Shown one piece after another: positions 1 through 64,000 of a stretch of DNA of 64,000 nt (positions are counted from its first letter, which is position 1; every line of letters begins with the position of its first letter). Made by a program: the position numbers and the translations under genes. This DNA is from a virus. Location of the stretch: the IMG/VR virus record IMGVR_UViG_3300020183_000007, positions 62,001 to 126,000 of that record; one strand, given 5' to 3'. Below the pieces are notes generated by a model. That model had not been told where the DNA came from, did no database searches, and saw nothing but the letters and a program-made list of their open reading frames with translations.

Positions 1-8
1 ATCCCATT

Positions 9-1604
9 TTAAGCTCCTGGACCAGCTGCTAAAGAAAAGTTAATTTTCTTAAGAGCAAAATATGATATTAATTCTATATCAAAAATTAATTTACCTTTTG
101 TTGAATCAGAGAACTTTGCATTAAAAGAATAGTCTAAAATAGCTTTATTAGTCTTTAGAAATTGCAAATATTTCTTTGACTCATCAATAATATTATCAAA
201 TGCCAATAAATCATGACCAGCTGCTGCAATACCTTTTATTTCGCTAACAACTGCTGCAACTAATCTCATTTGGAATAGTTTACTAAAAACAGAATCTTGA
301 TTTGCCATAGTATATTCATTAGTTGCATAAGTTTCAAAAGGAATAGCTCTTCTAGTTTTTCTTCCCCTGTAAACTGTATTTATCCCTAGAGTTTCCAATC
401 TTTCATATTCCAAATAAGTTAGATCTGAACCAAATAGCGATAATGCGCCAGGTATTCTAGTTCTGATTAATGCTTTTGCCTGTTGATTTGCCGCAACCAT
501 CCCAGCGTAAGCTGCAGCTGCAGCTGACGTGTAGCTAATTTTAAGTTGTGGATGTTGAAAAACCAATTCGCCATAAATAGGTATCACATACCTACCTTTA
601 TCCGATGATATTTGTCCGTCCAAATAGGTGGTAAATTTATTGGTAAATAATGAATTAGCTTCTAAGATATCTATATCAGATGGCTTTATTCCATCTGATC
701 TTGAACCAATAATCCCCATCTGAACAAATCCCGTAGAATTATGAAAAGACGAACAATAGTTTGCCAGTTGAGTAATAAAATCAACTCCACCAGTATTCAT
801 AATACTAGTCTCCAATGGTACAACTATATCAACAAAATCTAAATCGATTATATCCTCATATGTTTGAGTCAATCTATCATAGTATCTTTCATAAAAAGTA
901 CTCTGAGTGCCTGGTGTAGCATCATTGATGGCAAAAACTGTGGTTGATAAATTTTTTTGAGCGTAACCCTCTACATATTCTGACATTGGCGCAACAGCAC
1001 AAATCATAATATCCCTAGCGCCACAGGAATAGGCATCTAGCACTCCCCTCAAAAGGGGACTATTGGTATTTGCACCTATTAAATCTACTGCATGTTGAAT
1101 GGAATTAATTCTAATTGGGTAGTTTAATTGCATTCCATCAGCGTGACCGAGAAGTAGTATAGTGCTTGTATTTCTTTTGTCCAATTGCTGATAAGTTGGC
1201 TTGTAGTTTATGACAGAAGATTTTGGTGAGGCAATAGTCACTGATGAAACTTCATTTGTGGAGTTTTTTACTTGAAAAGTTGCTGTTGCATTTATATTTT
1301 GAACAGTGCTACTTGTTCTAGCTATAATAGTATAAACGTATTCATATAAGTTTTGTGGAACCTTATAGGTAAACGTGTACTCACCAACTGCAGATCTAAC
1401 TATAGAATTATTATTTTGATTTGCATTGTCTAGCAATAATGAGAAGGGTCCATCGATTACTGGCCCAGAGCCAGTATCTCCCCTGAGAACATAAACAACA
1501 ACATCTACCGGAGTAGACAAATTGCCAGGATCATAAATAGATCCATCATAATCAGTAAAAACAAATTTAAATTCTGCTGTCTGTCCTTTTGATAAAACTA
1601 TCAT
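9..1604 (-). CDS. Contractile tail sheath protein
   Basis: A 531-aa protein that would polymerise around the tail tube and contract on infection. An N-terminal beta-rich part (about 1-120) precedes a core with sheath-like features: the stretch around residues 165-205 (AVDLIGANTNSPLLRGVLDA and the following CGARD) and a C-terminal domain (about 430-525) in which residues such as LQFLKTNKAILDYSF are followed by a beta-alpha-beta ending in FDIELISYFALKKI, the usual sheath C-terminus. Length fits the family (about 450-700 aa). It is the last gene seen in the minus-strand virion operon. It makes the phage a myovirus. Recognition is by pattern, not by search. Confidence 0.78.
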   Translation of the reverse strand: MIVLSKGQTAEFKFVFTDYDGSIYDPGNLSTPVDVVVYVLRGDTGSGPVIDGPFSLLLDNANQNNNSIVRSAVGEYTFTYKVPQNLYEYVYTIIARTSSTVQNINATATFQVKNSTNEVSSVTIASPKSSVINYKPTYQQLDKRNTSTILLLGHADGMQLNYPIRINSIQHAVDLIGANTNSPLLRGVLDAYSCGARDIMICAVAPMSEYVEGYAQKNLSTTVFAINDATPGTQSTFYERYYDRLTQTYEDIIDLDFVDIVVPLETSIMNTGGVDFITQLANYCSSFHNSTGFVQMGIIGSRSDGIKPSDIDILEANSLFTNKFTTYLDGQISSDKGRYVIPIYGELVFQHPQLKISYTSAAAAAYAGMVAANQQAKALIRTRIPGALSLFGSDLTYLEYERLETLGINTVYRGRKTRRAIPFETYATNEYTMANQDSVFSKLFQMRLVAAVVSEIKGIAAAGHDLLAFDNIIDESKKYLQFLKTNKAILDYSFNAKFSDSTKGKLIFDIELISYFALKKINFSLAAGPGA

Positions 1605-1605
1605 C

Positions 1606-1977
1606 TTATTTCTCTCTTGTAGCGCCTACAATCCAATAGCTTACCTTACCCATACGCCCTCTTACCGCAGTAACAGCATCTATTGTAAACATGGTATATT
1701 TTTTGTTTACTTTCAAAGAAAAATTTTCGTATATTCTGTCACCCTCTTTGGGGCTAATATTATCTTCGAAATAATATACGGCATCGTATTTTGTGAATAG
1801 CCCATCTTGGGCTTCTGAGGCTGAAAGAGAATTGGTTACACCTGATTGACCTACCTGCCTAGTCGTGACTCTTTCAAATTTATTAGAATGATTTCCATTT
1901 AATAATATTCTTTGAATATAGATATCATGACCCCATTCTCGAAGAACTTTTTTAAAACTCCTTTTTACATCAATCAT
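1606..1977 (-). CDS. Small virion or baseplate-neck protein, unknown
   Basis: The reading frame opens at 2040, but the ATG at 1977 is preferred because it overlaps the upstream gene's stop by only 8 bp, whereas the longer form would overlap by about 70 bp. The 123-aa product is beta-rich and charged, with SFKKVLREWGHDIYIQRIL near its start. Its position between the sheath and an Ig-like structural protein suggests a neck, tail-completion or baseplate role. No family is recognised with confidence. Confidence 0.6.
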   Translation of the reverse strand: MIDVKRSFKKVLREWGHDIYIQRILLNGNHSNKFERVTTRQVGQSGVTNSLSASEAQDGLFTKYDAVYYFEDNISPKEGDRIYENFSLKVNKKYTMFTIDAVTAVRGRMGKVSYWIVGATREK

Positions 1978-2872
1978 ACTTCTTGAGGCCCCTTCTTGGC
2001 ATAGGGTCATCTTGAGGCGGAACACTTCTTCCTGGTCCATACAGTTCTCTGTCTGAGAGATAAACTATCTTTCCAGTTTCCACTTCTGGAATTTTTCCGG
2101 ATGTTACCGCAAATCCGCTACCAGGAAGACCCTTCATTTGGAATCCCTTAGGGCCAACTTTTCCGGCTAATATTTCTTTTCTCAAAGATGCCGCTATTTG
2201 GCACCATGTAGTTGCATTATCCCTTGTTACCTTAGATCTAGGAATGGATTTATTTGTTAATGAAAAATCACCTAATTTAACTGACATTTCGTCGTCTCCA
2301 CCAAAACCATACGTTCTACTAAGTTCACACGCAGTTGATGCCTTAATATACTCTAATACAGTGAATGATAAGCCGGATCCATTTTCATCATCTAAAAGAT
2401 TGTATAGAGCCTTAACTTCATTGGAATAATTATGCACTATCTCGCCTATTTCTAGCAATGAAGCGTCTGGAAAATATGGTAAAAGTTCTTCTGGGTTAAG
2501 ATATAAAGGAGCAAGATCAGGAGCAAAAATAATTATTTCTTCAGACTTAAGTGTGATTTTTGGCTGATATTCCGTAACAGTCGAGCTAACATATAATTTT
2601 TGGTTAACAACAACAGAGTTGCCGCTGTTTAAAAGACCAGTAAATTTAACAGAGTATGTATCAGCTGAAGTTGGAGTAAAATCATATGTATATACAGAAG
2701 AAGAACTTGCAGTAGCGTTTCCCGATTCAACTGTATTACTTTCTGAATTTTTAATAATAACCGTTACAGGTGCCACTGGTACTAAATCAACTTCATTGCC
2801 GGAACTGTCTATATCTTTAAATTTAACAGTTATTCTTACTGTATCATTTATAACAATTTTATCTGTAGACAT
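1970..2872 (-). CDS. Virion protein with N-terminal Ig-like domain
   Basis: A 300-aa protein. Residues about 1-105 look like an immunoglobulin-like beta-sandwich of the type found on phage structural proteins (VRITVKFKDIDSSGNEV, then YTYDFTPTSADTYSVKFTG). Residues about 125-200 are helical and acidic, and the C-terminus is basic (MPRRGLKKYD). The ribosome site AAGGGG lies just ahead of the ATG. It lies between sheath-proximal genes and a small beta protein, so a connector or baseplate role is likely. Exact function unknown. Confidence 0.6.
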   Translation of the reverse strand: MSTDKIVINDTVRITVKFKDIDSSGNEVDLVPVAPVTVIIKNSESNTVESGNATASSSSVYTYDFTPTSADTYSVKFTGLLNSGNSVVVNQKLYVSSTVTEYQPKITLKSEEIIIFAPDLAPLYLNPEELLPYFPDASLLEIGEIVHNYSNEVKALYNLLDDENGSGLSFTVLEYIKASTACELSRTYGFGGDDEMSVKLGDFSLTNKSIPRSKVTRDNATTWCQIAASLRKEILAGKVGPKGFQMKGLPGSGFAVTSGKIPEVETGKIVYLSDRELYGPGRSVPPQDDPMPRRGLKKYD

Positions 2873-2888
2873 AAAACCCCTTATATAT

Positions 2889-3341
2889 TTATGCGTTAGA
2901 TATTATAGTAATATCTATTGTTCCAGCAGAATTTTTATCAAAAACTATAGTATCGGCTGTAGCAAATGCGTAAGATTCATTTTTATCTACGGATATAGCA
3001 ACATAACCAGAACTCTCGGCGTCAATCCCCTGGGAGCTTGCTATAGCATATGCTTCTGCATTTATTTTATCAAATTCTATTGATCCATATCCATCAAATG
3101 CAGCAAATTCTAGGGAAGATGATGTTTCAGAATTTTCTATAACACCCGTTGGAATTATTAATGATGAAGATGGAAGAAAAACTAATGTACTGGTAATAGA
3201 AGGTGGCTTTAAAACAATTACTTTTAGTAAATTTAAATTACCAAAATTTAGTGTCAAACCAAATGACTGCGGAGATACTACATATAAGCCATTATATTGA
3301 TAATGCTCTTGGCTATATGCTATATCTCCATCATATTTCAT
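2889..3341 (-). CDS. Beta-rich putative virion protein
   Basis: A 150-aa protein composed almost wholly of short beta-prone segments, with runs rich in Ile, Val, Ser and Thr and no recognisable catalytic motif. It sits 16 bp upstream of the Ig-like protein and just after the repetitive fibre gene, in an uninterrupted operon, so it is probably a fibre accessory or attachment protein. Function not recognised. Confidence 0.5.
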   Translation of the reverse strand: MKYDGDIAYSQEHYQYNGLYVVSPQSFGLTLNFGNLNLLKVIVLKPPSITSTLVFLPSSSLIIPTGVIENSETSSSLEFAAFDGYGSIEFDKINAEAYAIASSQGIDAESSGYVAISVDKNESYAFATADTIVFDKNSAGTIDITIISNA

Positions 3342-3354
3342 TTAAATCTCTTTA

Positions 3355-5283
3355 TCAGAAGGTTCCACAATCTATAGTTATGCCATCAATTGACCCACCA
3401 GTAATTGAAACGTTATTTGAGTTTTGTGTTGCAATAGTTCCTAGACTTAGGGTGCTTCTTGCTGCTGCTGCATCTACATCGTCTATAAGTGAACGACCAA
3501 ATGATGTGAAGGTTGCCAGTTCAGCAGTACCCGAACCAGTAAAGTATGGAAGTTTATCTGATGCAGATGTGAGTCCGGCAATTGCTGCCAACTCTGCATC
3601 ATATCCCTGAACATCAGTTCCTATAGCTAACCCTAGATTAGTTCTAGCAGTTCCAGCATCTGTTGCCCCAGTACCGCCATTGGCAATCGCAATAGCGGTA
3701 CCGTTCCATGTGCCAGTTGAAATTGTTCCAACAGATGTTAAGCTTGAAGCGGTTACTCCAGAACCAAGTGTAGTTGAACTTAAAACAGATGTTCCATTAA
3801 TTTTAAATTCTTTACCAGTCAACAAATTCAGGTGTTCAGATGAAGTCCACGAATCTGTAGCATCAACCCAGTTAAAAGTCTTGTCGGTAGCGCCTTTAAG
3901 AGTAATACCGCCGCCGTCAGCACTTGCGTCAGTTGGAGAGTCTATAGAACCGAGCTCCAAGTTTTTATCATCAACTGTGATTGTTGTTGAGTTGACAGTT
4001 GTTGTAGTTCCATTTACTGTTAGGTTTCCAGTAATTGTTACGTCTCCACCTGCAGATACGTTATTAAACTGAACATTACTATTTGTTGCCACTGCTTGAC
4101 CAATTGCAATTGTTGCATTTGATCCTTCGCCTGGAGTATGGGTAATGGTTACGCCTGTTCCAGCAGTAAGGTCTGACATATAGTTGCCAGTAGTATCTGT
4201 ACCAAGAGCTATTGTGCCAAGAAGAGCTACTGTTCCAGTTGCATTTGGTATAGTTATAGTCCTATCTGCAGTTGGATCAGTAACCGTTATGGTTGTTTCG
4301 TGATCGTCTGAACTTGACCCCTCAAAAACTACAGAAGAACCATTTATGGTTAGCCCTGCAAATGTTGGCGAATCAGAGGTGGCAACTGCTTGACCTATAG
4401 CAATTGTTGGAGTTGCCGTCTCCCCTGAGTTGTTGCTGAGTGTTACGCCAGTTCCAGCAACAAGAGATGCAACATAATCACCACTTGTGTCTGCCCCTAA
4501 GGCAACTGAGTTTGCAGCTATTGTTGCTGTTAATGTTGCGTTGCCGAGGTTTGTAACAGTAGCACTACCGCTAAGGTCTCCTCCTAATGTTATTGTAAAG
4601 TCGGCAACATCAAAATCTAATGTATTATCAGTATCGTCGTAGCTTACGTTAATTCCAGATTCTGTGTTTGAAGACACCATTGCTCCAACAACGTCTGCTA
4701 CAGCTTCATTAAAGTCTGTAACTGCTGTAGATGCTATTGCAATATTTGTTGCTCCGGCAGTTGTTAAACGACCCTGTGCATCAACAGTAAATGTTGCTAC
4801 TGCCGTAGCTGAACCATATGAGGCTGCTGTTACTGCTGTATTATCAAGATTGATTGTAACTGTATCTGTTGCAGAAGCGACTGATGTAAGACCTGTACCG
4901 CCAGAAATGGTCAAAGTGTCTGTGCCAGAAGTTATCGTTTGGTTAGCGCCACTGTCTGCAGCTACCGTAAACGACGTTGCAACGGCTCCAACAGCAGTAT
5001 CGACATATCCTTTTGTTACAGCGTGTGTGCTGGAACTGGGAGCCGGAACTATTACTGTCCCTGAAAATGTTTTATTACCAGAAATTGTCTGAGTGCCAGT
5101 TAGTGTTGCAAAAGCTCCGGGACCGGCTATTGCAAGGACGGACGTTGCATCTCCGCCCGAGTCACCTTTGCCATAATAAAGTGTTTCATCAACCTCGTTA
5201 AATGCTAATTCAGCATTTTTTAAACCAGACGGAGCGCCAGATGCTCCACTTGTTCTTCTTTTAATTCTAATTGTATTAGCCAT
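3355..5283 (-). CDS. Repetitive tail fibre / adhesin
   Basis: A 642-aa protein. The N-terminal 45 residues ([13 protein letters not shown], then [15 protein letters not shown]) match the adaptor segment common on phage fibre and baseplate-spike proteins. The rest is a low-complexity Thr/Ser/Gly/Ala-rich beta repeat. One repeat type recurs at least three times, each carrying GTGVT, then an [13 protein letters not shown]-like stretch, then a TINGSS-like turn. There are no obvious enzymatic residues and it ends in a short beta tail. It probably forms a trimeric beta-helical shaft that binds the host surface. Function by architecture and location; receptor unknown. Confidence 0.7.
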
Positions 5284-5622
5284 TTAAAAATTTCCTCCAT
5301 CCGTAACTTCTTTTTCAGGCGCATTGACCCAAACAGCTCCGTTATATCTTAATATATCATTGTTCGCAACTGAACTGATAGTAACATCAGTTAAACCATT
5401 TAAAACTGATTGTGTAGTTATAGCTGATTCTGCTGCTATAATTCTATCTTTAACTGTTAAATGCGATCCAGCTGGACTAAGACCCAAAACTGTCTCAATA
5501 GCTTCTACTGCATCATTTAGGTCAGCATGCTGCTGATGATGTGGCACTGTAGCTGAGTTTAGTTTATCTGTTGAAGTTGGATTAACAAAATTATCCAATG
5601 TACCAGGATATAGCGTAGGCAT
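5284..5622 (-). CDS. Fibre hook or attachment protein, small
   Basis: A 112-aa protein, directly adjacent to the fibre gene (stop and start abut). It begins with a proline-rich segment, then HHQQHADLNDAVEAIETVLG, a helical motif commonly seen at the N-termini of phage fibre proteins, and ends with a small beta motif (NDILRYNGAVWVNAPE) typical of fibre modules. It probably docks or starts the neighbouring fibre. Not an enzyme by any visible motif. Confidence 0.6.
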   Translation of the reverse strand: MPTLYPGTLDNFVNPTSTDKLNSATVPHHQQHADLNDAVEAIETVLGLSPAGSHLTVKDRIIAAESAITTQSVLNGLTDVTISSVANNDILRYNGAVWVNAPEKEVTDGGNF

Positions 5623-5630
5623 TGTTCTCC

Positions 5631-6044
5631 TTATAGGCTAAATATTTTATATTGGTCATTGTTCCAGTTAATTGTAACTGAAATAGTTTCTGCTGTAGCA
5701 GATATGGGCAAACCAGTGGCTGTATCAATATAAGCTATTAATCTAGATGTTGAGGCAACACCTGTATCTCTGTAAATAACTAGATATGCAAAACCAGAAT
5801 TGCCATAATCTTCTATTGTTATATTATCTGCGTCAAAAATACCAAGAGAAGTTGATTTTTCAGTTAAAATACTTGAAGTTGCAGCAATAGCATCATTAGA
5901 TATATCTGATAAAAATTGATCGGTATTTAAGTTAACAGAATAATTATTTTTTACTAAAGCAATTTTTATTGTATTATCAGTTAGATCCAATAAACCCTCA
6001 AGTAAAGCTTCTTTGGCTTTGGCATAAAGTGCATTGGCCATCAT
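5631..6044 (-). CDS. Conserved phage structural protein, unknown
   Basis: A 137-aa protein starting ATGATG, with the first ATG overlapping the upstream stop by 4 bp (ATGA), indicating translational coupling. The opening ANALYAKAKEALLEGLLDL followed by TIKIALVK resembles a small structural protein type found in many tailed phages next to fibre genes. The remainder is a beta-sandwich-like sequence. Probably a baseplate-to-fibre component; role inferred from pattern and context. Confidence 0.6.
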   Translation of the reverse strand: MMANALYAKAKEALLEGLLDLTDNTIKIALVKNNYSVNLNTDQFLSDISNDAIAATSSILTEKSTSLGIFDADNITIEDYGNSGFAYLVIYRDTGVASTSRLIAYIDTATGLPISATAETISVTINWNNDQYKIFSL

Positions 6045-6814
6045 GGGCCAACTTCTGAAGAAACAATTAACCTATACTTATAACCTGATTCAAAGTATTC
6101 TTTATTATCAGTATTATAAACTGGAGTAGCGTCATCGGATGGAAAATCTATGTATACATCAGCTTTCCATGAATGCATTGATATTTCTGTATCTACAGTT
6201 TCCCATCTACATGGTGTTTTCTGTATTTTCTTTTTTTGAGCCTTAAAATACTTTGAGGTCAAAAAGTTTGAAGCTGGGCGAGAGCTAAAGCTTATAGTAA
6301 CTCTTCCGTTGTTTTCATCATTATAGATATAAAAACTACCAGTTAAAGGATCTGTTGAAATTATGTAAAAATCTGGATTTTTTGCTAAAATCTGATAACC
6401 AGTCTCTATATCCACCCTAACTGATTTATCTTCAACTAAAACCTCATTAAGAACAGTACCCTGAACCTCCTGGAGAATAGATGGTGTAGCGGAATTGGTC
6501 TGACTCGCAAAATTAATTTGTTCTTCTGGAATAGTTAAACCAGAAGAATCTACTAAATTAGCTACTTTTATAATATAATCTGAACCAGAAGATAGTACAA
6601 CATTCCAATAAAGAGTTAAAGTTCTACTAATCTGATTATAATCAGTTATTGTATTTATAGTTCTAAAAGCAGAACTAATTTCAACTGGTGTAGCAGCATC
6701 AGTAAATAATTTAAAGTTAGCGTTTACTAAAGAAGCTATTTTTATTGTTCTACCAAATTTAATATTAACTGTATTAACAGTTACGGTAGCGTTGTCTATT
6801 AAATACAAGCTCAC
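6041..6814 (-). CDS. Putative baseplate or tail structural protein
   Basis: A 257-aa protein with two beta-rich halves joined near residue 115. The middle (about 125-180) has ILAKNPDFYIISTDPLTGS and a DDENN-like turn; the C-terminus is Lys-rich and then acidic. It is the first gene after a strong terminator-like hairpin following the capsid gene, so it opens the tail/baseplate transcription segment. No family recognised. Confidence 0.5.
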   Translation of the reverse strand: MSLYLIDNATVTVNTVNIKFGRTIKIASLVNANFKLFTDAATPVEISSAFRTINTITDYNQISRTLTLYWNVVLSSGSDYIIKVANLVDSSGLTIPEEQINFASQTNSATPSILQEVQGTVLNEVLVEDKSVRVDIETGYQILAKNPDFYIISTDPLTGSFYIYNDENNGRVTISFSSRPASNFLTSKYFKAQKKKIQKTPCRWETVDTEISMHSWKADVYIDFPSDDATPVYNTDNKEYFESGYKYRLIVSSEVGP

Positions 6815-6947
6815 TCAGTACACTCCATTAATAAAACCTAATTTAATAGTAACAAACCAAAACAAATAAAAGCATAGGGGGTAGCAGATTTCTCTACTAC
6901 CCCCTAGCTATAGGGTTAAATCGCAACTATAACAACCCTAAGGTCTA
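6815..6947 (-). other. Intergenic between capsid and tail genes
   Basis: This short AT-rich gap holds the minus-strand terminator described separately at 6876-6905. On the minus strand the region below the hairpin is T-rich and then A/T-rich toward the next gene. A promoter for the tail-fibre genes could lie here, but no convincing -35/-10 pair is seen. Confidence 0.4.
6876..6905 (-). terminator. Rho-independent terminator after capsid gene
   Basis: AGGGGGTAG and CTACCCCCT form a perfect 9-bp stem with a 12-nt loop. On the minus strand it is followed by a T-rich stretch (TTTTATTTGTTTT). It lies about 45 bp downstream of the major capsid stop, so it would cap the abundant capsid transcript. 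Confidence 0.8.
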
Positions 6948-8006
6948 TCAGGTTGCCTCGTTGGTAACCATGATTTCGTAGTTACGGCTTAGTCTGACAT
7001 TCTTGGCTACAGTAATACCTTCACCATCACCTAGCATTACGATGTCATAGCGCTCCTTCATCTTCAACGAACGAAGATCGCGGCTTGGATCATCGAATTG
7101 GTCGGTGCTCATGTCGTCCTTAACCAGTAGTGTACCTACCTCGTTACGGTCAATCAGGAACAAATCTGACTTAGCTGCATTTGCACCACTCTTAGCGGTA
7201 AAGCTTACGAATGGCGAAACAAGGACGTTTAATCCCATTGGGGCTGTTGCATTAAGAGCGCCCTGAGCTGACTGAGGACGGTAACCCCAACTTGTGCCAA
7301 CAGCAGAAGCTGCACCGCCGGCGTGGAAGATGGAATCCTTAAGGAATACCGACCACATTAGGGGGTGAAGAATAAAGTCTGTTGGTACATGATTTTCAGC
7401 CATCAGAACAGCAGCCATATCTACAATGTTATCCCAGGTAATTGTCTTATTGGCAACGCCGTTAATGTCAAAACCTGTTGTATCATCATATGAACCACTA
7501 TCATTGTCAAAAACGATAGTAGCTGCGTCCTTAAAGCGACTAAGTGCTATTTGCTCTTTCAAGCGAGCCATGGCACGACCGGCTGCACGAACATGTAGAC
7601 CGACAATGTCCCAAAGTGAATCGGCAATTACCTCTTCTGTAAAGGCGAGCTTAACGCCTTTCTTTGAAACCTTACCTTCTACCTGCTTTGCAAAAGCGAG
7701 TGCTTGCTCTGGATACTCTTGTCCTTCTGGGATCTCTGCTGCTTGGATTGCATTGACTGCTGGGAACTCCAAAGAGCGCCCCTTGCCGAGGCGAACTGTA
7801 GAAAGAAGAGGCGTAACCAGCAATTGTGGCTCAGCTGCTTCTCTTAGCGTACGAGAGAGAACTTTGGGGAAAAGAGCTGCTGCGTCTGGTGAAGCAAAAG
7901 CCTCCTTAATGGTTACTCTATTGTCTGCATCGATATACCCGTCCTCAGTCATTGCAGTCTCCCAAGCTGGGAGACCACAGAGGAGCTCTTGGATTGTCTT
8001 ACTCAT
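6948..8006 (-). CDS. Major capsid protein (HK97-fold)
   Basis: A 352-aa protein that would build the icosahedral shell. Features fitting HK97-type capsid proteins are an N-terminal helical arm, a loop with EGQEYPEQALAF and GKVSKKGVKLAFTEE (E-loop to spine-helix transition), a long spine helix with DIVGLHVRAAGRAMARL, and C-terminal beta strands around GLNVLVSPF and SDLFLIDRNEVGTLLV. Gene order protease-scaffold, decoration-like protein, capsid supports the call. Its ribosome site lies within a perfect 12-bp palindrome AGGAATATTCCT (8008-8019). A strong terminator follows. Confidence 0.85.
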   Translation of the reverse strand: MSKTIQELLCGLPAWETAMTEDGYIDADNRVTIKEAFASPDAAALFPKVLSRTLREAAEPQLLVTPLLSTVRLGKGRSLEFPAVNAIQAAEIPEGQEYPEQALAFAKQVEGKVSKKGVKLAFTEEVIADSLWDIVGLHVRAAGRAMARLKEQIALSRFKDAATIVFDNDSGSYDDTTGFDINGVANKTITWDNIVDMAAVLMAENHVPTDFILHPLMWSVFLKDSIFHAGGAASAVGTSWGYRPQSAQGALNATAPMGLNVLVSPFVSFTAKSGANAAKSDLFLIDRNEVGTLLVKDDMSTDQFDDPSRDLRSLKMKERYDIVMLGDGEGITVAKNVRLSRNYEIMVTNEAT

Positions 8007-8039
8007 CTTAGGAATATTCCTCCTGTGTTATTGTTTTGA

Positions 8040-8810
8040 TTAGAGTGTCAAATTGACGCGGAAAGCACCAGTGACATTATATACATCTAGGTTGGCACGG
8101 ATACCGAGCTTGCCCTTATGGCTTCCGCTACGAGTAAGTTCGTATACGGTTTTTAGTGCACCTGGATCTGATGGGAGCTGCATGTAGCTAAGGAGGCCAT
8201 CATCGAAGTTTGTAGCAAACTTCTCAACCTCAATAACCTTACCGACCTGTAGGTAGGCGTATACAGCTGAACTGTTATAAAAATCAGCTGCAGCTGCAGC
8301 CACTGGACGTCCCATAAAATCAGAACGGATTAGTGACCCAACTGTTACATCGTCATTGATACCAGCAACCATGGGGTACTCTACATAACCATGGGTGATA
8401 AAGCCAGCACCTTGTGATGTGCCCTTATCAAATGGCCTATAGAGATCATATTGTGCGCAACCGATAGGAATTGAACGAGCCGGAACTGTGACTGTGTCAC
8501 TTGAACCAGTTGTTGATGTTGGTGTAGCACCGTCTAGTGGATTCCAGCTTGGCATTACATCACCATAGCTCTTGCTAGATGATGTACCATTCGCTGGTAC
8601 CACACGGGCATCACCGTTGCTATCGGCAACCACGGAAAGAATGGTACCCTTAGGAATAACAATCTCGAAACGATCATCTTCGCTATCTAGATACCATGTT
8701 GGCAAACCAGGGTGGGGAAGCAGGTATGCACTGGGGGCTATGCCCTCAGAAACAACAAACCGGCCAGCGCCTGTCTTGCTATGAACCTTACGGAACTTTG
8801 CTAAACTCAT
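8040..8810 (-). CDS. Putative capsid decoration or head protein
   Basis: A 256-aa protein between the protease-scaffold and the major capsid gene, the usual site of head-decoration or stabilising proteins. It is beta-rich with many Gly/Pro turns (for example PKGTILSVVADSNGDARVVP and GYVEYPMVAGINDDVTVG) and ends in a strand FRVNLTL. There are no catalytic motifs. The role rests on position and composition. Confidence 0.6.
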   Translation of the reverse strand: MSLAKFRKVHSKTGAGRFVVSEGIAPSAYLLPHPGLPTWYLDSEDDRFEIVIPKGTILSVVADSNGDARVVPANGTSSSKSYGDVMPSWNPLDGATPTSTTGSSDTVTVPARSIPIGCAQYDLYRPFDKGTSQGAGFITHGYVEYPMVAGINDDVTVGSLIRSDFMGRPVAAAAADFYNSSAVYAYLQVGKVIEVEKFATNFDDGLLSYMQLPSDPGALKTVYELTRSGSHKGKLGIRANLDVYNVTGAFRVNLTL

Positions 8811-8828
8811 TTTCTATCTCCTTAATTA

Positions 8829-10448
8829 TTAAAGTTTACGTCTGCCCATTAGAGCATCTACTAAAACCTGTTCAAAAGAATCTACGGAAGAAACAGGCTT
8901 GCCAATTTCTTCTTCTTTACCAAGAGTCAAAACATTATCCTCTAACTTATTTACCTCTGCCTCAGAAGTAACTTCTGGCATTCCAACAAAATTAGAAAGT
9001 CTTTTATTAAGTTTTGCAGGAGTCTTAGCCAAATCTCTAAGAGTATCAGCTAGTGATGAGGCCGTGCGAGCAACGTGCTCTTCGATCAACTTTTCGCGAT
9101 CATCAACAGACTCAAAACCTAGACTAATCTTGGTATCGACAACTCTTTCAACCAAAGTTCTATGTAAAGCACTCTTAAGCTTTGCATTTTCTTCTTCAAG
9201 AAGCTCAATTCTAGCCTTAAGTGGATTGATGTCTTGCTCAACGCCCTCTTTGTTATCGCTGAGCTGATCAATCTCTTCGGCCTCTTCTTGATTCTCATCA
9301 GTCATTTCGACCAATGACTCTTCTGGCTTTTCAGCATTTTCGGAATCTACAATCTGTACATCCGCCTCTTCTGAATCGTCAGCTGAGTTCTTTTCTTGCG
9401 AATCTGTTGAAGCAGACTCTTCTGAAACCTCTTCCGCTTTCTCTTCTGAAAACCCTTCGGCAACGTCTTGATCGGTTGCCCCTAAAGTGTCTTCGGAAGA
9501 AGAAGCTGCTATATTAGAGAGATCCTCGCTTAAGCCTTTGGCTACAGCCAGAATATCCTCTTCTTTATTAACATCTTTCATGCTATGAGTCTCCTCAGAA
9601 TTATTTTTTTCAGAATCTTCATTGGATAGTAATGAATTAGAATTAATTATATAACTTTCACTTTCTTGAAGGGCTAGCGCTGTTAAAAATGCACCCTTTA
9701 AGTGTAGATAAATTGGTTTAGATTCTTTCTTTTTCATATCTGAAAAAATTGATCTATTTTCCTCAATTGAGACAATATCTTCATTATCCATACTTAAAAT
9801 AAAAGCAGAGCTTTTTGCCATCCAGTCATCGGAATCTGAAAGCTCTGCTTTACCGTCTTGAATCTTTGTAGATCTAACTCCAGATTTTTGATCTGCTGGT
9901 TGATTAACAAATGAATACTCTTTAAATGATATATCTTGCATATCAATGTAGGCAAGTTTGCCTTTGTAAACCTTACCTCTTTTAAACTTTGGCATACGAG
10001 GACGACCGGAATCATCTTCGGTAGCTAGATCGTCACCAGATATGCTGCAAACAGCTTTTGCAGCTCTTCCCCCAACTGAGCCAGTTAAATATCTTTTATC
10101 AACAACTTTTTGAGCTGCGACAGGATCAGTGATTGCAATTTGCAATCTTACAAATGCACTTCCGTCCGACTCTTTATCCATTTTAGCTGCCATGACCCTG
10201 CCAATTGGCTCTGCGTTTAAATCGTGGTTAAGAATGATGGGTTTTGGATAAGGCTCAACCCATGACTGCAAAGCTTTTTCTAACTCTAAAGCTGAATAGT
10301 GGTTATAATTAGCAGTCAAACCCTCGTGTATTGCGGCAACCTCGATTATTAAACCGTGCTTGGAGTTAAATGACTCCGAAAAATCTATATCTGATTTCGA
10401 AAAATCAGGAAGCTGTAATATAAAGTTTTCCACAAAATCAAAAGACAT
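8829..10448 (-). CDS. Prohead maturation protease fused to scaffold
   Basis: A 539-aa protein. Residues about 30-200 resemble the herpesvirus-assemblin-like prohead proteases: His75 in ILNHD and the candidate nucleophile Ser124 in LTGSVGG, followed by DISFKEYSFVNQPAD. Residues about 270-400 are extremely acidic (Glu/Ser/Asp-rich), and 400-490 form a coiled coil (ARIELLEEENAKLKSAL), as in scaffolding proteins. The C-terminus (VLVDALMGRRKL) is short and basic and may bind capsid. The protease probably cleaves scaffold and capsid after assembly. It lies directly upstream of the head genes, and the fusion is intact with no frameshift. Confidence 0.8.
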   Translation of the reverse strand: MSFDFVENFILQLPDFSKSDIDFSESFNSKHGLIIEVAAIHEGLTANYNHYSALELEKALQSWVEPYPKPIILNHDLNAEPIGRVMAAKMDKESDGSAFVRLQIAITDPVAAQKVVDKRYLTGSVGGRAAKAVCSISGDDLATEDDSGRPRMPKFKRGKVYKGKLAYIDMQDISFKEYSFVNQPADQKSGVRSTKIQDGKAELSDSDDWMAKSSAFILSMDNEDIVSIEENRSIFSDMKKKESKPIYLHLKGAFLTALALQESESYIINSNSLLSNEDSEKNNSEETHSMKDVNKEEDILAVAKGLSEDLSNIAASSSEDTLGATDQDVAEGFSEEKAEEVSEESASTDSQEKNSADDSEEADVQIVDSENAEKPEESLVEMTDENQEEAEEIDQLSDNKEGVEQDINPLKARIELLEEENAKLKSALHRTLVERVVDTKISLGFESVDDREKLIEEHVARTASSLADTLRDLAKTPAKLNKRLSNFVGMPEVTSEAEVNKLEDNVLTLGKEEEIGKPVSSVDSFEQVLVDALMGRRKL

Positions 10449-10524
10449 GAATTCCCCTATTGATTAATATCTATTTTAATAGTAAGTTTGTTTTTATAAC
10501 ATTGAACAATTTTATATAAATATA

Positions 10525-11304
10525 TCACACTTTAGCATAGTTTTCAAAAATTAATTCAGATCTCTCATCTCCATGCTTTAGATATTGACGGTACATCACT
10601 TCAGACATTATATGTGGAGCATATATATAAGAGGCACAGTACAAATTATACCCTGCCTCTTTACAAGACCATGACCAACTAACATCTTCGCCCTGCTCAT
10701 GGATTCTATAGTTTATACTAGAGTATACTTTTTTGCTCATCATTTTTGCTGCCATAATTACATCAGACTTAAAATAAGTTCCAAGAGAATACTGCTCTTG
10801 TCTAAAAGCTTTTCCGGGGACATCTGATCTCCATGTCATAACACTGGGGTACATTGTTCCAAACGGAGTCATGAACATTAGTGGATTAACGGCATCTGCG
10901 CCAGATTTAATATGAGCTATTAATAATTCTATTGTGTTTGGATTGACTAGAAGTATATCTGAATCTAAACTAAAATAATAATCAGGATTGATATCTCTTA
11001 CTGTTTTTAATAAAGAATTTCTTAGTGACACCATATTTTCATATTTAGAAATAGTCCATTGTCTTCCATTGTTTTCATGCTGGAAATGAGGTATGTCTTC
11101 TCTTATGTTTATATAAAAATAAGGTATTCTATTATCGTATTTCTTCCAAGCTTCAAGACAATTTATTGTTTCTGTATCATCTGGTGAAACTTCAAATACA
11201 AAACCAATATCCTTAAGTGAAACAGACTGGCTAGCAATACATCGGATCCAGTCAGGCAATATCCAGGATCTCTTATACATTGGGCAACCTATTAAAAGCT
11301 TCAT
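10525..11304 (-). CDS. GT-A fold glycosyltransferase
   Basis: A 259-aa cytosolic protein with an N-terminal Rossmann-like start (MKLLIGCPMYKR), an acidic segment, and a DxD metal-nucleotide motif (DSD, residues 114-116, in YFSLDSDILLV). The later EQGEDVSWSWSCKEAGY resembles the catalytic ED region of GT2 enzymes. It would transfer a sugar from a nucleotide-sugar donor; the acceptor is unknown, possibly a capsid or tail protein or the phage DNA. It overlaps the downstream-start region of the small acidic gene by 4 bp, so it is fully inside the virion operon between portal and protease, an unusual place. Confidence 0.72.
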   Translation of the reverse strand: MKLLIGCPMYKRSWILPDWIRCIASQSVSLKDIGFVFEVSPDDTETINCLEAWKKYDNRIPYFYINIREDIPHFQHENNGRQWTISKYENMVSLRNSLLKTVRDINPDYYFSLDSDILLVNPNTIELLIAHIKSGADAVNPLMFMTPFGTMYPSVMTWRSDVPGKAFRQEQYSLGTYFKSDVIMAAKMMSKKVYSSINYRIHEQGEDVSWSWSCKEAGYNLYCASYIYAPHIMSEVMYRQYLKHGDERSELIFENYAKV

Positions 11305-11666
11305 TGGGGATTTTTAGTCTCCTCAGCCTTCATCTCGGCATCCTTTGCTTCTTCGATTACAGGCATATCGTCCTTTTTTACCTCTTCTTTGACATAAGAC
11401 TGCATAGGCTGGTCTAGTACGATGGGCTCTTTATCTTGCGTATTTTCAGGTGCATCAGCTTCATTATAAATACTATTATCAACTGAATAAACAATATCTT
11501 CTAAATCCATAACTCTTTGTGTTAATTCAGAAACAAGATCCAAAACGACTTGAAGAGCAAGTCTTGTTTGACCATTTTCTACGGCTTTCTCTAAGGCTTC
11601 AATCGAATCATCTGTTGCCAAATAAGCTACTAACTGTTCATTCTTGAGTGTTGGGTTGATCGACAT
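11301..11666 (-). CDS. Small acidic helical protein
   Basis: A 121-aa protein overlapping the portal stop by 29 bp; an AAAGGAA ribosome site ahead of the ATG supports this start. The N-terminal half is helical (SIEALEKAVENGQTRLALQV) and the C-terminal half very acidic and Lys/Glu-rich. It may be a head-assembly chaperone or scaffold helper, given its place between portal and glycosyltransferase. Not recognised. Confidence 0.5.
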   Translation of the reverse strand: MSINPTLKNEQLVAYLATDDSIEALEKAVENGQTRLALQVVLDLVSELTQRVMDLEDIVYSVDNSIYNEADAPENTQDKEPIVLDQPMQSYVKEEVKKDDMPVIEEAKDAEMKAEETKNPQ

Positions 11667-13302
11667 GATTATATTCCTTTTCCTCTTTTGTATAAACTAT
11701 AGTATACTCTGATTCAAGGGCATTTTCAACTAATGTCAGCCATGTATTATCGGATCTTCTTATGTTTGGTGAAATATTTCTACCTTGCTGATTTGCGGGA
11801 CGAGTTGCATTGCCAACTCCTCTTCTGTTATTTGGTAGATTTCTTTGACCCTTTTGTGCAGAAGGCTGTTTATCGCCATCTCTTAGCACATCTTTTGGTT
11901 CCGCCTTAGTCATTGTCAGCTCAGCTTGATTTTTTGCTAAATCCATCTGCACTTTACCCTGTATAGCGGCAAACATTTCCTCTTGTTCATAATCAGGATT
12001 TAATCCCAGTTCTAATCTTGCTTCTTTTATGGAAATCATATTATTGACATATTTTTGTATAACATGTGTTTCCTTTTTAACCTGGGTATCAACATCAATC
12101 TCGTTAAACTTAAAATAACACCTATCAGATAAACCTTCTTCTAGCGGAGTGGTTACGGGATCAAATCCGCCTTCAAGTAAAAGTTCATTGAATATATGCA
12201 CCCTAATCATTTCTGCAACTATTTTTTGATACTGTTTAATCTTATCGTACAGAGCGGTGTCGAGACGATCTGACACTGCTCTGTTTCCGCCATTCATCGT
12301 CATACCCAGGTGATGAGGGGCAACACCCAAACCAACAGCAACTCTTTCCTTGAAATGCTCCAGGTACTTTGAGGCATCTAGTGCGGTATTGTTTGCTCCA
12401 ATTACCTCAATATTATGTCTATAAGGAAGTATTAAACCCCCCTCCGATCTTAGGGACTCTATCTCGGACGCAGCGTTAGAGATTTCTTGCGGCTCTGCTG
12501 GTTGATCTGCTGTACCTATAATATATTTGTATAATGGAAATAGTTCTCTATGAACTAAATTTTGGATATCCTCCTCTATTTGACGCAAAGCTACAACATC
12601 GTCTAAAACCGAACTTAAGAACGGCGTGCCAAAAGCTCTTCCAGATTTTTTATCCAAATACATATGTATGACACGATCAGCTGACCACACAGGGTCTCGT
12701 TCTGACGGCATATAGGTTAATGGATCCGTAGCCTGCTGATATGATCTTGGTCTATTAAACTTATCTCTTAAAATTCTTACCTGTTCTGTTGGAATTAAGT
12801 AATAACCAACTACTGGTTGAGCTGCATTGACGCCTGATATTGATATTGGGAAATATTCAGATATATCACCCCTAGCTTTAACAATAAACACATTTGCATA
12901 TTTAACAATATGTTCTGTAATTTCAATAAGAAAATCTAGAAATGGTCTTTTCATAGCCATTTCCATATAATCTATTCTTTGATATAAATACGATACAGCT
13001 TCTGGATTTTCGCCTACTATTGACCAGTTTTCCTTCCAGAATAATTCCTTATATTTATTTATTGCCTGCTTCACATAAGAATCCGTATCAGCTGCTTGCA
13101 TAATCCTATCAAAATCATAGGGAGAAGGCTCAAAGGTAGCTCTATTATTATAATAATAGGTGTTACCCTGGAAACCAAGTGCGAGAGCAGCCACTTTCAT
13201 AGCTTTGTTGATGGAACTTATCTCTTCTGGCTTTAGAGCTTTTGCTACAAAGTTATTTTTTTTATCGACTTGCCTAAAAGGCAAGAAATCAGCAACTGCC
13301 AT
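11638..13302 (-). CDS. Portal protein
   Basis: A 554-aa protein forming the dodecameric ring through which DNA is packaged. Typical portal features are the N-terminal helical clip region, YVKQAINKYKELFWKENW, the wing segment with DRVIHMYLDKKSGRAFGTPFL, the stem helices around VVALRQIEEDIQNLVHREL, and GVAPHHLGMTMNGGNRAVS. The last 70 residues are a disordered Gln/Asn/Arg-rich tail. Length and order after the terminase-side genes fit the family. Confidence 0.85.
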   Translation of the reverse strand: MAVADFLPFRQVDKKNNFVAKALKPEEISSINKAMKVAALALGFQGNTYYYNNRATFEPSPYDFDRIMQAADTDSYVKQAINKYKELFWKENWSIVGENPEAVSYLYQRIDYMEMAMKRPFLDFLIEITEHIVKYANVFIVKARGDISEYFPISISGVNAAQPVVGYYLIPTEQVRILRDKFNRPRSYQQATDPLTYMPSERDPVWSADRVIHMYLDKKSGRAFGTPFLSSVLDDVVALRQIEEDIQNLVHRELFPLYKYIIGTADQPAEPQEISNAASEIESLRSEGGLILPYRHNIEVIGANNTALDASKYLEHFKERVAVGLGVAPHHLGMTMNGGNRAVSDRLDTALYDKIKQYQKIVAEMIRVHIFNELLLEGGFDPVTTPLEEGLSDRCYFKFNEIDVDTQVKKETHVIQKYVNNMISIKEARLELGLNPDYEQEEMFAAIQGKVQMDLAKNQAELTMTKAEPKDVLRDGDKQPSAQKGQRNLPNNRRGVGNATRPANQQGRNISPNIRRSDNTWLTLVENALESEYTIVYTKEEKEYNHVDQPNTQE

Positions 13303-13361
13303 ATGTGTTCTCCAATATAAAAGCTACTGTAATAGTAGCTCTCTGGATTTTTTTTTATAAG

Positions 13362-13562
13362 TTACTGGCCAGATTGCTGTGATCTAGCAAATGCGTTATT
13401 TAAAATGAGGGCTTTGACAGATTCCATCCAGAAAATAGTTTCTGCTTCATTAAAATCACTCTTATATTGTAGGTTTGCATCTGAAATCTTAATTTCAATT
13501 GTAAACTCTTTTTTCGCTTCAGTTGCTTCTGGTACCTCTGTTGCCTCTGTTATCTGTGACAT
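13362..13562 (-). CDS. Small acidic protein, unknown
   Basis: The frame opens with GTG at 13574, but the ATG at 13562 has a GTGAGGA ribosome site 4-9 nt upstream and is preferred, giving 66 aa. The sequence is acidic at the N-terminus (TEATEVPEATEAKKE) with a C-terminal helix ending RSQQSGQ. It lies just ahead of the portal gene. No family recognised. Confidence 0.5.
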   Translation of the reverse strand: MSQITEATEVPEATEAKKEFTIEIKISDANLQYKSDFNEAETIFWMESVKALILNNAFARSQQSGQ

Positions 13563-13570
13563 TTTTATCC

Positions 13571-13756
13571 TCACTTAAACTCTTCTGGTTTATCTACTTT
13601 TGTTTGTTTTACTGGCTTTACGTTTTCAGTTAACTGCTGAATCTGTGCTGTCAACTGCTTAATTGTTGCCTCTTTAATAACTATTTCAGTCATCATTTGA
13701 GACATACGCTCATTAAATACTTGAATCAATATATTAATATCAAGATCATTATTCAT
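13571..13756 (-). CDS. Small coiled-coil protein
   Basis: A 61-aa protein predicted to be almost entirely helical (INILIQVFNERMSQMMTEIV, then ATIKQLTAQIQQLTENV), with a Lys/Pro tail. It is preceded by an AAGGAGT ribosome site. Probably an oligomeric assembly accessory for the portal or fibre region; function unknown. Confidence 0.5.
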   Translation of the reverse strand: MNNDLDINILIQVFNERMSQMMTEIVIKEATIKQLTAQIQQLTENVKPVKQTKVDKPEEFK

Positions 13757-13785
13757 GATTACTCCTTAAATAGGAGTCTATTATA

Positions 13786-15732
13786 TCACTTATTTTCTAG
13801 AATTTCTAATCTTTCTATTATTTCCTTAACAGCTGAAGATAATAGTGTTGTTATCATACTATAGTTCAACGCTTGATGAACTGGTTGACCATCTTCTGAT
13901 ATTTTATCTTTCACACCTACCACTGCGTAGGGCATTATTTCCTGAACTTCGTGGGCTATAAAACCAATTGCTTGCTCTTCTGGTTTATGTAGATAGGTAA
14001 ACCTTAAGGGGTTCAATTTTTTCACTAAACTACATGAGTCAATAATAGATTCAAAATTTTCCTTTATTCTATAATCGGAAAACGTAATAAATGCCTTTGC
14101 ATAAACATTAACCCCCACAGCATTATTCAAACCTTCTGTAAAATATAGGGCGTCGCTGCCACCTAATCTAATTTGAGCAGAATATGTTCCATTCTGTGCT
14201 TTAAAACCTAATGAAACATTAGCATTGGATGTATTCATGATTACATTGGCACTGTTGACATCTGCTGCATTTGCAGCTGTATCTAGATGAAGGTCTGATG
14301 CAATAATTCTAACATTTGTTGTGTCGTTATAATTTCTAAAATAGAAAAAATTAGCACCGCCGCCAGAACGTATTTGACCCGTATCGTTATCAGTGGTCCC
14401 TCTAAAGGCTATTGAACAGTTTCCAGTTGTATCAGCTCTGGCTATAATATTAGCGGTTCTCCAATCTGTGGTTACATTTTTTCTTACATCTATGGTTCCA
14501 TCTAAGACTTGTAAATATGCTCCAGCTTCTAATCTTACTCCAGTTGTTCCAATATCTCCAGGATAGTAACCAATACTCATTGTTGAACCTTGAGCGCTCA
14601 CTTTGATAGCACCAGTACTAGTTATTAATCCATAATCTGTTGAGCTGGCTGGATTAAAAGTAATAGTTGATGTATCACCGGAACCAGAAGAATATAAGTT
14701 GAATGAAGTCTCACTGAGAACAATTCTTTTGCCACTAGATGCAGTTTGAACTGTTCCGCCTGTTACTGTTGCACCAGATATTGTACCACCAGATATTGTG
14801 CCACTTGCTGTAATTGTTCCGGTAAATGTTCCTGAGCTAGCATTAATTTCACCACTGACAGTAACTCCAGTAGCAGTTAGCGCACCTGAGCTAGAAACTT
14901 TAAAAGGTGCGGAAGCGTAGCTTGCATTACCTAGCCACATGTTACCATTTGCATCTACATGAAAGGATGTTGAATCTGATCCACCTATATCAATAGTTGC
15001 ACCGACAACCGCTCCCCTGACTGTAACATTATTAAATTCAGCTAAACCATCACCTCTAATTAACCAACCAGTTGAACCAGACTGATAATTAGATGTTCTT
15101 AATACAGCCATATTTGCTGGTGGAGTATAAGAGTATGTAGTTCCTGGCTGAGTTAGAATGATTTCATGTGCACCGATTGTTCCTGCAGTTATTTTTGCTG
15201 CGGTGAGTGAGCCAATGAATTCCTCATCAATAAGAGGAGTATCACCAGAAGCTACAATAGAAGTCCAATCACTAATATTTCCTGCGCTATCTATTGCGCG
15301 AACCCTTCCGTAGTATTTAACTGGATTGGTTACAGAAGAAGTGCTGGTAGTTGCGCTGTTATCATCGACTGATACTAGAAAAACATTTGTTTGCACAAAG
15401 CCAGTTCTATGGGGAGTTAGCGGAGTTGCAGCAGAAATAACTTGATACCCGCCTCCAACACTTTCTATTTGCTCCTGCTTATAAAGTTCGTATTCGTATT
15501 TAGCTGTATCTTCGTCAACACTATCAGTATATTTAAATAAAACATTTAAGAATGACGCCGCTAAAACTAGGTTGGTTGGAGCATTTGGAATAGTAGAATC
15601 TGTTGGTGTAGAAAATCTTACAGAATCAGTATATGCCGAAACAACATTGACATCATTGTTCTTGCTTCTAACTGTAACAATATATTCTTTATTTGGTTTT
15701 AGATTTTCTATATTTACAGGTATAATAGCCAT
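13786..15732 (-). CDS. Tail fibre with C-terminal S74 chaperone
   Basis: A 648-aa protein. Residues 1-130 contain fibronectin-III-like modules (NIENLKPNKEYIVTVRSKN; TPTDSTIPNAPTNLVL). The middle is a Ser/Thr/Gly-rich beta shaft with repeats such as TGTITASGTISGGTISGATV. The last 105 residues are an intramolecular chaperone of the peptidase S74 type: FSDYRIKENFES, then LNPLRFTYLHKPEEQAIGFI and AHEVQEIMPYAVVG. In this family the domain trimerises the fibre and cleaves itself off at the Ser before Asp (the S in FSDYRIKEN). Its start overlaps the preceding stop by 1 bp. Confidence 0.85.
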   Translation of the reverse strand: MAIIPVNIENLKPNKEYIVTVRSKNNDVNVVSAYTDSVRFSTPTDSTIPNAPTNLVLAASFLNVLFKYTDSVDEDTAKYEYELYKQEQIESVGGGYQVISAATPLTPHRTGFVQTNVFLVSVDDNSATTSTSSVTNPVKYYGRVRAIDSAGNISDWTSIVASGDTPLIDEEFIGSLTAAKITAGTIGAHEIILTQPGTTYSYTPPANMAVLRTSNYQSGSTGWLIRGDGLAEFNNVTVRGAVVGATIDIGGSDSTSFHVDANGNMWLGNASYASAPFKVSSSGALTATGVTVSGEINASSGTFTGTITASGTISGGTISGATVTGGTVQTASSGKRIVLSETSFNLYSSGSGDTSTITFNPASSTDYGLITSTGAIKVSAQGSTMSIGYYPGDIGTTGVRLEAGAYLQVLDGTIDVRKNVTTDWRTANIIARADTTGNCSIAFRGTTDNDTGQIRSGGGANFFYFRNYNDTTNVRIIASDLHLDTAANAADVNSANVIMNTSNANVSLGFKAQNGTYSAQIRLGGSDALYFTEGLNNAVGVNVYAKAFITFSDYRIKENFESIIDSCSLVKKLNPLRFTYLHKPEEQAIGFIAHEVQEIMPYAVVGVKDKISEDGQPVHQALNYSMITTLLSSAVKEIIERLEILENK

Positions 15733-16670
15733 TATCTAAGCCCACCTATCTTTGTAAAACTATTATCTATTTGATTTATTAATTCGGTTCCGACTTTAAG
15801 ATAAAGATTATAGCTAAAAGAATATTTAGATATTTTAATATTATTTCCTCTAGAACCAATATTTTTTTCATATAATACTTCTAGTTCAGCTACGTGATCT
15901 TTTTCTTCAAAATCTAATTTTGAAAATAATTCTATATTATCTGAAAAACTTGAAGAAAAACAATCTATTGTTTGCCAATCTAATGCAAGCACTGCTGGTG
16001 TTTCGGCATTTTGTAATGCTGTAAATTTAATTCTAAATTTTCCATAGTTAATTCCCTTTGAACCATACAACGTAAACTTTGGCCCAGAAAAATTAATATA
16101 TAATTTAGATCCGGGTTTATTTGACAAGCCATTGTCCCAATCTGTCATTGAATTAATGAAAGAAAAATTATAACTTGAATCTGAATTTAAATTAACTTCA
16201 TATTGATCTGTTGAAACTTCAGAGTAAAGTCCGCAATATGGATTAGGAGGTGATAAATTAACTTGATAATCATTAGTTCCAGCATTATCAACTTCATTAA
16301 GCTTTCTAAGATTTGGCGTTGCATAATAAACAAAGTAGCTACCTTGAATTTCATTTACGGCTGTATGTTCTTCTGCTGTTTCGAAATATATATAGTCTCC
16401 ATTAATAACTGTTTTAACAGGATTAAAAGTTATACCTTTTTCATACACAACAACATAAGAATTGGCGTCTTCCAAAGTTTCCAGCGTTGAACTTTTGTAT
16501 GTATTTATATTTAAATCTTTTATATTTGCAAAAAGCCAAAAATCAGCAGACAACGTATCCCTGGGTGTAAATTTAGAAATAGCCCTTTTACAGTAGGGAT
16601 ATGAATAGCTATAATTAGGAGTTGCAGAACTAATGCTTTGATCTAACTTAAAATATTTAAACCACGCCAT
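15732..16670 (-). CDS. Putative fibre-associated structural protein
   Basis: A 312-aa beta-rich protein, aromatic (many Tyr/Phe) with N-terminal MAWFKYFKLDQ. The body has jelly-roll-like alternation (KLYINFSGPKFTLYGSKGIN). It is coupled to the S74 fibre (1-bp overlap). It may be a fibre adaptor or baseplate wedge component. Not recognised. Confidence 0.5.
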   Translation of the reverse strand: MAWFKYFKLDQSISSATPNYSYSYPYCKRAISKFTPRDTLSADFWLFANIKDLNINTYKSSTLETLEDANSYVVVYEKGITFNPVKTVINGDYIYFETAEEHTAVNEIQGSYFVYYATPNLRKLNEVDNAGTNDYQVNLSPPNPYCGLYSEVSTDQYEVNLNSDSSYNFSFINSMTDWDNGLSNKPGSKLYINFSGPKFTLYGSKGINYGKFRIKFTALQNAETPAVLALDWQTIDCFSSSFSDNIELFSKLDFEEKDHVAELEVLYEKNIGSRGNNIKISKYSFSYNLYLKVGTELINQIDNSFTKIGGLR

Positions 16671-16671
16671 A

Positions 16672-18453
16672 TTAAGTTACTTCCGTATAAATAATTTCAT
16701 ATTCATAATTATCTATTATATCATCAACTACTTCTATATTCAGAACTGCATCACACCTAGGTAAACCATTAACAATATCTACAATAAATTGGCTGACACT
16801 TATTGATACTGGCTTCTTCGCAGCATCTAGGCTATAATCTACACTTCTAGCCAAACTATAATCAATATCCAAAGAAGATATCTTCTTAGAGCCATCTGCG
16901 CCAGTATGCGCATGATCACTTAGGTCTACTCCATCTATAGTAATACCTTCTGCAACTTCTATATCACCAATAATTTTCCCACCATCTTTTAATAAATATT
17001 GAGGATGATCATTTTGATCTAATCCAGATAAAAGTTGGTGATCTGATTGAACTACATCTTTTCTTGTTAAGGAAATAATTGCTCCATCAAATATTTGAGC
17101 ATATACGTCATTATCTACATTCAGCAGAACATTTGGCTTTGGCAACCCCTTAACGGAAAGCTGAGATATATAGTTGGCATATTTTCTTTTTTCATGAATT
17201 AACTGCATAAGGGAATCTGTTTTTCCCATAACTATATGATGTCTATCTACAACATCAGCCATGATTGAAGTAAAATTACCCTTTAAAAGAATTGAAGCCA
17301 GTAACATTTCTTCAGTTAAAAATGGAAATCTTTTCTTAAAAGAAGTTGTTTCATAATCCAAATCAAAGGGACTTCCTATTTCAGAAGAAAATTTTAATCC
17401 AGGAGCTAAATATCTTGTATAAAAAATTACAGAGTTCTCTTCTAAATCTCTCTTTAATGATTGTAATATGTCTTCTATTTCTGAATCTACAGCGTTTAAT
17501 TTAATCGCAAAAAAAGCTTGAAATTTTGCGGCATGTTCTTTTGAGATTTTATCCAATTCGGTTGAGGGAATCGCTCCTGGTTTGGATACGATTGTTTTTG
17601 CAATCCTGCTCGAATAATGTTTGGCCGTTTTACACCATGAGTCGTAGTGCGATGCGACTTTTTGCTGCAGTTCGTTTTCATAAACCTCCCTAAAATCTTG
17701 GTTTAAAGATAATTGTATTGCATATACTTCTCTCTGAAGAGACTTTAATAATTTTCTGAATTGTAGAAAATATGAAAAGGTAGAGTGAGCTATAGAATAA
17801 TAAAACTCTTCTAAAAATTTTCTTGAAGAGGTAGAGTTTAACTTTTCCGCAAACATTATTTGTTGAAAATTGATATGACCAGGAATTGGTATTCTCAACT
17901 TTACCATTTCGTCTTTACGATCTTTGTACACATCGCTGTTTGGAGGTGGATAAGGAAGTATTGTAGCAATGTCATCAGATTCTTCTAGATCTTTTTCTGA
18001 CACATCTATTTCATTTGATTGTGGTAAATTTTGCGATGAATTTATCTTTAAAGAATCTGCTACACGCTGATTATAAACTGCTACAGCTTGAGGCTGTGTT
18101 GTATAAAGGTTTCTATGCAGTTCGTTCCAAAGATTTTGATGTGCCACCAAAAGATCATTATTGATATTAGGATTAATATAAACTTTTTTCATCAAGTTTT
18201 CAATATCATTAATCGTGTCAGTTATGAGCATCTGAGCTGATTCTGATTCTTTTCTAACAAAATCTATAGGTATAGAATATGCCTGTTTAATTCCAGATTC
18301 TGCTGTTCTATTATAGGCTTTTTCTCCTACAGCTTTATAGGCTTCTGCTCCTGTGGGATTTGTAAATGGAGCATCTTGGAATTTATAATCCCCATAAATA
18401 TTATTTGGAACTTGTGAATAAGATTCCTGATAATTTACACCAATATCACTCAT
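16672..18453 (-). CDS. Large baseplate or fibre-adaptor protein
   Basis: A 593-aa protein. Residues about 60-400 are strongly helical and could include coiled coils. The C-terminal 130 residues contain HQLLSGLDQNDHPQYLLKDG followed by beta-turn repeats (TIDGVDLSDHAHTG), a metal-binding or trimerising motif common in tail fibres and spikes. The gene overlaps TerL by 1 bp. The role is inferred as connecting or structural. Confidence 0.55.
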   Translation of the reverse strand: MSDIGVNYQESYSQVPNNIYGDYKFQDAPFTNPTGAEAYKAVGEKAYNRTAESGIKQAYSIPIDFVRKESESAQMLITDTINDIENLMKKVYINPNINNDLLVAHQNLWNELHRNLYTTQPQAVAVYNQRVADSLKINSSQNLPQSNEIDVSEKDLEESDDIATILPYPPPNSDVYKDRKDEMVKLRIPIPGHINFQQIMFAEKLNSTSSRKFLEEFYYSIAHSTFSYFLQFRKLLKSLQREVYAIQLSLNQDFREVYENELQQKVASHYDSWCKTAKHYSSRIAKTIVSKPGAIPSTELDKISKEHAAKFQAFFAIKLNAVDSEIEDILQSLKRDLEENSVIFYTRYLAPGLKFSSEIGSPFDLDYETTSFKKRFPFLTEEMLLASILLKGNFTSIMADVVDRHHIVMGKTDSLMQLIHEKRKYANYISQLSVKGLPKPNVLLNVDNDVYAQIFDGAIISLTRKDVVQSDHQLLSGLDQNDHPQYLLKDGGKIIGDIEVAEGITIDGVDLSDHAHTGADGSKKISSLDIDYSLARSVDYSLDAAKKPVSISVSQFIVDIVNGLPRCDAVLNIEVVDDIIDNYEYEIIYTEVT

Positions 18454-20309
18454 TAAAACATCCTTCTTACTCTTTTAGAAGAAGTAGATCTACGAAAACC
18501 TGTTGAAGGATTCAGTGCATCAACTCGACCACTAATTATAACTTTATTTTTTTCATCATCTTCTTTATCTACTTTTTTATTGTCTGGAACAAAAAAATGA
18601 TTAGAGAAAGTTTCAGTATTTGTTGCATACTGCCCCTGAGAAAACTCTCCATAATTTTGCGTAATAGCCAACAAGGCTAGCATTAAAGCATCGTGTGCGT
18701 GATCCATCGCAGATCCTGCAGCCTCAAAAACTGGTCGACCAGTTTGAGTTGTGCGAACAACAACATAAGATATTAGCTGCATATATAGCTCTTCGTCAGA
18801 GTCTGGAATCATTAATTTTTCTTTTTCCAAAAACTGTCTAAGGTTATCGACCATAAATGGTTTCATTTCCTTTTTAACCATTAACTTAGTATATGGATCT
18901 CTTACGTCAATACTTTCACCAAATGCAACACCTTTTATTTTTTCTTTCAATCCGGATCTAGGGTTCTCAACACCATGTTTCTTCAAAAGCTCTACTTGTA
19001 CCTCTCCATATCCACGGTCTACATAAATGTGTTTTGGATTAAATATTTGATTAAGTTCAATAATTCTATCTACCGCTTTAGTCAAAGTATATTCTGATCT
19101 AGCAATTTCTTCTCGATAACAAATTTTTGTTTTGCCTCTAAATGTAGAATTTTCATAATTCTCAGAACATACCTCTACAACAACAATATTTGTTCCGGCA
19201 CCGTATTTATCCCAGTCAACGCCAATTGTATGAAATGATCTAGCAGATGTTATTTCTGGAGTATAATTCCAGGAAGGAGAAATAAAAGCCCTATCAACAA
19301 ACTTTCTAGGATAAACACCTTCGGAATCTTCGCCCCAATCAGCCTCAATTTCATGCCTATATCCATTGGGCGAATATTGCTCCCTAAATTCTTCTTCTTG
19401 CTCTTTAGAAAAATATGGATTGCAATAACTCGGAAACCAAAATTCGGTAAACCTAGGTGATCTACACCATTCCCAAAATCTTTCCCGCCTTCCAGTTGGA
19501 GTAGATGCTCCAATCATCACTTTATCAGGTTGATCTTCTGCTGTTTTTTGAAGCATGGCGTATAGGGCATCGAGATCATCTGCATGCATATAGTCCATTT
19601 CATCAAGAATAATTAAATGCGCTTCTTGACCACGAGCAACATCTGACTTGCCTCCTGATTTCATTCCTGAAGTGAAAAATCTAATTGTAGAACCATTTGA
19701 GAATTGAATCATAAATTGAGGACTAGTTACTTTTCTTGTTATAGAATCTATAACAACTTCATTCTTAGAGGCAATTCTAAGAATCTCCTGATAGATAAGT
19801 TCTACTTGCGTTTTCATTGGTGCAATAACTAAAGATCTACCATCTTTATGAGTATAACTGTAATGCAATAGCTGCACTGCTAGGCTAAATGTTTTACCTA
19901 AACGACGACCAGCTCTTAAAACTTTTCTTAAAGAAGGGTCTCTTAATATTAATATTTGATACACACGAAGGTTGGCTTCCAAAAATTGTTTTGCCCAAAC
20001 TACAGGGTCTTTAGAAACATGTAACTGTCGTTGATGATCTGCGCTAATTCCATCTGCCAATAAATCTAAATCAATTTCAAATGGTTCATCAATTAAAAGA
20101 GCTAATTCTCTGTTGGTTATTTCTCTTTCTATAACAGGCATTCCGTTGTTCCACGATAGGTGAGATAATTTATTTTTAAATACCCATTCAATTCTGTTGA
20201 CTTGCTTAATAAGTTCAGGATCTTGGATGCGAATTATTTCAAGTAAATCTTCTCTAGACAATTTTTGTAAGGCACTTCTAAATTCTTGTGTTTTTGTAAA
20301 TATACTCAT
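18453..20309 (-). CDS. terL: Terminase large subunit
   Basis: A 618-aa packaging motor: an ATPase that translocates DNA into the prohead and a nuclease that cuts it. Visible motifs are the Walker A-type RAGRRLGKT (132-140), Walker B LIILDEMD (232-239), and the coupling motif GASTPTGR (268-274 region). The RNase H-fold nuclease acidic residues are D365 (GVDWDKYG), D431 (YVDRGYG) and D540 (DHAHDALML). An N-terminal extension of about 120 residues precedes the ATPase. The start overlaps the gene downstream in the operon by 1 bp. Confidence 0.92.
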   Translation of the reverse strand: MSIFTKTQEFRSALQKLSREDLLEIIRIQDPELIKQVNRIEWVFKNKLSHLSWNNGMPVIEREITNRELALLIDEPFEIDLDLLADGISADHQRQLHVSKDPVVWAKQFLEANLRVYQILILRDPSLRKVLRAGRRLGKTFSLAVQLLHYSYTHKDGRSLVIAPMKTQVELIYQEILRIASKNEVVIDSITRKVTSPQFMIQFSNGSTIRFFTSGMKSGGKSDVARGQEAHLIILDEMDYMHADDLDALYAMLQKTAEDQPDKVMIGASTPTGRRERFWEWCRSPRFTEFWFPSYCNPYFSKEQEEEFREQYSPNGYRHEIEADWGEDSEGVYPRKFVDRAFISPSWNYTPEITSARSFHTIGVDWDKYGAGTNIVVVEVCSENYENSTFRGKTKICYREEIARSEYTLTKAVDRIIELNQIFNPKHIYVDRGYGEVQVELLKKHGVENPRSGLKEKIKGVAFGESIDVRDPYTKLMVKKEMKPFMVDNLRQFLEKEKLMIPDSDEELYMQLISYVVVRTTQTGRPVFEAAGSAMDHAHDALMLALLAITQNYGEFSQGQYATNTETFSNHFFVPDNKKVDKEDDEKNKVIISGRVDALNPSTGFRRSTSSKRVRRMF

Positions 20310-20311
20310 AA

Positions 20312-21790
20312 TTATCCATAATGCGCAGCCATCATTGCGCCCTCTGTACCTAGCATGCTTCTTGCGTTTAGTCTAGAATTTTGTATTGCCTGAACACCTC
20401 TAGCTCTAGAAGTTGCTGCAGCTTCGGTATCCCTAAAGCCCATTCCAAATGTTGGTTTGGCTATAGAACCTTGTAAAGATTTATTTGCATCTCTTGTAAA
20501 ATTGATTCCACTCTTAACTAATTCTCCGCCGAGCCGAGCAAGGTCGTATGCCAATGATGCTGCAGCGACGACCTGAAGACCGGGCATTGCTAGTGCAGCC
20601 CCTCTCATTGCCATCATTCCAGCTGCGCCCTTACCACCAAGCTTTAATGCTGTCCTTGCTCCAACTTGAGAGAAAAACTTTTCTCCTCCAGTTGATCTAA
20701 GAAATGATACCGCTTCGTCTGCTCCTTTTAAAACCTGACCACTTGCTAACTTTATTCCATCGTCACCAAAAGATTGAACAGCTTTAGCAAATGCATCTTC
20801 TGCTGCCTTTGCACCTTGTGCTGCTCTGCCAACTAATCCAGGTTGACCACCAAAACCTAGTGCACCACGAGAATATCCGGCTAAATATCCCGTTGCTGCA
20901 CCCGCTAGAGCAGAAGCTTGAAGATTACCACGAACACCAAGAGCGCCGGCTCCTGTAGCTGCGTTATATCCCCCTAAGCCAACTGCTGTTTGAGCTGCTG
21001 TTTGTCCAGCCGGAGCGACAATTCCCATACCCATACTTTTAGGTATAATCCGCCCAAACTGTCCACCAGAAACAGTTAAGCCTGCTGGTGAATTTATTCT
21101 TAAAAGCGAGGAAGTGGCAGTATCTATTTTTCCAAGTTTTGCTGCGGCCCGAGAAGATCCTTTAAGTGCTCTTCTTTCTAAAGCGTCTGTTTTAACTCCT
21201 GCGGATATGCCGGAAAGCAGTCCTGGACCAAAAGCCTTTTCTCCTTCAACTAGAGGATTGTTACCTAAAATTTTGCCAGCTAGCCTTTGTCCATGCTTAC
21301 TGTTCAAGAGCTTATATCCACCAAACATTGAATATGCTCCAGCTTTTTCTCCAGCAAAAATAGTTTGAGAATGACCTCTAAAGAAAGCTCTAGGATTTGC
21401 TGTTATATTATTAACTCTTGAAGATCTTAAAAATGGAGTTTTTCCTGCAGCTCTAGCGCTAGTTTGTCTTGATGAAGAGCCCATAAAATGAGAATCCATG
21501 GCGTCAGACATGTGTCCGCCAACCATAATCCTGTGCTTAGAAGCTCTTTTGGCTAATCTTTTTTGACGTCTTGCACTTAAAACTTTTTGAGGATCACCAA
21601 GATCATCCATGAATCCGCCATACATCATTGTATTTGAGCCTCTCATGGAACCAAATGCAATAGTTGTACTCAAACCAGGTAGATGTTCCATCATCCTAAA
21701 GCCCAAAGGAACATCAGGGGTATCAACAAAAGTTGACTCGTTTAATGGGCCTATTGACTGACTATATCCAGTTGGATCACCTAAGGGCAT
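20312..21790 (-). CDS. Gly/Ala-rich putative virion membrane protein
   Basis: A 492-aa protein, basic and low-complexity, with several Gly/Ala-rich hydrophobic stretches (about 280-310 and 385-420, for example MRGAALAMPGLQVVAAASLA). It ends SMLGTEGAMMAAHYG. It follows a glycine-zipper protein and the exonuclease protein, and the three share hydrophobic patches and similar C-terminal tails. It may be an internal virion or ejection protein that enters the host membrane. Function is inference only. Confidence 0.5.
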   Translation of the reverse strand: MPLGDPTGYSQSIGPLNESTFVDTPDVPLGFRMMEHLPGLSTTIAFGSMRGSNTMMYGGFMDDLGDPQKVLSARRQKRLAKRASKHRIMVGGHMSDAMDSHFMGSSSRQTSARAAGKTPFLRSSRVNNITANPRAFFRGHSQTIFAGEKAGAYSMFGGYKLLNSKHGQRLAGKILGNNPLVEGEKAFGPGLLSGISAGVKTDALERRALKGSSRAAAKLGKIDTATSSLLRINSPAGLTVSGGQFGRIIPKSMGMGIVAPAGQTAAQTAVGLGGYNAATGAGALGVRGNLQASALAGAATGYLAGYSRGALGFGGQPGLVGRAAQGAKAAEDAFAKAVQSFGDDGIKLASGQVLKGADEAVSFLRSTGGEKFFSQVGARTALKLGGKGAAGMMAMRGAALAMPGLQVVAAASLAYDLARLGGELVKSGINFTRDANKSLQGSIAKPTFGMGFRDTEAAATSRARGVQAIQNSRLNARSMLGTEGAMMAAHYG

Positions 21791-22656
21791 CAGTATCCCC
21801 TTCTAGAGTTATGCATTCCGAGAACAATATCTCCACTAGCGTTCAATGTGCTCTGAGTATTTCTTGTTGTGGAGTATGGCGAATTTTGAAAAAACTCTCT
21901 GTTATTATTCATATAAGCTCCGACGCCAAGTGCTGGCAAAACTACTCCCACGTTTGCCCCAACAAAACCACCAACTAATCCGCCACTAATTTTTCCTATT
22001 TTAGATCCAGTTTTACCAAATGCAGAACCTAAAAATGCTCCAGCTGCTACTCCCATCGTTCCAGTAACTGGACCGGTTGCAGTTCTTGCTGCAACCATAG
22101 CGGCACTAAACGTATCTGAATTTATTGGTGGATTCGCAGCAAAATAATCCCCTGGGGCAGTCGCCTGTAACATGCGTCCACCAACTCCACCCATTAGTGT
22201 TCCAGCTAAAAATCTAGCATCTAGGTCTCTTCCAGTAAAATATCTATCTGCTTCAGTATCATTAAAAGCTGCTTCAAACGCAGCATCTTTTACAGCTGGA
22301 CCGACAGAAGAACCAAAGCCGATTGCGCCAGCGCCAATTGTCACACCAGCTATCCCGGCCCTACTTGAAGCAACTTCGCCTAGGGCTCCCCCTAAACCAG
22401 CTGCTGCTCCACGAGCAGCCCTTCCGGTACGGCCTTGAGCAAAACCTTGAGCTGTTCCTTGTAATTTTGGAATAAGCTCTTCATCTATTCTTTTGCCAAC
22501 TGATTCAGAAACGTCATCAAACGTTTGCCTTGCTCTGCCGCGTAAACCAGCTGTTCTTGCAGAAGCTGATGCCCTTTGACTTTCAGCCATTGGCTTTATG
22601 GTATCATTAAATAAAGATGTAACTCTTTTACCTAAAGAACCCAAATTAACTGGCAT
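21790..22656 (-). CDS. Glycine-zipper putative membrane protein
   Basis: A 288-aa protein with repeated small-residue hydrophobic segments (AGIAGVTIGAGAIGFGSSVG, MGVAAGAFLGSAFG, LVGGFVGANVGVVLPALGVG) arranged like glycine-zipper transmembrane hairpins. The C-terminus is polar (STLNASGDIVLGMHNSRRGY). It overlaps the next gene by 1 bp. A pore-forming or DNA-ejection function is plausible. It is not recognised as a holin because it lies within virion genes. Confidence 0.5.
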   Translation of the reverse strand: MPVNLGSLGKRVTSLFNDTIKPMAESQRASASARTAGLRGRARQTFDDVSESVGKRIDEELIPKLQGTAQGFAQGRTGRAARGAAAGLGGALGEVASSRAGIAGVTIGAGAIGFGSSVGPAVKDAAFEAAFNDTEADRYFTGRDLDARFLAGTLMGGVGGRMLQATAPGDYFAANPPINSDTFSAAMVAARTATGPVTGTMGVAAGAFLGSAFGKTGSKIGKISGGLVGGFVGANVGVVLPALGVGAYMNNNREFFQNSPYSTTRNTQSTLNASGDIVLGMHNSRRGY

Positions 22657-22658
22657 TA

Positions 22659-25600
22659 TTACTGCCCTCCATAAAGATGATTATATTTATTGTTTCCCAT
22701 TTTTGTATGTCCAATTTTATTTCTATCTAGATTTCCGACAACACCAGCAGTAACCAATGGATCCCTCCTGGAGGAAGGCAACGAAGTCATGGAAGCAGTG
22801 TAGGTATTCGTAACACTATTTTGATTATAGTTTTCTAATGGTTGCCGTTCAAGTGTTTCGTTATATAAATCTCTTTCTTCTTTTTTTCTAAACAGATAGT
22901 AACCACCAGCCATGGCTGCTGCACCCATAGCAATCAAACCAGCGTGTGGTTTTATGTTATTGTATATTTCAACACTTTTTGAAATATCTTGCTTTCGAGT
23001 TCCAGCTTTAATATTTTGTAAAGCTGTTCTCAGCAGGTCGTTATCACCAGCAAGTCGTTCTGCTACATCATTAGCACCCTTCAATGAAGATCTAGCAATG
23101 GCATTCATATTTCTGGTAAATGTGGTTCCAGCTGGAGCAGTGGCTCTTGCTGTAGTTTCGTCAAAGAAAAATACTCTCAATAAATCAGTAGAATCATCTA
23201 TTACATTACCAAGAATTCTATTTCCAGTATCTCTAGTTAAATCTACTCCCATGGATGAAGCATTTTGAACTAATCTAGCTATTGGGCTATCTACGCCAGT
23301 ATCTTCTATAAATCCTGCTACAACTCCTCTTTTAGCTAAAGCTTCTAATTCTGCTACTGCAGACTCTTTACTTTTTTTCTCAAAAAGAACTTTTAAGTTT
23401 TCTATTTCAGCTCGCAAACGAGAATCTGGTTCTTTTATGATATTCTTATAGTTATCTGTCTCAACAAAATCTTCATATAACTTTTCTGCTATTTTTTTTG
23501 AAGTAAGACCAGAATCATCTCTGCCCTCTTGCCAGGTTAGGTTTAACATATTGTGCACTGTATGTTGATTAGTTTTATCATCTTTTATTGCTGTTTCAAT
23601 AAAACTAAGAGACATATTAACTTTACCCTCAGCCAAAGCTTTACCCATATCGGGTATGCTTGGATCTGAAGCTAGTTCAATTGATTTAAAGTACTCATAA
23701 GGAAGAATTAGCTTCTTTCCTAAAGATGACTGAGTTTGAGATTCCATAATTCTCAAAGATGATTGGAATTTAAAGTGCGATACACCAAACTGAGAAACAA
23801 CATCACCTATCTCTTCAGATGCTCCATATCTCATTGAAGTTCTGAATTGAGATAAATATGAGTCACTTACACCAGCCTTTGGCTGGGTGCTTAAAGTCTG
23901 GAATCTTTCTCTAGCCACACCACCGGTTGCCCTTGACATCATATCGCCAAAAGCCAATTCAGTAGGACCTAAGATAGAGTTAGCCATTCCTAAACCAGAC
24001 ATTGTCTGACCATGAGAAACATATTGAGCCAATATCTCAGAAGAACTGCGTGCATTCATATTGAATCCCATAGAGAACGTTGGTGTTTTTGAGGGATTCA
24101 TTAAAGAGCGAATTTGCCCAACAACACCCCTGATTGTACCAGGTGAATCTCCGCCTATTACCCTGGGATTATCTGCAAAGTTTTCATAAAAATTACCAAC
24201 ATTGTGAATATAAGAATCCACATCTACAGGACTAATATTTGTTGGCATGCCGATTTGATCTATTAGTTCTTGTGCTATTAGAATATTTGAATTTTCTCTT
24301 CTTGTTAAACCCAAGCTCATTATTTGTTTTTCAAATGGGTTTATTCTTCTCGTAATCGAAGGAGCTGCCCCTTGTGGGGTTAAATTAATTGTTTTGTCAT
24401 ACTGTGTATCTTGAGCTCCTGTAATGACACTTCTTAAATATTCTTTTGCTTGAACCTTATCTAATTCTATTGGGCTTCCTTGTCCAGTGAAAATCTTATA
24501 CGAACCCTGATCATACTTTATAAAGCCTTTTTCAATATCTGCACCAAAATCTACACCAAAAGTCTTTTTTGCTTCCTGCGCATCAATCATAATGCTTGTG
24601 CTAGCCAGTCCCTCATCTGTTTGTATGTATCTAAGAGCTGCTTGAGACAACTGTCGCGGATCAGATATGTTTGCTTCTGGTACAATTGCTGAGGACTTTA
24701 GCGCTGTTAATCTCGCCATATCTATGATATCTTTAGATATTTTTGCACCGGGCTCTTTTGTCTTCGGATTACGAAAATCTAATTTACCCTGATGTATATA
24801 CTTCAACATGTAGTCCTGCATAATTGTGTCAGTTTCAGCTACGTGAGAACCTTCAAATATTTTTGCAAAAACCTCAGGCGCATGATCTTCGGCAGCTATT
24901 AAATCCAATAGATTTGTATTCATGATGAAGTTTTCCATAGCGGCATATGTAGCTTTTCCTCCACGAGAAATATCAGCTAAGGTTTCTTCCGCAAAAAAGC
25001 TTTTTATAAATCTATCTCCTCTAGCAATAGCATCATCAGGCGATAAACCTTCAGTTTGCTGAAATAGATTTCTCATATATTGACGACCAATTTCAAGTGT
25101 ATCTATCATGAAATTGGGATTATTATCTACTCTATCTAAAAACTTATTAACTACCAGATTAAGTGAAGCATTCTGCTTGTAGCCCCTCATTGACCTAGCT
25201 GTATCGAGCAATGTATTTATGTCATACTGAATGTTGTGTCCAGTAAGAAAATCAACTTCAGATTCATCAGAAAGATAACCAAATAATTTTGTCATCCTTT
25301 CCATAAACTCATCTTCATTACCAATAATATTTCCTAATTTGTCAAACCCTTCTTGCTCAGCTATAAACTGGCTCAAAGTTTGACTATCACTAGCCAGAAC
25401 ACCCGCAAGTCTTGGTGAGTCATACATAAAATCCATGCCTTCTTCGGCAACCTTAACCATTTTAGCTGCCTCATCCAAACCAGTTCTCTGTATCAAAGAA
25501 ACAGATCTAGCCTGAGAGCCAAACATTAGTCCAGTAGATTCAATGTCTATCGTTGCTATTTTTGAAGTTTGAGTAAAAAGACTTCCATTAGCAATAGCAG

Positions 25601-26171
25601 ATATCTGAGACATGTTTCTTTGTATCTGCGAGGAAGACATGATGTTTTGCGTATTGAATGTCATGTCAGATATAGACTCAGACATAGGGTCAACGTTAAA
25701 TATCATTTTATTTAAAACTGAAAAAACAGGATGTTCCATTTTTTGGTTTATGTCAAACATTAAACCAACTCTTACATCATTAGCACCTTCTGGTAAGGCA
25801 ATATTGGGGAAGCCAACATTTGATATTAGATCACCCAATTTAACAACCTTAGTTCTATAATTAGATATTAATTCTTGTCTTGCCTGATAATTAAAATAAG
25901 ATAAATCAATTTTACCCATTTTACGAAGATGCTCTACATCTACAACGTTTACCATTCCAGGCTTAAGCTTTTCTGGATCAGACAACATCCTGTAATACAT
26001 ATTCTCAAACTCTTTTTGTGACTGCATAAACTCATCTGCAGTCCCGTATATGCCTGTTGCTGTTTGATCATTTAAGATCACTTCGCCAATACCTTTGTTT
26101 TTCTTAAAAGGAAAGGATTGAGTACTTTTGTCGACTAATCTAGATAGTCTTTGAAAAAGCTCTTCTGACAT
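22659..26171 (-). CDS. 1170-aa protein with DEDDh exonuclease domain
   Basis: Residues about 200-455 contain the full set of DnaQ-like DEDDh motifs: D209/E211 in DIESTG, D317 in GHNIQYDINTL, a DTLEIGR element (D357), and H443-x4-D448 in SHVAETD. A 3'-5' nucleic-acid exonuclease is therefore likely. The other 700 residues are of unknown fold. Near 1090-1110 a hydrophobic segment (LIAMGAAAMAGGYYLF) is followed by RKK, a single membrane anchor, then a polar tail with NLDRNKIGHTKMGNNKY. It lies in the virion operon upstream of TerL, so it may be packaged or act in DNA processing. Such a fusion with a C-terminal anchor is unusual. Confidence 0.68.
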   Translation of the reverse strand: MSEELFQRLSRLVDKSTQSFPFKKNKGIGEVILNDQTATGIYGTADEFMQSQKEFENMYYRMLSDPEKLKPGMVNVVDVEHLRKMGKIDLSYFNYQARQELISNYRTKVVKLGDLISNVGFPNIALPEGANDVRVGLMFDINQKMEHPVFSVLNKMIFNVDPMSESISDMTFNTQNIMSSSQIQRNMSQISAIANGSLFTQTSKIATIDIESTGLMFGSQARSVSLIQRTGLDEAAKMVKVAEEGMDFMYDSPRLAGVLASDSQTLSQFIAEQEGFDKLGNIIGNEDEFMERMTKLFGYLSDESEVDFLTGHNIQYDINTLLDTARSMRGYKQNASLNLVVNKFLDRVDNNPNFMIDTLEIGRQYMRNLFQQTEGLSPDDAIARGDRFIKSFFAEETLADISRGGKATYAAMENFIMNTNLLDLIAAEDHAPEVFAKIFEGSHVAETDTIMQDYMLKYIHQGKLDFRNPKTKEPGAKISKDIIDMARLTALKSSAIVPEANISDPRQLSQAALRYIQTDEGLASTSIMIDAQEAKKTFGVDFGADIEKGFIKYDQGSYKIFTGQGSPIELDKVQAKEYLRSVITGAQDTQYDKTINLTPQGAAPSITRRINPFEKQIMSLGLTRRENSNILIAQELIDQIGMPTNISPVDVDSYIHNVGNFYENFADNPRVIGGDSPGTIRGVVGQIRSLMNPSKTPTFSMGFNMNARSSSEILAQYVSHGQTMSGLGMANSILGPTELAFGDMMSRATGGVARERFQTLSTQPKAGVSDSYLSQFRTSMRYGASEEIGDVVSQFGVSHFKFQSSLRIMESQTQSSLGKKLILPYEYFKSIELASDPSIPDMGKALAEGKVNMSLSFIETAIKDDKTNQHTVHNMLNLTWQEGRDDSGLTSKKIAEKLYEDFVETDNYKNIIKEPDSRLRAEIENLKVLFEKKSKESAVAELEALAKRGVVAGFIEDTGVDSPIARLVQNASSMGVDLTRDTGNRILGNVIDDSTDLLRVFFFDETTARATAPAGTTFTRNMNAIARSSLKGANDVAERLAGDNDLLRTALQNIKAGTRKQDISKSVEIYNNIKPHAGLIAMGAAAMAGGYYLFRKKEERDLYNETLERQPLENYNQNSVTNTYTASMTSLPSSRRDPLVTAGVVGNLDRNKIGHTKMGNNKYNHLYGGQ

Positions 26172-26887
26172 TAGTCGATGTCCTTTGGTGAATCTATTTC
26201 AATATAATCATCTTTATCATAAATGCCCAGTTTTTGTTTAAGAACTTTTTCTCTTTGATTCTCTAAAGACTGAACTTTATAAAGTATATCTGATATAGCT
26301 TGAGCGCTATCAAGCTGAGCTTGTCCAACCTTAGCTTTAGCTTCTCTTGTGGCAAGCAGTTGATTTCTTAGATCTTTTCTACGCTTATGTAATCTGTCTT
26401 CCAGTTCTACTGCAAGGTGTAGCTCTTTTTTAAGGATTGGCTGGCCATCACTATCAACGCCAATAATATTTTCTTGCACAAAATGTTCTTTAGCAAGAAG
26501 TTTTGTTTTGCGAATATATTGAACCTCTTGATCAACAAGATCTCTAACCATAGAAACTTCAACCAAATTGTCTGGATGAACATCTAGCTGTTCCATGTAT
26601 TCCTTGGTAAATTGTGCAACTATAGACATTTCTATAGGACAGGGCTTTCCGCGTGGTGCTAGATTTTCCTTGAGGAGTGGACATGTGTCTGCAAAAGTGC
26701 ATTTATGCGCCTCACAATTCATAGGAATAGAAGAAAACATGGATGTTCTAGTTTTCTGAGGCCGGACTAATTCAACAGCCTTTTCTTTTTCTTCATCTGT
26801 CCAATTGTCAGGAAAAAACAAATCTGGACGCAGGGATTCAAAATCTTGTAAAAATTTTCCCTTGTCACTCTTTTCTATGTTGCTCAT
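26171..26887 (-). CDS. Cys-cluster helical protein, possible small terminase
   Basis: A 238-aa protein. A cysteine cluster at about 58-85 (NCEAHKCTFADTCPLLKENL, then GKPCPIE) looks like a metal- or Fe-S-binding knuckle. It is followed by long basic helices (ELEDRLHKRRKDLRNQLLAT) and a Lys/Glu coiled coil. Lying upstream of TerL and with DNA-binding-like helices, it could be a small terminase or packaging adaptor. That is inference; no family was matched. Confidence 0.5.
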   Translation of the reverse strand: MSNIEKSDKGKFLQDFESLRPDLFFPDNWTDEEKEKAVELVRPQKTRTSMFSSIPMNCEAHKCTFADTCPLLKENLAPRGKPCPIEMSIVAQFTKEYMEQLDVHPDNLVEVSMVRDLVDQEVQYIRKTKLLAKEHFVQENIIGVDSDGQPILKKELHLAVELEDRLHKRRKDLRNQLLATREAKAKVGQAQLDSAQAISDILYKVQSLENQREKVLKQKLGIYDKDDYIEIDSPKDID

Positions 26888-27050
26888 TTAAATCAATCCA
26901 CTCGCTATCATAGGAGCCATCAGAATGAAATCTTTCTATTGTAGCACTTTTGCAGTAAGAACAATACATGTCTCTTGTTAAATATCTTTTTGAGAAATCA
27001 AAATATTCAGTTATAACTTGAACCATGCCGTTACATCTGGGACAATTCAT
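26865..27050 (-). CDS. Small zinc-ribbon protein
   Basis: A 61-aa protein with CPRC near the start and CSYC at about 30-33, the two knuckles of a zinc ribbon separated by a beta hairpin. It overlaps both neighbours by about 20 bp, so translation is coupled. It may be a nucleic-acid-binding or protein-interaction module. Confidence 0.6.
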   Translation of the reverse strand: MNCPRCNGMVQVITEYFDFSKRYLTRDMYCSYCKSATIERFHSDGSYDSEWIDLNEQHRKE

Positions 27051-27453
27051 CTAGAGCTTTCATTAAACCCTTCTGTAGTTTACTGGCTACTTCTGCATTT
27101 TGAATTGCATTATAGAAAATGCCAACTTCTCTAATTTCATCAGAGGTTAGATAAGGCGATATCCTGTATCTGGATCCCTTACATATTTCGCAATAAAAAT
27201 CTTTTTCCTCATTAAAACAAGTGCACTTTTCAATTAAATCAAAAAACTCTAATGAATCAGCTATTTCAAACCATTTTGACTTAAACAATTTTTTTGTCTG
27301 CTCTTTAAATGCTCTAAGCTTTTGCGGATCATTAGATAATAATGTTCCCATATCTAAAGACTGTTTCATCAAATCATTTATTGTCTTATACAAAAAATTT
27401 GCTAACTGAAAATCACCATTAACATCTGTAAACTTCTTCCAATCATTCATCAT
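27031..27453 (-). CDS. Helical protein with zinc knuckle
   Basis: A 140-aa protein. The first 80 residues are helical; then CTCFNEEKDFYCEICKG gives a CxC and CxxC pair that could bind zinc. A further helix ends the protein. It starts ATGATG and overlaps the zinc ribbon by 20 bp. Probably a partner in the same assembly or packaging step; function unknown. Confidence 0.5.
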   Translation of the reverse strand: MMNDWKKFTDVNGDFQLANFLYKTINDLMKQSLDMGTLLSNDPQKLRAFKEQTKKLFKSKWFEIADSLEFFDLIEKCTCFNEEKDFYCEICKGSRYRISPYLTSDEIREVGIFYNAIQNAEVASKLQKGLMKALDELSQM

Positions 27454-27472
27454 AATTCCTAACTATTATTTT

Positions 27473-27934
27473 TTAATATCTATACATTGACTGTCTTCCA
27501 GAGGAAGCGCCTTCTCCTCTTCTGTTCATTGCTACTCCAGCTGCAACACCAAGGCCAAGACCTATGCCCAAAAGACTTCTTTTACTCATTTTCATCCCCT
27601 TAGTAGTAACCGGGGGAACCGAGGGACCGTGCATCATTCCCGTGTCAACGCCACCTAATTTTGCAGCTGCCTGTCTCATTGATGACTGCCTTGCTCTTGC
27701 TGCATCAATTCCAGCCATTCTCTTTGGTGTCATAACTGTTCTTTTTGCATCTCTTGCTGACCCCGGTGCATTCGCTGGATTAAAACCTGGCAAAAAGGGT
27801 TGTCGCGGTCTTGATGGGCCCATGGTTACTGGAACTGGCCTTCTTGCTCGTGCATTTCTTGCAGCGGCGGAATGTGGCCCGACCATTGGCCCTCTCGTGG
27901 GTGTTTCAAATCCTGGTAATTGCATTTGTGGCAT
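27473..27934 (-). CDS. Pro/Arg-rich protein with C-terminal membrane helix
   Basis: A 153-aa basic protein rich in Pro, Arg, Ala and Met through residue 110, then a short Gly-rich hydrophobic helix (LLGIGLGLGVAAGVAMN) followed by RRGE and a Ser/Arg/Tyr tail ending MYRY. The layout (disordered basic part, single anchor, polar tail) repeats that of the 486-aa plus-strand protein and the exonuclease protein. Function unknown. Confidence 0.5.
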   Translation of the reverse strand: MPQMQLPGFETPTRGPMVGPHSAAARNARARRPVPVTMGPSRPRQPFLPGFNPANAPGSARDAKRTVMTPKRMAGIDAARARQSSMRQAAAKLGGVDTGMMHGPSVPPVTTKGMKMSKRSLLGIGLGLGVAAGVAMNRRGEGASSGRQSMYRY

Positions 27935-27950
27935 GTCTATCGTTTTTCCT

Positions 27951-29360
27951 CTACTCTATATTTGCTTTTCTTTTTGTTGGCTTTTGAAAATCAAAAGTAA
28001 AACTATTATTAAGATAGTCAATATAAAATATAGTACCCTTTGGTATGCTGCTATTAACAATAGTTTTAGCAAGTGGTGTTTCTATAACATCACGTCTCAC
28101 CTGAGAGATGCCTCGTGCGCCTTTAACTGTATCTATCCCTTTATCTATCAGGGCATTTATAACATTGTCAGTGTAAGCAATTGATAGCCCTTTTCTGGAA
28201 AGCTTGTCAGCTATAAGGCTCATTTCCATTTCTGCTATTTTTTGACAGTTTTCATAATTCAAATGATTAAATATAACAATTTTGTCTAATCGGTTAATTA
28301 GTTCTACTTTAAAATATTTATTAATAGCCTCGTGAGCGTTTCTTTGTACAACAGATCTTGGTGGTACTTCTTTTGTTTCTCTTTTAAAAACAACATTTCT
28401 TGTGAAGCCAGCACCAGTAGAAATTATATGATCAACTGTTTTATCGTTTCCTAGATTGGTCGTTAATATAATAATACAATTTCTGAAGTTAACGCTTTCA
28501 CCTTTAGAATCTGTAACCATACCTTCATCAAATATTCTTAAGAAGGTGTTCCATATGTCAGCATGTGCTTTTTCGACTTCATCAATCAGCACAACGGTAT
28601 TTGGATTTTTCTTGATTTGGTTAGTTAATTGACCCCCATCATCATGACCTATGTAGCCCGGTGGTGAACCTAAAAGCTTTTGATTTTCATGTTTATGTTG
28701 ATATTCTCCGCAGTCTATTCTAACCATGGAGGAATTGCTGTCAAAAAGATATTTGTGCAGTGCATTAGCTAAATGGGTCTTTCCGACACCAGAACTTCCC
28801 GCAAACAAAAAGACACCCAAAGGTCTATTAGGATCATTTAGTTCAGCTTGAGATCTGAACAGCGCAGAAATAACCTCATCAATTGCTTCATCTTGACCTA
28901 TGACATTACTTTTAAGATATTGCTCTAATCCTAAAAACTTTTGCTTGTTAAGTTTTTTTATCTTAGAGGGCGCAGAACTATTTTTACTTTTATTTTCAGC
29001 TTGACGTAAAAATTTCTTAATTTGATCAATATTATAATCTTTTCCAATACCATCAGAAAATTTAGCTGGATTTGTTGAGTATGCGATATTTAACCAGTAA
29101 TCAATATCCAGGCCAGGATTTAACATAATACAGCCGGCATAAACTGCCTCTAGCGCTCTTTCTGCTGCGTCCCTAGACATCGACGCTAAAGCAGCGGCAA
29201 CATCTGTTGTTAAATTATAAACAATAAATTGTAATATTCTTTTTCTTAAGTCTTTTGCGGCTTTATTCTTCTTAACAAAGTCTTCTAAATCTTTTACTGG
29301 CAAAACTTTAAACTTAACATTAGTGCCTAGCTCAGGTATGAATATCTGATATATGTTCAT
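27951..29360 (-). CDS. ClpB-like AAA+ unfoldase with phage N-domain
   Basis: A 469-aa protein. Residues about 1-120 form a helical domain unlike Clp N-domains, possibly related to baseplate-chaperone proteins. Residues about 145-460 match a Clp/HSP100 D2 module: Walker A GSSGVGKT (188-195), pore loop GYIG (235-238), Walker B VVLIDE (256-261) and ELINRLDKIVIF with the arginine finger. It would remodel or unfold proteins using ATP. As the first gene of the virion operon it may act in tail or baseplate assembly or on host proteins. Only one AAA+ module is present. Confidence 0.75.
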   Translation of the reverse strand: MNIYQIFIPELGTNVKFKVLPVKDLEDFVKKNKAAKDLRKRILQFIVYNLTTDVAAALASMSRDAAERALEAVYAGCIMLNPGLDIDYWLNIAYSTNPAKFSDGIGKDYNIDQIKKFLRQAENKSKNSSAPSKIKKLNKQKFLGLEQYLKSNVIGQDEAIDEVISALFRSQAELNDPNRPLGVFLFAGSSGVGKTHLANALHKYLFDSNSSMVRIDCGEYQHKHENQKLLGSPPGYIGHDDGGQLTNQIKKNPNTVVLIDEVEKAHADIWNTFLRIFDEGMVTDSKGESVNFRNCIIILTTNLGNDKTVDHIISTGAGFTRNVVFKRETKEVPPRSVVQRNAHEAINKYFKVELINRLDKIVIFNHLNYENCQKIAEMEMSLIADKLSRKGLSIAYTDNVINALIDKGIDTVKGARGISQVRRDVIETPLAKTIVNSSIPKGTIFYIDYLNNSFTFDFQKPTKRKANIE

Positions 29361-29362
29361 CG

Positions 29363-29541
29363 GCTATCTCTTTCGTGGGCACGTTCTCTTATATAGAGTA
29401 TATTATTATATGTTACCATATAAGTATATAGGTATATAGTAACTATATATGTATATAGTAAAGGGGGGAAGGGGGGAAGGGGGGGTCATGGCTAGCTTAT
29501 CATACTGTGTCAAGTCAAGCCAACACATAGTGACAATATAG
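29363..29541. promoter_or_regulatory. AT-rich promoter region with G-run tract
   Basis: This lies upstream of the minus-strand virion operon. On the minus strand TATAAT (complement of 29405-29410) lies about 45 nt ahead of the AAA+ gene and is a possible -10; no clear -35 is seen. Positions 29,395-29,460 are repeated TA-rich dyads. Positions 29463-29485 hold three guanine runs of 6, 6 and 7 separated by AA, which could form a quadruplex or a polypurine tract. Confidence 0.45.
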
Positions 29542-29703
29542 TCAATCTTTTTTTGATGAATAATCCTCTATCCACGGATGATCCTCTAGGCACGGCCCGG
29601 AAAAAGCCCAGTACCTAATAAGATCTACCGGTGTGTTAAAGCGGTTGTTTAGAAGATACAATGCTAAATGCAACTGCTCGTTAACTTTAATTTTTTTTTG
29701 CAT
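29542..29703 (-). CDS. Small protein, 53 aa, unknown
   Basis: An ORF of 54 codons on the minus strand, below usual gene-finder limits. An AGGAG site lies 7 nt ahead of its ATG. The product begins MQKKIKVNEQLHLALYLLNN, contains NTPVDLIRYWAF and an acidic stretch (CLEDHPWIEDY), and ends with KKD. It is divergent from recA and upstream of the virion operon; a regulatory role is possible but unproven. Confidence 0.5.
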   Translation of the reverse strand: MQKKIKVNEQLHLALYLLNNRFNTPVDLIRYWAFSGPCLEDHPWIEDYSSKKD

Positions 29704-29792
29704 AACGCTCCTAATTTGTAATATAAAAACTATTGTAATATTATATCATTAGTCCTGCACATTGAGTCGGAGACATCTGTGTTTTTTTGTGA

Positions 29793-29798
29793 TATAAT
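29793..29798 (+). promoter_or_regulatory. -10 box of recA promoter
   Basis: A perfect TATAAT 35 nt ahead of the recA start. No strong -35 is present at the usual spacing, so an activator or phage factor may be needed. The ribosome site is weak (TAGGA). Confidence 0.5.
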
Positions 29799-29833
29799 CT
29801 ATACATCATTAAGATGAAGATCGGTAGGATTTA

Positions 29834-30853
29834 ATGACAGAAGAGACAGTAGTGGCGGAAAATGAAAACGCATTGGCAAGTAAAAAAGTTTTGAAAGAGG
29901 ATTCAAAAGCTTTAGAGCTTGCAATCGCACAACTGCAGAAGCAGTATGGTTCAGGGGCAGTTATTAAACTTGGTTCCACTAATGTAAAACCTTGGGCTTC
30001 AATTCCCACTGGAGCCTTAACCCTTGACCATGCTCTTGGTATTGGTGGGTTACCACGTGGTAGAGTCGTAGAAATATTTGGTCCAGAGTCTTCAGGTAAG
30101 TCTACCATTGCTCTTACTGCTGTGGCCAAAGCTCAAAAAATAGGCCTTACATGCGCCTATATCGATGCTGAGCACGCTCTTGACCCAGTGTATATGCAGG
30201 CCGTTGGAATCGATTTGGACAACCTCTTGCTAGCTCAACCAGACTATGGCGAGCAAGGTTTTGATATTGCCGATACATTGCTGCGTACAGGTGATATTGG
30301 CCTGATTGTCATTGATTCTGTTGCGGCACTTGTTCCTAAGGCTGAGCTTGAAGGGGAAATGGAGCAACAACAGATGGGCTTACAGGCACGCATGATGGCA
30401 AAAGCTATGCGAAAGCTAACGGGATTAGCTGCTCAGCATAATACTTTAATTATTTTTGTTAATCAACTAAGAAATAAGATTGGTGTAATGTTTGGTAATC
30501 CAGAAACAACGCCTGGGGGCTTCGCTTTAAAGTATGCAGCCTCTGTTCGAATTGATGTGCGCAAGAAAGAAGATTTGAAGGACAAGCATGGTGATCCGAC
30601 TGGTATTAGAGTCAAAGCTAAAATCATCAAGAATAAAATGGCTCCGCCGATGAAGATAGTGGAATTTGATATTATGTATGCTCGGGGCATCGATGAGTTT
30701 GGTTGCATCTTCGATCTTGCAATTAATAAAGGAATTCTTAATCAAAAGGGCCCATGGGTTTACTATAATGGAGAAAACTTTTCTCAAGGGCGAGATAATG
30801 CTATTGAAAAATTAAAAAGTTCTCCAGAAATAGTGAGTATAATAAAAGGCTAA
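29834..30853 (+). CDS. recA: RecA recombinase
   Basis: A 339-aa RecA that forms filaments on single-stranded DNA and drives strand exchange, for recombination-dependent replication or repair of phage DNA. Motifs are Walker A GPESSGKST (83-91), IDAEHALDP, the Walker B-type LIVIDSVAALVP, the L1 loop with EGEMEQQQMGLQARMM and the L2 region with NQLRNKIGVMFGNPETTPGG. Length is near normal, but the acidic C-terminal tail of cellular RecA is absent. It is divergent from the virion operon and followed 2 bp later by a zinc-ribbon gene. Confidence 0.95.
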   Translation: MTEETVVAENENALASKKVLKEDSKALELAIAQLQKQYGSGAVIKLGSTNVKPWASIPTGALTLDHALGIGGLPRGRVVEIFGPESSGKSTIALTAVAKAQKIGLTCAYIDAEHALDPVYMQAVGIDLDNLLLAQPDYGEQGFDIADTLLRTGDIGLIVIDSVAALVPKAELEGEMEQQQMGLQARMMAKAMRKLTGLAAQHNTLIIFVNQLRNKIGVMFGNPETTPGGFALKYAASVRIDVRKKEDLKDKHGDPTGIRVKAKIIKNKMAPPMKIVEFDIMYARGIDEFGCIFDLAINKGILNQKGPWVYYNGENFSQGRDNAIEKLKSSPEIVSIIKG

Positions 30854-30855
30854 CA

Positions 30856-31008
30856 ATGAAGTTTGAACCAACAACTTGCCCGGAATGCTCTTATCCACCT
30901 AGATTTATTGTTACCATGGGAAATGACAACGGTCAAAAAATTTTTTTTATAAAATGCAGAGATTGTGGTGATTGCTGGGAGGAAGCTGATGACTCAGATG
31001 ATAAATGA
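30856..31008 (+). CDS. Small zinc-ribbon protein
   Basis: A 50-aa ORF starting 2 bp after the recA stop, so probably cotranslated. It has CPEC (8-11) and CRDC (34-37) with a further Cys at 40, a zinc ribbon, and an acidic C-terminal tail (EEADDSDDK). It may bind nucleic acid or a transcription/recombination partner. Too short for routine gene finding. Confidence 0.6.
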   Translation: MKFEPTTCPECSYPPRFIVTMGNDNGQKIFFIKCRDCGDCWEEADDSDDK

Positions 31009-31081
31009 GGCTACCTTACAGATTGCAACGTATATGAGAGTTTTTTTGTTGTTTGATGCTGTTCGTGATATTATCGATTAA
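30989..31081 (+). CDS. Possible 30-aa ORF
   Basis: An ATG 6 nt after a GGAGG site opens a 31-codon frame that overlaps the zinc-ribbon gene by 20 bp. The product (begins MTQMINEATLQIATYMRVFL) is a single amphipathic/hydrophobic helix. The ribosome site supports it; homology is unknown. Confidence 0.3.
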   Translation: MTQMINEATLQIATYMRVFLLFDAVRDIID

Positions 31082-31117
31082 TTTTAGGTACTATATTCCG
31101 TAACTAAGGGTGGTGTT

Positions 31118-31408
31118 ATGGATTTTGTTCGAAGGATACTAGATTTATTTAAAAATAAAGTTAACGTTAATTCTTCAGAGTTTTATTCGTTTGCACATTT
31201 TTTTGAGAAGGATGAATCTGAATACGTTATTACTGTCCATAGTGAACCTAATGGTTATTTGATCTTTTGTGTCTTCTCTTATGATGAGTGGACTATGGTT
31301 GTTGATATTTGTGAGTTGACGAGCCGTAATGCTTGCGATGTTGTTCGTGAACTTGCTGATGATAATGCTGTGATGAACATTGTTGTTGATCCTCGGGATA
31401 TGAGCTAG
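31118..31408 (+). CDS. Unknown small acidic protein
   Basis: A 96-aa protein with an N-terminal amphipathic helix (MDFVRRILDLFKNKV) and a mixed alpha/beta body (EYVITVHSEPNGYLIFCVFS) ending in an acidic tail. It lies 3 bp ahead of the 486-aa gene, so the two are likely coupled. Not recognised. Confidence 0.5.
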   Translation: MDFVRRILDLFKNKVNVNSSEFYSFAHFFEKDESEYVITVHSEPNGYLIFCVFSYDEWTMVVDICELTSRNACDVVRELADDNAVMNIVVDPRDMS

Positions 31409-31410
31409 TT

Positions 31411-32871
31411 ATGGCTACGAATCCTAAGTTGGATGAGCTGAATAAGCTTGGTTTACAGTATTTTGATAACTGGAAAGACTATGCTGCTGCTACGGCTAAC
31501 GCTTCTCCTGGTCAGGTTATTGGTGGTATAAATAAAAAGGGTAAGCTTGTTTTTTATCAGGGTGGTATTGGTGAGATAAACATTAAACAGGCTAAAGTTG
31601 AGTTGACTTCTTTAAGAAATGCCAATGCTCCTTCACAAGCGCCTGTTGCTGCTGTTTCTCAAACTGTGGCTTCTCAGCCTGCTAATACTCCTGTGTTGCA
31701 GGGTACAATTACTCAAACGCAGCCTTCTAGTAGTGCTGCTGCTGCTGGTGTTCAACAAAATGTTATTGATCCTCAACAGGTGAATCCGTCGACTAAAACA
31801 ATCGATGATGCTTTAAAAAATCCGAAAAGTAAAAGTACAAAAAAGGACACTACTTTAAAAACTGGTAAAAGGACGTCTGCTTCTATTGATCGTAGTGCAG
31901 CTATCATCAAGCTTGCCAATAATCCTGATGCTGAACAGGAAATGATGAGTATCATTTCTCGATCTGTTGGAATGAGAAAAGGTGCATCTGGCTATAGTAA
32001 GATAGTCAAATCTGCTAAAGGTACTTTAGGTAAGCCTAGTCCTGGTCCAAAGTCTAAACAAGGATATATTGATGCTGTAACTAATAGGGATTTCTTTATA
32101 GAAGAAGGAAGAGATAATACGAGCTCTTTGTTGCGTGCAAGGATTCAAGAAGAGAATCCTAACATAAGTAAAACAAAGTTAAGAAGTTTGGTAGCAAAAA
32201 AAATGTCAACTTACAGCGATGAAGCTCTTTTCAATATTGGCGAAGAGATGAACAGAGACTTAATACGGAATTATTACGTAGACACATATGCATATGAGGA
32301 ATTTGAACGTTTGGCTTCAATGACTTCAGAACAACGTTTACAAGTTTTTCAAGGTCAAAGAAGCAGGAACGTTGGTGGAAAAAGAGTTCCTATCAACAAT
32401 ATCTCTGATAGACAGGTTTTAGATTTATCCGCAACATATTTGAAACAATACGAAAGATTAGAGCTTGGTGACAGCAGAATCGTCGGCAAACTAGCAAAAG
32501 CCGGAGAAAAATTACGAGGAGGTATCGCTATGGGTGATATAAGCTATCATCCAGGATACTCTGCCATAGAATCATCGTTAGATGAAGCCTACATGCGCAG
32601 AATGGCTAATAAAGCTGCTGGCGTAGCCAGCGCAGCTGCAGACGACTCCGCTATGGTTGCCGCACAAATCTCTTCAGCGTTATCATCATCTGGGAACATG
32701 CTAGAAGACTCTGCCCAAGCCATCAACAAAGTCACTAGAAAAAAAGCTATCTCAGCGAAAACACTAGAAAAAATCATATCCTCACACAGCCTATCAGCTG
32801 GACTAGCAGCCGGAGGAGCAGCTCTACTATACGGACTCAATAAAAAACGAGGAGAAGAACAAGTAGGATAA
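31411..32871 (+). CDS. Large protein with C-terminal membrane helix
   Basis: A 486-aa protein. Residues 1-75 begin NPKLDELNKLGLQYFDNWKD and include a beta motif (KKGKLVFYQGG). About 85-160 is a disordered Ala/Gln/Pro/Thr linker. About 160-440 is helical and basic. The C-terminal LSAGLAAGGAALLYGL is a short membrane segment followed by NKKRGEEQ. The layout resembles the anchored proteins of the virion operon though it lies on the opposite strand, so it may be a virion protein encoded apart. Codon use becomes less AT-rich toward the 3' end. Confidence 0.5.
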   Translation: MATNPKLDELNKLGLQYFDNWKDYAAATANASPGQVIGGINKKGKLVFYQGGIGEINIKQAKVELTSLRNANAPSQAPVAAVSQTVASQPANTPVLQGTITQTQPSSSAAAAGVQQNVIDPQQVNPSTKTIDDALKNPKSKSTKKDTTLKTGKRTSASIDRSAAIIKLANNPDAEQEMMSIISRSVGMRKGASGYSKIVKSAKGTLGKPSPGPKSKQGYIDAVTNRDFFIEEGRDNTSSLLRARIQEENPNISKTKLRSLVAKKMSTYSDEALFNIGEEMNRDLIRNYYVDTYAYEEFERLASMTSEQRLQVFQGQRSRNVGGKRVPINNISDRQVLDLSATYLKQYERLELGDSRIVGKLAKAGEKLRGGIAMGDISYHPGYSAIESSLDEAYMRRMANKAAGVASAAADDSAMVAAQISSALSSSGNMLEDSAQAINKVTRKKAISAKTLEKIISSHSLSAGLAAGGAALLYGLNKKRGEEQVG

Positions 32872-32901
32872 AATATAGTCATTCGCCGGTAAAAAATTTT
32901 T

Positions 32902-32939
32902 AAGGGGTAGGAGTAACAGTAACGTTGCTCCTACCCCTT
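32902..32939. terminator. Bidirectional terminator
   Basis: AAGGGGTAGGAG and CTCCTACCCCTT form a 12-bp stem with a 14-nt loop. T-runs flank it on both strands (TTTTGTTG after it; A/T-rich AAAAAATTTTT before it), so it can end both the plus-strand 486-aa gene and the minus-strand zinc-ribbon gene. Confidence 0.85.
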
Positions 32940-32969
32940 TTGTTGTATTTAGAAACAGTAAAGAAAAAC

Positions 32970-33188
32970 TCAGTAGTCGTAACCAGACTCCCAGCCCATT
33001 TCTTCGTACAATTCATTGCTGGATACATAGGAATTATACTGATCTAGAACAGCAAACTCTACATTAGCTATACCGCCAAACTGATTAATCCATTGGAAAC
33101 AGTCCGGACAACGTACACTTAGCCCAATTAGTTCTTCGCTAATAATAAACTCCGAACCACAGTGTGGGCAATCCATATATGAACTCAT
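32970..33188 (-). CDS. Zinc-ribbon protein
   Basis: A 72-aa protein with CPHC (8-11) and CPDC (28-31) forming a zinc ribbon, then an acidic Tyr/Ser-rich C-terminus (SSNELYEEMGWESGYDY). The start is supported by AAAGGATAAAAT ahead of the ATG. It is convergent with the 486-aa gene across a shared terminator. It may be a transcription or nucleic-acid cofactor; specific function unknown. Confidence 0.6.
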   Translation of the reverse strand: MSSYMDCPHCGSEFIISEELIGLSVRCPDCFQWINQFGGIANVEFAVLDQYNSYVSSNELYEEMGWESGYDY

Positions 33189-33607
33189 ATTTTATCCTTT
33201 GCTTTGTTAGGCATTGAGTGAGTGATGTTTGCCGGCGTCAATAACCGGACATGTAGAAATATAGCCATCCACAGCATTGCTTGCAACACATATGCGAATA
33301 ATATCCAAAAAATTTCTTGCGGGCGACTTTTACGATCAGAAACAACACTGATTTATATAAGATTATATAAGTTTAATAAGGGATAATATCAGGAAAAATT
33401 TATGGGGGGGAGATAATGAGTACATGTTGTGGCTTCAGACTTTTAACGAGGCCACCCCCCCATGGGGTATGTGCTTGCTAGGAACGACAATGAGCGGTCG
33501 TCCACTCCCTACAGTGGTGCAGGTATCCCGCATAAAAGGACAGCTCCGATGAACACGTTACCATCGTAAAAGAAATGTGTAGCCATGTTAATGAAAGGAT
33601 CATCAAC
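33189..33607. other. Intergenic and base-composition boundary
   Basis: This gap separates AT-rich DNA from the GC-rich island. ATGGGGGGG (33402-33410) and CCCCCCCAT (33455-33463) form an inverted repeat around a 44-nt loop. Inside it, 33416-33481 is a 21-codon frame (MSTCCGFRLL...) with a guanine-rich ribosome site that could be a leader peptide. Upstream, two TTATATAAG-type motifs (about 33352-33372) could be promoter elements for the island. Confidence 0.4.
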
Positions 33608-33901
33608 ATGATAACATGCATCAACGATGTCATCGGCAAGTATGCCGTTGACATGAACGGAAACACCCTTCCCTATCACAAGGAGGTGACCGGACTTTTT
33701 GTCGCCCACACGGGCACTGAAGTCTGGATCAAGTCTCCGAGTGGGGACAGCTCGGACGTGCTCATCTTCGGGCATGTACACGGCAACACCGGGTGGTTCG
33801 CCCGGGAGTTCGGTGGTCGCATGATCACCGTCAGGAGCCAGCGCAAGTGGGACTACCAGAACCAAATGTGGTACTGGTACAACACAGTCCACGCTGCCTG
33901 A
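33608..33901 (+). CDS. Small protein, first gene of GC-rich island
   Basis: The frame opens at 33575, but the ATG at 33608 has an AAAGG site about 9 nt upstream and is preferred (97 aa). The product is beta-rich (EVTGLFVAHTGTEVWIKSPS; GHVHGNTGWFAREFGG). The first codons are still AT-leaning and GC-rich use starts within it. No family recognised. Confidence 0.55.
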   Translation: MITCINDVIGKYAVDMNGNTLPYHKEVTGLFVAHTGTEVWIKSPSGDSSDVLIFGHVHGNTGWFAREFGGRMITVRSQRKWDYQNQMWYWYNTVHAA

Positions 33902-33935
33902 CAAAGCACCTGGTAGGGCAGGTGCACAAAGAGTT

Positions 33936-33985
33936 GTTCCCCTGGGATCTTCGGATCCTGGGGGAACTTCTTTTTTGAGGATAGG
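33936..33985 (+). terminator. Terminator plus GAGGATAGGC motif
   Basis: The hairpin 33936-33967 has a 14-bp stem with a TTCG loop. It is followed by a T-run that leads into TTTTTTGAGGATAGGC (33970-33985), the first copy of a module that recurs throughout the island. Confidence 0.75.
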
Positions 33986-34026
33986 CATCCAGCCATGTCC
34001 ACTGCACCAAAGAAAGGAGGTGTGCA

Positions 34027-34119
34027 ATGTTGCAGATTCCGATGTACATCATCGGGATCAGCGTCATCCTCTTTGCACAGGTCACGTTTTTCGTGGATCT
34101 GTTCAAGAAGAAGGACTGA
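34027..34119 (+). CDS. Single-pass membrane miniprotein
   Basis: A 30-aa ORF with a strong AAAGGAGG site 6-7 nt ahead of its ATG. The sequence has a hydrophobic helix (MYIIGISVILFAQVTFFV) followed by DLFKKKD, a typical N-out/C-in membrane miniprotein. It may act on host membrane functions during takeover; that is inference. Confidence 0.6.
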   Translation: MLQIPMYIIGISVILFAQVTFFVDLFKKKD

Positions 34120-34191
34120 TCTGAAACTGCCACGACACGGGTGGCCAAGCAGTAGTGACGCTTGGGAACAGAATAATCACTAAAAGAAATT

Positions 34192-34226
34192 GGTTCCTTC
34201 GGGAATCTTTTTCTTTGAGGATAGGC
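34192..34226 (+). terminator. Short terminator plus GAGGATAGGC motif
   Basis: GGTTCC-TTCG-GGAATC (34192-34207) forms a 6-bp stem followed by TTTTTCTTTGAGGATAGGC. Same module type as the neighbouring cassettes. Confidence 0.6.
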
Positions 34227-34307
34227 CATTCTCCTCATCTGGCTGCCGGAAGTTAGGCATAAGACCAGCGTCCCTTGTCAGGATGTAAGTGCACCCAGCG
34301 TGCCTAA

Positions 34308-34330
34308 AAGACTACGTAATAATCACGTCC
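34308..34330 (+). promoter_or_regulatory. GGTACGTTAAGCCG leader motif (copy 1)
   Basis: TCCGGTACGTTAAGCCGAGA lies about 30 nt ahead of the ribosome site of the next gene. The core GGTACGTTAAGCCG recurs near 35411, 37041, 42973 and 44073, always in a gene leader. It may be a promoter, operator or RNA element. Confidence 0.45.
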
Positions 34331-34371
34331 GGTACGTTAAGCCGAGACACTTTCAGATTCAGGAGGAATCA

Positions 34372-34677
34372 ATGGGAGTAAAACTTCCTAGGTGCATCCG
34401 TGCGCGTCGGATCGGGCATTGGAGCTATGGCTCCGACACCTTTTTCGACGCGAACGGGAACAAGGCGCCGGTGACCTGGACCTGCAACTGCGGGTCCAGG
34501 ATCACCCTGGAGGTATACGACTGCCAGACCGGCGAGTACACCGACACCCCCAAGGAACTGCTGCAGGCGTTCCTGGCAGAGCACACGGCTTGTGTGGCCA
34601 TGTGCTACAACTGCCGAAAGGTGGAGGTGGAGCGCCAGGGATACTGGTGCAACGAGTGCGAGGCCGAGCACTACTGA
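34372..34677 (+). CDS. Cys-rich zinc-binding protein
   Basis: The frame opens at 34300, but an AGGAGGAATC site directly precedes the ATG at 34372, giving 101 aa. There are four Cys pairs or knuckles (CNCG at about 40, C at 52, CYNC at about 83, CNEC at about 96). The basic N-terminus (MGVKLPRCIRARRIGHW) suggests nucleic-acid binding. GC-rich codons. Function unknown. Confidence 0.65.
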   Translation: MGVKLPRCIRARRIGHWSYGSDTFFDANGNKAPVTWTCNCGSRITLEVYDCQTGEYTDTPKELLQAFLAEHTACVAMCYNCRKVEVERQGYWCNECEAEHY

Positions 34678-34712
34678 CATCCAGGCTGATGAGCCCAGCC
34701 TGAAGAAAAGAG

Positions 34713-34766
34713 GAGTTCTCTCCTACGCATCCAGCGTAGGGGGAACTTCTTCTTTTGACAATAGAC
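34713..34766 (+). terminator. Terminator plus GACAATAGACC motif
   Basis: A GAGTTCTCTCCTACGC / GCGTAGGGGGAACTTC imperfect stem (34713-34749) is followed by TTCTTTTGACAATAGACC. The segment from about 34683 is nearly identical to 36035-36116. Confidence 0.7.
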
Positions 34767-34801
34767 CTGCGAACAGCAAGTAACAGGTCGGAAAGGAAGC
34801 C

Positions 34802-35242
34802 ATGAACGTCAATGCCATGAACCTTATCACCAAATACACAGGAGCCATCTCCATTGTTTGGGATGGTGAAGCGATTACTCAGGTAACCCTGGGTATCGGT
34901 ACCAAGCACCAGAGGACGGTCTCCAGGTCGTACCTGGAGGACGGTCAAATCATCTTCTCACGGGAAGATGCCCCTTCCGGGACCATCTGGCCCTTGAGCA
35001 GGCAAGAGCTGGAGGAGATCGCCCTCATGGGTGGCGTCGTGATGCTCCATGCCGATGACCTGTATCGGCTCGTTGTCCTCCCTGAGTGGTGGACGGTGGA
35101 GTGCGAAATGGCCATTGAGGGTGAATGCCCTGAGTGGCCATTAGCAGAAGAAGAGTCCCCCAAGTCCCTTGGGGAAGTAATGCTTGAAATGATCCAGAGG
35201 ATCATTGAGGAGGCAGACGATCCAGATCAATGGGACAAGTAA
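34802..35242 (+). CDS. Unknown acidic protein
   Basis: A 146-aa protein with a GGAAAGGAAG site. An N-terminal beta half (TGAISIVWDGEAITQVTLGI) is followed by helical acidic parts rich in Glu/Trp (LPEWWTVECEMAIEGECPEW, then IIEEADDPDQWDK). The acidity could suit a DNA-mimic or inhibitor, but that is speculative. Confidence 0.55.
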   Translation: MNVNAMNLITKYTGAISIVWDGEAITQVTLGIGTKHQRTVSRSYLEDGQIIFSREDAPSGTIWPLSRQELEEIALMGGVVMLHADDLYRLVVLPEWWTVECEMAIEGECPEWPLAEEESPKSLGEVMLEMIQRIIEEADDPDQWDK

Positions 35243-35250
35243 TGCTGAAA

Positions 35251-35303
35251 CCCCGGGGGTCGAAAGGTCCTCGGGGAATCTTTTTCTTTGAGGATAGGCC
35301 ATT
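35251..35303 (+). terminator. Terminator plus GAGGATAGGCC motif
   Basis: A CCCCGGGGGTC-GAAA-GGTCCTCGGGG hairpin (35251-35276) is followed by a T-rich stretch and TTTGAGGATAGGCC. Confidence 0.75.
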
Positions 35304-35311
35304 CTCCTCTA

Positions 35312-35436
35312 CGCAGAGCCTGAGCGTATAATAAATCATGGGTGACGCAGCAGGAGCTAAATGCCTGACAGGTTATCTTACCTTGACAAAAGAGAAACGT
35401 AATCATCATGTTCGGTACGTTAAGCCGGACAACAAA
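35312..35436 (+). repeat. Duplicated leader A, copy 1
   Basis: About 125 nt almost identical to 36942-37066. It contains a TGAGCG/CGCAGA dyad, GGGTGACGCAGCAGGAGC, a TTGACA hexamer, and the GGTACGTTAAGCCG motif near its 3' end. Both copies stop just ahead of a GGAGGAATC ribosome site and different downstream genes, so it is a mobile or copied cis element (promoter or structured leader). Confidence 0.65.
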
Positions 35437-35451
35437 TGATTCGGAGGAATC

Positions 35452-36027
35452 ATGAACGAGTTCTTGTTCAAGGTCTTCGTGGTCTTTCTGACCACGCAGA
35501 CCAACCTAGCACGGGCCCCCTGGGCCAAGTGGCTAGGCCACTGCTGGGGGGAGACCACCCAGCACATCGTATACTACTTCGTCACGGGCAAGCACATGTG
35601 CTGCCCCTGGCGGGAAGTCCCACCGGTCGCATGTGGGCATGCGCCCACCTGCGACGAGTATTACTACCAGGCGCTGGACCTGGAGGTGGCCATGGAGGCC
35701 GCTTTCAAGTCCGGTGCCCTAGAAGAGTACACCTACGACAGCCTGATGGCTGCTCTAAGTGACCAGTACCTGGTGCTGAAATGCGCCAAGTTCTGGTTGG
35801 ACAAACAGGGCACCATCGCCGGTTTTCCGGCCATGGCCGCCCTGAACGAATTTTTGGAGGATAACAACATGATCCTCCGGGATAATGGCGGACTGATGTC
35901 GGGTGCCCCCCAGCATCAGTACGCCAAGAAGACATTGGTCTTCTCCTCGGACAAGGCGTTCGAGGAGGAGGCCAAGCTGTGGCTGAAGATCCACAGCGCG
36001 CAACTTAGGGGCTTCAACAACAGCTGA
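35452..36027 (+). CDS. Unknown protein with Cys/His cluster
   Basis: A 191-aa protein with a CGGAGGAATC ribosome site. It begins MNEFLFKVFVVFLTTQTNLA and has a Cys/His-rich patch (HCWGETTQHIVYYF; HMCCPWREV; CGHAPTCDEYY) that could bind metal. The rest is helical (LNEFLEDNNMI). Not recognised. Confidence 0.55.
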   Translation: MNEFLFKVFVVFLTTQTNLARAPWAKWLGHCWGETTQHIVYYFVTGKHMCCPWREVPPVACGHAPTCDEYYYQALDLEVAMEAAFKSGALEEYTYDSLMAALSDQYLVLKCAKFWLDKQGTIAGFPAMAALNEFLEDNNMILRDNGGLMSGAPQHQYAKKTLVFSSDKAFEEEAKLWLKIHSAQLRGFNNS

Positions 36028-36064
36028 CCCAGAAAGGCTGATGAGCCCAGCCTGAAGAAGAGAG

Positions 36065-36116
36065 GAGTTCTCTCCTACGCAACCAGCGTAGGGGGAACTT
36101 CTTCTTTTGACAATAG
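36065..36116 (+). terminator. Terminator plus GACAATAGACT motif
   Basis: A near-identical copy of the module at 34713-34766 (stem GAGTTC...GCGTAGGGGGAAC, then TTCTTTTGACAATAGACT), showing cassette duplication. Confidence 0.7.
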
Positions 36117-36153
36117 ACTTCTGAAACCAAAGTAAGAGGTCGGAAAGGTGACC

Positions 36154-36474
36154 ATGTTGGTCAATCTCACCCCCCACCAGATCACTCTGGTGGATGACCT
36201 GGGTAACATTATCCAGGTTGTTGAGCCGGAGGCAACTTCGGCTCGGTGCTCCTCGGAGCGCCAATTCGCCTTCGAGGCGGACAGCATCCGGGTCAACCGG
36301 ACTATGTTCGGAGAGGTTTCAGGCCTCCCGGACGAGGTAAACGGGACGTGGTACATCGTGTCACGTATCGTTGCCGAAGCGTCGGGCCGGTCGGACCTGA
36401 TCATCCCGGATGAAACAGTTCGGAATGCCGAAGGACAGATTATCGGCTGCAAGTCGTTCGCGACTTTGGGCTGA
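36154..36474 (+). CDS. Conserved phage hypothetical (NLTPHxI)
   Basis: The ATG at 36154 is preferred over the GTG at 36148 because GGAAAGG is at the right distance. The 106-aa protein starts MLVNLTPHQITLVDDLGNII and continues with an Arg/Cys stretch, GLPDEVNGTWYIVSRIVAEA and a GQIIGCKSFA end. This pattern is familiar from small proteins of many actinophages and other phages whose function is unknown. Soluble, single domain. Confidence 0.65.
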   Translation: MLVNLTPHQITLVDDLGNIIQVVEPEATSARCSSERQFAFEADSIRVNRTMFGEVSGLPDEVNGTWYIVSRIVAEASGRSDLIIPDETVRNAEGQIIGCKSFATLG

Positions 36475-36512
36475 TCTGATGTCAAACAACAATTCACCGA
36501 AAGGAGGTGAAC

Positions 36513-36785
36513 ATGAAGAAGCATCCAAAGCGGGTGTACGTCTTTAGGCGTGCGCTCGTTCTGGTCCTGGCAGTTTTCTTTGCTGCAGCGGCCTACGGAA
36601 TGTACGAAGAGCTTACGGGCCCTTCGTACGAGTGCGAGCAAGCACCCGTGGTCGTTGGGCAGGGAGACACTCTCTGGAGGATCGCTGAAAAGCGATGCGA
36701 CGGAGATTTGCTGGAGGTCCGGTACAAGCTGGTGAAGTCCTACGGGACTAATATCCGGCCTGGACAGGTCATTCAGCTGCCCTGA
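36513..36785 (+). CDS. Membrane-anchored LysM protein (copy 1)
   Basis: The ATG at 36513 follows AAAGGAGGTG, giving 90 aa. A basic N-terminus (KKHPKRVYVFRR) leads to a membrane helix (ALVLVLAVFFAAAAYGMY), then an exported LysM domain with GQGDTLWRIAEKRCDG and a final PGQVIQLP. LysM binds peptidoglycan. A paralogue lies at 42273-42545. It may modify or protect the cell wall during infection. Confidence 0.82.
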   Translation: MKKHPKRVYVFRRALVLVLAVFFAAAAYGMYEELTGPSYECEQAPVVVGQGDTLWRIAEKRCDGDLLEVRYKLVKSYGTNIRPGQVIQLP

Positions 36786-36800
36786 GACCAGAGCCTACTG

Positions 36801-36925
36801 TGCACCTACAGACAACGATGATCTGTAGGGTGTAGCGGGGTTTTGCACCCTGGGAACAGAAGCGGGGGGGTCGGCAGTGGGCCGGCTCCCTGTTCTGTTT
36901 GAGGAAATCTCTTTTTTGAGGATAG
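36801..36925 (+). repeat. Duplicated leader B, copy 1, with terminator
   Basis: Nearly identical to 42078-42205. It contains an ACCTACAGA/TCTGTAGGGT hairpin, then a strong terminator-like hairpin (GGAACAG 36853-36859 to CTGTTC 36890-36895, with a GGTCGGC/GCCGGC inner stem), then two TTTGAGG elements, the second in TTTTTTGAGGATAGACC. Confidence 0.7.
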
Positions 36926-36941
36926 ACCATTGTCCTTAGCG

Positions 36942-37066
36942 CAGAACCTGAGCGCTATATAAATCATGGGTGACGCAGCAGGAGCTAAATGCCTGACAGG
37001 TTATCTTACCTTGACAAAAGAGAAACGTAATCATTATGTTCGGTACGTTAAGCCGGACAACAAACG
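36942..37066 (+). repeat. Duplicated leader A, copy 2
   Basis: The second copy of the 35312-35436 leader, here ahead of a small multi-pass membrane protein. It includes the TTGACA hexamer and GGTACGTTAAGCCG. Confidence 0.65.
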
Positions 37067-37080
37067 TTCACGGAGGAATC

Positions 37081-37347
37081 ATGAACGTAAACAAGAACAA
37101 GATCACCCTCGTGGTGACAGCAATCATCTGTGTGCTCCTCGTTCTGGAGCCCACCAGTGAGCTGACGGTGGGGATCATCTCCCTGCCGATCAAGGCCTTC
37201 TTCACGATCCTGGGCTTCGGCTTCGGCCTCGTGAACTGGCCCATGCTCACAGTCGTTGTGATTGGAGCGGGAATCGCCTTCGTGGCGAAAACCCGTACGG
37301 TCGATTGGACCGTCGTTAAGAGCTTCTTCCGCTCGGAAGAAAGCTGA
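37081..37347 (+). CDS. Small multi-pass membrane protein
   Basis: The ATG at 37081 follows CGGAGGAATC, giving 88 aa. It has two or three hydrophobic helices (ITLVVTAIICVLLVLEP; FFTILGFGFGLVNWPMLTVV; VVIGAGIAFVA) and a basic/acidic cytosolic tail. No known family. It could be a membrane effector of the takeover island or a holin-like protein, but it is far from lysis genes. Confidence 0.6.
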   Translation: MNVNKNKITLVVTAIICVLLVLEPTSELTVGIISLPIKAFFTILGFGFGLVNWPMLTVVVIGAGIAFVAKTRTVDWTVVKSFFRSEES

Positions 37348-37389
37348 CTATACCTGGTGATGAGTCCACCAGATGAGCAATGGGATTGT

Positions 37390-37443
37390 TTTCCCCGGGG
37401 ATCGAAAGGTCCTCGGGGAAACTTTCTTTTTTACCAATAGGCC
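37390..37443 (+). terminator. Terminator plus ACCAATAGGCC motif
   Basis: TTTCCCCGGGGATC-GAAA-GGTCCTCGGGGAAA forms a long stem, followed by CTTTCTTTTTTACCAATAGG. This is a variant of the island module in which ACCAATAGGCC replaces GAGGATAGACC. Confidence 0.8.
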
Positions 37444-37480
37444 CCCGAACAACCGAAGGGGTCGGAAAGAGAGGAAGGTA

Positions 37481-37663
37481 ATGAACATCAAGGGCGTGGA
37501 GGTCCTCTCGTACGAGGAGTACGAGGGTATGCTCCATAAGGTGGTGACACGATACAAGGTCGTGGGCACGACCTTCGGGTTCAACCGCTTTCAGGCGGGC
37601 CCCTTCCAGACGAAGGGAGAGGCAGAGAAGTTCGCAGCTCTTCTGACTCTTCTGAGGGGCTGA
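37481..37663 (+). CDS. Small basic protein, 60 aa
   Basis: The ATG at 37481 follows a GAGGAAGG site. The product (MNIKGVEVLSYEEYEGMLHK...) has a beta-alpha layout with GPFQTKGEAEKFAALLTLL as a C-terminal helix, resembling small adaptor or inhibitor proteins. No family recognised. Confidence 0.55.
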   Translation: MNIKGVEVLSYEEYEGMLHKVVTRYKVVGTTFGFNRFQAGPFQTKGEAEKFAALLTLLRG

Positions 37664-37727
37664 CGAACTTTGTGGGGCACCGTCTTACCCGGCGCATCTG
37701 CTTAGACGGGTCATAGGGCAAGGATAG

Positions 37728-37785
37728 TTTTCCCCCGGGGTCTTAACGGACCCTGGGGGAAACTTTCTTTTTTACCAATAGGCCC
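37728..37785 (+). terminator. Terminator plus ACCAATAGGCC motif
   Basis: A TTTCCCCCGGGGTC / GACCCTGGGGGAAA stem with a short loop is followed by CTTTCTTTTTTACCAATAGG. From the T-run through the leader it is almost identical to the 37390 module. Confidence 0.8.
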
Positions 37786-37825
37786 CCGAACAACCGAAGG
37801 GGTCGGAAAGAAAGGAGAAATCCGC

Positions 37826-38203
37826 ATGAAAGTTGTAACATGGTTGTCGTCCACGATGGACCCAACCAAGGGAGTAGCTCCCGGTAAGTGCGTATTCACC
37901 GGTGAGTACCCAGGGGTGTTTTGTGTCCCCTTCGTAGAAGATGGGACGCCTGGAAAGGCACTCAATGATTTCTGGCACTCACCCCGGTATGCCAGAGATC
38001 TTCAAGTGATCCTTGAAGTTCCAGTGGAAAATCTCTTCTTCCGGCTCATGGGCCAAGAGAAGCCACTTCCGATTTACAAGGACGGACGAGTGGCCATCAA
38101 TCTCATCATCAATAAGTGTTTTGATGATGATAATGCAATAATCATCAAGAACTTCGATCCTGCGTGGATCGTTTCTATCAGAAAGGAAGAAAACAATGGA
38201 TAA
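37826..38203 (+). CDS. Unknown small protein upstream of PcfJ-like gene
   Basis: A 125-aa protein with an AAAGGAG site. It begins MKVVTWLSSTMDPTKGVAPG and contains a compact alpha/beta body (ARDLQVILEVPVENLFFRLM) with an acidic loop and a Lys-rich end. Its stop overlaps the PcfJ-like start by 8 bp, so the two are translationally coupled and probably work together. Not recognised. Confidence 0.55.
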   Translation: MKVVTWLSSTMDPTKGVAPGKCVFTGEYPGVFCVPFVEDGTPGKALNDFWHSPRYARDLQVILEVPVENLFFRLMGQEKPLPIYKDGRVAINLIINKCFDDDNAIIIKNFDPAWIVSIRKEENNG

Positions 38204-39680
38204 CTACTCAGAGGGATGGAAGGCCCTCAAGGAGTTTGAGCAGAAGTTCTGCTCTGTCATGGCCTCCGAGGTCGAAATGTCGATCCGGGAGGGAGATTCT
38301 GAGGTAGTTGGCTCAGAATTGGTTTACAACCACTCCTACATGCCCATCCCCCAATACAGGAACGGAAGGGTGAGGGCCAACTTTGAGATGGGTGATAAAC
38401 TTCACCTGGTCCACCAGAGGCTGGAAACGCCCGGAAAGGGCAGGGTCAAGTGGGCTCTGCGAAGCTTCCACAGTATCCTCGAATGCGAGGATGGGCGCTA
38501 CATGCCCAAGAGTCGGTACCTGAAGGAAGTCAAATTCGCAGTCAATCCAACAGAGGATGGCTACCGATTTCAGATCCTGAAGACACAGGGTGGCAAAACT
38601 CGCGTTTACTGGGGGTATAACACCATTCATTCAGGACTCCTGCAAGAATTTGTCCATATCTCACTGCGAACAGCGGCAACGAAACTCATTGGTCAATATA
38701 TGGATCCGCAAAGGATTCATGCAGTGTTGCAGTGGTTTTCCTACGAACAAACAAAGTATCCCGAGTACTTTGCTAGTGACAACCCTGCGAGTCGTCAATC
38801 GCAAGAATTGCAACTTGGCGGACCGGGATGGTCCCGTATCCTGACCGGTAAGACCGGCGCAAAGGACATCCTGAACGGGATCTATGACCCCAAGGGTATC
38901 AGAAGGATTCCTAAGAATGCCTTCGGTGGCGTCGGGGAAATCAGGACTTTGGACCGTTTAGCCAAAGCGGTTTTCATGACTCGTGCGCTGCGCAGTCTTG
39001 ATCCGCACACCTTTGGCGAAGTTAGTAGTGTATGGCCAGACAGACCGATAAATTATAAGTATGAGGGATCATTTGAGAAGGCCGACAAGATTGATTGGCT
39101 TGTCAATAAACTTCCGAAACTCATTTCTGTAAAGAACATTCAGGAATGTCAGACTCCATATACATACATGGAAGACACAGTCAGGATGCTCAAGCAAATG
39201 CCACGAACACTGCGTTCTGCATGTTTGACTGAGATCCGCAGAAATGCAGCTAGAGGCATTGAATGGGCACACGACTTTGTCGCAACTGAACATGCAAAAG
39301 TTGGGAAAGAGAACAAGGACATCAATGTCAGTGCACTCAGTAAGTTTGAGGGAACTGTCAATGATGACATTGCGTGTGTAGTTCCCAAGTGCACTCACGA
39401 TTTGGTTCAGTGGGGCGCTGAGTACAACATTTGCATTGGCTCATATGCAGATGAAGTTTACAATGGCAGTACTTACTGCATGGGGTTCCAGAATCCCCAG
39501 ACTAAGACCTTTTATGGTTTTGCACAGGTCAACCCGTGGGACGGACATCTTCTCCAGCTATTGGGTAAGCACAACAACCATCTTCCTGATGTGGAGAGGC
39601 TTGCAATTGAGCGTTACCTGGTAACGCTTGGTGTCAATGTTGATAATTACTGGGGCAAGCCCCTTGTTGCACTTAACTAA
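38196..39680 (+). CDS. PcfJ-like protein (copy 1)
   Basis: A 494-aa protein. The C-terminal part (about 385-480) matches the PcfJ-like pattern: THDLVQWGAEYNICIGSYAD (W406, C413, GSY 415-417), a GSTYCMGFQNPQTKTFYGFA strand pair, and a final LLQLLGKHNNHLP. The usual HxC of the motif appears as NIC. The first 300 residues are specific to these phage proteins. PcfJ was named from a conjugative plasmid and its biochemical role is unknown. A paralogue follows at 40295, and a 74-nt block is identical between them (38493-38566 and 40610-40683). Confidence 0.7.
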   Translation: MDNYSEGWKALKEFEQKFCSVMASEVEMSIREGDSEVVGSELVYNHSYMPIPQYRNGRVRANFEMGDKLHLVHQRLETPGKGRVKWALRSFHSILECEDGRYMPKSRYLKEVKFAVNPTEDGYRFQILKTQGGKTRVYWGYNTIHSGLLQEFVHISLRTAATKLIGQYMDPQRIHAVLQWFSYEQTKYPEYFASDNPASRQSQELQLGGPGWSRILTGKTGAKDILNGIYDPKGIRRIPKNAFGGVGEIRTLDRLAKAVFMTRALRSLDPHTFGEVSSVWPDRPINYKYEGSFEKADKIDWLVNKLPKLISVKNIQECQTPYTYMEDTVRMLKQMPRTLRSACLTEIRRNAARGIEWAHDFVATEHAKVGKENKDINVSALSKFEGTVNDDIACVVPKCTHDLVQWGAEYNICIGSYADEVYNGSTYCMGFQNPQTKTFYGFAQVNPWDGHLLQLLGKHNNHLPDVERLAIERYLVTLGVNVDNYWGKPLVALN

Positions 39681-39688
39681 GTCTGGCA

Positions 39689-39740
39689 GCCCCTACCCCT
39701 TAACTGGGGAGGCATAGTGGTTCGATTCCACATAGGGGCA
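39689..39740 (+). ncRNA. Mini tRNA-like element after PcfJ-like gene
   Basis: GCCCCTA (39689-39695) and TAGGGGC (39733-39739) form a perfect 7-bp acceptor-like stem with A at the discriminator position. Inside, CCCC-TTAACT-GGGG is a small arm and GTGG-TTCGATT-CCAC is a T-arm with a canonical loop. There is no room for a D-arm. It begins 8 nt after the stop codon of the PcfJ-like gene, so it would sit in the 3' UTR. Too short for a normal tRNA (52 nt). Confidence 0.6.
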
Positions 39741-39781
39741 CTGTTCGCAATCCCGCGGACTATAACATGATTGGAGAAATC

Positions 39782-40117
39782 ATGAAGAAGAAAGTTGAGT
39801 GGTGCGGATGCATGGACGTCCGTTCACCGAAAGAAGGGTTCAAGGACATCTTCTCGAAAGAGTTGGTGGACGGGAAACCACGAGGTGAACTTTGGGAGCT
39901 GATGGAAGTGAAGAGTTGGGAAGAGTTCAAGGATGAACTCTCCGACATTTCCTGGGGAATTGGCCGAATCATTGGCGGATTCCGTGGCAAGGCGTACGTG
40001 CGTGTGCCTGGGGATCGAATTCACTACGAGAAGGTTGTGAACCGAATTGAGGATTATGGCTGCATCCGCAGCAAGAGGTTCTTGATTGACGGACACTGCC
40101 CGAACGAGGGTAAGTAA
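39782..40117 (+). CDS. Possible MazG-like protein
   Basis: The ATG at 39782 follows TTGGAGAAATC, giving 111 aa. The helical segment GELWELMEVKSWEEFKDELS followed by D contains ExxE and ExxD pairs at the spacing of MazG-type NTP pyrophosphohydrolases, a family common in phages. The remaining sequence is basic and short for a full MazG domain. It lies between the two PcfJ-like genes. Tentative. Confidence 0.45.
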   Translation: MKKKVEWCGCMDVRSPKEGFKDIFSKELVDGKPRGELWELMEVKSWEEFKDELSDISWGIGRIIGGFRGKAYVRVPGDRIHYEKVVNRIEDYGCIRSKRFLIDGHCPNEGK

Positions 40118-40129
40118 AGAAAGAAAGGT

Positions 40130-40155
40130 GGCCCCGGGGAATTCGCCTCGGGGCC
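40130..40155 (+). terminator. Terminator hairpin
   Basis: GGCCCCG (40130-40136) pairs with CGGGGCC (40149-40155) across a 12-nt loop. A short TTTG follows. It ends the MazG-like transcript. Confidence 0.65.
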
Positions 40156-40213
40156 TTTGACTGAAAGGAGAACAGTAAGACGAACTACCGTACTGATCAG
40201 AAAAAAGGGGTCT

Positions 40214-40262
40214 GTTCCCGGGGAGAAATCCCTGGGAACTTTCTTTTTTGAGGTTAGACCTC
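40214..40262 (+). terminator. Terminator plus GAGGTTAGACC motif
   Basis: The GTTCCCGGGGA-GAAA-TCCCTGGGAAC hairpin is followed by TTTCTTTTTTGAGGTTAGACC. A copy of the same hairpin is at 44798-44823. Confidence 0.78.
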
Positions 40263-40294
40263 TGAAACCAAAGTAAGAGGTCGGAAAGGTCGTC

Positions 40295-41734
40295 ATGACC
40301 GATTTCTACTCCAAGGGCTGGAAGGCCCTCAAGCAGTTCGAGCAGCAGTTCTGCTCGATCCCTGAGCGTGATGCCCAAGACACCATACTATCAGCACCCT
40401 TTCAGACATACTATCGGGGCGATACCGATGGGTCGACATTGGTGCACAACACCTCGTACCTGCCCACACCAGGGCCTTATGGTGTCTGTATGTGGGAAAC
40501 CGGTGACAGGATACACCTGATCCACACGCGGCTCGACCTTCAGCCGGCTGGCAAGGTCAAGTGGGCGCTGCGAAGCTTCCACGGCATCTTGCAAATGGAT
40601 CCGACCATAGGGCGCTACATGCCCAAGAGTCGGTACCTGAAGGAAGTCAAATTCGCAGTCAATCCAACAGAGGATGGCTACCGCTTCCAGATTTTGAAGA
40701 CACAGGGTGGCAGAACCTGTGTCTATTGGGGATATGATCCGGAGAAGTTGATGCAAGAAATCGGCGATCCGGAGATGTGGAGAGCGGCGCGCAACGTCGT
40801 TTACAAGTATCTGATTCCGGATCAGATGTATAAAGTGTTGCAATGGTTTCGTTCGGAAAACCCCGTAGAGGAAACCGAACAATTGCGACTTGGTGGACCG
40901 GGATGGTCACGGATTTTGACTGGTAAGACCGGCGCAAAGGACATCCTCAACGGGGTCTATGACCCGAAGGGTGTCAGAAGGATTCCTAAGAACGCCTTTG
41001 GTGGTGTAGGGGAAATTCGAACCCTTAACGCTTTGGCAAAAGCGGTCTTCATAACTCGTGCGTGGCGCAGTCTTGATCCGCACACCTTTGGCGAAGTTAG
41101 CAATGCTTTGTCAAAGGATTTTCGTCTTGTCTATAATGGGTCATTTGAACAGGCTGACAAAATTGATTGGCTTGTCAGTAGAATTCCCAAACTGCCTATC
41201 GGTAGGGAGGAAAACTTTGAATCTATTGACCTTTTGTCCATTGAGGACATGATCACAATGCTCAAGCAAATGCCCCGAGCTTTGCGTTCTGCGTGTTTGG
41301 CTGAAATACGCAGAAGCGCAAATCGGGGTATGCAGTGGGCACACGATTACGTTGTCCTTGAGTTTAACAAACTGAAAACAGCCGACAAGGTAATCGAGCA
41401 GGATGAGCTCAGCCGGTTCGAGGGAACTGTCAACGATGACATGATTTGCGTGGTCCCGAAGTCCACCCATGATTTGGTTCAGTGGGGGACTGAGTACAAC
41501 ATCTGTATCGGTTCATACGCAGATCGCGTGTACCGTGGAAACACCTTGTGTATGGGGTTCCAGAACCCTCACACCAAGAGTTTCTACGGTTTTGCGGAGG
41601 TCAATCCGCAGAACAAGAAGCTTGTCCAACTGCTGGGCAAGTACAACCACAGTCTTGATAATCTGGACAAGCTTGCCATTGAGTGTTATCTAACCTCGAA
41701 GGGAGTTGGTGTTGATTTCTATCGGGGTAAATAA
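40295..41734 (+). CDS. PcfJ-like protein (copy 2)
   Basis: A 479-aa paralogue of the 38196 gene, with the same N-terminus (FYSKGWKALKQFEQQFCSIP) and C-terminal PcfJ pattern (THDLVQWGTEYNICIGSYAD, GNTLCMGFQNPHTKSFYGFA, LVQLLGKYNHSL). Similarity spans the whole length but is mosaic: some blocks are identical in DNA (74 nt at 40610-40683, and the GGTAAGACCGGCGCAAAGGA region), others are diverged. It lacks the small coupled partner gene of copy 1. Confidence 0.7.
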   Translation: MTDFYSKGWKALKQFEQQFCSIPERDAQDTILSAPFQTYYRGDTDGSTLVHNTSYLPTPGPYGVCMWETGDRIHLIHTRLDLQPAGKVKWALRSFHGILQMDPTIGRYMPKSRYLKEVKFAVNPTEDGYRFQILKTQGGRTCVYWGYDPEKLMQEIGDPEMWRAARNVVYKYLIPDQMYKVLQWFRSENPVEETEQLRLGGPGWSRILTGKTGAKDILNGVYDPKGVRRIPKNAFGGVGEIRTLNALAKAVFITRAWRSLDPHTFGEVSNALSKDFRLVYNGSFEQADKIDWLVSRIPKLPIGREENFESIDLLSIEDMITMLKQMPRALRSACLAEIRRSANRGMQWAHDYVVLEFNKLKTADKVIEQDELSRFEGTVNDDMICVVPKSTHDLVQWGTEYNICIGSYADRVYRGNTLCMGFQNPHTKSFYGFAEVNPQNKKLVQLLGKYNHSLDNLDKLAIECYLTSKGVGVDFYRGK

Positions 41735-41740
41735 CAAGTT

Positions 41741-41797
41741 TTTCCCCGGGGATCGGCAGAAATGCTGGTCCTCGGGGAAACTTTCTTTATAGGCATC
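41741..41797 (+). terminator. Terminator module
   Basis: TTTCCCCGGGGATC and GGTCCTCGGGGAAA form a 14-bp stem with a 12-nt loop. The following CTTTCTTTATAGGCATCCAG is a shortened motif. The leader that follows resembles that of the 34027 miniprotein (GGCATCCAGCCATGTCCACT). Confidence 0.75.
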
Positions 41798-41837
41798 CAG
41801 CCATGTCCACTAAACCAAAGAAAGGAGGTGAACAAAC

Positions 41838-42062
41838 GTGTTCAACACACGAATCCCTCTTTCGAACGGATCGTACATCTCGTTGGCCCAAAACGAAATG
41901 TGCGTCCTCAGAGAGGAGTTCGTCCCCACTCTGGAGTGGGCGGGTGTCGAAACGCAGGATGATATCCTGCGGTTCGATAACCTGTCAACACTCCGGACGT
42001 TGTTGGATAAGGCGGAAGCCTGGAGTCTGAAGACTCCGGATCCGTCTTCCGACAACTCGTGA
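41838..42062 (+). CDS. Unknown protein, GTG start
   Basis: A 74-aa protein starting GTG with AAAGGAGG 9 nt upstream; no in-frame ATG has a good site. It begins MFNTRIPLSNGSYISLAQNE and has an acidic, helical C-terminal half (LSTLRTLLDKAEAWSLKTPD). No family recognised. Confidence 0.5.
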   Translation: MFNTRIPLSNGSYISLAQNEMCVLREEFVPTLEWAGVETQDDILRFDNLSTLRTLLDKAEAWSLKTPDPSSDNS

Positions 42063-42077
42063 CGACGAACGCAACTG

Positions 42078-42205
42078 CGCACCTGCAGACAACGATGATC
42101 TGTAGGGTGTGCCGGGGTTATCCACCCTGGGAACAGAAGCGGGGGGGTCGGCAGTGGGCCGGCTCCCTGTTCTGTTTGAGGAAATCTCTTTTTTGAGGAT
42201 AGACC
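42078..42205 (+). repeat. Duplicated leader B, copy 2, with terminator
   Basis: The second copy of the 36801-36925 block, including the ACCTGCAGA/TCTGTAGGGT hairpin, the GGGAACAG...CTGTTC terminator (42129-42172) and TTTTTTGAGGATAGACC. Here it precedes a LysM gene; copy 1 follows one. Confidence 0.7.
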
Positions 42206-42272
42206 GACCGGGTCTACCTACGGTCCCAGCACAACAGGATCTAACCAATCCGCTGGGAGAAAGGGAGGCATC

Positions 42273-42545
42273 ATGCAGAAGCTGCCCAAGCGAGTGTACG
42301 TCAAAAGGCGTATCCTCGTGGCTGCTCTCACGGTGTTCTTTCTGATGGCCGGATGTGGCATGATCAAGAAAGTGACGAGCCCCTCGTTCACTTGCCCGGA
42401 TCGCACCCACACGGTTCTTCAGGGGGAAAGTCTCTGGACCATTGCTGAAAAGCATTGCGACGGAGACCTGCTCGCTGTACGTTACCATCTGACACAGGCC
42501 TACGGGCCCGTGATTCAGCCCGGTGACGTCATCGAGCTGCCTTGA
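42273..42545 (+). CDS. Membrane-anchored LysM protein (copy 2)
   Basis: A 90-aa paralogue of the 36513 protein. The basic start (KLPKRVYVKRR) is followed by a membrane helix with a Gly-Cys (ILVAALTVFFLMAGCGM), which could also be read as a lipobox-like site. An exported LysM domain follows (LQGESLWTIAEKHCDGDLLA; PGDVIELP). It binds peptidoglycan by family. Confidence 0.82.
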   Translation: MQKLPKRVYVKRRILVAALTVFFLMAGCGMIKKVTSPSFTCPDRTHTVLQGESLWTIAEKHCDGDLLAVRYHLTQAYGPVIQPGDVIELP

Positions 42546-42775
42546 CGGCAAGTCGGCTCACTGAACCAGCAGTAATCTGGGAAGTCGCAACACACGACTA
42601 AAGATAATAACTCATATGAAGTTGGCATTGGTTACTTGCCTTATATAAGTATGAGTGAATTATTATGTGTTTTATTTGTGGGGAAACCCCGGGACTCGTA
42701 TCGATCCGAAGGGCACACCGATGGGTGTGTAATTCGTGCGAGTTCTGGGGTTTTCTCTTTGAGGATAGACCGCAT
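42546..42775 (+). other. Non-coding leader and terminator region
   Basis: After the LysM gene lies an AT-rich 100 nt with no ORF beyond 10 codons. At 42685-42752 a complex hairpin (AACCCCGGGACTCG with CGAGTTCTGGGGTT, plus an inner CACACC/GGGTGTG arm) is followed by TTTTCTCTTTGAGGATAGACC. It is a terminator plus the island motif. Confidence 0.6.
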
Positions 42776-43018
42776 CCTCAAGGTGACCGTGCTTTAGTCA
42801 CACGCCCCTCGTTAGGGGAAGGGCCGTAGGGCCAAGACATCGCACAACTACCGACCCACAACCATGTGAGTGGGACCTAATGGGGAACTGATGGGAAAAC
42901 TGAGCCACATATTCGCTCAGCCAGAAGGAAACCAGAAGGTGAGAAAATCATGAGAAACGTGGAATCAGCCCTGTCCGGTACGTTAAGCCGAGACACCAAA
43001 GGAGGAGGTCCGCATGGA
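42776..43018 (+). repeat. Duplicated structured leader C, copy 1
   Basis: About 240 nt nearly identical to 43872-44114. It contains a series of small hairpins (GTGACCGTGCTTTAGTCAC; CCCCTCGTTAGGGG; CCCACAACCATGTGAGTGGG; CTGAGCCACATATTCGCTCAG), the GGTACGTTAAGCCG motif and the ribosome site AAAGGAGGAGG. An ATG at 42950 with AGGTGAG upstream could encode a leader peptide that runs into the ribosome site of the gene. Candidate structured cis-regulatory RNA. Confidence 0.65.
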
Positions 43019-43343
43019 CCTGATCATAAAATTCGTCACCTACGTGGTGGCGGGTAAGTACAACGACCTGGTGGGTTTCGGCCCCCAGATCGTCGTCAAC
43101 GGAAAGCCGATCACGCTCGAGGCGTGGGTCCCCCGCAACAAGAAGGCTCGCAAGGGCTCCGAAGTCACGGGAACTCCCACCATCGAGGTTGAGGAGGGCA
43201 CTCAAATCACCAAGTCCTACACAAAGGACGGGGTGGAGGTGCTCCTGCCGGTCTGGAAGTTGCGGGTTGTGGTAAGCGGGGACTACGAGTTCTCGCAGCC
43301 GAAAACCGTGTCCCTCCAGGATTTCTTCAGGGACAACGTCTGA
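43014..43343 (+). CDS. Small island protein with FFRDN tail (paralogue 1)
   Basis: A 109-aa protein with a strong AGGAGG site. It begins MDLIIKFVTYVVAGKYNDLV, has a Lys/Arg loop (RNKKARKGSE) and a beta body, and ends LQDFFRDNV. A paralogue at 44111 shares the leader, a diverged body and the same FFRDN end. Role unknown. Confidence 0.6.
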   Translation: MDLIIKFVTYVVAGKYNDLVGFGPQIVVNGKPITLEAWVPRNKKARKGSEVTGTPTIEVEEGTQITKSYTKDGVEVLLPVWKLRVVVSGDYEFSQPKTVSLQDFFRDNV

Positions 43344-43350
43344 CACCAAT

Positions 43351-43423
43351 TCCGACGGTAAGCGGTCAACCGTCGGACAAGGAGGAGCCCCCTATCAAGG
43401 GGGTTTTCTCTTTGAGGATAGAC
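43351..43423 (+). terminator. Double hairpin terminator plus GAGGATAGACC
   Basis: TCCGACGGT/ACCGTCGGA (43351-43377) is followed by CCCCC-TATCAA-GGGGG (43388-43403) and TTTTCTCTTTGAGGATAGACC. Repeated at about 44484-44556. Confidence 0.75.
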
Positions 43424-43459
43424 CATTGGGGTCAATCTACAACAGAAAGGACAAGGGTG

Positions 43460-43810
43460 ATGATGTGTAATCACTTTTTAATGCTGCAGATGATGCAGCA
43501 GGCGGTGGAGGTTCTTCGTGAAAGGAAGAGTCCTCCAAAGAAGTGTGTTTCCCCAACCACCGGTAAGTTGATGGTGGAGTGGGGCATCTGGCGTAAGTTC
43601 TACGCCAAGATGGGCGTTTCTTCAGTAGGAAAGCCTTACATCATGATCTCGTTCCCGAAGCCTGTAACTAGGCACGAGGATGGGCATGAATACGGCCACG
43701 ATTACATCATGTGGCTGAATCCAAAGCAAGGGTCCATGACCTGCCCGAATTGCAGGAAAAAGTTGATTGACAGCAAGCTCGTTAATGAGCTAAGTGAGGT
43801 TGTTCAATAG
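43460..43810 (+). CDS. Unknown protein with C-terminal CPNC
   Basis: The frame opens at 43412, but ATGATG at 43460 has an AAGG-type site upstream and is preferred (116 aa). It begins MMCNHFLMLQMMQQAVEVL, a hydrophobic helix. The C-terminus has TCPNCRKKLID, one zinc knuckle, and the middle is His/Gly-rich (HEDGHEYGHDY), which may supply other metal ligands. Confidence 0.5.
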   Translation: MMCNHFLMLQMMQQAVEVLRERKSPPKKCVSPTTGKLMVEWGIWRKFYAKMGVSSVGKPYIMISFPKPVTRHEDGHEYGHDYIMWLNPKQGSMTCPNCRKKLIDSKLVNELSEVVQ

Positions 43811-43814
43811 AGGT

Positions 43815-43868
43815 TTTCCCCGGGGATCGAAAGGTCCTCGGGGAAACTTTCTTTTTTGAGGATAGACC
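43815..43868 (+). terminator. Terminator plus GAGGATAGACC motif
   Basis: TTTCCCCGGGGATC-GAAA-GGTCCTCGGGGAAA followed by CTTTCTTTTTTGAGGATAGACC, the canonical form of the module. Confidence 0.8.
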
Positions 43869-43871
43869 GCA

Positions 43872-44114
43872 TCCTCAAGGTGACCGTGCTTTAGTCACAC
43901 GCCCCTCGTTAGGGGAAGGGCCGTAGGGCCAAGACATCGCACAACTACCGACCCACAACCATGTGAGTGGGACCTAATGGGGAACTGATGGGAAAACTGA
44001 GCCACATATTCGCTCAGCCAGAAGGAAACCAGAAGGTGAGAAAATCATGGGAAACGTGGAATCAGCCCTGTCCGGTACGTTAAGCCGAGACACCAAAGGA
44101 GGAGGTCCGCATGG
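43872..44114 (+). repeat. Duplicated structured leader C, copy 2
   Basis: The second copy of the 42776-43018 leader, with only a few substitutions (for example ATGAGAAAC becomes ATGGGAAAC at 44047). It precedes the paralogous gene. Confidence 0.65.
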
Positions 44115-44473
44115 ACTACATCCACACCCTCATGGACATCTGGCGGGCGATCTGCTGGTCCATCCGCTTCGGCGGAGAAGGTCAGCAGAAACTCGACAAG
44201 AAGGGGCGGGAGTTCACCTCCTATTCCTTCGTCACCGAGGGCAACAGGGGTGTCCAGCCCAAGTCCGTGGTCGTGTACACGGGCAAGAAGGGGAACATCA
44301 CCGTGATGGCTAACATCAGCGCCCTGCGCAATGATGGCCAGCGGTACCCCAGGTCTGTCAAGTTCCTTCTCAAGAACTTGAACGAGGAGAAGTTCTTCCT
44401 CGTATGCGGTAAGACCCGCATGTACGACCACTACAAAGTGGATTATCCGGAGTTCTTCAGGGACAACGCCTGA
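44111..44473 (+). CDS. Small island protein with FFRDN tail (paralogue 2)
   Basis: A 120-aa protein beginning MDYIHTLMDIWRAICWSIRF (amphipathic, possibly membrane-peripheral), with a basic beta body (KSVVVYTGKKGNITVMANIS) and end VDYPEFFRDNA. The start and leader duplicate those of the 43014 gene. Function unknown. Confidence 0.6.
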   Translation: MDYIHTLMDIWRAICWSIRFGGEGQQKLDKKGREFTSYSFVTEGNRGVQPKSVVVYTGKKGNITVMANISALRNDGQRYPRSVKFLLKNLNEEKFFLVCGKTRMYDHYKVDYPEFFRDNA

Positions 44474-44483
44474 TCCACAATTT

Positions 44484-44556
44484 CGACGGTAAGCGGTCAA
44501 CCGTCGGACAAGGAGGAGCCCCCTATCAAGGGGGTTTTCTCTTTGAGGATAGACCA
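44484..44556 (+). terminator. Double hairpin terminator plus GAGGATAGACC
   Basis: A copy of the 43351-43423 module: a CGACGGT/ACCGTCG stem, CCCCC-TATCAA-GGGGG (44519-44534), then TTTTCTCTTTGAGGATAGACC. Confidence 0.72.
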
Positions 44557-44587
44557 TTGGGGTCAGTCCAAAACAGAAAGGAAAGTC

Positions 44588-44782
44588 ATGGCAAAGAAAA
44601 TCATGAAGCTGGGCGAAAACGCCGGAGAGTGCGTGATCGATCAAAAAGATCGGTACACGGTTCTCACCTTCGATCAGAAGGAAGCAGCCGACAAGTTCGC
44701 CAAGAGCAAGGGCGTTCAGGTTCAGACGAAGATCGTCGGCGCAGCGAAGGTTCGTTCCTTCGTCGTCATCGTCAAGAGCTGA
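44588..44782 (+). CDS. Small protein, 64 aa
   Basis: The ATG at 44588 follows AAAGGAAAG. The product is alpha/beta (DRYTVLTFDQKEAADKFAKS; VVGAAK-like basic strand; FVVIVKS end), similar in layout to small ferredoxin-like adaptor proteins. No family recognised. Confidence 0.5.
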   Translation: MAKKIMKLGENAGECVIDQKDRYTVLTFDQKEAADKFAKSKGVQVQTKIVGAAKVRSFVVIVKS

Positions 44783-44797
44783 TCAGAAAAAGGGTCT

Positions 44798-44842
44798 GTT
44801 CCCGGGGAGAAATCCCTGGGAACTTCCTTTTTTGAGGATAGG
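44798..44842 (+). terminator. Terminator plus GAGGATAGGC motif
   Basis: The GTTCCCGGGGA-GAAA-TCCCTGGGAAC hairpin (44798-44823) followed by TTCCTTTTTTGAGGATAGGC. Same hairpin as 40214. Confidence 0.78.
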
Positions 44843-44881
44843 CTACTGGGGCTAGTCCAAAAAGAAAGGTAAGGTTATGTC

Positions 44882-45418
44882 ATGGATAAAATGAAGAAAT
44901 TCTTCACAATCGTCGGAACTGGGTCTCGCAGCCTGGTGGAAGACGAAGAAAAGTTCAACAAGGTGCTTGCACACCTCACTGAACTTCTTGGCAAGGCAAA
45001 AGCCAAGCATGGAGAGAACCTTCTGGTCATCTCTGGCATGGCTGAGGGTTTCGATGAAGCCCTTGCCAAGGCTGCAATGGCAAACAGCGTTCAGCTGCTG
45101 GCAGCTATCCCCAATCGGGGGTACAGCAAGTATTACTGGAAGGATCACAGTATGACTGGTTTCGACCGGTACTCCTCTTTCCAGGAGCTGGCAAGGTATG
45201 CCAATGAAACAGGTGGGGTTGTTTACACCTGTGGATGCATCAAGGATCAACCCACAAAGTGTGGACACTGGGATGGGCGGATCTACAATTTCAAGCGAAA
45301 TGAATGGATGCTTGAGCGTGCCGACATTGTCTGGGTTTACAACCCGACGAGCAAGGGGACTGCTCACGCATACGGACTGGCTCGCAAAGCTGGTATTCGC
45401 ACCCACATCATTCAGTAA
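44882..45418 (+). CDS. SLOG-fold (DUF2493-like) nucleotide-binding protein
   Basis: A 178-aa Rossmann-like protein. The N-terminus (FFTIVGTGSRSLVEDEEKF) and LLVISGMAEGFDEALAKAAM supply the GxGSR and SGMAxGFD elements of SLOG/DprA-related folds. The later RNEWMLERADIVWVYNPTS, KGTAHAYGLARKAG and IRTHII follow the DUF2493/YpsA-like end (RNxxM, GTA, GI). Such domains bind nucleotides or nucleotide-derived ligands; in prokaryotic conflict systems some are ligand sensors. It may bind a host or signalling nucleotide. Substrate unknown. Confidence 0.62.
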   Translation: MDKMKKFFTIVGTGSRSLVEDEEKFNKVLAHLTELLGKAKAKHGENLLVISGMAEGFDEALAKAAMANSVQLLAAIPNRGYSKYYWKDHSMTGFDRYSSFQELARYANETGGVVYTCGCIKDQPTKCGHWDGRIYNFKRNEWMLERADIVWVYNPTSKGTAHAYGLARKAGIRTHIIQ

Positions 45419-45435
45419 AGGAGGACAAATGGTCG

Positions 45436-45494
45436 TCCCCGGGGATCGAAAGGTCCTCGGGGAAACTTTTCGTCTTTTGAAAGAGATAGTCCCA
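45436..45494 (+). terminator. Terminator plus GAGATAGTCC motif
   Basis: The TCCCCGGGGATC-GAAA-GGTCCTCGGGGA hairpin (45436-45463) followed by a T-rich stretch and GAAAGAGATAGTCCC. Confidence 0.72.
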
Positions 45495-45552
45495 GAAATA
45501 TTAATTAATACCATAGTCCTTGAAACAAAAGTAAAGGATAGAAAGGAGAGTC

Positions 45553-45759
45553 ATGGCTTACAACTATGACAATCGCAATTGCAATAAGTGTGGTGAGTTT
45601 CACTACAAAGGTGAACTAAGGTACCACGGGTTCATACCCGGCAAGGGAGACTATTTCACCTGCAAGAAATGTGATGAAGTAAAAGCTGCCATCAAGAAGA
45701 ATGTGAAAATCAAGAAGGAACGAGAGGCCTTGAAGGCTTCTCAGCCTACATTGTTCTGA
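45553..45759 (+). CDS. Small zinc-ribbon protein
   Basis: A 68-aa protein with an AAAGGAG site. CNKCGEFH at about 10-13 and CKKCDEV at about 37-40 form a zinc ribbon, followed by a Lys-rich helix (KKNVKIKKEREALKASQ). It probably binds nucleic acid or a protein partner. Confidence 0.65.
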   Translation: MAYNYDNRNCNKCGEFHYKGELRYHGFIPGKGDYFTCKKCDEVKAAIKKNVKIKKEREALKASQPTLF

Positions 45760-45772
45760 TGCCAACGTCTGG

Positions 45773-45894
45773 TCCCGGGGGGTGTTTACTCCCCGGGATA
45801 AGGACTTTAACAAAGTGATAGATTTATAATTAAAGTTATATAGTTTTTGGACTAGAACCCTAGTCTTTAGTTTGCGGGCATGACTAGTCCGTAT
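45773..45894 (+). terminator. Terminator and adjacent hairpin
   Basis: TCCCGGGG/CCCCGGGA (45773-45798) ends the zinc-ribbon transcript. Between about 45848 and 45894, GGACTAG and CTAGTCC flank a second CTAGTC-type stem in an AT-rich stretch. No ORF. Confidence 0.6.
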
Positions 45895-45951
45895 TCTAAA
45901 CTCGAGTTAGGGACAGACACAAGGTCGTCCTTTGAGCCCTAGGAGGGTGCT

Positions 45952-46353
45952 ATGAAGACATACCAAATCAACCATGCGAGTTGGGTCGTGGGGCCCTTCG
46001 GGGAGTTCGGGACCCTGCTTGCGAACCCGGTCGGGCACCGTGAGGAACAGCAGGTGGACAAGATTGCCATCAGGGTCAACGACAAGGAGACCTACAAGAC
46101 CGCACAAAGCTGGCTGGCGGAGCTGAAGGACACGGACTTGGTGCTGACCGCTACCGCGGAGTTCAACCCGGTGCACCTCAGCAACGGTGACATCGGATTC
46201 ACCAAGGATCGCTGGGAGGACAAGAAGACCGGCGAGAACCGCGTGCAGGCTTCGCTGTACATCGGGTTCGCCACCGAGCCCAAGTGGGACATCATCAAGA
46301 AGCCGAAGGTCAACACCCTCGGCAACCTCAAGGAGCTTCGGCGCCCCGAGTGA
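45952..46353 (+). CDS. Unknown GC-rich protein
   Basis: A 133-aa protein with an AGGAGG site. It begins MKTYQINHASWVVGPFGEFG and has a beta body (DKIAIRVNDKETYKTA; SLYIGFATEPKWDII) with a basic C-terminus (NLKELRRPE). It is the most GC-rich gene of the window and is followed by a strong terminator. Not recognised. Confidence 0.55.
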   Translation: MKTYQINHASWVVGPFGEFGTLLANPVGHREEQQVDKIAIRVNDKETYKTAQSWLAELKDTDLVLTATAEFNPVHLSNGDIGFTKDRWEDKKTGENRVQASLYIGFATEPKWDIIKKPKVNTLGNLKELRRPE

Positions 46354-46355
46354 GA

Positions 46356-46407
46356 GGCACAAGAGCAGTCGGGGACCCTTCGGGGTTCCCGGCTGTCTCA
46401 GCCTCAA
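46356..46407 (+). terminator. Terminator hairpin
   Basis: GAGGC...GCCTC flank an inner CGGGGACCC-TTCG-GGGTTCCCG stem, followed by AAAAAATA. It ends the 45952 gene. Confidence 0.65.
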
Positions 46408-46441
46408 AAAATACCATGTAGTTCCTTCAGTTCTAGCAGGG

Positions 46442-46479
46442 TCGTTGAATACGCGAGGTTTCGTTGAATACGCGAGGTT
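46442..46479 (+). repeat. 19-nt tandem duplication
   Basis: TCGTTGAATACGCGAGGTT occurs twice head to tail (46442-46460 and 46461-46479) in the leader of the next small gene. It may be an operator duplication or replication slippage. Confidence 0.7.
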
Positions 46480-46528
46480 TCAGAAAGTTCTAAAAACTCA
46501 GTAGACCTACAAACGCTGGGAGGCGATC

Positions 46529-46702
46529 ATGACAAACAAGGAAATTCTGCAGGCTGCTCAAGCAATTCTAAATGAAATGCGAAAGCGTGAAGGCGGAGAG
46601 TCTCACAACATCTACGAGAAAGCAGAAGTTTTATTCATGGCAATCAGCAAAGCCTATCCCTGTGATATGGGAGAAGTGAAAGAAAAAGGAGGCTCACAAT
46701 GA
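46529..46702 (+). CDS. Small helical protein, 57 aa
   Basis: An ATG preceded by GGGAGG opens a 58-codon ORF encoding a charged helical protein (MTNKEILQAAQAILNEMRKR...). Its stop overlaps the next start by 4 bp (ATGA), so the two are coupled. No family recognised. Confidence 0.5.
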   Translation: MTNKEILQAAQAILNEMRKREGGESHNIYEKAEVLFMAISKAYPCDMGEVKEKGGSQ

Positions 46703-46842
46703 GCGACATTCAGGAAGCCCTCGAACAAAAGATCAAAGAGCTCCGCGAGATGGCACGAAATGCCAACTCCATCGCGGAGTCCCTCCGCCTCCACGCTGAG
46801 GCGTGCATCCTGGAGGAGCGACTCATCCACCTGGATGACTGA
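46699..46842 (+). CDS. Small coiled-coil protein, 47 aa
   Basis: Coupled by ATGA overlap to the previous gene, with an AAAAAGGAGG site. The product (MSDIQEALEQKIKELREMAR...) is a single heptad-like helix. It probably pairs with the upstream 57-aa protein. Confidence 0.5.
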   Translation: MSDIQEALEQKIKELREMARNANSIAESLRLHAEACILEERLIHLDD

Positions 46843-46855
46843 TCTCCCCCTTGCT

Positions 46856-46897
46856 GAGAGTTCCTCGGTATACCTTCGGGTGTATCGGGGAACTCTC
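46856..46897 (+). terminator. Strong terminator at end of GC-rich island
   Basis: GAGAGTTCC and GGAACTCTC flank an inner CGGTATAC/GTGTATCG stem with a CTTCGG loop. It marks the end of the GC-rich block; the gene after it is AT-rich. Confidence 0.8.
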
Positions 46898-46945
46898 CGC
46901 GTAAAAAAGCTCTAAAAACCCACTAGACTCATAAGGAGTACTGCA

Positions 46946-47266
46946 ATGACAACTTTCATTTGGACGTGCATAGCGTTTGCGCTTGGTTTCTTAAGCTACA
47001 TAGGATATTGCCAAGTCCGACATATTGTTTCAGCGCGACTCAACTACGGCAAGCCCGTGTTGCTTGACGGCGAAAAGATTGGTTCAGTCATTTCGCTCCG
47101 TCACGACGGTTGCAAACGATACGTATTTGTGGATTATGATTATTGCTTGAATACTGATGTGCTTTATTACACCGCAGACGATGCCACAAATGCAATCAAG
47201 TGTGCGTATATCGCAATCATAAACAAGCGAAACCGAACAGCAACAAAACTCCACCACGCCATCTGA
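46946..47266 (+). CDS. Membrane-anchored protein, unknown
   Basis: A 106-aa protein with a TAAGGAG site. An N-terminal hydrophobic helix (FIWTCIAFALGFLSYIGYC) anchors a beta-rich soluble part (KPVLLDGEKIGSVISLRH; YVFVDYDYCLNTDVLYY) and a basic tail. The leader holds CTAAAAACCCACTAGACTC, similar to a motif at 46491. Not recognised. Confidence 0.55.
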   Translation: MTTFIWTCIAFALGFLSYIGYCQVRHIVSARLNYGKPVLLDGEKIGSVISLRHDGCKRYVFVDYDYCLNTDVLYYTADDATNAIKCAYIAIINKRNRTATKLHHAI

Positions 47267-47289
47267 TTCCAAACTCCACTAGGGGAGTA

Positions 47290-47815
47290 TAAACCGATTT
47301 AAGCCTAGTGCGTTCCCCAGGTAACCCTGGGGAGGTATCTGAGTATCCACCTACATTCCAGTGTAGGCCCTCGCTCAAAGCCCCGGCGTTGAGAAAAATG
47401 GATAGAGATCTGGATAATCTCTATGGAATATTATAACATTTGACGGTCCCCAAGTGTTATAAGAACTCACTGTATCAGGCGGAAACCTGATCATATAGTG
47501 GATACAGGTATAATGTGGTATCAGTTCTGCATTATACCCACTAACGAACTGAAGGTCTCTCCGTAGATAGCTGACCAAAGCATTAGGGCATACCCCGATG
47601 TAGGATTGACGAATCCATTCTACCGTTGAAAATAATCTCAGGCAACGTATTACCTGAGTACCGGGAGTTCCCAGTCCCCGAAGGATGTCAGAGATTGTAC
47701 CAATATTGGTATAATCAACTGGGCGGTTCTAAAATTTTCCCTACCTTTGCATGGCGCCTCCCGGTGGTCCTGCTCGCTCCTATACCAGCGAGTGGGCCAC
47801 TGGCGCCATGAATTT
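47290..47815 (+). ncRNA. Candidate large structured non-coding RNA
   Basis: About 525 nt with no ORF but many strong local stems: CCCCAGG/CCTGGGG (47315-47332), CCTACA/TGTAGG (47350-47367), ATAGAGAT/ATCTCTAT (47402-47424), a 12-bp TTATAACATTTG stem (47431-47462), ATCAGG/CCTGAT (47474-47491), GGTATAATG/CATTATACC (47507-47538), CTCAGG/CCTGAG (47637-47658), palindromic TACCAATATTGGTA (47698-47711), and a final long hairpin CATGGCGCC...GGCGCCATG (47750-47810). GC content is intermediate between the island and the flanking genes. Large ornate phage RNAs (GOLLD, ROOL types) are a possible comparison; identity unknown. Confidence 0.55.
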
Positions 47816-47872
47816 CACATTCTAAAAAATACTGCAAAGTCCTCAAATCTACAGCACAAACAAAGGAGCGTA

Positions 47873-48079
47873 ATGCGCGAACAAGCAAGAGCCCGTCCCA
47901 GATGTTCAGTAGAAACCTTAAACTTGCTACAGCAAGTCGAAATCGCTATTAGATTCTGGGAATCAGAAGGCGAATTAACGCACTTGATTAAAGCAATGGC
48001 AGAAAAAGAGCAACTTCTCAAGCAAGCGCTTGAAGAATCTCGTAACTGGGCCAAAGCTAATACTGCTATAAATATCTAA
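47873..48079 (+). CDS. Small helical protein, 68 aa
   Basis: The frame opens upstream, but the ATG at 47873 has AAAGGAG at the right distance. The product begins MREQARARPRCSVETLNLLQ and is a two-helix or coiled-coil protein (LTHLIKAMAEKEQLLKQALE). Its stop overlaps the next tiny ORF (TAATG). Confidence 0.55.
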   Translation: MREQARARPRCSVETLNLLQQVEIAIRFWESEGELTHLIKAMAEKEQLLKQALEESRNWAKANTAINI

Positions 48080-48141
48080 TGTTTGAATTTCTATTTGGAT
48101 GGTTCTTTGATCTCATTGATTCCATCTTTGACGACAATTAA
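48079..48141 (+). CDS. Possible 20-aa hydrophobic miniprotein
   Basis: TAATG overlap with the previous gene opens a 21-codon frame encoding MFEFLFGWFFDLIDSIFDDN, an amphipathic, very hydrophobic peptide. Coupling supports expression; there is no other evidence. Confidence 0.35.
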   Translation: MFEFLFGWFFDLIDSIFDDN

Positions 48142-48171
48142 AGTAAAACAAAACACAGAAAGTAGACACGC

Positions 48172-48324
48172 ATGAAACTCAATATCATTAAGAACACTGG
48201 CAAGATCACTGGTAAGTTGGTATCTGCAACCAAAGCAGCACCTACAAAGACCAAGAGTGGTCTGGCTTTCGCAAAAGACCAGTTCAAGAGTGGTTTCAAC
48301 GCCGGCGTTTCGTCCGATAGTTGA
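48172..48324 (+). CDS. Small basic protein, 50 aa
   Basis: A 51-codon ORF with an AGAAAG site; the product is Lys/Thr/Ser-rich (MKLNIIKNTGKITGKLVSAT...), with no Cys or motif. It may be a DNA- or membrane-binding peptide. It is followed by a strong terminator. Confidence 0.5.
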   Translation: MKLNIIKNTGKITGKLVSATKAAPTKTKSGLAFAKDQFKSGFNAGVSSDS

Positions 48325-48331
48325 CCATACA

Positions 48332-48374
48332 GAAACCTGGAGTTGGGTCTATCACAGGCCCTTCTCCAGGTTTC
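48332..48374 (+). terminator. Terminator hairpin
   Basis: GAAACCTGGAG (48332-48342) and CTCCAGGTTTC (48364-48374) form an 11-bp stem. A further AGTAAATAAATAAAAT stretch follows. Confidence 0.75.
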
Positions 48375-48452
48375 AGTAAATAAATAAAATTCAATAGTCC
48401 CCTTAGAAAAAACTTATTAGTAGATTTAGAAAAAGGAAGTGTATTTAACGTT

Positions 48453-49472
48453 ATGAGTAACTATACAGATTTCAATATTGATTTTGATTTATTCTCTGCC
48501 GTGGCCGACACGCCAGAGATGTTCGAATCAACTGGCAAGACCAGCACGCTTCGTGCAGGTCGCGAAATCTCCTTCAAAGGCAGTATCAACGGCATTGAAG
48601 TCCCAGCATCTGCTATTCTGCACGATGCCAAACTGACTCGCCTGACCCTACTGAAGCAAACCAGCCCCAACACCAACAACGAATATTTCTTGGTGACTGG
48701 TATCATGCGCCCTGTGCGTATGGACCTGTTTGTCACGGTGGATGGCGAAAAGATGAACCTCATTGATGTTCTTCTCCTTGCCGTAAACGAAAAGTCCATG
48801 AACAAGATCACTCGTGATCAGTTCTTGGATACTGCCCGCAAGATTGGTTTGAACTTGACGGACGGTATGCCTTACTTCTTCCAGCAGTTTGGTGCAAACA
48901 TCAACGGCTGGACGAAGGCTCGTGAGGCTTTCGTTGCCGCAGGTGCCAAAGATGTCATCGGTAAAATGAACAACCGTGGTCGCATTGAGGCTGCGTATCA
49001 ACACGATGAAGGTGTTCCGGTAACTTCGTTTGAAGTTGGCAGTGTCGACCGCGAAAAGTCTCGCACCAAGCAGGGCTTTCTAAATCTGATTGACGCAACT
49101 GTCCATAACTTTGAGCGCATCATCCAACTACGCAAGGAGAGCAAGCTTCTCCGTGTGAAAGTGGACAGCTCAAGCGGTTGGAGCCAAGAGAAGCAACAGA
49201 AAGCTCGCGATCATGCTGACCTTCTCGCAGCGATGAGCCGTCAGTGGGTATCCAACTGGTCCGGTGCGCAACAGCGTATCGTTGTCCAGCCCAATGGCAA
49301 GCAGGAAACCCAGAATGTTTGGGATCCGGTGAATGCTCCGTGTGGTCGGTTCACAATGGTTGTTGACAATTCTCCCGTCGAAGTTGATCTTTGGACCAAC
49401 TCGGCTCGTGCGAATACGTCAAATACAACTGTTGGCGGTTCCGACAACGGCGACGAGCCCGACCCCTTCTAA
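48453..49472 (+). CDS. Putative SSB-like protein with acidic PF tail
   Basis: A 339-aa soluble protein. The C-terminus is disordered and acidic and ends in GSDNGDEPDPF, resembling the acid-Pro-Phe tip of single-stranded DNA-binding proteins that recruits repair and replication partners. The N-terminal half includes beta-rich stretches (GREISFKGSINGIEVPASAI; YFLVTGIMRPVRMDLFVTVD), and a long middle helical part is basic (QLRKESKLLRVKVDSSSG). It is not a standard SSB in length. A phage SSB or annealing-protein role is inferred mainly from the tail. A T-arm-bearing element follows. Confidence 0.5.
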   Translation: MSNYTDFNIDFDLFSAVADTPEMFESTGKTSTLRAGREISFKGSINGIEVPASAILHDAKLTRLTLLKQTSPNTNNEYFLVTGIMRPVRMDLFVTVDGEKMNLIDVLLLAVNEKSMNKITRDQFLDTARKIGLNLTDGMPYFFQQFGANINGWTKAREAFVAAGAKDVIGKMNNRGRIEAAYQHDEGVPVTSFEVGSVDREKSRTKQGFLNLIDATVHNFERIIQLRKESKLLRVKVDSSSGWSQEKQQKARDHADLLAAMSRQWVSNWSGAQQRIVVQPNGKQETQNVWDPVNAPCGRFTMVVDNSPVEVDLWTNSARANTSNTTVGGSDNGDEPDPF

Positions 49473-49487
49473 CCCTCAAATGAGTTT

Positions 49488-49589
49488 GCCCGTTCTCATC
49501 AAAAACGGGCGCTAGGGGATGACAGGCGTCGACACAAGGAAAAGCCAAAGTGCACCTTGTGGAACTGGGTTCGAATCCCAGCATCTCCA
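49488..49589 (+). ncRNA. tmRNA-TLD-like RNA element with 5' hairpin
   Basis: A GCCCGTT/AACGGGC hairpin (49488-49510) precedes GGGGATG (49515-49521), which pairs with CATCTCC (49582-49588) as a 7-bp acceptor stem with one G-T pair. A T-arm CTGGG-TTCGAAT-CCCAG (49565-49581) is canonical. Between them, ACAGGCGTCGAC resembles the stemless D-region of tmRNA (GGNNTCGAC), and CACAAGG/CCTTGTG (49533-49561) forms a helix where tmRNA has P2, closed by only 15 nt. There is no message-like domain. It starts 15 nt after the SSB-like gene stop. A, not CCA, follows the acceptor stem, then CT. Confidence 0.6.
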
Positions 49590-49713
49590 CTGGGGGACTG
49601 CGTGTATAACGCGTCTTAAACGACACTGTGGTGCGCCCCAAATTCACTCAAATATACACTTATTTTTAATTTCATACAAAAGAGAAAAAACACAGTCAAA
49701 AGGAACAGTCTTT

Positions 49714-49980
49714 ATGAATCAGAACAACATGATCAATTTTGTTACGCTTACGGGCCTTGACGACGAAAGAACTGAAGTTAACCCAGCCAGCATCGTAATG
49801 ATGCAAAGAAGCACCTACGCCCAGTTGCCATGCACTAATGTGTGGCTAATGTTGGGCATCCCATATAAAGTAGTGTGTCGCGAGACACCAGAAGAAATTG
49901 TTCAATTGCAGATGGATGCAATTGGTAAACTCGTGAAAAAGTGCATCAATGTCTTTGAAGAATTAGAAAAGGAGATGTGA
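49714..49980 (+). CDS. FlbD-like small protein (copy 1)
   Basis: The ATG at 49714 follows AAAAGGAACAG. The 88-aa product has NMINFVTLTGLDDERTEVNP, ASIVMM, then a strand pair and CRETPEEIVQLQMDAI, the fold and landmarks (T-L, NP-I, ETPEEI) of the FlbD-like family known from flagellar operons and found in phages. A paralogue is at 52185-52463. Function in phages unknown. Confidence 0.65.
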   Translation: MNQNNMINFVTLTGLDDERTEVNPASIVMMQRSTYAQLPCTNVWLMLGIPYKVVCRETPEEIVQLQMDAIGKLVKKCINVFEELEKEM

Positions 49981-50147
49981 TGGAATTTCATATTTGCGAA
50001 GCAGTAACATGCCGGCACAAATGCGAAAAAGAAGGGTGTGACAATCACATCCTGTATCACGACGAACCGTACTGTTTCACACACAGTCCGGATTCAGGCT
50101 CATCATTCAAAAACTATGACTCTAGAAAGGGAGGATGGCAATGGTAA
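49980..50147 (+). CDS. Small Cys/His protein, 55 aa
   Basis: A TGATG overlap with the FlbD-like gene opens a 56-codon frame. The product has CEAVTCRHKCEKEGCDNH and later CFTH, a likely zinc-binding knuckle, ending GGWQW. The GAAAGGGAGG of the next gene lies within its 3' end. Too short for routine annotation. Confidence 0.55.
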   Translation: MEFHICEAVTCRHKCEKEGCDNHILYHDEPYCFTHSPDSGSSFKNYDSRKGGWQW

Positions 50148-50365
50148 CTGGAATCAAAATGACAACCATCATTACACCCAGGTGCTTCAAGTGCGGTCAA
50201 GAAGGCGAATTACAAATTCCTTCGGAAATCTGGTTCGCCGGCAAGAGAAAACGGGAACAAGGCGCTCTCATACAGGACGCCTGGCCCAGTCTCAATGCCG
50301 AGCAACGCGAGCAGATCATGACAGGTATTCACCCCCAATGTTGGCAACAGATATTCCCAAAATAA
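50141..50365 (+). CDS. Conserved phage protein with CxxC
   Basis: The ATG at 50141 has GGGAGG 6 nt upstream and is preferred to 50135. The 74-aa product has CFKCGQEG, RKREQGALIQDAWPSLNAEQ and REQIMTGIHPQCWQQIF, a pattern seen in many small phage proteins in which two Cys of an N-terminal pair and a later Cys can bind zinc. Function unknown. Confidence 0.65.
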   Translation: MVTGIKMTTIITPRCFKCGQEGELQIPSEIWFAGKRKREQGALIQDAWPSLNAEQREQIMTGIHPQCWQQIFPK

Positions 50366-50376
50366 CATACCTACGC

Positions 50377-50420
50377 GAGAGGAGTATATGGATACCTTAT
50401 GGTGTCTGTATACTCCTCTC
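50377..50420 (+). terminator. Terminator hairpin
   Basis: GAGAGGAGTATA (50377-50388) and TATACTCCTCTC (50409-50420) form a 12-bp stem with a 20-nt loop, followed by AT-rich DNA. Confidence 0.75.
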
Positions 50421-50455
50421 TATGTATATAATAAAAAATATCTCAATAGTCTTTT

Positions 50456-50634
50456 GGGGGGGACCCGGCGAAGCCGGGGGGGACCCATATGATAAGATAT
50501 AATAAGCGCAGTAGCTATGGCTATTTGTGTAAAAAAAATAACAAATAGCCCTATAGCTGCAAGCGTATTTTTTATTTTATCTCAGAAAAAAATTCTCCAA
50601 AATAGGTTGCATTTCTCAACGAAGATGGTATACT
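50456..50634 (+). promoter_or_regulatory. Promoters and hairpin RNA region
   Basis: Two direct GGGGGGGACCC repeats (50456-50466 and 50476-50486) flank a CCCGGC-GAA-GCCGGG hairpin. TATAAT at 50498-50503 is followed 5 nt later by a long imperfect stem-loop (50508-50560) with core GGCTATTTGT/ACAAATAGCC, a candidate small RNA. Downstream, TTGCAT (50607-50612) and TATACT (50629-50634), 16 nt apart, form the promoter of the HicA-like gene. Confidence 0.5.
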
Positions 50635-50685
50635 GAAAGCCCGGAAGGAAAACTCAACACACATCTCAAAGGAGTACACAACAAG

Positions 50686-50901
50686 ATGCCTAAGCAGCAT
50701 CAATCAAAGTCCATGAAGCAAGTTTTCAAAGAACTTGAAAGACTTGGTTTCAATGTAATACATAAAAAGTCAGGATCCTACAGTATCTACCCTCCCTCCA
50801 CGATACAAGGACCCATGTATACAACTCATGGTACGGAGTCTGCACTCCACCCCATGAGACGTGACTTTAAGCGACTGTACAATATCGAGTTGACTGTGTA
50901 G
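50686..50901 (+). CDS. HicA-like protein, 71 aa
   Basis: A 71-aa dsRBD-like fold protein: VFKELERLGFNVIHKKSGSY, then SIYPPS, THGTESALHPMRRDFKRLYN. In HicA toxins a His after G-S is catalytic; here the motif reads KSGSYSIYPP, so the catalytic His is not obvious. It has its own promoter and a terminator. No HicB antitoxin gene is adjacent. It could be an inactivated or regulatory HicA-like protein. Confidence 0.55.
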   Translation: MPKQHQSKSMKQVFKELERLGFNVIHKKSGSYSIYPPSTIQGPMYTTHGTESALHPMRRDFKRLYNIELTV

Positions 50902-50921
50902 GATTATCCTACCAACTGGAT

Positions 50922-50959
50922 AGTCACGGTAGGGTTCAGGTGGTGTCCCTACCGTGACT
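50922..50959 (+). terminator. Terminator hairpin
   Basis: AGTCACGGTAGGG (50922-50934) and CCCTACCGTGACT (50947-50959) form a 13-bp perfect stem. T-rich sequence follows (TTTTTGTTTT). Confidence 0.8.
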
Positions 50960-51276
50960 TCTAGCATTTTTGTTTTATAATTGAATAAATTAAGACTTCT
51001 CGTGGGGGAACCCATACATAACTGCAGAATATATCACTTCTGCCCACAAAGATATCATATTATTACCCTTATTCTTCTGTATATACAATAAAGAGAGGAT
51101 AAGTATTCTTATTGATTATCTTTACTTAGGATATATTACCTAATTTTTTTCCCGGCGATTTTCTATCGCAATTAACATCACACAGGAAACCAGCTTGTTA
51201 CAGCTATTCAACTATTTATCTTTTATTTTCATTGCATACTGGATACTTAGAGCCATATTTAAGTAAAGGACACAAT
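50960..51276 (+). other. AT-rich intergenic
   Basis: No ORF is seen here. It holds small dyads (for example GCGATTTTCTATCGC near 51155) and A/T-rich stretches that may include a promoter for the next gene, but no clear -35/-10 pair is distinguished. Confidence 0.35.
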
Positions 51277-51585
51277 ATGCCCACATGCACCATGTGCAAA
51301 CAATACACTCCTAATGAATTCGAATCACACAGTGATATAATTCAACCTATTGGCGGATTACACATTGCCATTTATACAGGATATGGCATGATGGCCGATC
51401 CCATGGATGAAGCGTCCTTAAACGCTTTGACTGATATCTGTCTATGTCATGACTGTTCTATTCGGTTTATTGACCAATTCCCTCAGGAATTTAAAGACAA
51501 TTTTTTTACCGGCGCACATCCAGTACAAATCTGTCGACAAGTGTCAATTACGCATCCAAACGGATGTCATTATGCCTGGGCATAA
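51277..51585 (+). CDS. Zinc-binding protein, unknown
   Basis: The ATG at 51277 has a TAAAGGA site upstream and is preferred to the upstream frame start; 102 aa. CTMC at 4-7 and CLCHDC (about 62-67) form a split zinc site around a beta body (GGLHIAIYTGYGMMADP). The C-terminus is CRQVSITHPNGCHYAW, with two more Cys. Role unknown. Confidence 0.55.
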   Translation: MPTCTMCKQYTPNEFESHSDIIQPIGGLHIAIYTGYGMMADPMDEASLNALTDICLCHDCSIRFIDQFPQEFKDNFFTGAHPVQICRQVSITHPNGCHYAWA

Positions 51586-51587
51586 TC

Positions 51588-51917
51588 ATGCCTAAAGACA
51601 ATCTTACAATACTTCAGCGTGTACACCGTAATCACGCTATGTATAAAAATTATCTTTCTGGGCAATCTATTACTGATATTGCCCAGAAACACAGCTTAAC
51701 GTACGAACGTACACGTCAAATTATTAAGGAGCATAGTATGCGACAATATTTTGTCATTGATCACAAAGACGACTTTGTCCTATATCGTGGTACTCTGCAA
51801 GACTGTGAAAAAGTTCTTGAAGAGAATTACGCTGGACTTATGATCGTCGGATTCCGAGATCTTACTCCCGGAATGCTCGAATCACTCAAAAATCTAACAC
51901 TACCTTCAAAGGATTGA
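51588..51917 (+). CDS. HTH protein (sigma region-4-like)
   Basis: A 109-aa protein that could instead start at 51564. Residues about 20-50 (YKNYLSGQSITDIAQKHSLT, then YERTRQIIKEH) match the helix-turn-helix of sigma-70 region 4 (IAxxxxLTxERxRQI). The C-terminal half is a mixed alpha/beta sequence. It may be a small transcription regulator or a sigma-like factor acting on phage promoters. Confidence 0.62.
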   Translation: MPKDNLTILQRVHRNHAMYKNYLSGQSITDIAQKHSLTYERTRQIIKEHSMRQYFVIDHKDDFVLYRGTLQDCEKVLEENYAGLMIVGFRDLTPGMLESLKNLTLPSKD

Positions 51918-51919
51918 TT

Positions 51920-52171
51920 ATGTCATATCATTCATTCCATCCTCATAATTCTCACATTTCTATGGAATTTAGTCACTATTCTTTAGAAAATCGTGATTTT
52001 ATTGTCTATAAAATTATATTTGAAAATGAAGAAATTTCTGTATTTCTCACTGAAGAAACTTTACCAAAATTTCTTCAGCTTATGGCTTCAGCTATGCTGA
52101 AAGAATTGAACACTGATACTAAAATCTTTTTGCAAGACATTTTTCAAAAAACTGCCGAAATTTCAGAATAA
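51920..52171 (+). CDS. Unknown small protein, 83 aa
   Basis: The ATG at 51920 has AAGGATTG upstream. His-rich N-terminus (MSYHSFHPHNSHI), beta strands, and an acidic helical C-terminus (LKELNTDTKIFLQDIFQKTA). It lies between the HTH and FlbD-like genes. Not recognised. Confidence 0.5.
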   Translation: MSYHSFHPHNSHISMEFSHYSLENRDFIVYKIIFENEEISVFLTEETLPKFLQLMASAMLKELNTDTKIFLQDIFQKTAEISE

Positions 52172-52184
52172 AAGGAGAATAATC

Positions 52185-52463
52185 ATGTCTCAAAACAACA
52201 TGGTAAACTTTATCACCCTGACAGACCTTGACGCAAACAAGGTCGAAATTAACCCCGCATTCATCGTTATGATGAAGCGAGATAGTTATAACCCACAAGA
52301 GAATGTCGAAATGCCCATGAGTATAGTCTATTTATCAAATGGATATTCACTTTATGCTCAGGAAACTCCAGAGCAGATTGCTCAGCTGCAAATCAATGCA
52401 GTCGCAAAACTCATGAAGAGTTTCGTCAGTATTGTAGAAGACATGGATGATTATAAAGACTAG
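52185..52463 (+). CDS. FlbD-like small protein (copy 2)
   Basis: A 92-aa paralogue of the 49714 protein (NNMVNFITLTDLDANKVEIN, PAFIVMM, YAQETPEQIAQLQINA), with an AAAGGAG site. The same FlbD-type landmarks are kept though the two differ at many positions, suggesting separate roles. Confidence 0.65.
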   Translation: MSQNNMVNFITLTDLDANKVEINPAFIVMMKRDSYNPQENVEMPMSIVYLSNGYSLYAQETPEQIAQLQINAVAKLMKSFVSIVEDMDDYKD

Positions 52464-52473
52464 CGTAAACGCA

Positions 52474-52701
52474 ATGTCTAGTTCTCATAAATGGTTTAAT
52501 CCTGACGAGAATAGCCGGCGATGCATCTATTGCGATATTCGCTGGCATCCTTCTCGGGATGATGAACTCTGTCAAGCCAACACGAAAGAACACAACATGT
52601 ACTCACTTAAGGAGTACCTTGATTCGTACCTTGATTCGTACCTCAAATCGTACCTCGATTACGAGGAAAACGACAAAGAACATCATTCTGACCTGCTATA
52701 A
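52474..52701 (+). CDS. Cys-knuckle protein with YLDS repeats
   Basis: 75 aa from the ATG at 52474 (or from 52447, overlapping the previous gene). CIYCDIRW and a later Cys form a possible zinc site. Then come four tandem 4-aa repeats (YLDSYLDSYLKSYLDY), encoded by a 12-nt repeated unit around 52613-52665, and an acidic/His end. The repeat looks like recent slippage. Confidence 0.5.
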   Translation: MSSSHKWFNPDENSRRCIYCDIRWHPSRDDELCQANTKEHNMYSLKEYLDSYLDSYLKSYLDYEENDKEHHSDLL

Positions 52702-52713
52702 TAATATTTCAAA

Positions 52714-52787
52714 GCTTCCGTAGCTCAGTCGGATAGAGCATCGGACTTCTAATCCGCAGGTCGCAAGTTCGAATCTTGCCGGGAGCA
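52714..52787 (+). tRNA. tRNA-Arg (anticodon TCT)
   Basis: Full cloverleaf: acceptor GCTTCCG/CGGGAGC, D-arm GCTC...GAGC, anticodon loop CTTCTAA (TCT, reads AGA), T-arm GCAAG-TTCGAAT-CTTGC, discriminator A. CCA is not encoded; CTA follows. AGA is used in the AT-rich phage genes and would be rare in a GC-rich host, a usual reason for phages to carry this tRNA. Confidence 0.92.
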
Positions 52788-53127
52788 CTATGGTTTATAC
52801 AAAGCTTTGGCTTAACCAATATATCTATAATGCCCATTTATCCAATTACAATTATAATAAGGACCCTAATGCATATTACTTTCAATATTCCTAATAGCGA
52901 TGTTAAAATTACTAAAGATATTGTCAGAACTTTTTGATTTTCAGAAATAAGTTTTGACATTTTAAATGTCGGTTGGTCTCTGTGAGGGTACGTTCTCAAT
53001 CGCCCCCACCGAGAACGCTCATGATCAGAGTTTAGCCTCCTTTTAACGAAGATCATTTTGCGTATTTACGCAAGCAGGGATCAACCGGCAGCTGGTTCAT
53101 ACAAACACATGAATCAGAAAGGCAATT
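52788..53127 (+). other. Intergenic with small ORF and RNA hairpins
   Basis: 52869-52937 is a 23-codon frame (MHITFNIPNSDVKITKDIVR...) with an AAGGA site; after its TGA the same frame continues 15 more codons, which could mean a broken gene or stop readthrough. At 52980-53110 there are RNA-like stems: CGTTCTC/GAGAACG around a C-rich loop, TTGCGTATTTACGCAA (53058-53073), and AACC/GGTT. Together they may form a structured leader of the next gene. Confidence 0.4.
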
Positions 53128-53376
53128 ATGATTGACGATACTATCCTTTTGGAATCAGAATCTTTATTTTATGATTCCATTTCTCAAATATCTGACAAGA
53201 TTCAATTACTGAGTAAATATTCTCATTTAGTAAATTTCAAGTCCAATTCTCAAGCAGATATTAATTTTAGGAAAACATTTTGTTCTCTTCTAAAAACTAT
53301 TTCTAACTTAAATATTAAAACAACAGAACTCTTTGAACTTCTTTGTGAATCTCATCAAAGTGAATACAAATCTTAA
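53128..53376 (+). CDS. Unknown helical protein, 82 aa
   Basis: An acidic, Ser-rich helical protein (MIDDTILLESESLFYDSISQ...) with an AGAAAGG site, resembling a two-helix coiled coil. No family recognised. Confidence 0.5.
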   Translation: MIDDTILLESESLFYDSISQISDKIQLLSKYSHLVNFKSNSQADINFRKTFCSLLKTISNLNIKTTELFELLCESHQSEYKS

Positions 53377-53535
53377 AATTTGTTGAGTGCTAGGATTTAT
53401 ATATCTTTCCATGCTGGCATACATATAAATATATAATTTGTAATCAACCTATATAAATATTACAACAAATTATTTTATTTTTATTATTATACTTGCAAAT
53501 TTATACAAGATTATATATCCATTTAAGGAGTATTT

Positions 53536-53781
53536 GTGTCTAAACAACAAGTTATTGAACAATATATTAACACCATTGTTGGAGGTACAGTCACTACAGC
53601 TGCGCTTGTGCAAGCTACCAAGTGCAGTCTTCCAACTGTGTTGTCATATATTAGAAAAAACCCTTCTCGTTTCGAGAAAGTTAAGCGTGGAACTTATATT
53701 ATTCGCGCCAATGTAACATCAAGCAATAATATGGCTCCACAAACACCAAATTCAACCAATCTTCCCCGACACGATTGGTAA
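53536..53781 (+). CDS. Winged-helix-like DNA-binding protein (GTG start)
   Basis: 81 aa starting GTG after TTTAAGGAG. Residues about 15-55 (TIVGGTVTTAALVQATKCSL, PTVLSYIRKNP) fit a helix-turn-helix with a basic wing (FEKVKRGTYIIRA). It is probably a small regulator. A TATA-rich stretch upstream (about 53480-53525) may be its promoter. Confidence 0.55.
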   Translation: MSKQQVIEQYINTIVGGTVTTAALVQATKCSLPTVLSYIRKNPSRFEKVKRGTYIIRANVTSSNNMAPQTPNSTNLPRHDW

Positions 53782-53831
53782 TTCTTTAATATATTCAGTA
53801 CTATTTGTGTTGTCGTTTTGAATAAACCGAC

Positions 53832-53880
53832 ACGCAGGAGTGGCTGCGCATAAGCGGGCGGAACCCTTATGCCACTTCTT
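53832..53880 (+). promoter_or_regulatory. Stem-loop leader
   Basis: GGAGTGGC pairs with GCCACTTC, and an inner GCATAAG/CTTATGC closes a GC-rich loop. It sits about 30 nt ahead of the next start, so it may regulate translation. Confidence 0.45.
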
Positions 53881-53907
53881 CCAGCAATTTGTCCGAAGGA
53901 AAACAAC

Positions 53908-54090
53908 ATGACTGATTACTTTAGTTCTAAAGAATTCAAAGAAGATTTTACCAATTTGTTAAAGTCTTTAGTGTTGATCTCCAAGAGAATTGAAGAACTC
54001 ACTGATGAAATCAGTGAGGTTAATGATATTCTCCGTACAAATTTTAACAAGGAGAACTCCACTGAAGTTGTTACACCACCTAATCCATGA
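53908..54090 (+). CDS. Small coiled-coil protein, 60 aa
   Basis: The ATG at 53908 follows a GAAGGA site and is preferred to the earlier frame start. The product is a helical bundle or coiled coil (TNLLKSLVLISKRIEELTDE) with a Pro-rich end. A promoter for the following transglycosylase genes overlaps its 3' end. Confidence 0.5.
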   Translation: MTDYFSSKEFKEDFTNLLKSLVLISKRIEELTDEISEVNDILRTNFNKENSTEVVTPPNP

Positions 54091-54266
54091 TATAATAATA
54101 CACGCCCTAACGGGCACGGGAGACAAATCCCACATGTAACAAGAATACTTGTGAAATGAGGAAAAATTTACCGCTGCCAGTCAGATAGGCATGTAGACCT
54201 TGTTTCGCAACCTGCGATATACGTATTTTGGAAATTCCGGAATACGCTTACCGAAAGGAGCGAACC
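54068..54266 (+). promoter_or_regulatory. Promoter plus structured leader
   Basis: TTGTTA (54068-54073), 17-nt spacer, TATAAT (54091-54096) is the best-formed promoter in the window. The predicted start is about 6 nt before GCCC-TAAC-GGGC (54103-54114). Further stems follow: GGGA/TCCC, CAAG/CTTG, and CGTATT/AATACG near 54219-54244. A roughly 160-nt leader leads to the strong GAAAGGAG site of the transglycosylase gene. It may be a riboswitch or an RNA thermometer; class unknown. Confidence 0.6.
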
Positions 54267-54821
54267 ATGGATATTCGGTTCAAACACATATATCAATACA
54301 TATTCCAGTATAAACTAAGGTTAGCTTGTGCTTTAGCACTGTTGTTGATTGCAGTTTCGCTGGCTTCTTTTATTTCAGACAAAGGCGCCAACGAAACACT
54401 ACAGCCAGTTCTAACAATTCCTGCTACAACTACAACTACAACTACAACCATTTCCCCACAAACTACAACAACATTTCCGGATTTATCCGGTGTTGATTTT
54501 GTGGCTTTAGCTAGATCAATTTACGGCAAGTGTGGAGAATACCACGATTTGGCCATACAAGTTGGTTGGCCTGAAGAAGAATGGCCACAACTTCAACAAG
54601 TTATTTGGCGTGAATCACGCTGTGTGACTGATGCTTGGAATGGCGCTGATTCTGGTTTAACCCAGATTAATCATATTCATTCAGAATGGTTATCTCAAAT
54701 GGGATGGTCACATCCTCAGGATATGTTCAATCCAGAATATAACTTAACATTTGCTCTCCGATTATGGCAATCGTCAGGTTGGAAACCGTGGAAATATTCT
54801 GGTACAACATGGGGTAATTAA
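54267..54821 (+). CDS. Membrane-anchored lytic transglycosylase (copy 1)
   Basis: The ATG at 54267 has GAAAGGAGCG upstream; 184 aa. A basic start, a membrane helix (LACALALLLIAVSLASFIS), a Thr-rich linker with about eight Thr in a row, then a lysozyme-like (SLT/GEWL) domain: VIWRESRCVTDAWNGADSGL, TQINHIHSEWL, NPEYNLTFALRLW. The catalytic Glu is in WRESR. It would cut peptidoglycan from outside the membrane, either for lysis or to aid entry/exit. It shares a GKCGEYHDLAI motif with the next gene. Confidence 0.8.
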   Translation: MDIRFKHIYQYIFQYKLRLACALALLLIAVSLASFISDKGANETLQPVLTIPATTTTTTTTISPQTTTTFPDLSGVDFVALARSIYGKCGEYHDLAIQVGWPEEEWPQLQQVIWRESRCVTDAWNGADSGLTQINHIHSEWLSQMGWSHPQDMFNPEYNLTFALRLWQSSGWKPWKYSGTTWGN

Positions 54822-54823
54822 TC

Positions 54824-55342
54824 ATGACTAACAACAGGATAGTTTTGATTATTTCCTCATTGATATTATTTACTGGAATATTCTTTGCATCAGACTCACC
54901 CACGTCTGCGCATACTCCAAAAAGTTCATTATTTATTGAGTCAGAGTCAATTGACTATTCTCAAATAAATTGGACTGAATTAGCCAGACTTATTTATGGG
55001 AAATGTGGCGAATATCACGATCTTGCTATTAAAGCAGGATGGCCAAAATCTCAATGGCCAACTCTTAGCAAAATCATGTATCGTGAATCTCGTTGCAATA
55101 ACTTTGCCATTAATAAGTCTGACCCTAATGGAGGAAGTCGCGGTCTTCTGCAAATTAATGGATATTGGTGCAGAAAAAATAAGTACAATCCTAACGGTTG
55201 GTTGCAACAAAAATCCATTCTTAAAAATTGCGAAGATCTGTTTGACTCATATACCAACCTGCGTGCAGGATGGGAAATGTGGCAATATAGTCAACACCGC
55301 AATCGTTGTGGATGGAAACCATGGGCTACACCGTGTAAGTAA
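54824..55342 (+). CDS. Secreted lytic transglycosylase (copy 2)
   Basis: A 172-aa paralogue, 2 bp after copy 1. The N-terminal signal or anchor (IVLIISSLILFTGIFFA) is followed by SPTSAHTPKSS and the same GKCGEYHDLAI stretch, then IMYRESRCNNFAINKSDPNG and RGLLQINGYW with the catalytic Glu in YRESR. Extra Cys pairs (WCRK, NCED, RCGWKPW) may form disulphides after export. A pair of such enzymes suggests a two-step wall attack. Confidence 0.8.
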   Translation: MTNNRIVLIISSLILFTGIFFASDSPTSAHTPKSSLFIESESIDYSQINWTELARLIYGKCGEYHDLAIKAGWPKSQWPTLSKIMYRESRCNNFAINKSDPNGGSRGLLQINGYWCRKNKYNPNGWLQQKSILKNCEDLFDSYTNLRAGWEMWQYSQHRNRCGWKPWATPCK

Positions 55343-55360
55343 TTAAAACATAGTTTAAAC

Positions 55361-55407
55361 AAAAGACGAGGATGCTCCTTTTACGGGAATGCTTTTCCTC
55401 GTCTTTT
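55361..55407 (+). terminator. Terminator hairpin
   Basis: AAAAGACGAGGA (55361-55372) and TCCTCGTCTTTT (55396-55407), a 12-bp perfect stem ending in T. Confidence 0.8.
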
Positions 55408-55446
55408 ACTATATCCAAAAAAACACACAACAATATAAGGAGTAAC

Positions 55447-55908
55447 ATGTTTTCCTTCATGCTAGTTCTTGCCTTTGCTGCGTCAGCCTTCGAGCTGACT
55501 CTTGCATCCAAGTTTCCAGCTTGGCGCCGTGCAGCTAAACGAAACAAGGCTATTAACCTTATTCTTTCAATTTCTTTATCATTTATTATTGGTCTTATGT
55601 TTGGTGCAGCGGGCCTTATTGTTATGACCGCTGCAATCCTTTCTACCATACTTTCTATTCCAGGCTATGCCTTTCTTGAATGGGCATATGATTCACCTGA
55701 AGCACAAAAACATGGTGGAAATCTCATCAAGTATTACTCTGATAAGACCAAGACAGTGACCAAAGACACTCTTCATCTTATTTACAAAATTCTTCGAATC
55801 ATCACCTTTCCTATTTGGGCTTCTCGTTCAATTTTAGAGAAGCTTCGCATGTATACGGAAAAGTATCGTGCTTTGAAAGCACGTCATCTTTCCCGTACCA
55901 AAGCTTGA
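55447..55908 (+). CDS. Multi-pass membrane protein, possible holin
   Basis: The ATG at 55447 has AAGGAGTAAC; 153 aa. There are two or three membrane helices (MFSFMLVLAFAASAFELTL; AINLILSISLSFIIGLMFGA; LIVMTAAILSTILSIPGYAF), then a basic helical cytosolic part ending in RHLSRTKA. Next to two exported transglycosylases it is a holin or membrane-effector candidate, but the family is not recognised. Confidence 0.5.
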   Translation: MFSFMLVLAFAASAFELTLASKFPAWRRAAKRNKAINLILSISLSFIIGLMFGAAGLIVMTAAILSTILSIPGYAFLEWAYDSPEAQKHGGNLIKYYSDKTKTVTKDTLHLIYKILRIITFPIWASRSILEKLRMYTEKYRALKARHLSRTKA

Positions 55909-55957
55909 TATTTATTTGTTCATACAAAATACAAGAAACTACATTTAAGGGGCTATA

Positions 55958-58540
55958 ATGGAAGAAATCTATACACCTAAGCTGCGTCTTCAGTCCGAAT
56001 ACAATGGAGCTCTCCGAGGAGGAGAGCGTTATCGTTTCGGATTCTATGACGCTGGAGTTCTTCGTCACGTAATTAATCATGTTTCTGAAGCCGTTGAAGC
56101 CTCTACTGGATACAGAGTTTATACTCTTCCCATTCCCAAAAATGAGAAGCAGTATAATTATGCCGTATCCCTTATTCACAACCCTAAGGTTCAATATGCA
56201 CTTGTTGACAAAAGCAAAATTGTCTTTGTCATTTTGGACCATTATACCGGCTGGATGAGCGCTATCAATGAACTTGGTTTCAACGTTCATTCTGGCGACA
56301 AAACCAATAAGCGATTGAAGTCATTCCATCGTCCCACTTTGCTCAATGCGCATTTTGATAATCTCAACATTCGTTATGTTGAGTCTACCGAATATTCTCG
56401 TTATGATTTCCGAACTTCTAACGACGATGTGGCGGTAGCATCTTGGCTTCGTAAGCCTGAAATTCTTGCGCGATTGCTAGATGGTGGTTTTGTTATTAGC
56501 CGTCGATTGATTCAGGAATCTGTTAAGAACATTCCGTTTCATCTATCCTTGGATAACATGGAAGATCATGATTATTATTACGATCCTCGTGTTTACCAAC
56601 AAATGGTAGATGATTTACTCAGCTCGACAGCTGTCAATGCTCGCCTCATTTTCTCTGACGGACTTCTTAAGGGTAATGCTTTCATTGCCGATTTGCCCGA
56701 AGAAGTTGATGTCATCACTGCACGCGAAAACGTTAAGAAGGAAATCACTTACGACAATGGTTATCGGTTCCTTGCAGAACCTCAAGGACCAAAGTCTCGA
56801 GTGATTACTGATGATCAAACTCTCATCAACCTTCCCAAACTGTTTCGCAAAAGTGATATGGAAATGTGGATTTCGGAAGAATACAAAAAGTTATTTCAGC
56901 AAGCCATTCAAGGTGAACAGCTGACTAACTGGAAGTACATTTACCAACGCAAATGGCAAGATTCCAAAAATCGAGAGTCTAACGTTGATATAGCCGAAGA
57001 GCATGAGGCTCGTGCACGTATGGCCTATGTAGGCTATCGTTGGACTGCTGCTGGATTCAAGATTACTCAATCTCCTTGGTTGTTTGAAACTATTGCCATC
57101 AGTCATGCCAAGCCTTTGCAACAGAAAATTGTTATTCCTTGCTCGGTTTACGAACAGATCATTCCAGAAAGCCTTGCTCGCATGGCTGGATATGACCTTA
57201 ATGTTGAAGAGGGCACTATTGTCCGATGCAACGAACTTGGTTGTCATGTTGTGGATGATCTTGATTGGCTCGAAATGTATGAGAGCCATGGTGGTATGGA
57301 TGAGGATGATTTCTTCAAACTCTTCTATCGAACCATGCAAGGCGGAGACTTTGACGGAGAAAAAGTCATCATAGCTACTCGTTCACCGAACGGCTATGGC
57401 GAGTATACCATCTTCCGCTATGTTGAAGGCTCCTGGGCTCCGACATGGCACAAAGCAGATGGTACTCCCATTATGTTTCCTGAAATTAACGGTCGTGCAT
57501 GGCCTACTCGCTTGTCTACTTCGATTTTTTCGAATAAAATTCAGTATACTGGATTGCCTTCAAAATCGTTGCCTAAAGTCAAGCGAACTGGTCCATACAC
57601 TCAACAAGATGTCATTCGTGATATCAAAATTGCTATGGCTGGCGGTAATGTCGGTGGATTCGTCAATGCTTCAATGGCCCATTCCATGGTTATTGGTAAA
57701 CATCGACCTATCCAATTGTGCACTTTGGAGACAGCAATCGACAAATGCATTAATCCCGACAACGCCGCAGACGTCCTTGCTATTGACGAAGAAGCCGAAA
57801 AGATGATGCGTGAAGTCGTTACGTCTGGCAAGCCTATTGACATCAATTTTTGGGAAAAGCGTGGAATGAAGCGATTTCTAAAGAAAGGCGAAACTGTAGA
57901 ACTTTATGTTGGTAAAATTTCTCAGTTAAATACTCTATGTGACAAATATTTCAAACGTTACGTAAACAGTATTCGTGATTGGTCTCAAAAGAATGCACGT
58001 CCCGATGAGATCATTCATCATCTTGGCAATCGTCTTCGCCATCATGCTTATCCAGTATTGCGTCAGTTCCGAATGAAATTGTACAATACCAATTCTACAG
58101 AGGTAACCAAGAGCTCTGGATCTATCCAGAGTTCTTCTTGGGAGCATTTGTATTCCGGTATTGTTAACAAAATCAATTCATATGAACGAATTCTCGATTC
58201 GTATGATTTCGTTATTGCTCTTTATTCGGAATCAATTAAGAATCCAACCTCTAAAGGTAAGATCACTGACCAAATTGTAATGAACCGATTGGTTTTTCCG
58301 TATCTTGAGGAAGCTCTTCAATATTATGGATTAGCTTATTCTGTTAAACGCGAATTTGTCAAAGATCGTATGATTATCGTTAGGGACATTAACAAAAGCT
58401 GGCTCTGGAAAAATATTGATGGCACCGAAGTAGAATACACTAATCCGCTTGACTTTCAACAAGCTCATGCGGAACAATCACCTATTCTCTTTGTAAGCCC
58501 CAAACCTGTTTCTAGTAAGCTTGAAAAATCGCTGTATTAA
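55958..58540 (+). CDS. Double-psi-barrel RNA-polymerase-like protein
   Basis: An 860-aa protein. Residues 460-470 read QGGDFDGEKVII (D464, D466, G467, E468), resembling the catalytic DxDGD of two-barrel RNA polymerases but with Glu for the third Asp. About 100 residues later IAMAGGNVGGFVNASMAHSM (N564-H575) resembles the (N)xLGxIxNxH helix of RdRP/YonO-type polymerases, followed by the CxxLExAID and PIDINFW-like stretch where RdRPs have LAxxxSxAVDFxKTG. Before it, QKIVIPCSVYEQIIPESLAR and an acidic loop could be the first barrel. It may be a single-subunit RNA polymerase or RdRP-like enzyme. Strong inference, but not proven. Confidence 0.6.
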   Translation: MEEIYTPKLRLQSEYNGALRGGERYRFGFYDAGVLRHVINHVSEAVEASTGYRVYTLPIPKNEKQYNYAVSLIHNPKVQYALVDKSKIVFVILDHYTGWMSAINELGFNVHSGDKTNKRLKSFHRPTLLNAHFDNLNIRYVESTEYSRYDFRTSNDDVAVASWLRKPEILARLLDGGFVISRRLIQESVKNIPFHLSLDNMEDHDYYYDPRVYQQMVDDLLSSTAVNARLIFSDGLLKGNAFIADLPEEVDVITARENVKKEITYDNGYRFLAEPQGPKSRVITDDQTLINLPKLFRKSDMEMWISEEYKKLFQQAIQGEQLTNWKYIYQRKWQDSKNRESNVDIAEEHEARARMAYVGYRWTAAGFKITQSPWLFETIAISHAKPLQQKIVIPCSVYEQIIPESLARMAGYDLNVEEGTIVRCNELGCHVVDDLDWLEMYESHGGMDEDDFFKLFYRTMQGGDFDGEKVIIATRSPNGYGEYTIFRYVEGSWAPTWHKADGTPIMFPEINGRAWPTRLSTSIFSNKIQYTGLPSKSLPKVKRTGPYTQQDVIRDIKIAMAGGNVGGFVNASMAHSMVIGKHRPIQLCTLETAIDKCINPDNAADVLAIDEEAEKMMREVVTSGKPIDINFWEKRGMKRFLKKGETVELYVGKISQLNTLCDKYFKRYVNSIRDWSQKNARPDEIIHHLGNRLRHHAYPVLRQFRMKLYNTNSTEVTKSSGSIQSSSWEHLYSGIVNKINSYERILDSYDFVIALYSESIKNPTSKGKITDQIVMNRLVFPYLEEALQYYGLAYSVKREFVKDRMIIVRDINKSWLWKNIDGTEVEYTNPLDFQQAHAEQSPILFVSPKPVSSKLEKSLY

Positions 58541-58554
58541 CAGCGTGTTTATGC

Positions 58555-58596
58555 AAAGGTGTGGGGGGTCAGCCCTATCTGGCCCCCCACACCTTT
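58555..58596 (+). terminator. Terminator hairpin
   Basis: AAAGGTGTGGGGGG (58555-58568) and CCCCCCACACCTTT (58583-58596) form a 14-bp perfect stem, followed by TTTTCTTTT. It separates the polymerase-like and Tas-like genes. Confidence 0.88.
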
Positions 58597-58706
58597 TTCT
58601 TTTATACAAAAAAACAACATATTCCATAAATAAGCTATATTAACCTCTCATTTTCTACATATCATACTATACATGCCCATTGGGGCCTTAACCTAGAGGT
58701 TTAAAG

Positions 58707-59636
58707 ATGTCTACAGAATTCAATAACAATGAAGACAATGCTCCTGAAGATCTTTTTGATCTTGAGACCAATATGACTTCTGAAGATGATACTCTTCCTA
58801 ATGATCTTGTTCGTCAAGCATTTGACTTCTTCCAGTTCAATCAGCGTATGCTGAACAAAGACGTTCGCAATATGGAAGTCGATCTTGATCGACGTAGTGC
58901 GCGAGAACTTGTCTCGCTGTATTACGACCTTCAAAAAGCTCGTGTTGCTTACAATAATCAGGTCCGTGACTTAGTTAAAGCCGGCAGTCCGCACGATCTT
59001 CTCAGTTATTATTCTCAAATTATTGAGATGCTTGAGAAGTCACTCGTTGCACCTCTTGATCACTTCGGTGATCAGTTTGCTGTCGGTCGGTGGGCCAAGA
59101 GTCAGTATGCCATTGGACCAGTTATCACTGCTGGTCTTGTCGCCCATATTGATATCGCCAAAGCACCCACTGCTGGAGCTATCTGGCGTTTTGCTGGTCT
59201 CGATCCTACCATCAAGTGGGAAAAGAATCAAAAGCGTCCCTACAACGCACAGTTGAAAACGCTTACATGGAAAATTGGTCAGAGCTTCATGAAGTTCTCC
59301 AATAAAGATCAGTGCTTCTATGGCCACCTGTACAAACAGGATAAGGCTCGCCGTATTGAAAAGAATGAGAATGGCGATTATGCAGAATTTGCCAAGCATC
59401 TTCTCGCTACCAAGAATTGGAAACCCAGTCCTGCTAAAACTTGTCTGCAGGGGGGAATGCTTCCTCCTGGTCAGATTGATGCACAAGCACGACGTTTGGC
59501 AGCCAAGATCTTCCTGAGCCACTACCATGCAGTGGCATATCAGGCACATTATGGCACTCCTGCTCCTCGGCCATACATCATTCAACATGGTGGACACGTT
59601 CACGAGATTGCTATTCCCAACAATCCGTTTGCGTAA
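58707..59636 (+). CDS. tasA-like: Nop/IS110-like RNA-guided protein, TasA-like
   Basis: A 309-aa protein. Acidic N-terminus 1-30; helical coiled-coil part about 35-115; then WAKSQYAIGPVITAGLVAHI (129-148) and AGAIWRFAGLDP (157-167), the helix-hairpin-helix core shared by the IS110 C-terminal domain and Nop56/58-type RNA-binding proteins; then a helical part with FYGHLYKQDKARRI (204-217) and a final helix-rich tail. No RuvC, DEDD or HNH nuclease motif is present. An alternating-repeat array starts about 100 bp after its stop, matching a TIGR-Tas system in which TasA lacks a nuclease. It would bind processed dual-spacer guide RNAs and direct binding of DNA. Confidence 0.8.
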   Translation: MSTEFNNNEDNAPEDLFDLETNMTSEDDTLPNDLVRQAFDFFQFNQRMLNKDVRNMEVDLDRRSARELVSLYYDLQKARVAYNNQVRDLVKAGSPHDLLSYYSQIIEMLEKSLVAPLDHFGDQFAVGRWAKSQYAIGPVITAGLVAHIDIAKAPTAGAIWRFAGLDPTIKWEKNQKRPYNAQLKTLTWKIGQSFMKFSNKDQCFYGHLYKQDKARRIEKNENGDYAEFAKHLLATKNWKPSPAKTCLQGGMLPPGQIDAQARRLAAKIFLSHYHAVAYQAHYGTPAPRPYIIQHGGHVHEIAIPNNPFA

Positions 59637-59734
59637 TTCGCAAATAAGTAATGTTTGTTGCCGGAGTATATCCAGAAATCTGGGTATACTCCGGTATACA
59701 AATTTTTATAATAAACTTTAAATCACTCGCTTCG
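59637..59734 (+). other. Leader between tasA-like gene and array
   Basis: About 100 nt of AT-rich DNA. GGAGTATATCCAGAAATCTG and CTGGGTATACTCCGG nearby form an inverted stem (GGAGTATA/TATACTCC, about 59662-59695) that can terminate the gene. A promoter for the array may lie between it and 59735 (TTTATAATAAAC near 59705). Confidence 0.5.
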
Positions 59735-60133
59735 AATTGTAACAGAGTTCGCGAATGAATCATTCGTACAGATTAGTAACACGGACCGTGAATGAATCAA
59801 GACAATTAATTAGTAACAGAGCCGGCAAATGAATCACCATCCTCGATTAGTAACATTCGCTGAGAATGAATCAAGGTCTCCGATTAGTAACACCTTCAAC
59901 GAATGAATCAACAAACATGATTAGTAACATGATGTTTGAATGAATCATGGAGAACAATTAGTTTCACCGCATAGGAATGAATCAGAAGTTGTGATTAGTA
60001 ACACTAAGAACGAATGAATCAAGATCCAGGATTTGTAACACATCCCCAGAATGAATCATACGCACAAATTTGTAACATAGGCGCAGAATGAATCATCGAC
60101 AACAATTAGTAACACTGTTTTGTCAATGAATTA
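59735..60133 (+). repeat. TIGR-like dual-spacer array (10 units + 1 partial)
   Basis: An exact 37-nt period. Each unit is repeat 1 ATTAGTAACA, 8-nt spacer A, repeat 2 GAATGAATCA, 9-nt spacer B. Units start at 59735, 59772, 59809, 59846, 59883, 59920, 59957, 59994, 60031, 60068; a final partial unit starts at 60105 and ends with degenerate CAATGAATTA. The first repeat (AATTGTAACA) is also degenerate, and unit 7 has ATTAGTTTCA. All 20 internal spacers differ. If the first base of repeat 2 (G, A or C) is counted in the spacer, spacer A is 9 nt, as in known TIGR arrays. No CRISPR-type long direct repeat exists. Confidence 0.92.
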
Positions 60134-60166
60134 AAAAAATAAATTATAAATTTTAGGGACTAAATT

Positions 60167-60775
60167 ATGGAACAATATCTTAAAAAAATTTCTCCTTCTA
60201 CTCAAAAACTTATTGTTGATCATCTTAATGAAACAGTTTTACCGCATATGATCATTAATCCTCGTGGTTCTGCCAAAGGTCGTCGCCAAATATGGATTGA
60301 AACAGCAACTCCTATTCAGCCTTCTGCCAAGTTCCATGTTGGTTTTCAGGATGATCGTTTATTCAATTATATTAAGAAACTTGCTCCGGAAGGATTTACT
60401 CCCGAAACTATTTTAGTTACTAAAGGCGGAGTTATTCGTCGGCATCGTGACGCCAGTACATTGTCTTGGAAGGGCATGTCTATTAATCTTGGATCTGTTA
60501 CTTGGTATTATGAACGCAATTACCCTAATTATTTTTGGTCACCTGTTGATCACGAAACCATTCCTCCTGGACGGTGGGATTTAACAGGTGGAGAAGTCTT
60601 TATGTTCAACACCAAAAATGCTCATTGGGTTGAAAATGCACACCCTGAGCGTTGGGGCATTAATGTCTGGATGATCTCCGATAATGCTCGTTCAAAATAC
60701 GAGGAATTCTTATCTCAACGAATTGCTGGAACACTTTCTGAAGAACAGCTTAATTTTAAAAATGCAGGATATTAA
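60167..60775 (+). CDS. 2OG-Fe(II) oxygenase-like protein
   Basis: A 202-aa protein directly after the array. The metal triad fits H93-x-D95 (RRHRDAS) and H153 (NAHWVEN), with R162 (ERWGINVWM) as the 2-oxoglutarate-binding residue, the order of the HxD...H...R family. It would hydroxylate or demethylate a substrate such as nucleic acid or protein, but the target is unknown. It follows the array by about 33 bp and has no obvious motif linking it to guide RNAs. Confidence 0.6.
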   Translation: MEQYLKKISPSTQKLIVDHLNETVLPHMIINPRGSAKGRRQIWIETATPIQPSAKFHVGFQDDRLFNYIKKLAPEGFTPETILVTKGGVIRRHRDASTLSWKGMSINLGSVTWYYERNYPNYFWSPVDHETIPPGRWDLTGGEVFMFNTKNAHWVENAHPERWGINVWMISDNARSKYEEFLSQRIAGTLSEEQLNFKNAGY

Positions 60776-60803
60776 TATTAGATATTTTTAGAAAGGAGCC
60801 ACT

Positions 60804-61193
60804 TTGTCAAAATTATCTCAAGCTTTTCTAAATTGTCACGTAGTGCAATACGTCAATAATACAAATGATCTTATTGATGTATACAGTTTACAGCCTTTAG
60901 TTGAGATAACTAATCGTTATGGTGGTAAATTTCTTTCTATTCCAAATGGAACTATTTACGGTCATCGTTTGATTTCTCCTGCCACTCATGTAGGAGTTAT
61001 AGATCTTTACGATGAAAACGATCCTATTCTTATATACGGTTTTTCTTTTTCTAATACTCTTCCGAAAACCTATAATGTTGTGTCGGTTGATAAATATTAC
61101 ATTATTTTCAAACGTTATGTAACTAATTTTAATTTAATTATTTCTGAATATAGCAGTTTTTCTCAACAATACCGTTCAGATATTGTCAAATAA
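60804..61193 (+). CDS. Unknown protein, TTG start
   Basis: 129 aa starting TTG with GAAAGGAG 5-6 nt ahead. A beta-rich protein (LVEITNRYGGKFLSIPNGTI; VGVIDLYDENDPILIYGFSF) with no Cys motif, resembling a small beta barrel. Function unknown. Confidence 0.55.
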   Translation: MSKLSQAFLNCHVVQYVNNTNDLIDVYSLQPLVEITNRYGGKFLSIPNGTIYGHRLISPATHVGVIDLYDENDPILIYGFSFSNTLPKTYNVVSVDKYYIIFKRYVTNFNLIISEYSSFSQQYRSDIVK

Positions 61194-61223
61194 TTTCGTA
61201 ATATTCAAAAAGGAACATTCGTT

Positions 61224-62246
61224 ATGAATAAGCCAATTAAACTAAATATTCAAAAAATTACTCCTACACCTTCGGTCACTAGAAAAACCAGAAAGGTCAA
61301 GGAAATTTCCGTTAATACTACTACTAAGCGTACCGCAAAAACTAAGTCTGTTGAAATTGACTCCGACGAAAATTTTGATACCGAGCTTGATCAATACGCT
61401 AATGTTGATATCACAGCTTATCTTCCTACTAATGCCAGCAAGCTTGATTCAAAGGTTTACCCTCGTGACATCCATATTGATCATTCTTACCAAAGACAAA
61501 CCAATCTTGCTAGGGTTAATCAAATTGTAAGAAATTTTACTCCTAACGCTATTGGCACTGTTTATTTGTCTATGCGTGACGATAGTACTCTTCACATCAT
61601 CGACGGTGCTCATCGACTCCTTGCTTTGCGTAAGCTCGGTCTTGATGATTATCCCATCAATGCCCAGGTTTTCTTTGGCTTGACTCCCAAAGAAGAAGCT
61701 GAGTTGTTTGTCATTATGAACGAAGCTCGTGTAAAGCCTCGTCGTCATGAACTTCATAAAGCTTCTGTTACAGCACAAGATCCTTTAGCAATAGAGATTG
61801 ATAATATTATTACTTCTCTTGGTCTTGTTCTTGTTGACGTTCCATTAGATAATCATGTTCGTGCAGTCAAAACTGTTTACACTCTTTACGCTAAAATGAA
61901 CAAGCGTTCATTTATCAATTTGTTTAAAGTGTTGAAGTCGGCTAACGGTTCTTCTTGTGACTCATTTTGTGTTCAATATCTCGTTGCTGTAGCTGTTATA
62001 CTAATTAAGTATCCTACTGTTGATATTGAACGTTTGATTCATGTTATTTCAAAAATGGGTCATCCTAAAGTTGTCATTGGCAATCTTACAGCTTCTGCCG
62101 GTGGAAAAATTACACTTTTGCAAATGCAGCTTGCTATTGCTAGCGTAATTGTTGACAACTATAATTCTCGCTTACGTAATGCTAGGCTTGATAAAACATA
62201 TATTATTACTTCCAATTACAAAACCTACTTAAATCCTGTTGTTTAA
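61224..62246 (+). CDS. ParB/sulfiredoxin-fold protein
   Basis: A 340-aa protein with an AAAAGGA site. A basic Thr/Lys-rich N-terminus (KKITPTPSV-like, TTKRTAKTKS) precedes a ParB-type core: VYPRDIHIDHSYQR, IVRNF, then HIIDGAHRLLALRKLG (DGAHR 127-131), a DGQHR-like ParB motif, followed by VFFGLTPKEEAELFVIMNEA. The C-terminal half is helical and may bind DNA. Family members hydrolyse CTP, cut DNA, or act as regulators; which applies is not known. Confidence 0.68.
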   Translation: MNKPIKLNIQKITPTPSVTRKTRKVKEISVNTTTKRTAKTKSVEIDSDENFDTELDQYANVDITAYLPTNASKLDSKVYPRDIHIDHSYQRQTNLARVNQIVRNFTPNAIGTVYLSMRDDSTLHIIDGAHRLLALRKLGLDDYPINAQVFFGLTPKEEAELFVIMNEARVKPRRHELHKASVTAQDPLAIEIDNIITSLGLVLVDVPLDNHVRAVKTVYTLYAKMNKRSFINLFKVLKSANGSSCDSFCVQYLVAVAVILIKYPTVDIERLIHVISKMGHPKVVIGNLTASAGGKITLLQMQLAIASVIVDNYNSRLRNARLDKTYIITSNYKTYLNPVV

Positions 62247-62585
62247 TTTAAATTTGCATACACGAACTTTACCTACTCAATCTGGTTGTTAGTTACTAAC
62301 CACACAGACGAGTTTGTCCGTTCTCGTCAAAAACGGACTTTACCTACGGAGTACGGGATGTCCTAGCCAAAAGTCTAGCAAACACGCTGAGTAATAGAAG
62401 CAATCCGCAGACGCTGTGCTTTAGTAGATGGTTCGACTCCATCTAGCTCCACTTATTTTTGCAATAGACAAACGGCCCGCTCAAAATTGTTGAAATTCTC
62501 TTTAGTTCAATCAAAGTTTTAAAACAAATTCATTTGAATTGCTTTCTCAAAACGAAATAATTATTCAAAAACGAAAGGAAAATTT
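62247..62585 (+). other. Intergenic with T-arm element
   Basis: A 339-nt gap holding the GTCCGTT/AACGGAC hairpin and T-arm element described at 62316-62451. The last 120 nt are A/T-rich and end in AAAACGAAAGGAAAATTT, the ribosome site of the next gene. Confidence 0.45.
62316..62451 (+). ncRNA. Second T-arm RNA element with conserved 5' hairpin
   Basis: The GTCCGTT-TTCTCGTCAA-type hairpin (62316-62338) is the same sequence family as that at 49488. GGAGT (62348-62352) pairs with GCTCC (62446-62450); T-arm GATGG-TTCGACT-CCATC (62427-62443) is canonical; A then CT follows the acceptor. About 70 nt lie between, much longer than in a tRNA, with no clear anticodon arm. A GAGTAATAG with two tandem stop codons lies inside. 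A degenerate tRNA/tmRNA-like element is the best description. Confidence 0.45.
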
Positions 62586-62936
62586 ATGAATATTTCTCTT
62601 AATCGAGATTGGATATCTTTTTTAAATTCTTCTTCCTATGATCTTTCTACTCATAATTATTTTACCACTTTACAAAATGACTTTTGTGATGTGATTATTC
62701 CAGAGAAAAAAACTCTTATTTATAAGTTTGGCAAAGTTTCTCGTAAATTTATTTCTTTTTTTCAAAAATCAGAAACTAAAGCAACAGCACTGCTTACTTA
62801 CTGGGCACTTGAAACCGTTTTGTTTGGGGCTATTATGATTGCAGCCGCAAACATTTATTCATTTCTTGCTGCTCTATTTCTTTATTCTTACGGTACTTAT
62901 GCTATTTTTAGTGCCATTAATACATTTGCGAAATAA
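62586..62936 (+). CDS. Small membrane protein
   Basis: A 116-aa protein with a CGAAAGG site. A hydrophilic start, then two C-terminal membrane helices (TVLFGAIMIAAANIYSFLAA; LFLYSYGTYAIFSAINTFA). It could be a membrane effector. Not recognised. Confidence 0.5.
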   Translation: MNISLNRDWISFLNSSSYDLSTHNYFTTLQNDFCDVIIPEKKTLIYKFGKVSRKFISFFQKSETKATALLTYWALETVLFGAIMIAAANIYSFLAALFLYSYGTYAIFSAINTFAK

Positions 62937-62941
62937 TTAAT

Positions 62942-63538
62942 ATGGCTTATGATCTAACTAAAATTAAAGAAGAATGTTTTATCATTGATGAAGAAATTAA
63001 TATTATTCAAAATGTATTGATGGAAACTTCATCACGTGGAGCAAAATATCATCCAACAATAACCTTTTTTCAAGACGGTAAAACTCGTCAAGTAGCTGTT
63101 ACGATACTATCTCAACCTACTTTTAGTGAAACACTAATTCGTATTGCTGAAACGTTACATCTTTATCCATGTTTACGTTCTAGTTGTGCTGTCGTTTCTC
63201 TTGATTCTACTATTCAAAATACTGATAATCAGTCTTTTGATTGTCTGCAAATTTTTCTAATTTCTGAATATCAAGGTTATATTATACAGCTTCCTTATAC
63301 TAAGAATCAAGATAATACTATTCTTTGGCATACTGATCAATTTCAAACTGAAAATCTTTTATCCACAAATTTTGATGGTTTGACCAAAGATATGATTAAT
63401 CTTTTTTTTACGTTTACCCATCTAAACGCTCCCACCTATACGGCCCACGAATGTTTATCTTATCTTAGTTATTCTGGGGCAGGTATAGCAGTTTTTGATT
63501 CCTTGAAAATTGCATATTACGATGCAGTTTATCAATAA
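62942..63538 (+). CDS. Unknown protein upstream of mini-array
   Basis: A 198-aa soluble protein (MAYDLTKIKEECFIIDEEIN...) with alternating helices and strands and several Thr/Ser-rich turns; no recognisable catalytic or metal motif. It starts 5 bp after the membrane-protein stop. The one-unit array at 63564 begins 25 bp after its stop. Confidence 0.5.
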   Translation: MAYDLTKIKEECFIIDEEINIIQNVLMETSSRGAKYHPTITFFQDGKTRQVAVTILSQPTFSETLIRIAETLHLYPCLRSSCAVVSLDSTIQNTDNQSFDCLQIFLISEYQGYIIQLPYTKNQDNTILWHTDQFQTENLLSTNFDGLTKDMINLFFTFTHLNAPTYTAHECLSYLSYSGAGIAVFDSLKIAYYDAVYQ

Positions 63539-63563
63539 TATAAACAAATAATATATAAGAACA

Positions 63564-63610
63564 ATTAGTAACATCCTTAGGGAATGAATCAAAAAAGACG
63601 ATTACTAACG
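63564..63610 (+). repeat. One-unit TIGR-like mini-array
   Basis: ATTAGTAACA (63564-63573), 8-nt spacer TCCTTAGG, GAATGAATCA (63582-63591), 9-nt spacer, then degenerate ATTACTAACG (63601-63610). Both repeats are identical to those of the main array and the 37-nt period is kept, but only one full unit is present. It lies about 3.4 kb from the main array. Confidence 0.88.
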
Positions 63611-63624
63611 ATGCAGTAAGTGCT

Positions 63625-63792
63625 ATGGAAAATAAAAATATTAAATATATTGCTGCCAAAAAGTGCAGTGCAACAAAATATCAAATTCCTCATATAATAA
63701 AATCATATGTTATTATAGATCAGGAATTTGAAAATCGGATTAAAGATCTAATGGAATCCGAATATTATTTAACGGAATTAGAATTTAGTTGA
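63625..63792 (+). CDS. Small protein, 55 aa
   Basis: A 56-codon ORF beginning 14 bp after the mini-array (MENKNIKYIAAKKCSATKYQ...), basic at the N-terminus with an acidic helical C-terminus. No good ribosome site. It precedes the helicase. Too short for routine annotation. Confidence 0.4.
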   Translation: MENKNIKYIAAKKCSATKYQIPHIIKSYVIIDQEFENRIKDLMESEYYLTELEFS

Positions 63793-63809
63793 ACTGTAGG
63801 AAAAACAAT

Positions 63810-64000
63810 ATGTTGCAACTTAGACCATATCAGCAAGAAGCATTGAATTCTATTGTTTCTTTTGCTGATAAAGGAATAGTTCGTCAGCTTGTTGTTCTTC
63901 CTACTGGTTCAGGTAAAACTGTTATCTTTTCCCATCTTCCGCAGTTCAAACAAAAAAGCCTCCCTATGCTTGTTTTGGCCCATAGAGAAGAGCTTCTTCA
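63810..64000 (+). CDS. SF2 helicase (partial, cut by window end)
   Basis: The first 63 residues are present, continuing past the window. RPYQQEALNSIV is a Q-motif-like start, and LPTGSGKTVIF is the Walker A motif (motif I); MLVLAHREELL is motif Ia. This is a DEAD/DEAH-type (UvsW or restriction-type R-subunit-like) helicase. Its function cannot be set without the rest. Confidence 0.85.
   Translation, partial: MLQLRPYQQEALNSIVSFADKGIVRQLVVLPTGSGKTVIFSHLPQFKQKSLPMLVLAHREELL

Follow-up and report, generated by a model that had tools for sequence, protein, structure and literature searches.

Introduction

A tmRNA without a message had been on record for one phage only, Mycobacterium phage DS6A, in which a 'TLD only' tmRNA (TLD, tRNA-like domain) was reported; by the published account, RNA of this kind inhibits E. 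coli tmRNA (PMC4131195; PMC11915505). Organelles provide further examples, as the mitochondrial tmRNAs of jakobids and oomycetes and the CDS-less tmRNA of about 65 bp in Mallomonadaceae plastids have no tag frame (PMC11915505). A TLD with a UUCG-closed P2 was the construct crystallised with SmpB (PMC3985003), and the TLD and SmpB jointly imitate an entire tRNA and move into the A site when a ribosome has no mRNA downstream (PMC3929946). Here we describe a phage locus that encodes such a message-less RNA and a family of similar elements in many unrelated phages.

Results

The DNA analysed (the window, 64,000 nucleotides) comprises bases 62001-126000 of a virus record of 179,608 bases (about 179.6 kb) that contains phage tail-fibre and virion genes and in which no tyrosine integrase was found. 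The RNA element starts 42 nt after the stop codon of the upstream gene, in agreement with the original prediction of a start within 45 nt. That prediction had called the upstream gene SSB-like, a label we do not retain, since its 339-aa product gave no match in PHROGs or Pfam and no significant match in PDB. The span it gave, 49488-49589, contains the RNA at 49515-49589; 49488-49510 is a separate hairpin that an alignment found to be kept in most relatives.

Table 1. Features at the message-less tmRNA locus, in window coordinates.
Feature	Position	Strand	Description	Basis
Upstream gene, 339 aa	48453..49472	+	relatives' copies 89-90% identical	ORF
Hairpin GCCCGTT/AACGGGC	49488..49510	+	no T-run; between upstream gene and RNA	
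Message-less tmRNA (TLD with capped P2)	49515..49589	+	75 nt to discriminator A73	RF00023, pattern, fold
Acceptor stem, 5' strand GGGGATG	49515..49521	+	G3.U70 pair, invariant in family	
Stemless D-region ACAGGCGTCGA	49522..49532	+	tmRNA-type D-loop	sequence, RF00023 alignment
P2, 5' strand CACAAGG	49533..49539	+		sequence, fold
P2 cap AAAAGCCAAAGTGCA	49540..49554	+	replaces message and pseudoknots; variant of family cap motif	
P2, 3' strand CCTTGTG	49555..49561	+		sequence, fold
T-arm CTGGG-TTCGAAT-CCCAG	49565..49581	+		sequence, RF00023 alignment
Acceptor stem, 3' strand CATCTCC (49582-49588), and A73 (49589)	49582..49589	+		sequence, RF00023 alignment

Several other features of the region were recorded. 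G+C content is about 50% between about 32000 and 48000 of the window and 37-40% elsewhere in it, and the G+C-rich stretch stops just short of the TLD region. A Pistol self-cleaving ribozyme (47273-47340, plus strand, 48.0 bits) lies about 2.2 kb upstream of the TLD, and relative L314 also has one (3349-3416, 65.3 bits). ARAGORN called eight phage tRNAs (Arg, Leu, Lys, Met, Thr, Ile, Asn and Ser), located at window 52714-52788 and G000:C1 128864-177419, the nearest being 3.1 kb from the TLD.

Every predicted part of the element was found in the sequence: the acceptor GGGGATG/CATCTCC, the T-arm, the D-region ACAGGCGTCGAC and a P2 helix CACAAGG/CCTTGTG closed by 15 nt. P2 is joined to the T-arm by a GAA linker, and the gene does not encode CCA, A73 being followed by CTG. 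The Rfam tmRNA model RF00023 matched the element at 54.6 bits (E about 1e-18; gathering score 47) in an alignment spanning model positions 1-374, with 15 nt standing for the 310-column centre and no room for pseudoknots PK1-PK4. A message domain (resume codon, tag frame and stop) is absent. The minimum-energy fold consists of exactly the acceptor, P2 and T-arm at -26.2 kcal/mol, an energy unremarkable by itself (z = -1.7); it has neither D-stem nor anticodon arm and is thus not that of a tRNA. Consistent with this, neither the Rfam tRNA model nor ARAGORN called the element. The tmRNA-TLD pattern matched once in the window and never in 100 shuffles. The match to RF00023, the fold and the comparison with shuffles together confirm a 75-nt tmRNA-like TLD without a message, and the covariance-model search proposed as a check gave a match to tmRNA and none to tRNA. 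The element has all the parts of a tmRNA tRNA-like domain, namely a G3.U70 acceptor, A73, a stemless D-region, a T-arm and P2, and we regard it as a real, functional-looking RNA gene. Two other identities were considered and rejected: a permuted two-piece tmRNA, with the 3' piece before the 5' piece (RF04321; 14.3 bits, E 0.88), and, on model comparison, a split tmRNA.

Three relatives with an upstream gene 89-90% identical do not have the window-type element. Its intergenic site is occupied in relatives L313 (1789-1919), L314 and L315 by a tRNA-like RNA of about 130 nt, which three further contigs (L322, L323, L326) also have. Its ends pair as GGGGCT with AGCTCC or GGCTCC, including G3.U70, and it has a T-arm, A73 or G73, a helix AATGG/CCATT and a long inner hairpin; TCGAC and a tmRNA D-loop are absent. 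A tagged tmRNA was considered for this RNA and rejected, as the frame is open after GCA in L313 and reads GCA TAA in L314 and L315. Because it has no common frame and no Rfam match, we do not claim it as a tmRNA.

Scans of IMG/VR with a short-P2 TLD pattern and two looser patterns matched at least 120 contigs in each of three scans. From all sources, with IMG/VR supplying most, we collected at least 173 distinct elements of 60-87 nt that have acceptor and T-stem pairing; at least 101 were non-redundant after removal of sequences more than 85% alike and of one outlier, L300, which is probably outside the family. Ten pattern matches that lacked acceptor pairing had been rejected. Most elements measure 75-81 nt, and a second size class of about 60-69 nt has a short P2 hairpin only. 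In the longer class, P2 runs via a purine-rich bulge (often AAA) to a small inner hairpin, which has at least three pairs in 68 of 83 elements, compared with a shuffle mean of 29. The window cap AAAAGCCAAAGTGCA is a variant that also occurs in L019, L049, L061, L103 and L280, and the window D-loop GGCGTCGAC differs from the commonest one in the family, GGTTTCGAC. One natural element, L014 (4080-4143), has a P2 closed by a TTCG loop.

Among the matches listed, the closest cousins by eye were L021, L039 and L192, which share the acceptor, GGCGTCGAC and a GGAA linker. No protein was common to these and the window in the DNA fetched around the elements, and the RNA therefore sits in unrelated surroundings. 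Family members in general are flanked by unrelated genes, some lying inside tRNA arrays; for the 163 loci listed, a tRNA gene was found within 700 nt at 35 and CCA was encoded at 51 (about a third), and ARAGORN called hardly any of these elements. A near-exact search of IMG/VR with the window's own P2 and cap gave zero matches, as did blastn of the window region against phage isolates. Isolates were matched by a concatenated query of family members: in the Streptomyces phages LuckySocke, pSt2308, BRock and Shaeky, the element has tRNA genes on both sides and carries no RNA annotation. In BRock and LuckySocke, G3.U70 is retained and adjacent pairs have changed.

The third IMG/VR pattern put no condition on the acceptor stem, and its 89 unique listed matches were used to examine pairing. 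All seven acceptor pairs form in 79 of these; swapping 3' ends between elements gave 11 on average and 19 at most. The outer T-stem pairs were present in 79/79 (at most 18 in the swap control), and P2, whose pairing played no part in filtering, averaged 6.0 contiguous pairs as against 2.3 (at most 2.7) when partners were swapped; these statistics describe the matches listed, which are related sequences, so kinship remains in the swap controls. Compensating changes were seen across the family, and the acceptor-stem comparison suggested as a way of refuting the prediction left it standing.

In tRNA-Ala and tmRNA, alanine identity is carried mainly by the G3.U70 wobble and A73. With L300 left out, G1-C72, G2-C71, G3.U70 and A73 occur in 78/78 of the acceptor-free elements listed, in which pairs 4, 5 and 6 use GC, CG, AT and TA and pair 7 changes occasionally. 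None of the 78 has G-C at 3-70, though it would pair better. That a non-canonical pair is fixed amid compensating neighbours points to alanine charging by alanyl-tRNA synthetase as the selected property.

We searched fifty virus records, many of them fragmentary, for SmpB and tmRNA. Every match above the tmRNA cut-off was TLD-sized, and neither SmpB nor a full-length tmRNA was found on the element-bearing contigs checked in this set. The sole SmpB match came from a record (G049) whose pattern match is no TLD and was set aside. With phage SmpB absent from the contigs checked, host SmpB must, as far as is visible, be the one used.

Cellular copies are rare: across genomes from 84,980 species of bacteria and archaea, the strict pattern matched only 14 times. 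Eight of these are in Candidatus Poribacteria (L185, L186, L187, L188, L190, L191, L195, L196), as a conserved TLD-only gene of about 83 nt that usually adjoins conserved Na/Ca exchanger and PLP decarboxylase genes. An ordinary tmRNA adjoining SmpB is present in six of the eight genomes; neither was found in the other two, which may be incomplete. Of 59 Poribacteria genomes sampled, about 10 had a short match that clearly reached TLD strength. These chromosomal copies, most of which coexist with a normal tmRNA and SmpB, hint that cells may use such RNAs.

Discussion

Starting from the structure, missing message, family and conserved alanine identity documented here, we considered what the RNA does. 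Built as an alanine acceptor, it probably blocks host ribosome rescue or hijacks it. The reading we prefer, to which we assign a probability of about 0.6, is that the charged TLD RNA on host SmpB competitively blocks normal tagging at stalled ribosomes. The phage RNA would be trimmed like a tRNA, given CCA by a host enzyme and charged by host alanyl-tRNA synthetase. The resulting Ala-TLD would bind host SmpB and EF-Tu and take the place of host tmRNA in ribosomes stalled at mRNA ends, where SmpB would be occupied and the nascent chain accepted into a dead-end or tag-less product. Tagging would be blocked during infection because the phage RNA has no resume codon. The original suggestion, a mimic directed at alanyl-tRNA synthetase and SmpB, thus finds good support, as far as sequence and the published account of DS6A can indicate, in a complete TLD, an invariant alanine identity and that precedent.

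A simpler possibility, which we think unlikely, is that the RNA is purely a sponge that disables host tmRNA by taking up SmpB, whatever its charging state. The DS6A-like RNA is reported to inhibit tmRNA whether or not it can be charged, perhaps by titrating SmpB (PMC4131195), and inhibition as reported there needs no G3.U70 by itself, which counts against our preferred reading. The lack of the element in three relatives, the CCA missing from the window copy and its departure from the commonest D-loop weigh against that reading too. The family also keeps tmRNA-type D- and T-loops, although these are partly imposed by the search patterns. A sponge, however, has no need of G3.U70 and A73, which are invariant while adjacent pairs vary; were the RNA a sponge, G3.U70 would be expected to drift. 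No such drift is seen, and we therefore favour an active, charged competitor, to the extent that sequence conservation reports on function.

The invariant charging identity would also suit a tag-less rescue, in which Ala-TLD and host SmpB go into stalled ribosomes again and again, add alanine without a template and help the phage to recycle ribosomes free of host tags. In vitro, a TLD fragment with SmpB is reported to yield polyalanine without mRNA (Shimizu and Ueda 2006, cited in PMC3929946), and some organelles retain CDS-less tmRNAs, the mitochondrial ones together with SmpB (PMC11915505). Set against this, inhibition is all that a similar RNA has been reported to do in cells, and such tailing appears doubtful to us. 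We know of no release step for alanine-tailed chains. It is correspondingly improbable that phage RNAs of this widespread kind make of host SmpB and alanyl-tRNA synthetase a machinery for message-free alanine tailing on stalled ribosomes, with the chains released or diverted, in place of simple inhibition.

Far less probable is a remnant of an integration site or a decayed tmRNA. tmRNA genes are described as frequent integration sites (PMC10865867; PMC11915505), but attachment cores comprise the 3' half only (PMC10865867), whereas the elements have both halves with compensating changes; if those changes hold, this already disfavoured reading would be refuted. A tyrosine integrase was found in only 5 of 45 contigs, near the element in one, and on this survey an attachment site was rejected as the identity of the element. 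We likewise give very little credence to the alternative, raised originally, of an RNase P/Z cleavage mark at the 3' end of the upstream transcript, for although the RNA follows a stop codon closely and a tRNA-like fold would draw RNase P and RNase Z, the neighbours are unrelated, 35 of the 163 loci listed are beside tRNA genes, and cleavage needs no alanine identity, G3.U70 included.

That many unrelated phages have the element, which ARAGORN mostly misses, suggests that phages commonly target trans-translation. The invariant alanine identity separates an RNA that must be charged from a mere sponge, and the cultured Streptomyces phages make the charging question directly testable.

Comparison with known systems

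Bacterial one-piece tmRNA (RF00023) shares with the phage element the G3.U70 acceptor, A73, stemless D-region, P2 and T-arm, but has a message domain, a tag frame and pseudoknots, all three of which the element lacks. The full-length tmRNAs of phages Wakanda, Kumao, Bxz1 and Melnitz are likewise phage-borne ssrA genes; unlike the TLD element, they are annotated (Kumao and Wakanda as full-length) or reported with a message domain. The CDS-less organellar tmRNAs are derived by reduction, whereas the elements described here are phage genes without an SmpB of their own. The engineered TLD (PDB 2CZJ) has a similarly short P2 loop, comparable to the TTCG of L014, but is an artificial construct. The closest likeness is to the DS6A RNA, which is also phage-encoded, with little beyond the TLD and no tag. 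The window element, a phage-encoded TLD without a tag, lies outside tmRNA in the strict sense, the message being missing, and inside the message-less kind known from DS6A. With the kind itself known from that phage, the new points are its wide occurrence among phages, the P2 cap and the test of alanine identity: DS6A, to which we liken the element by description only, is a single reported case, and here the RNA recurs, unannotated, in many phages with a recurring cap motif.
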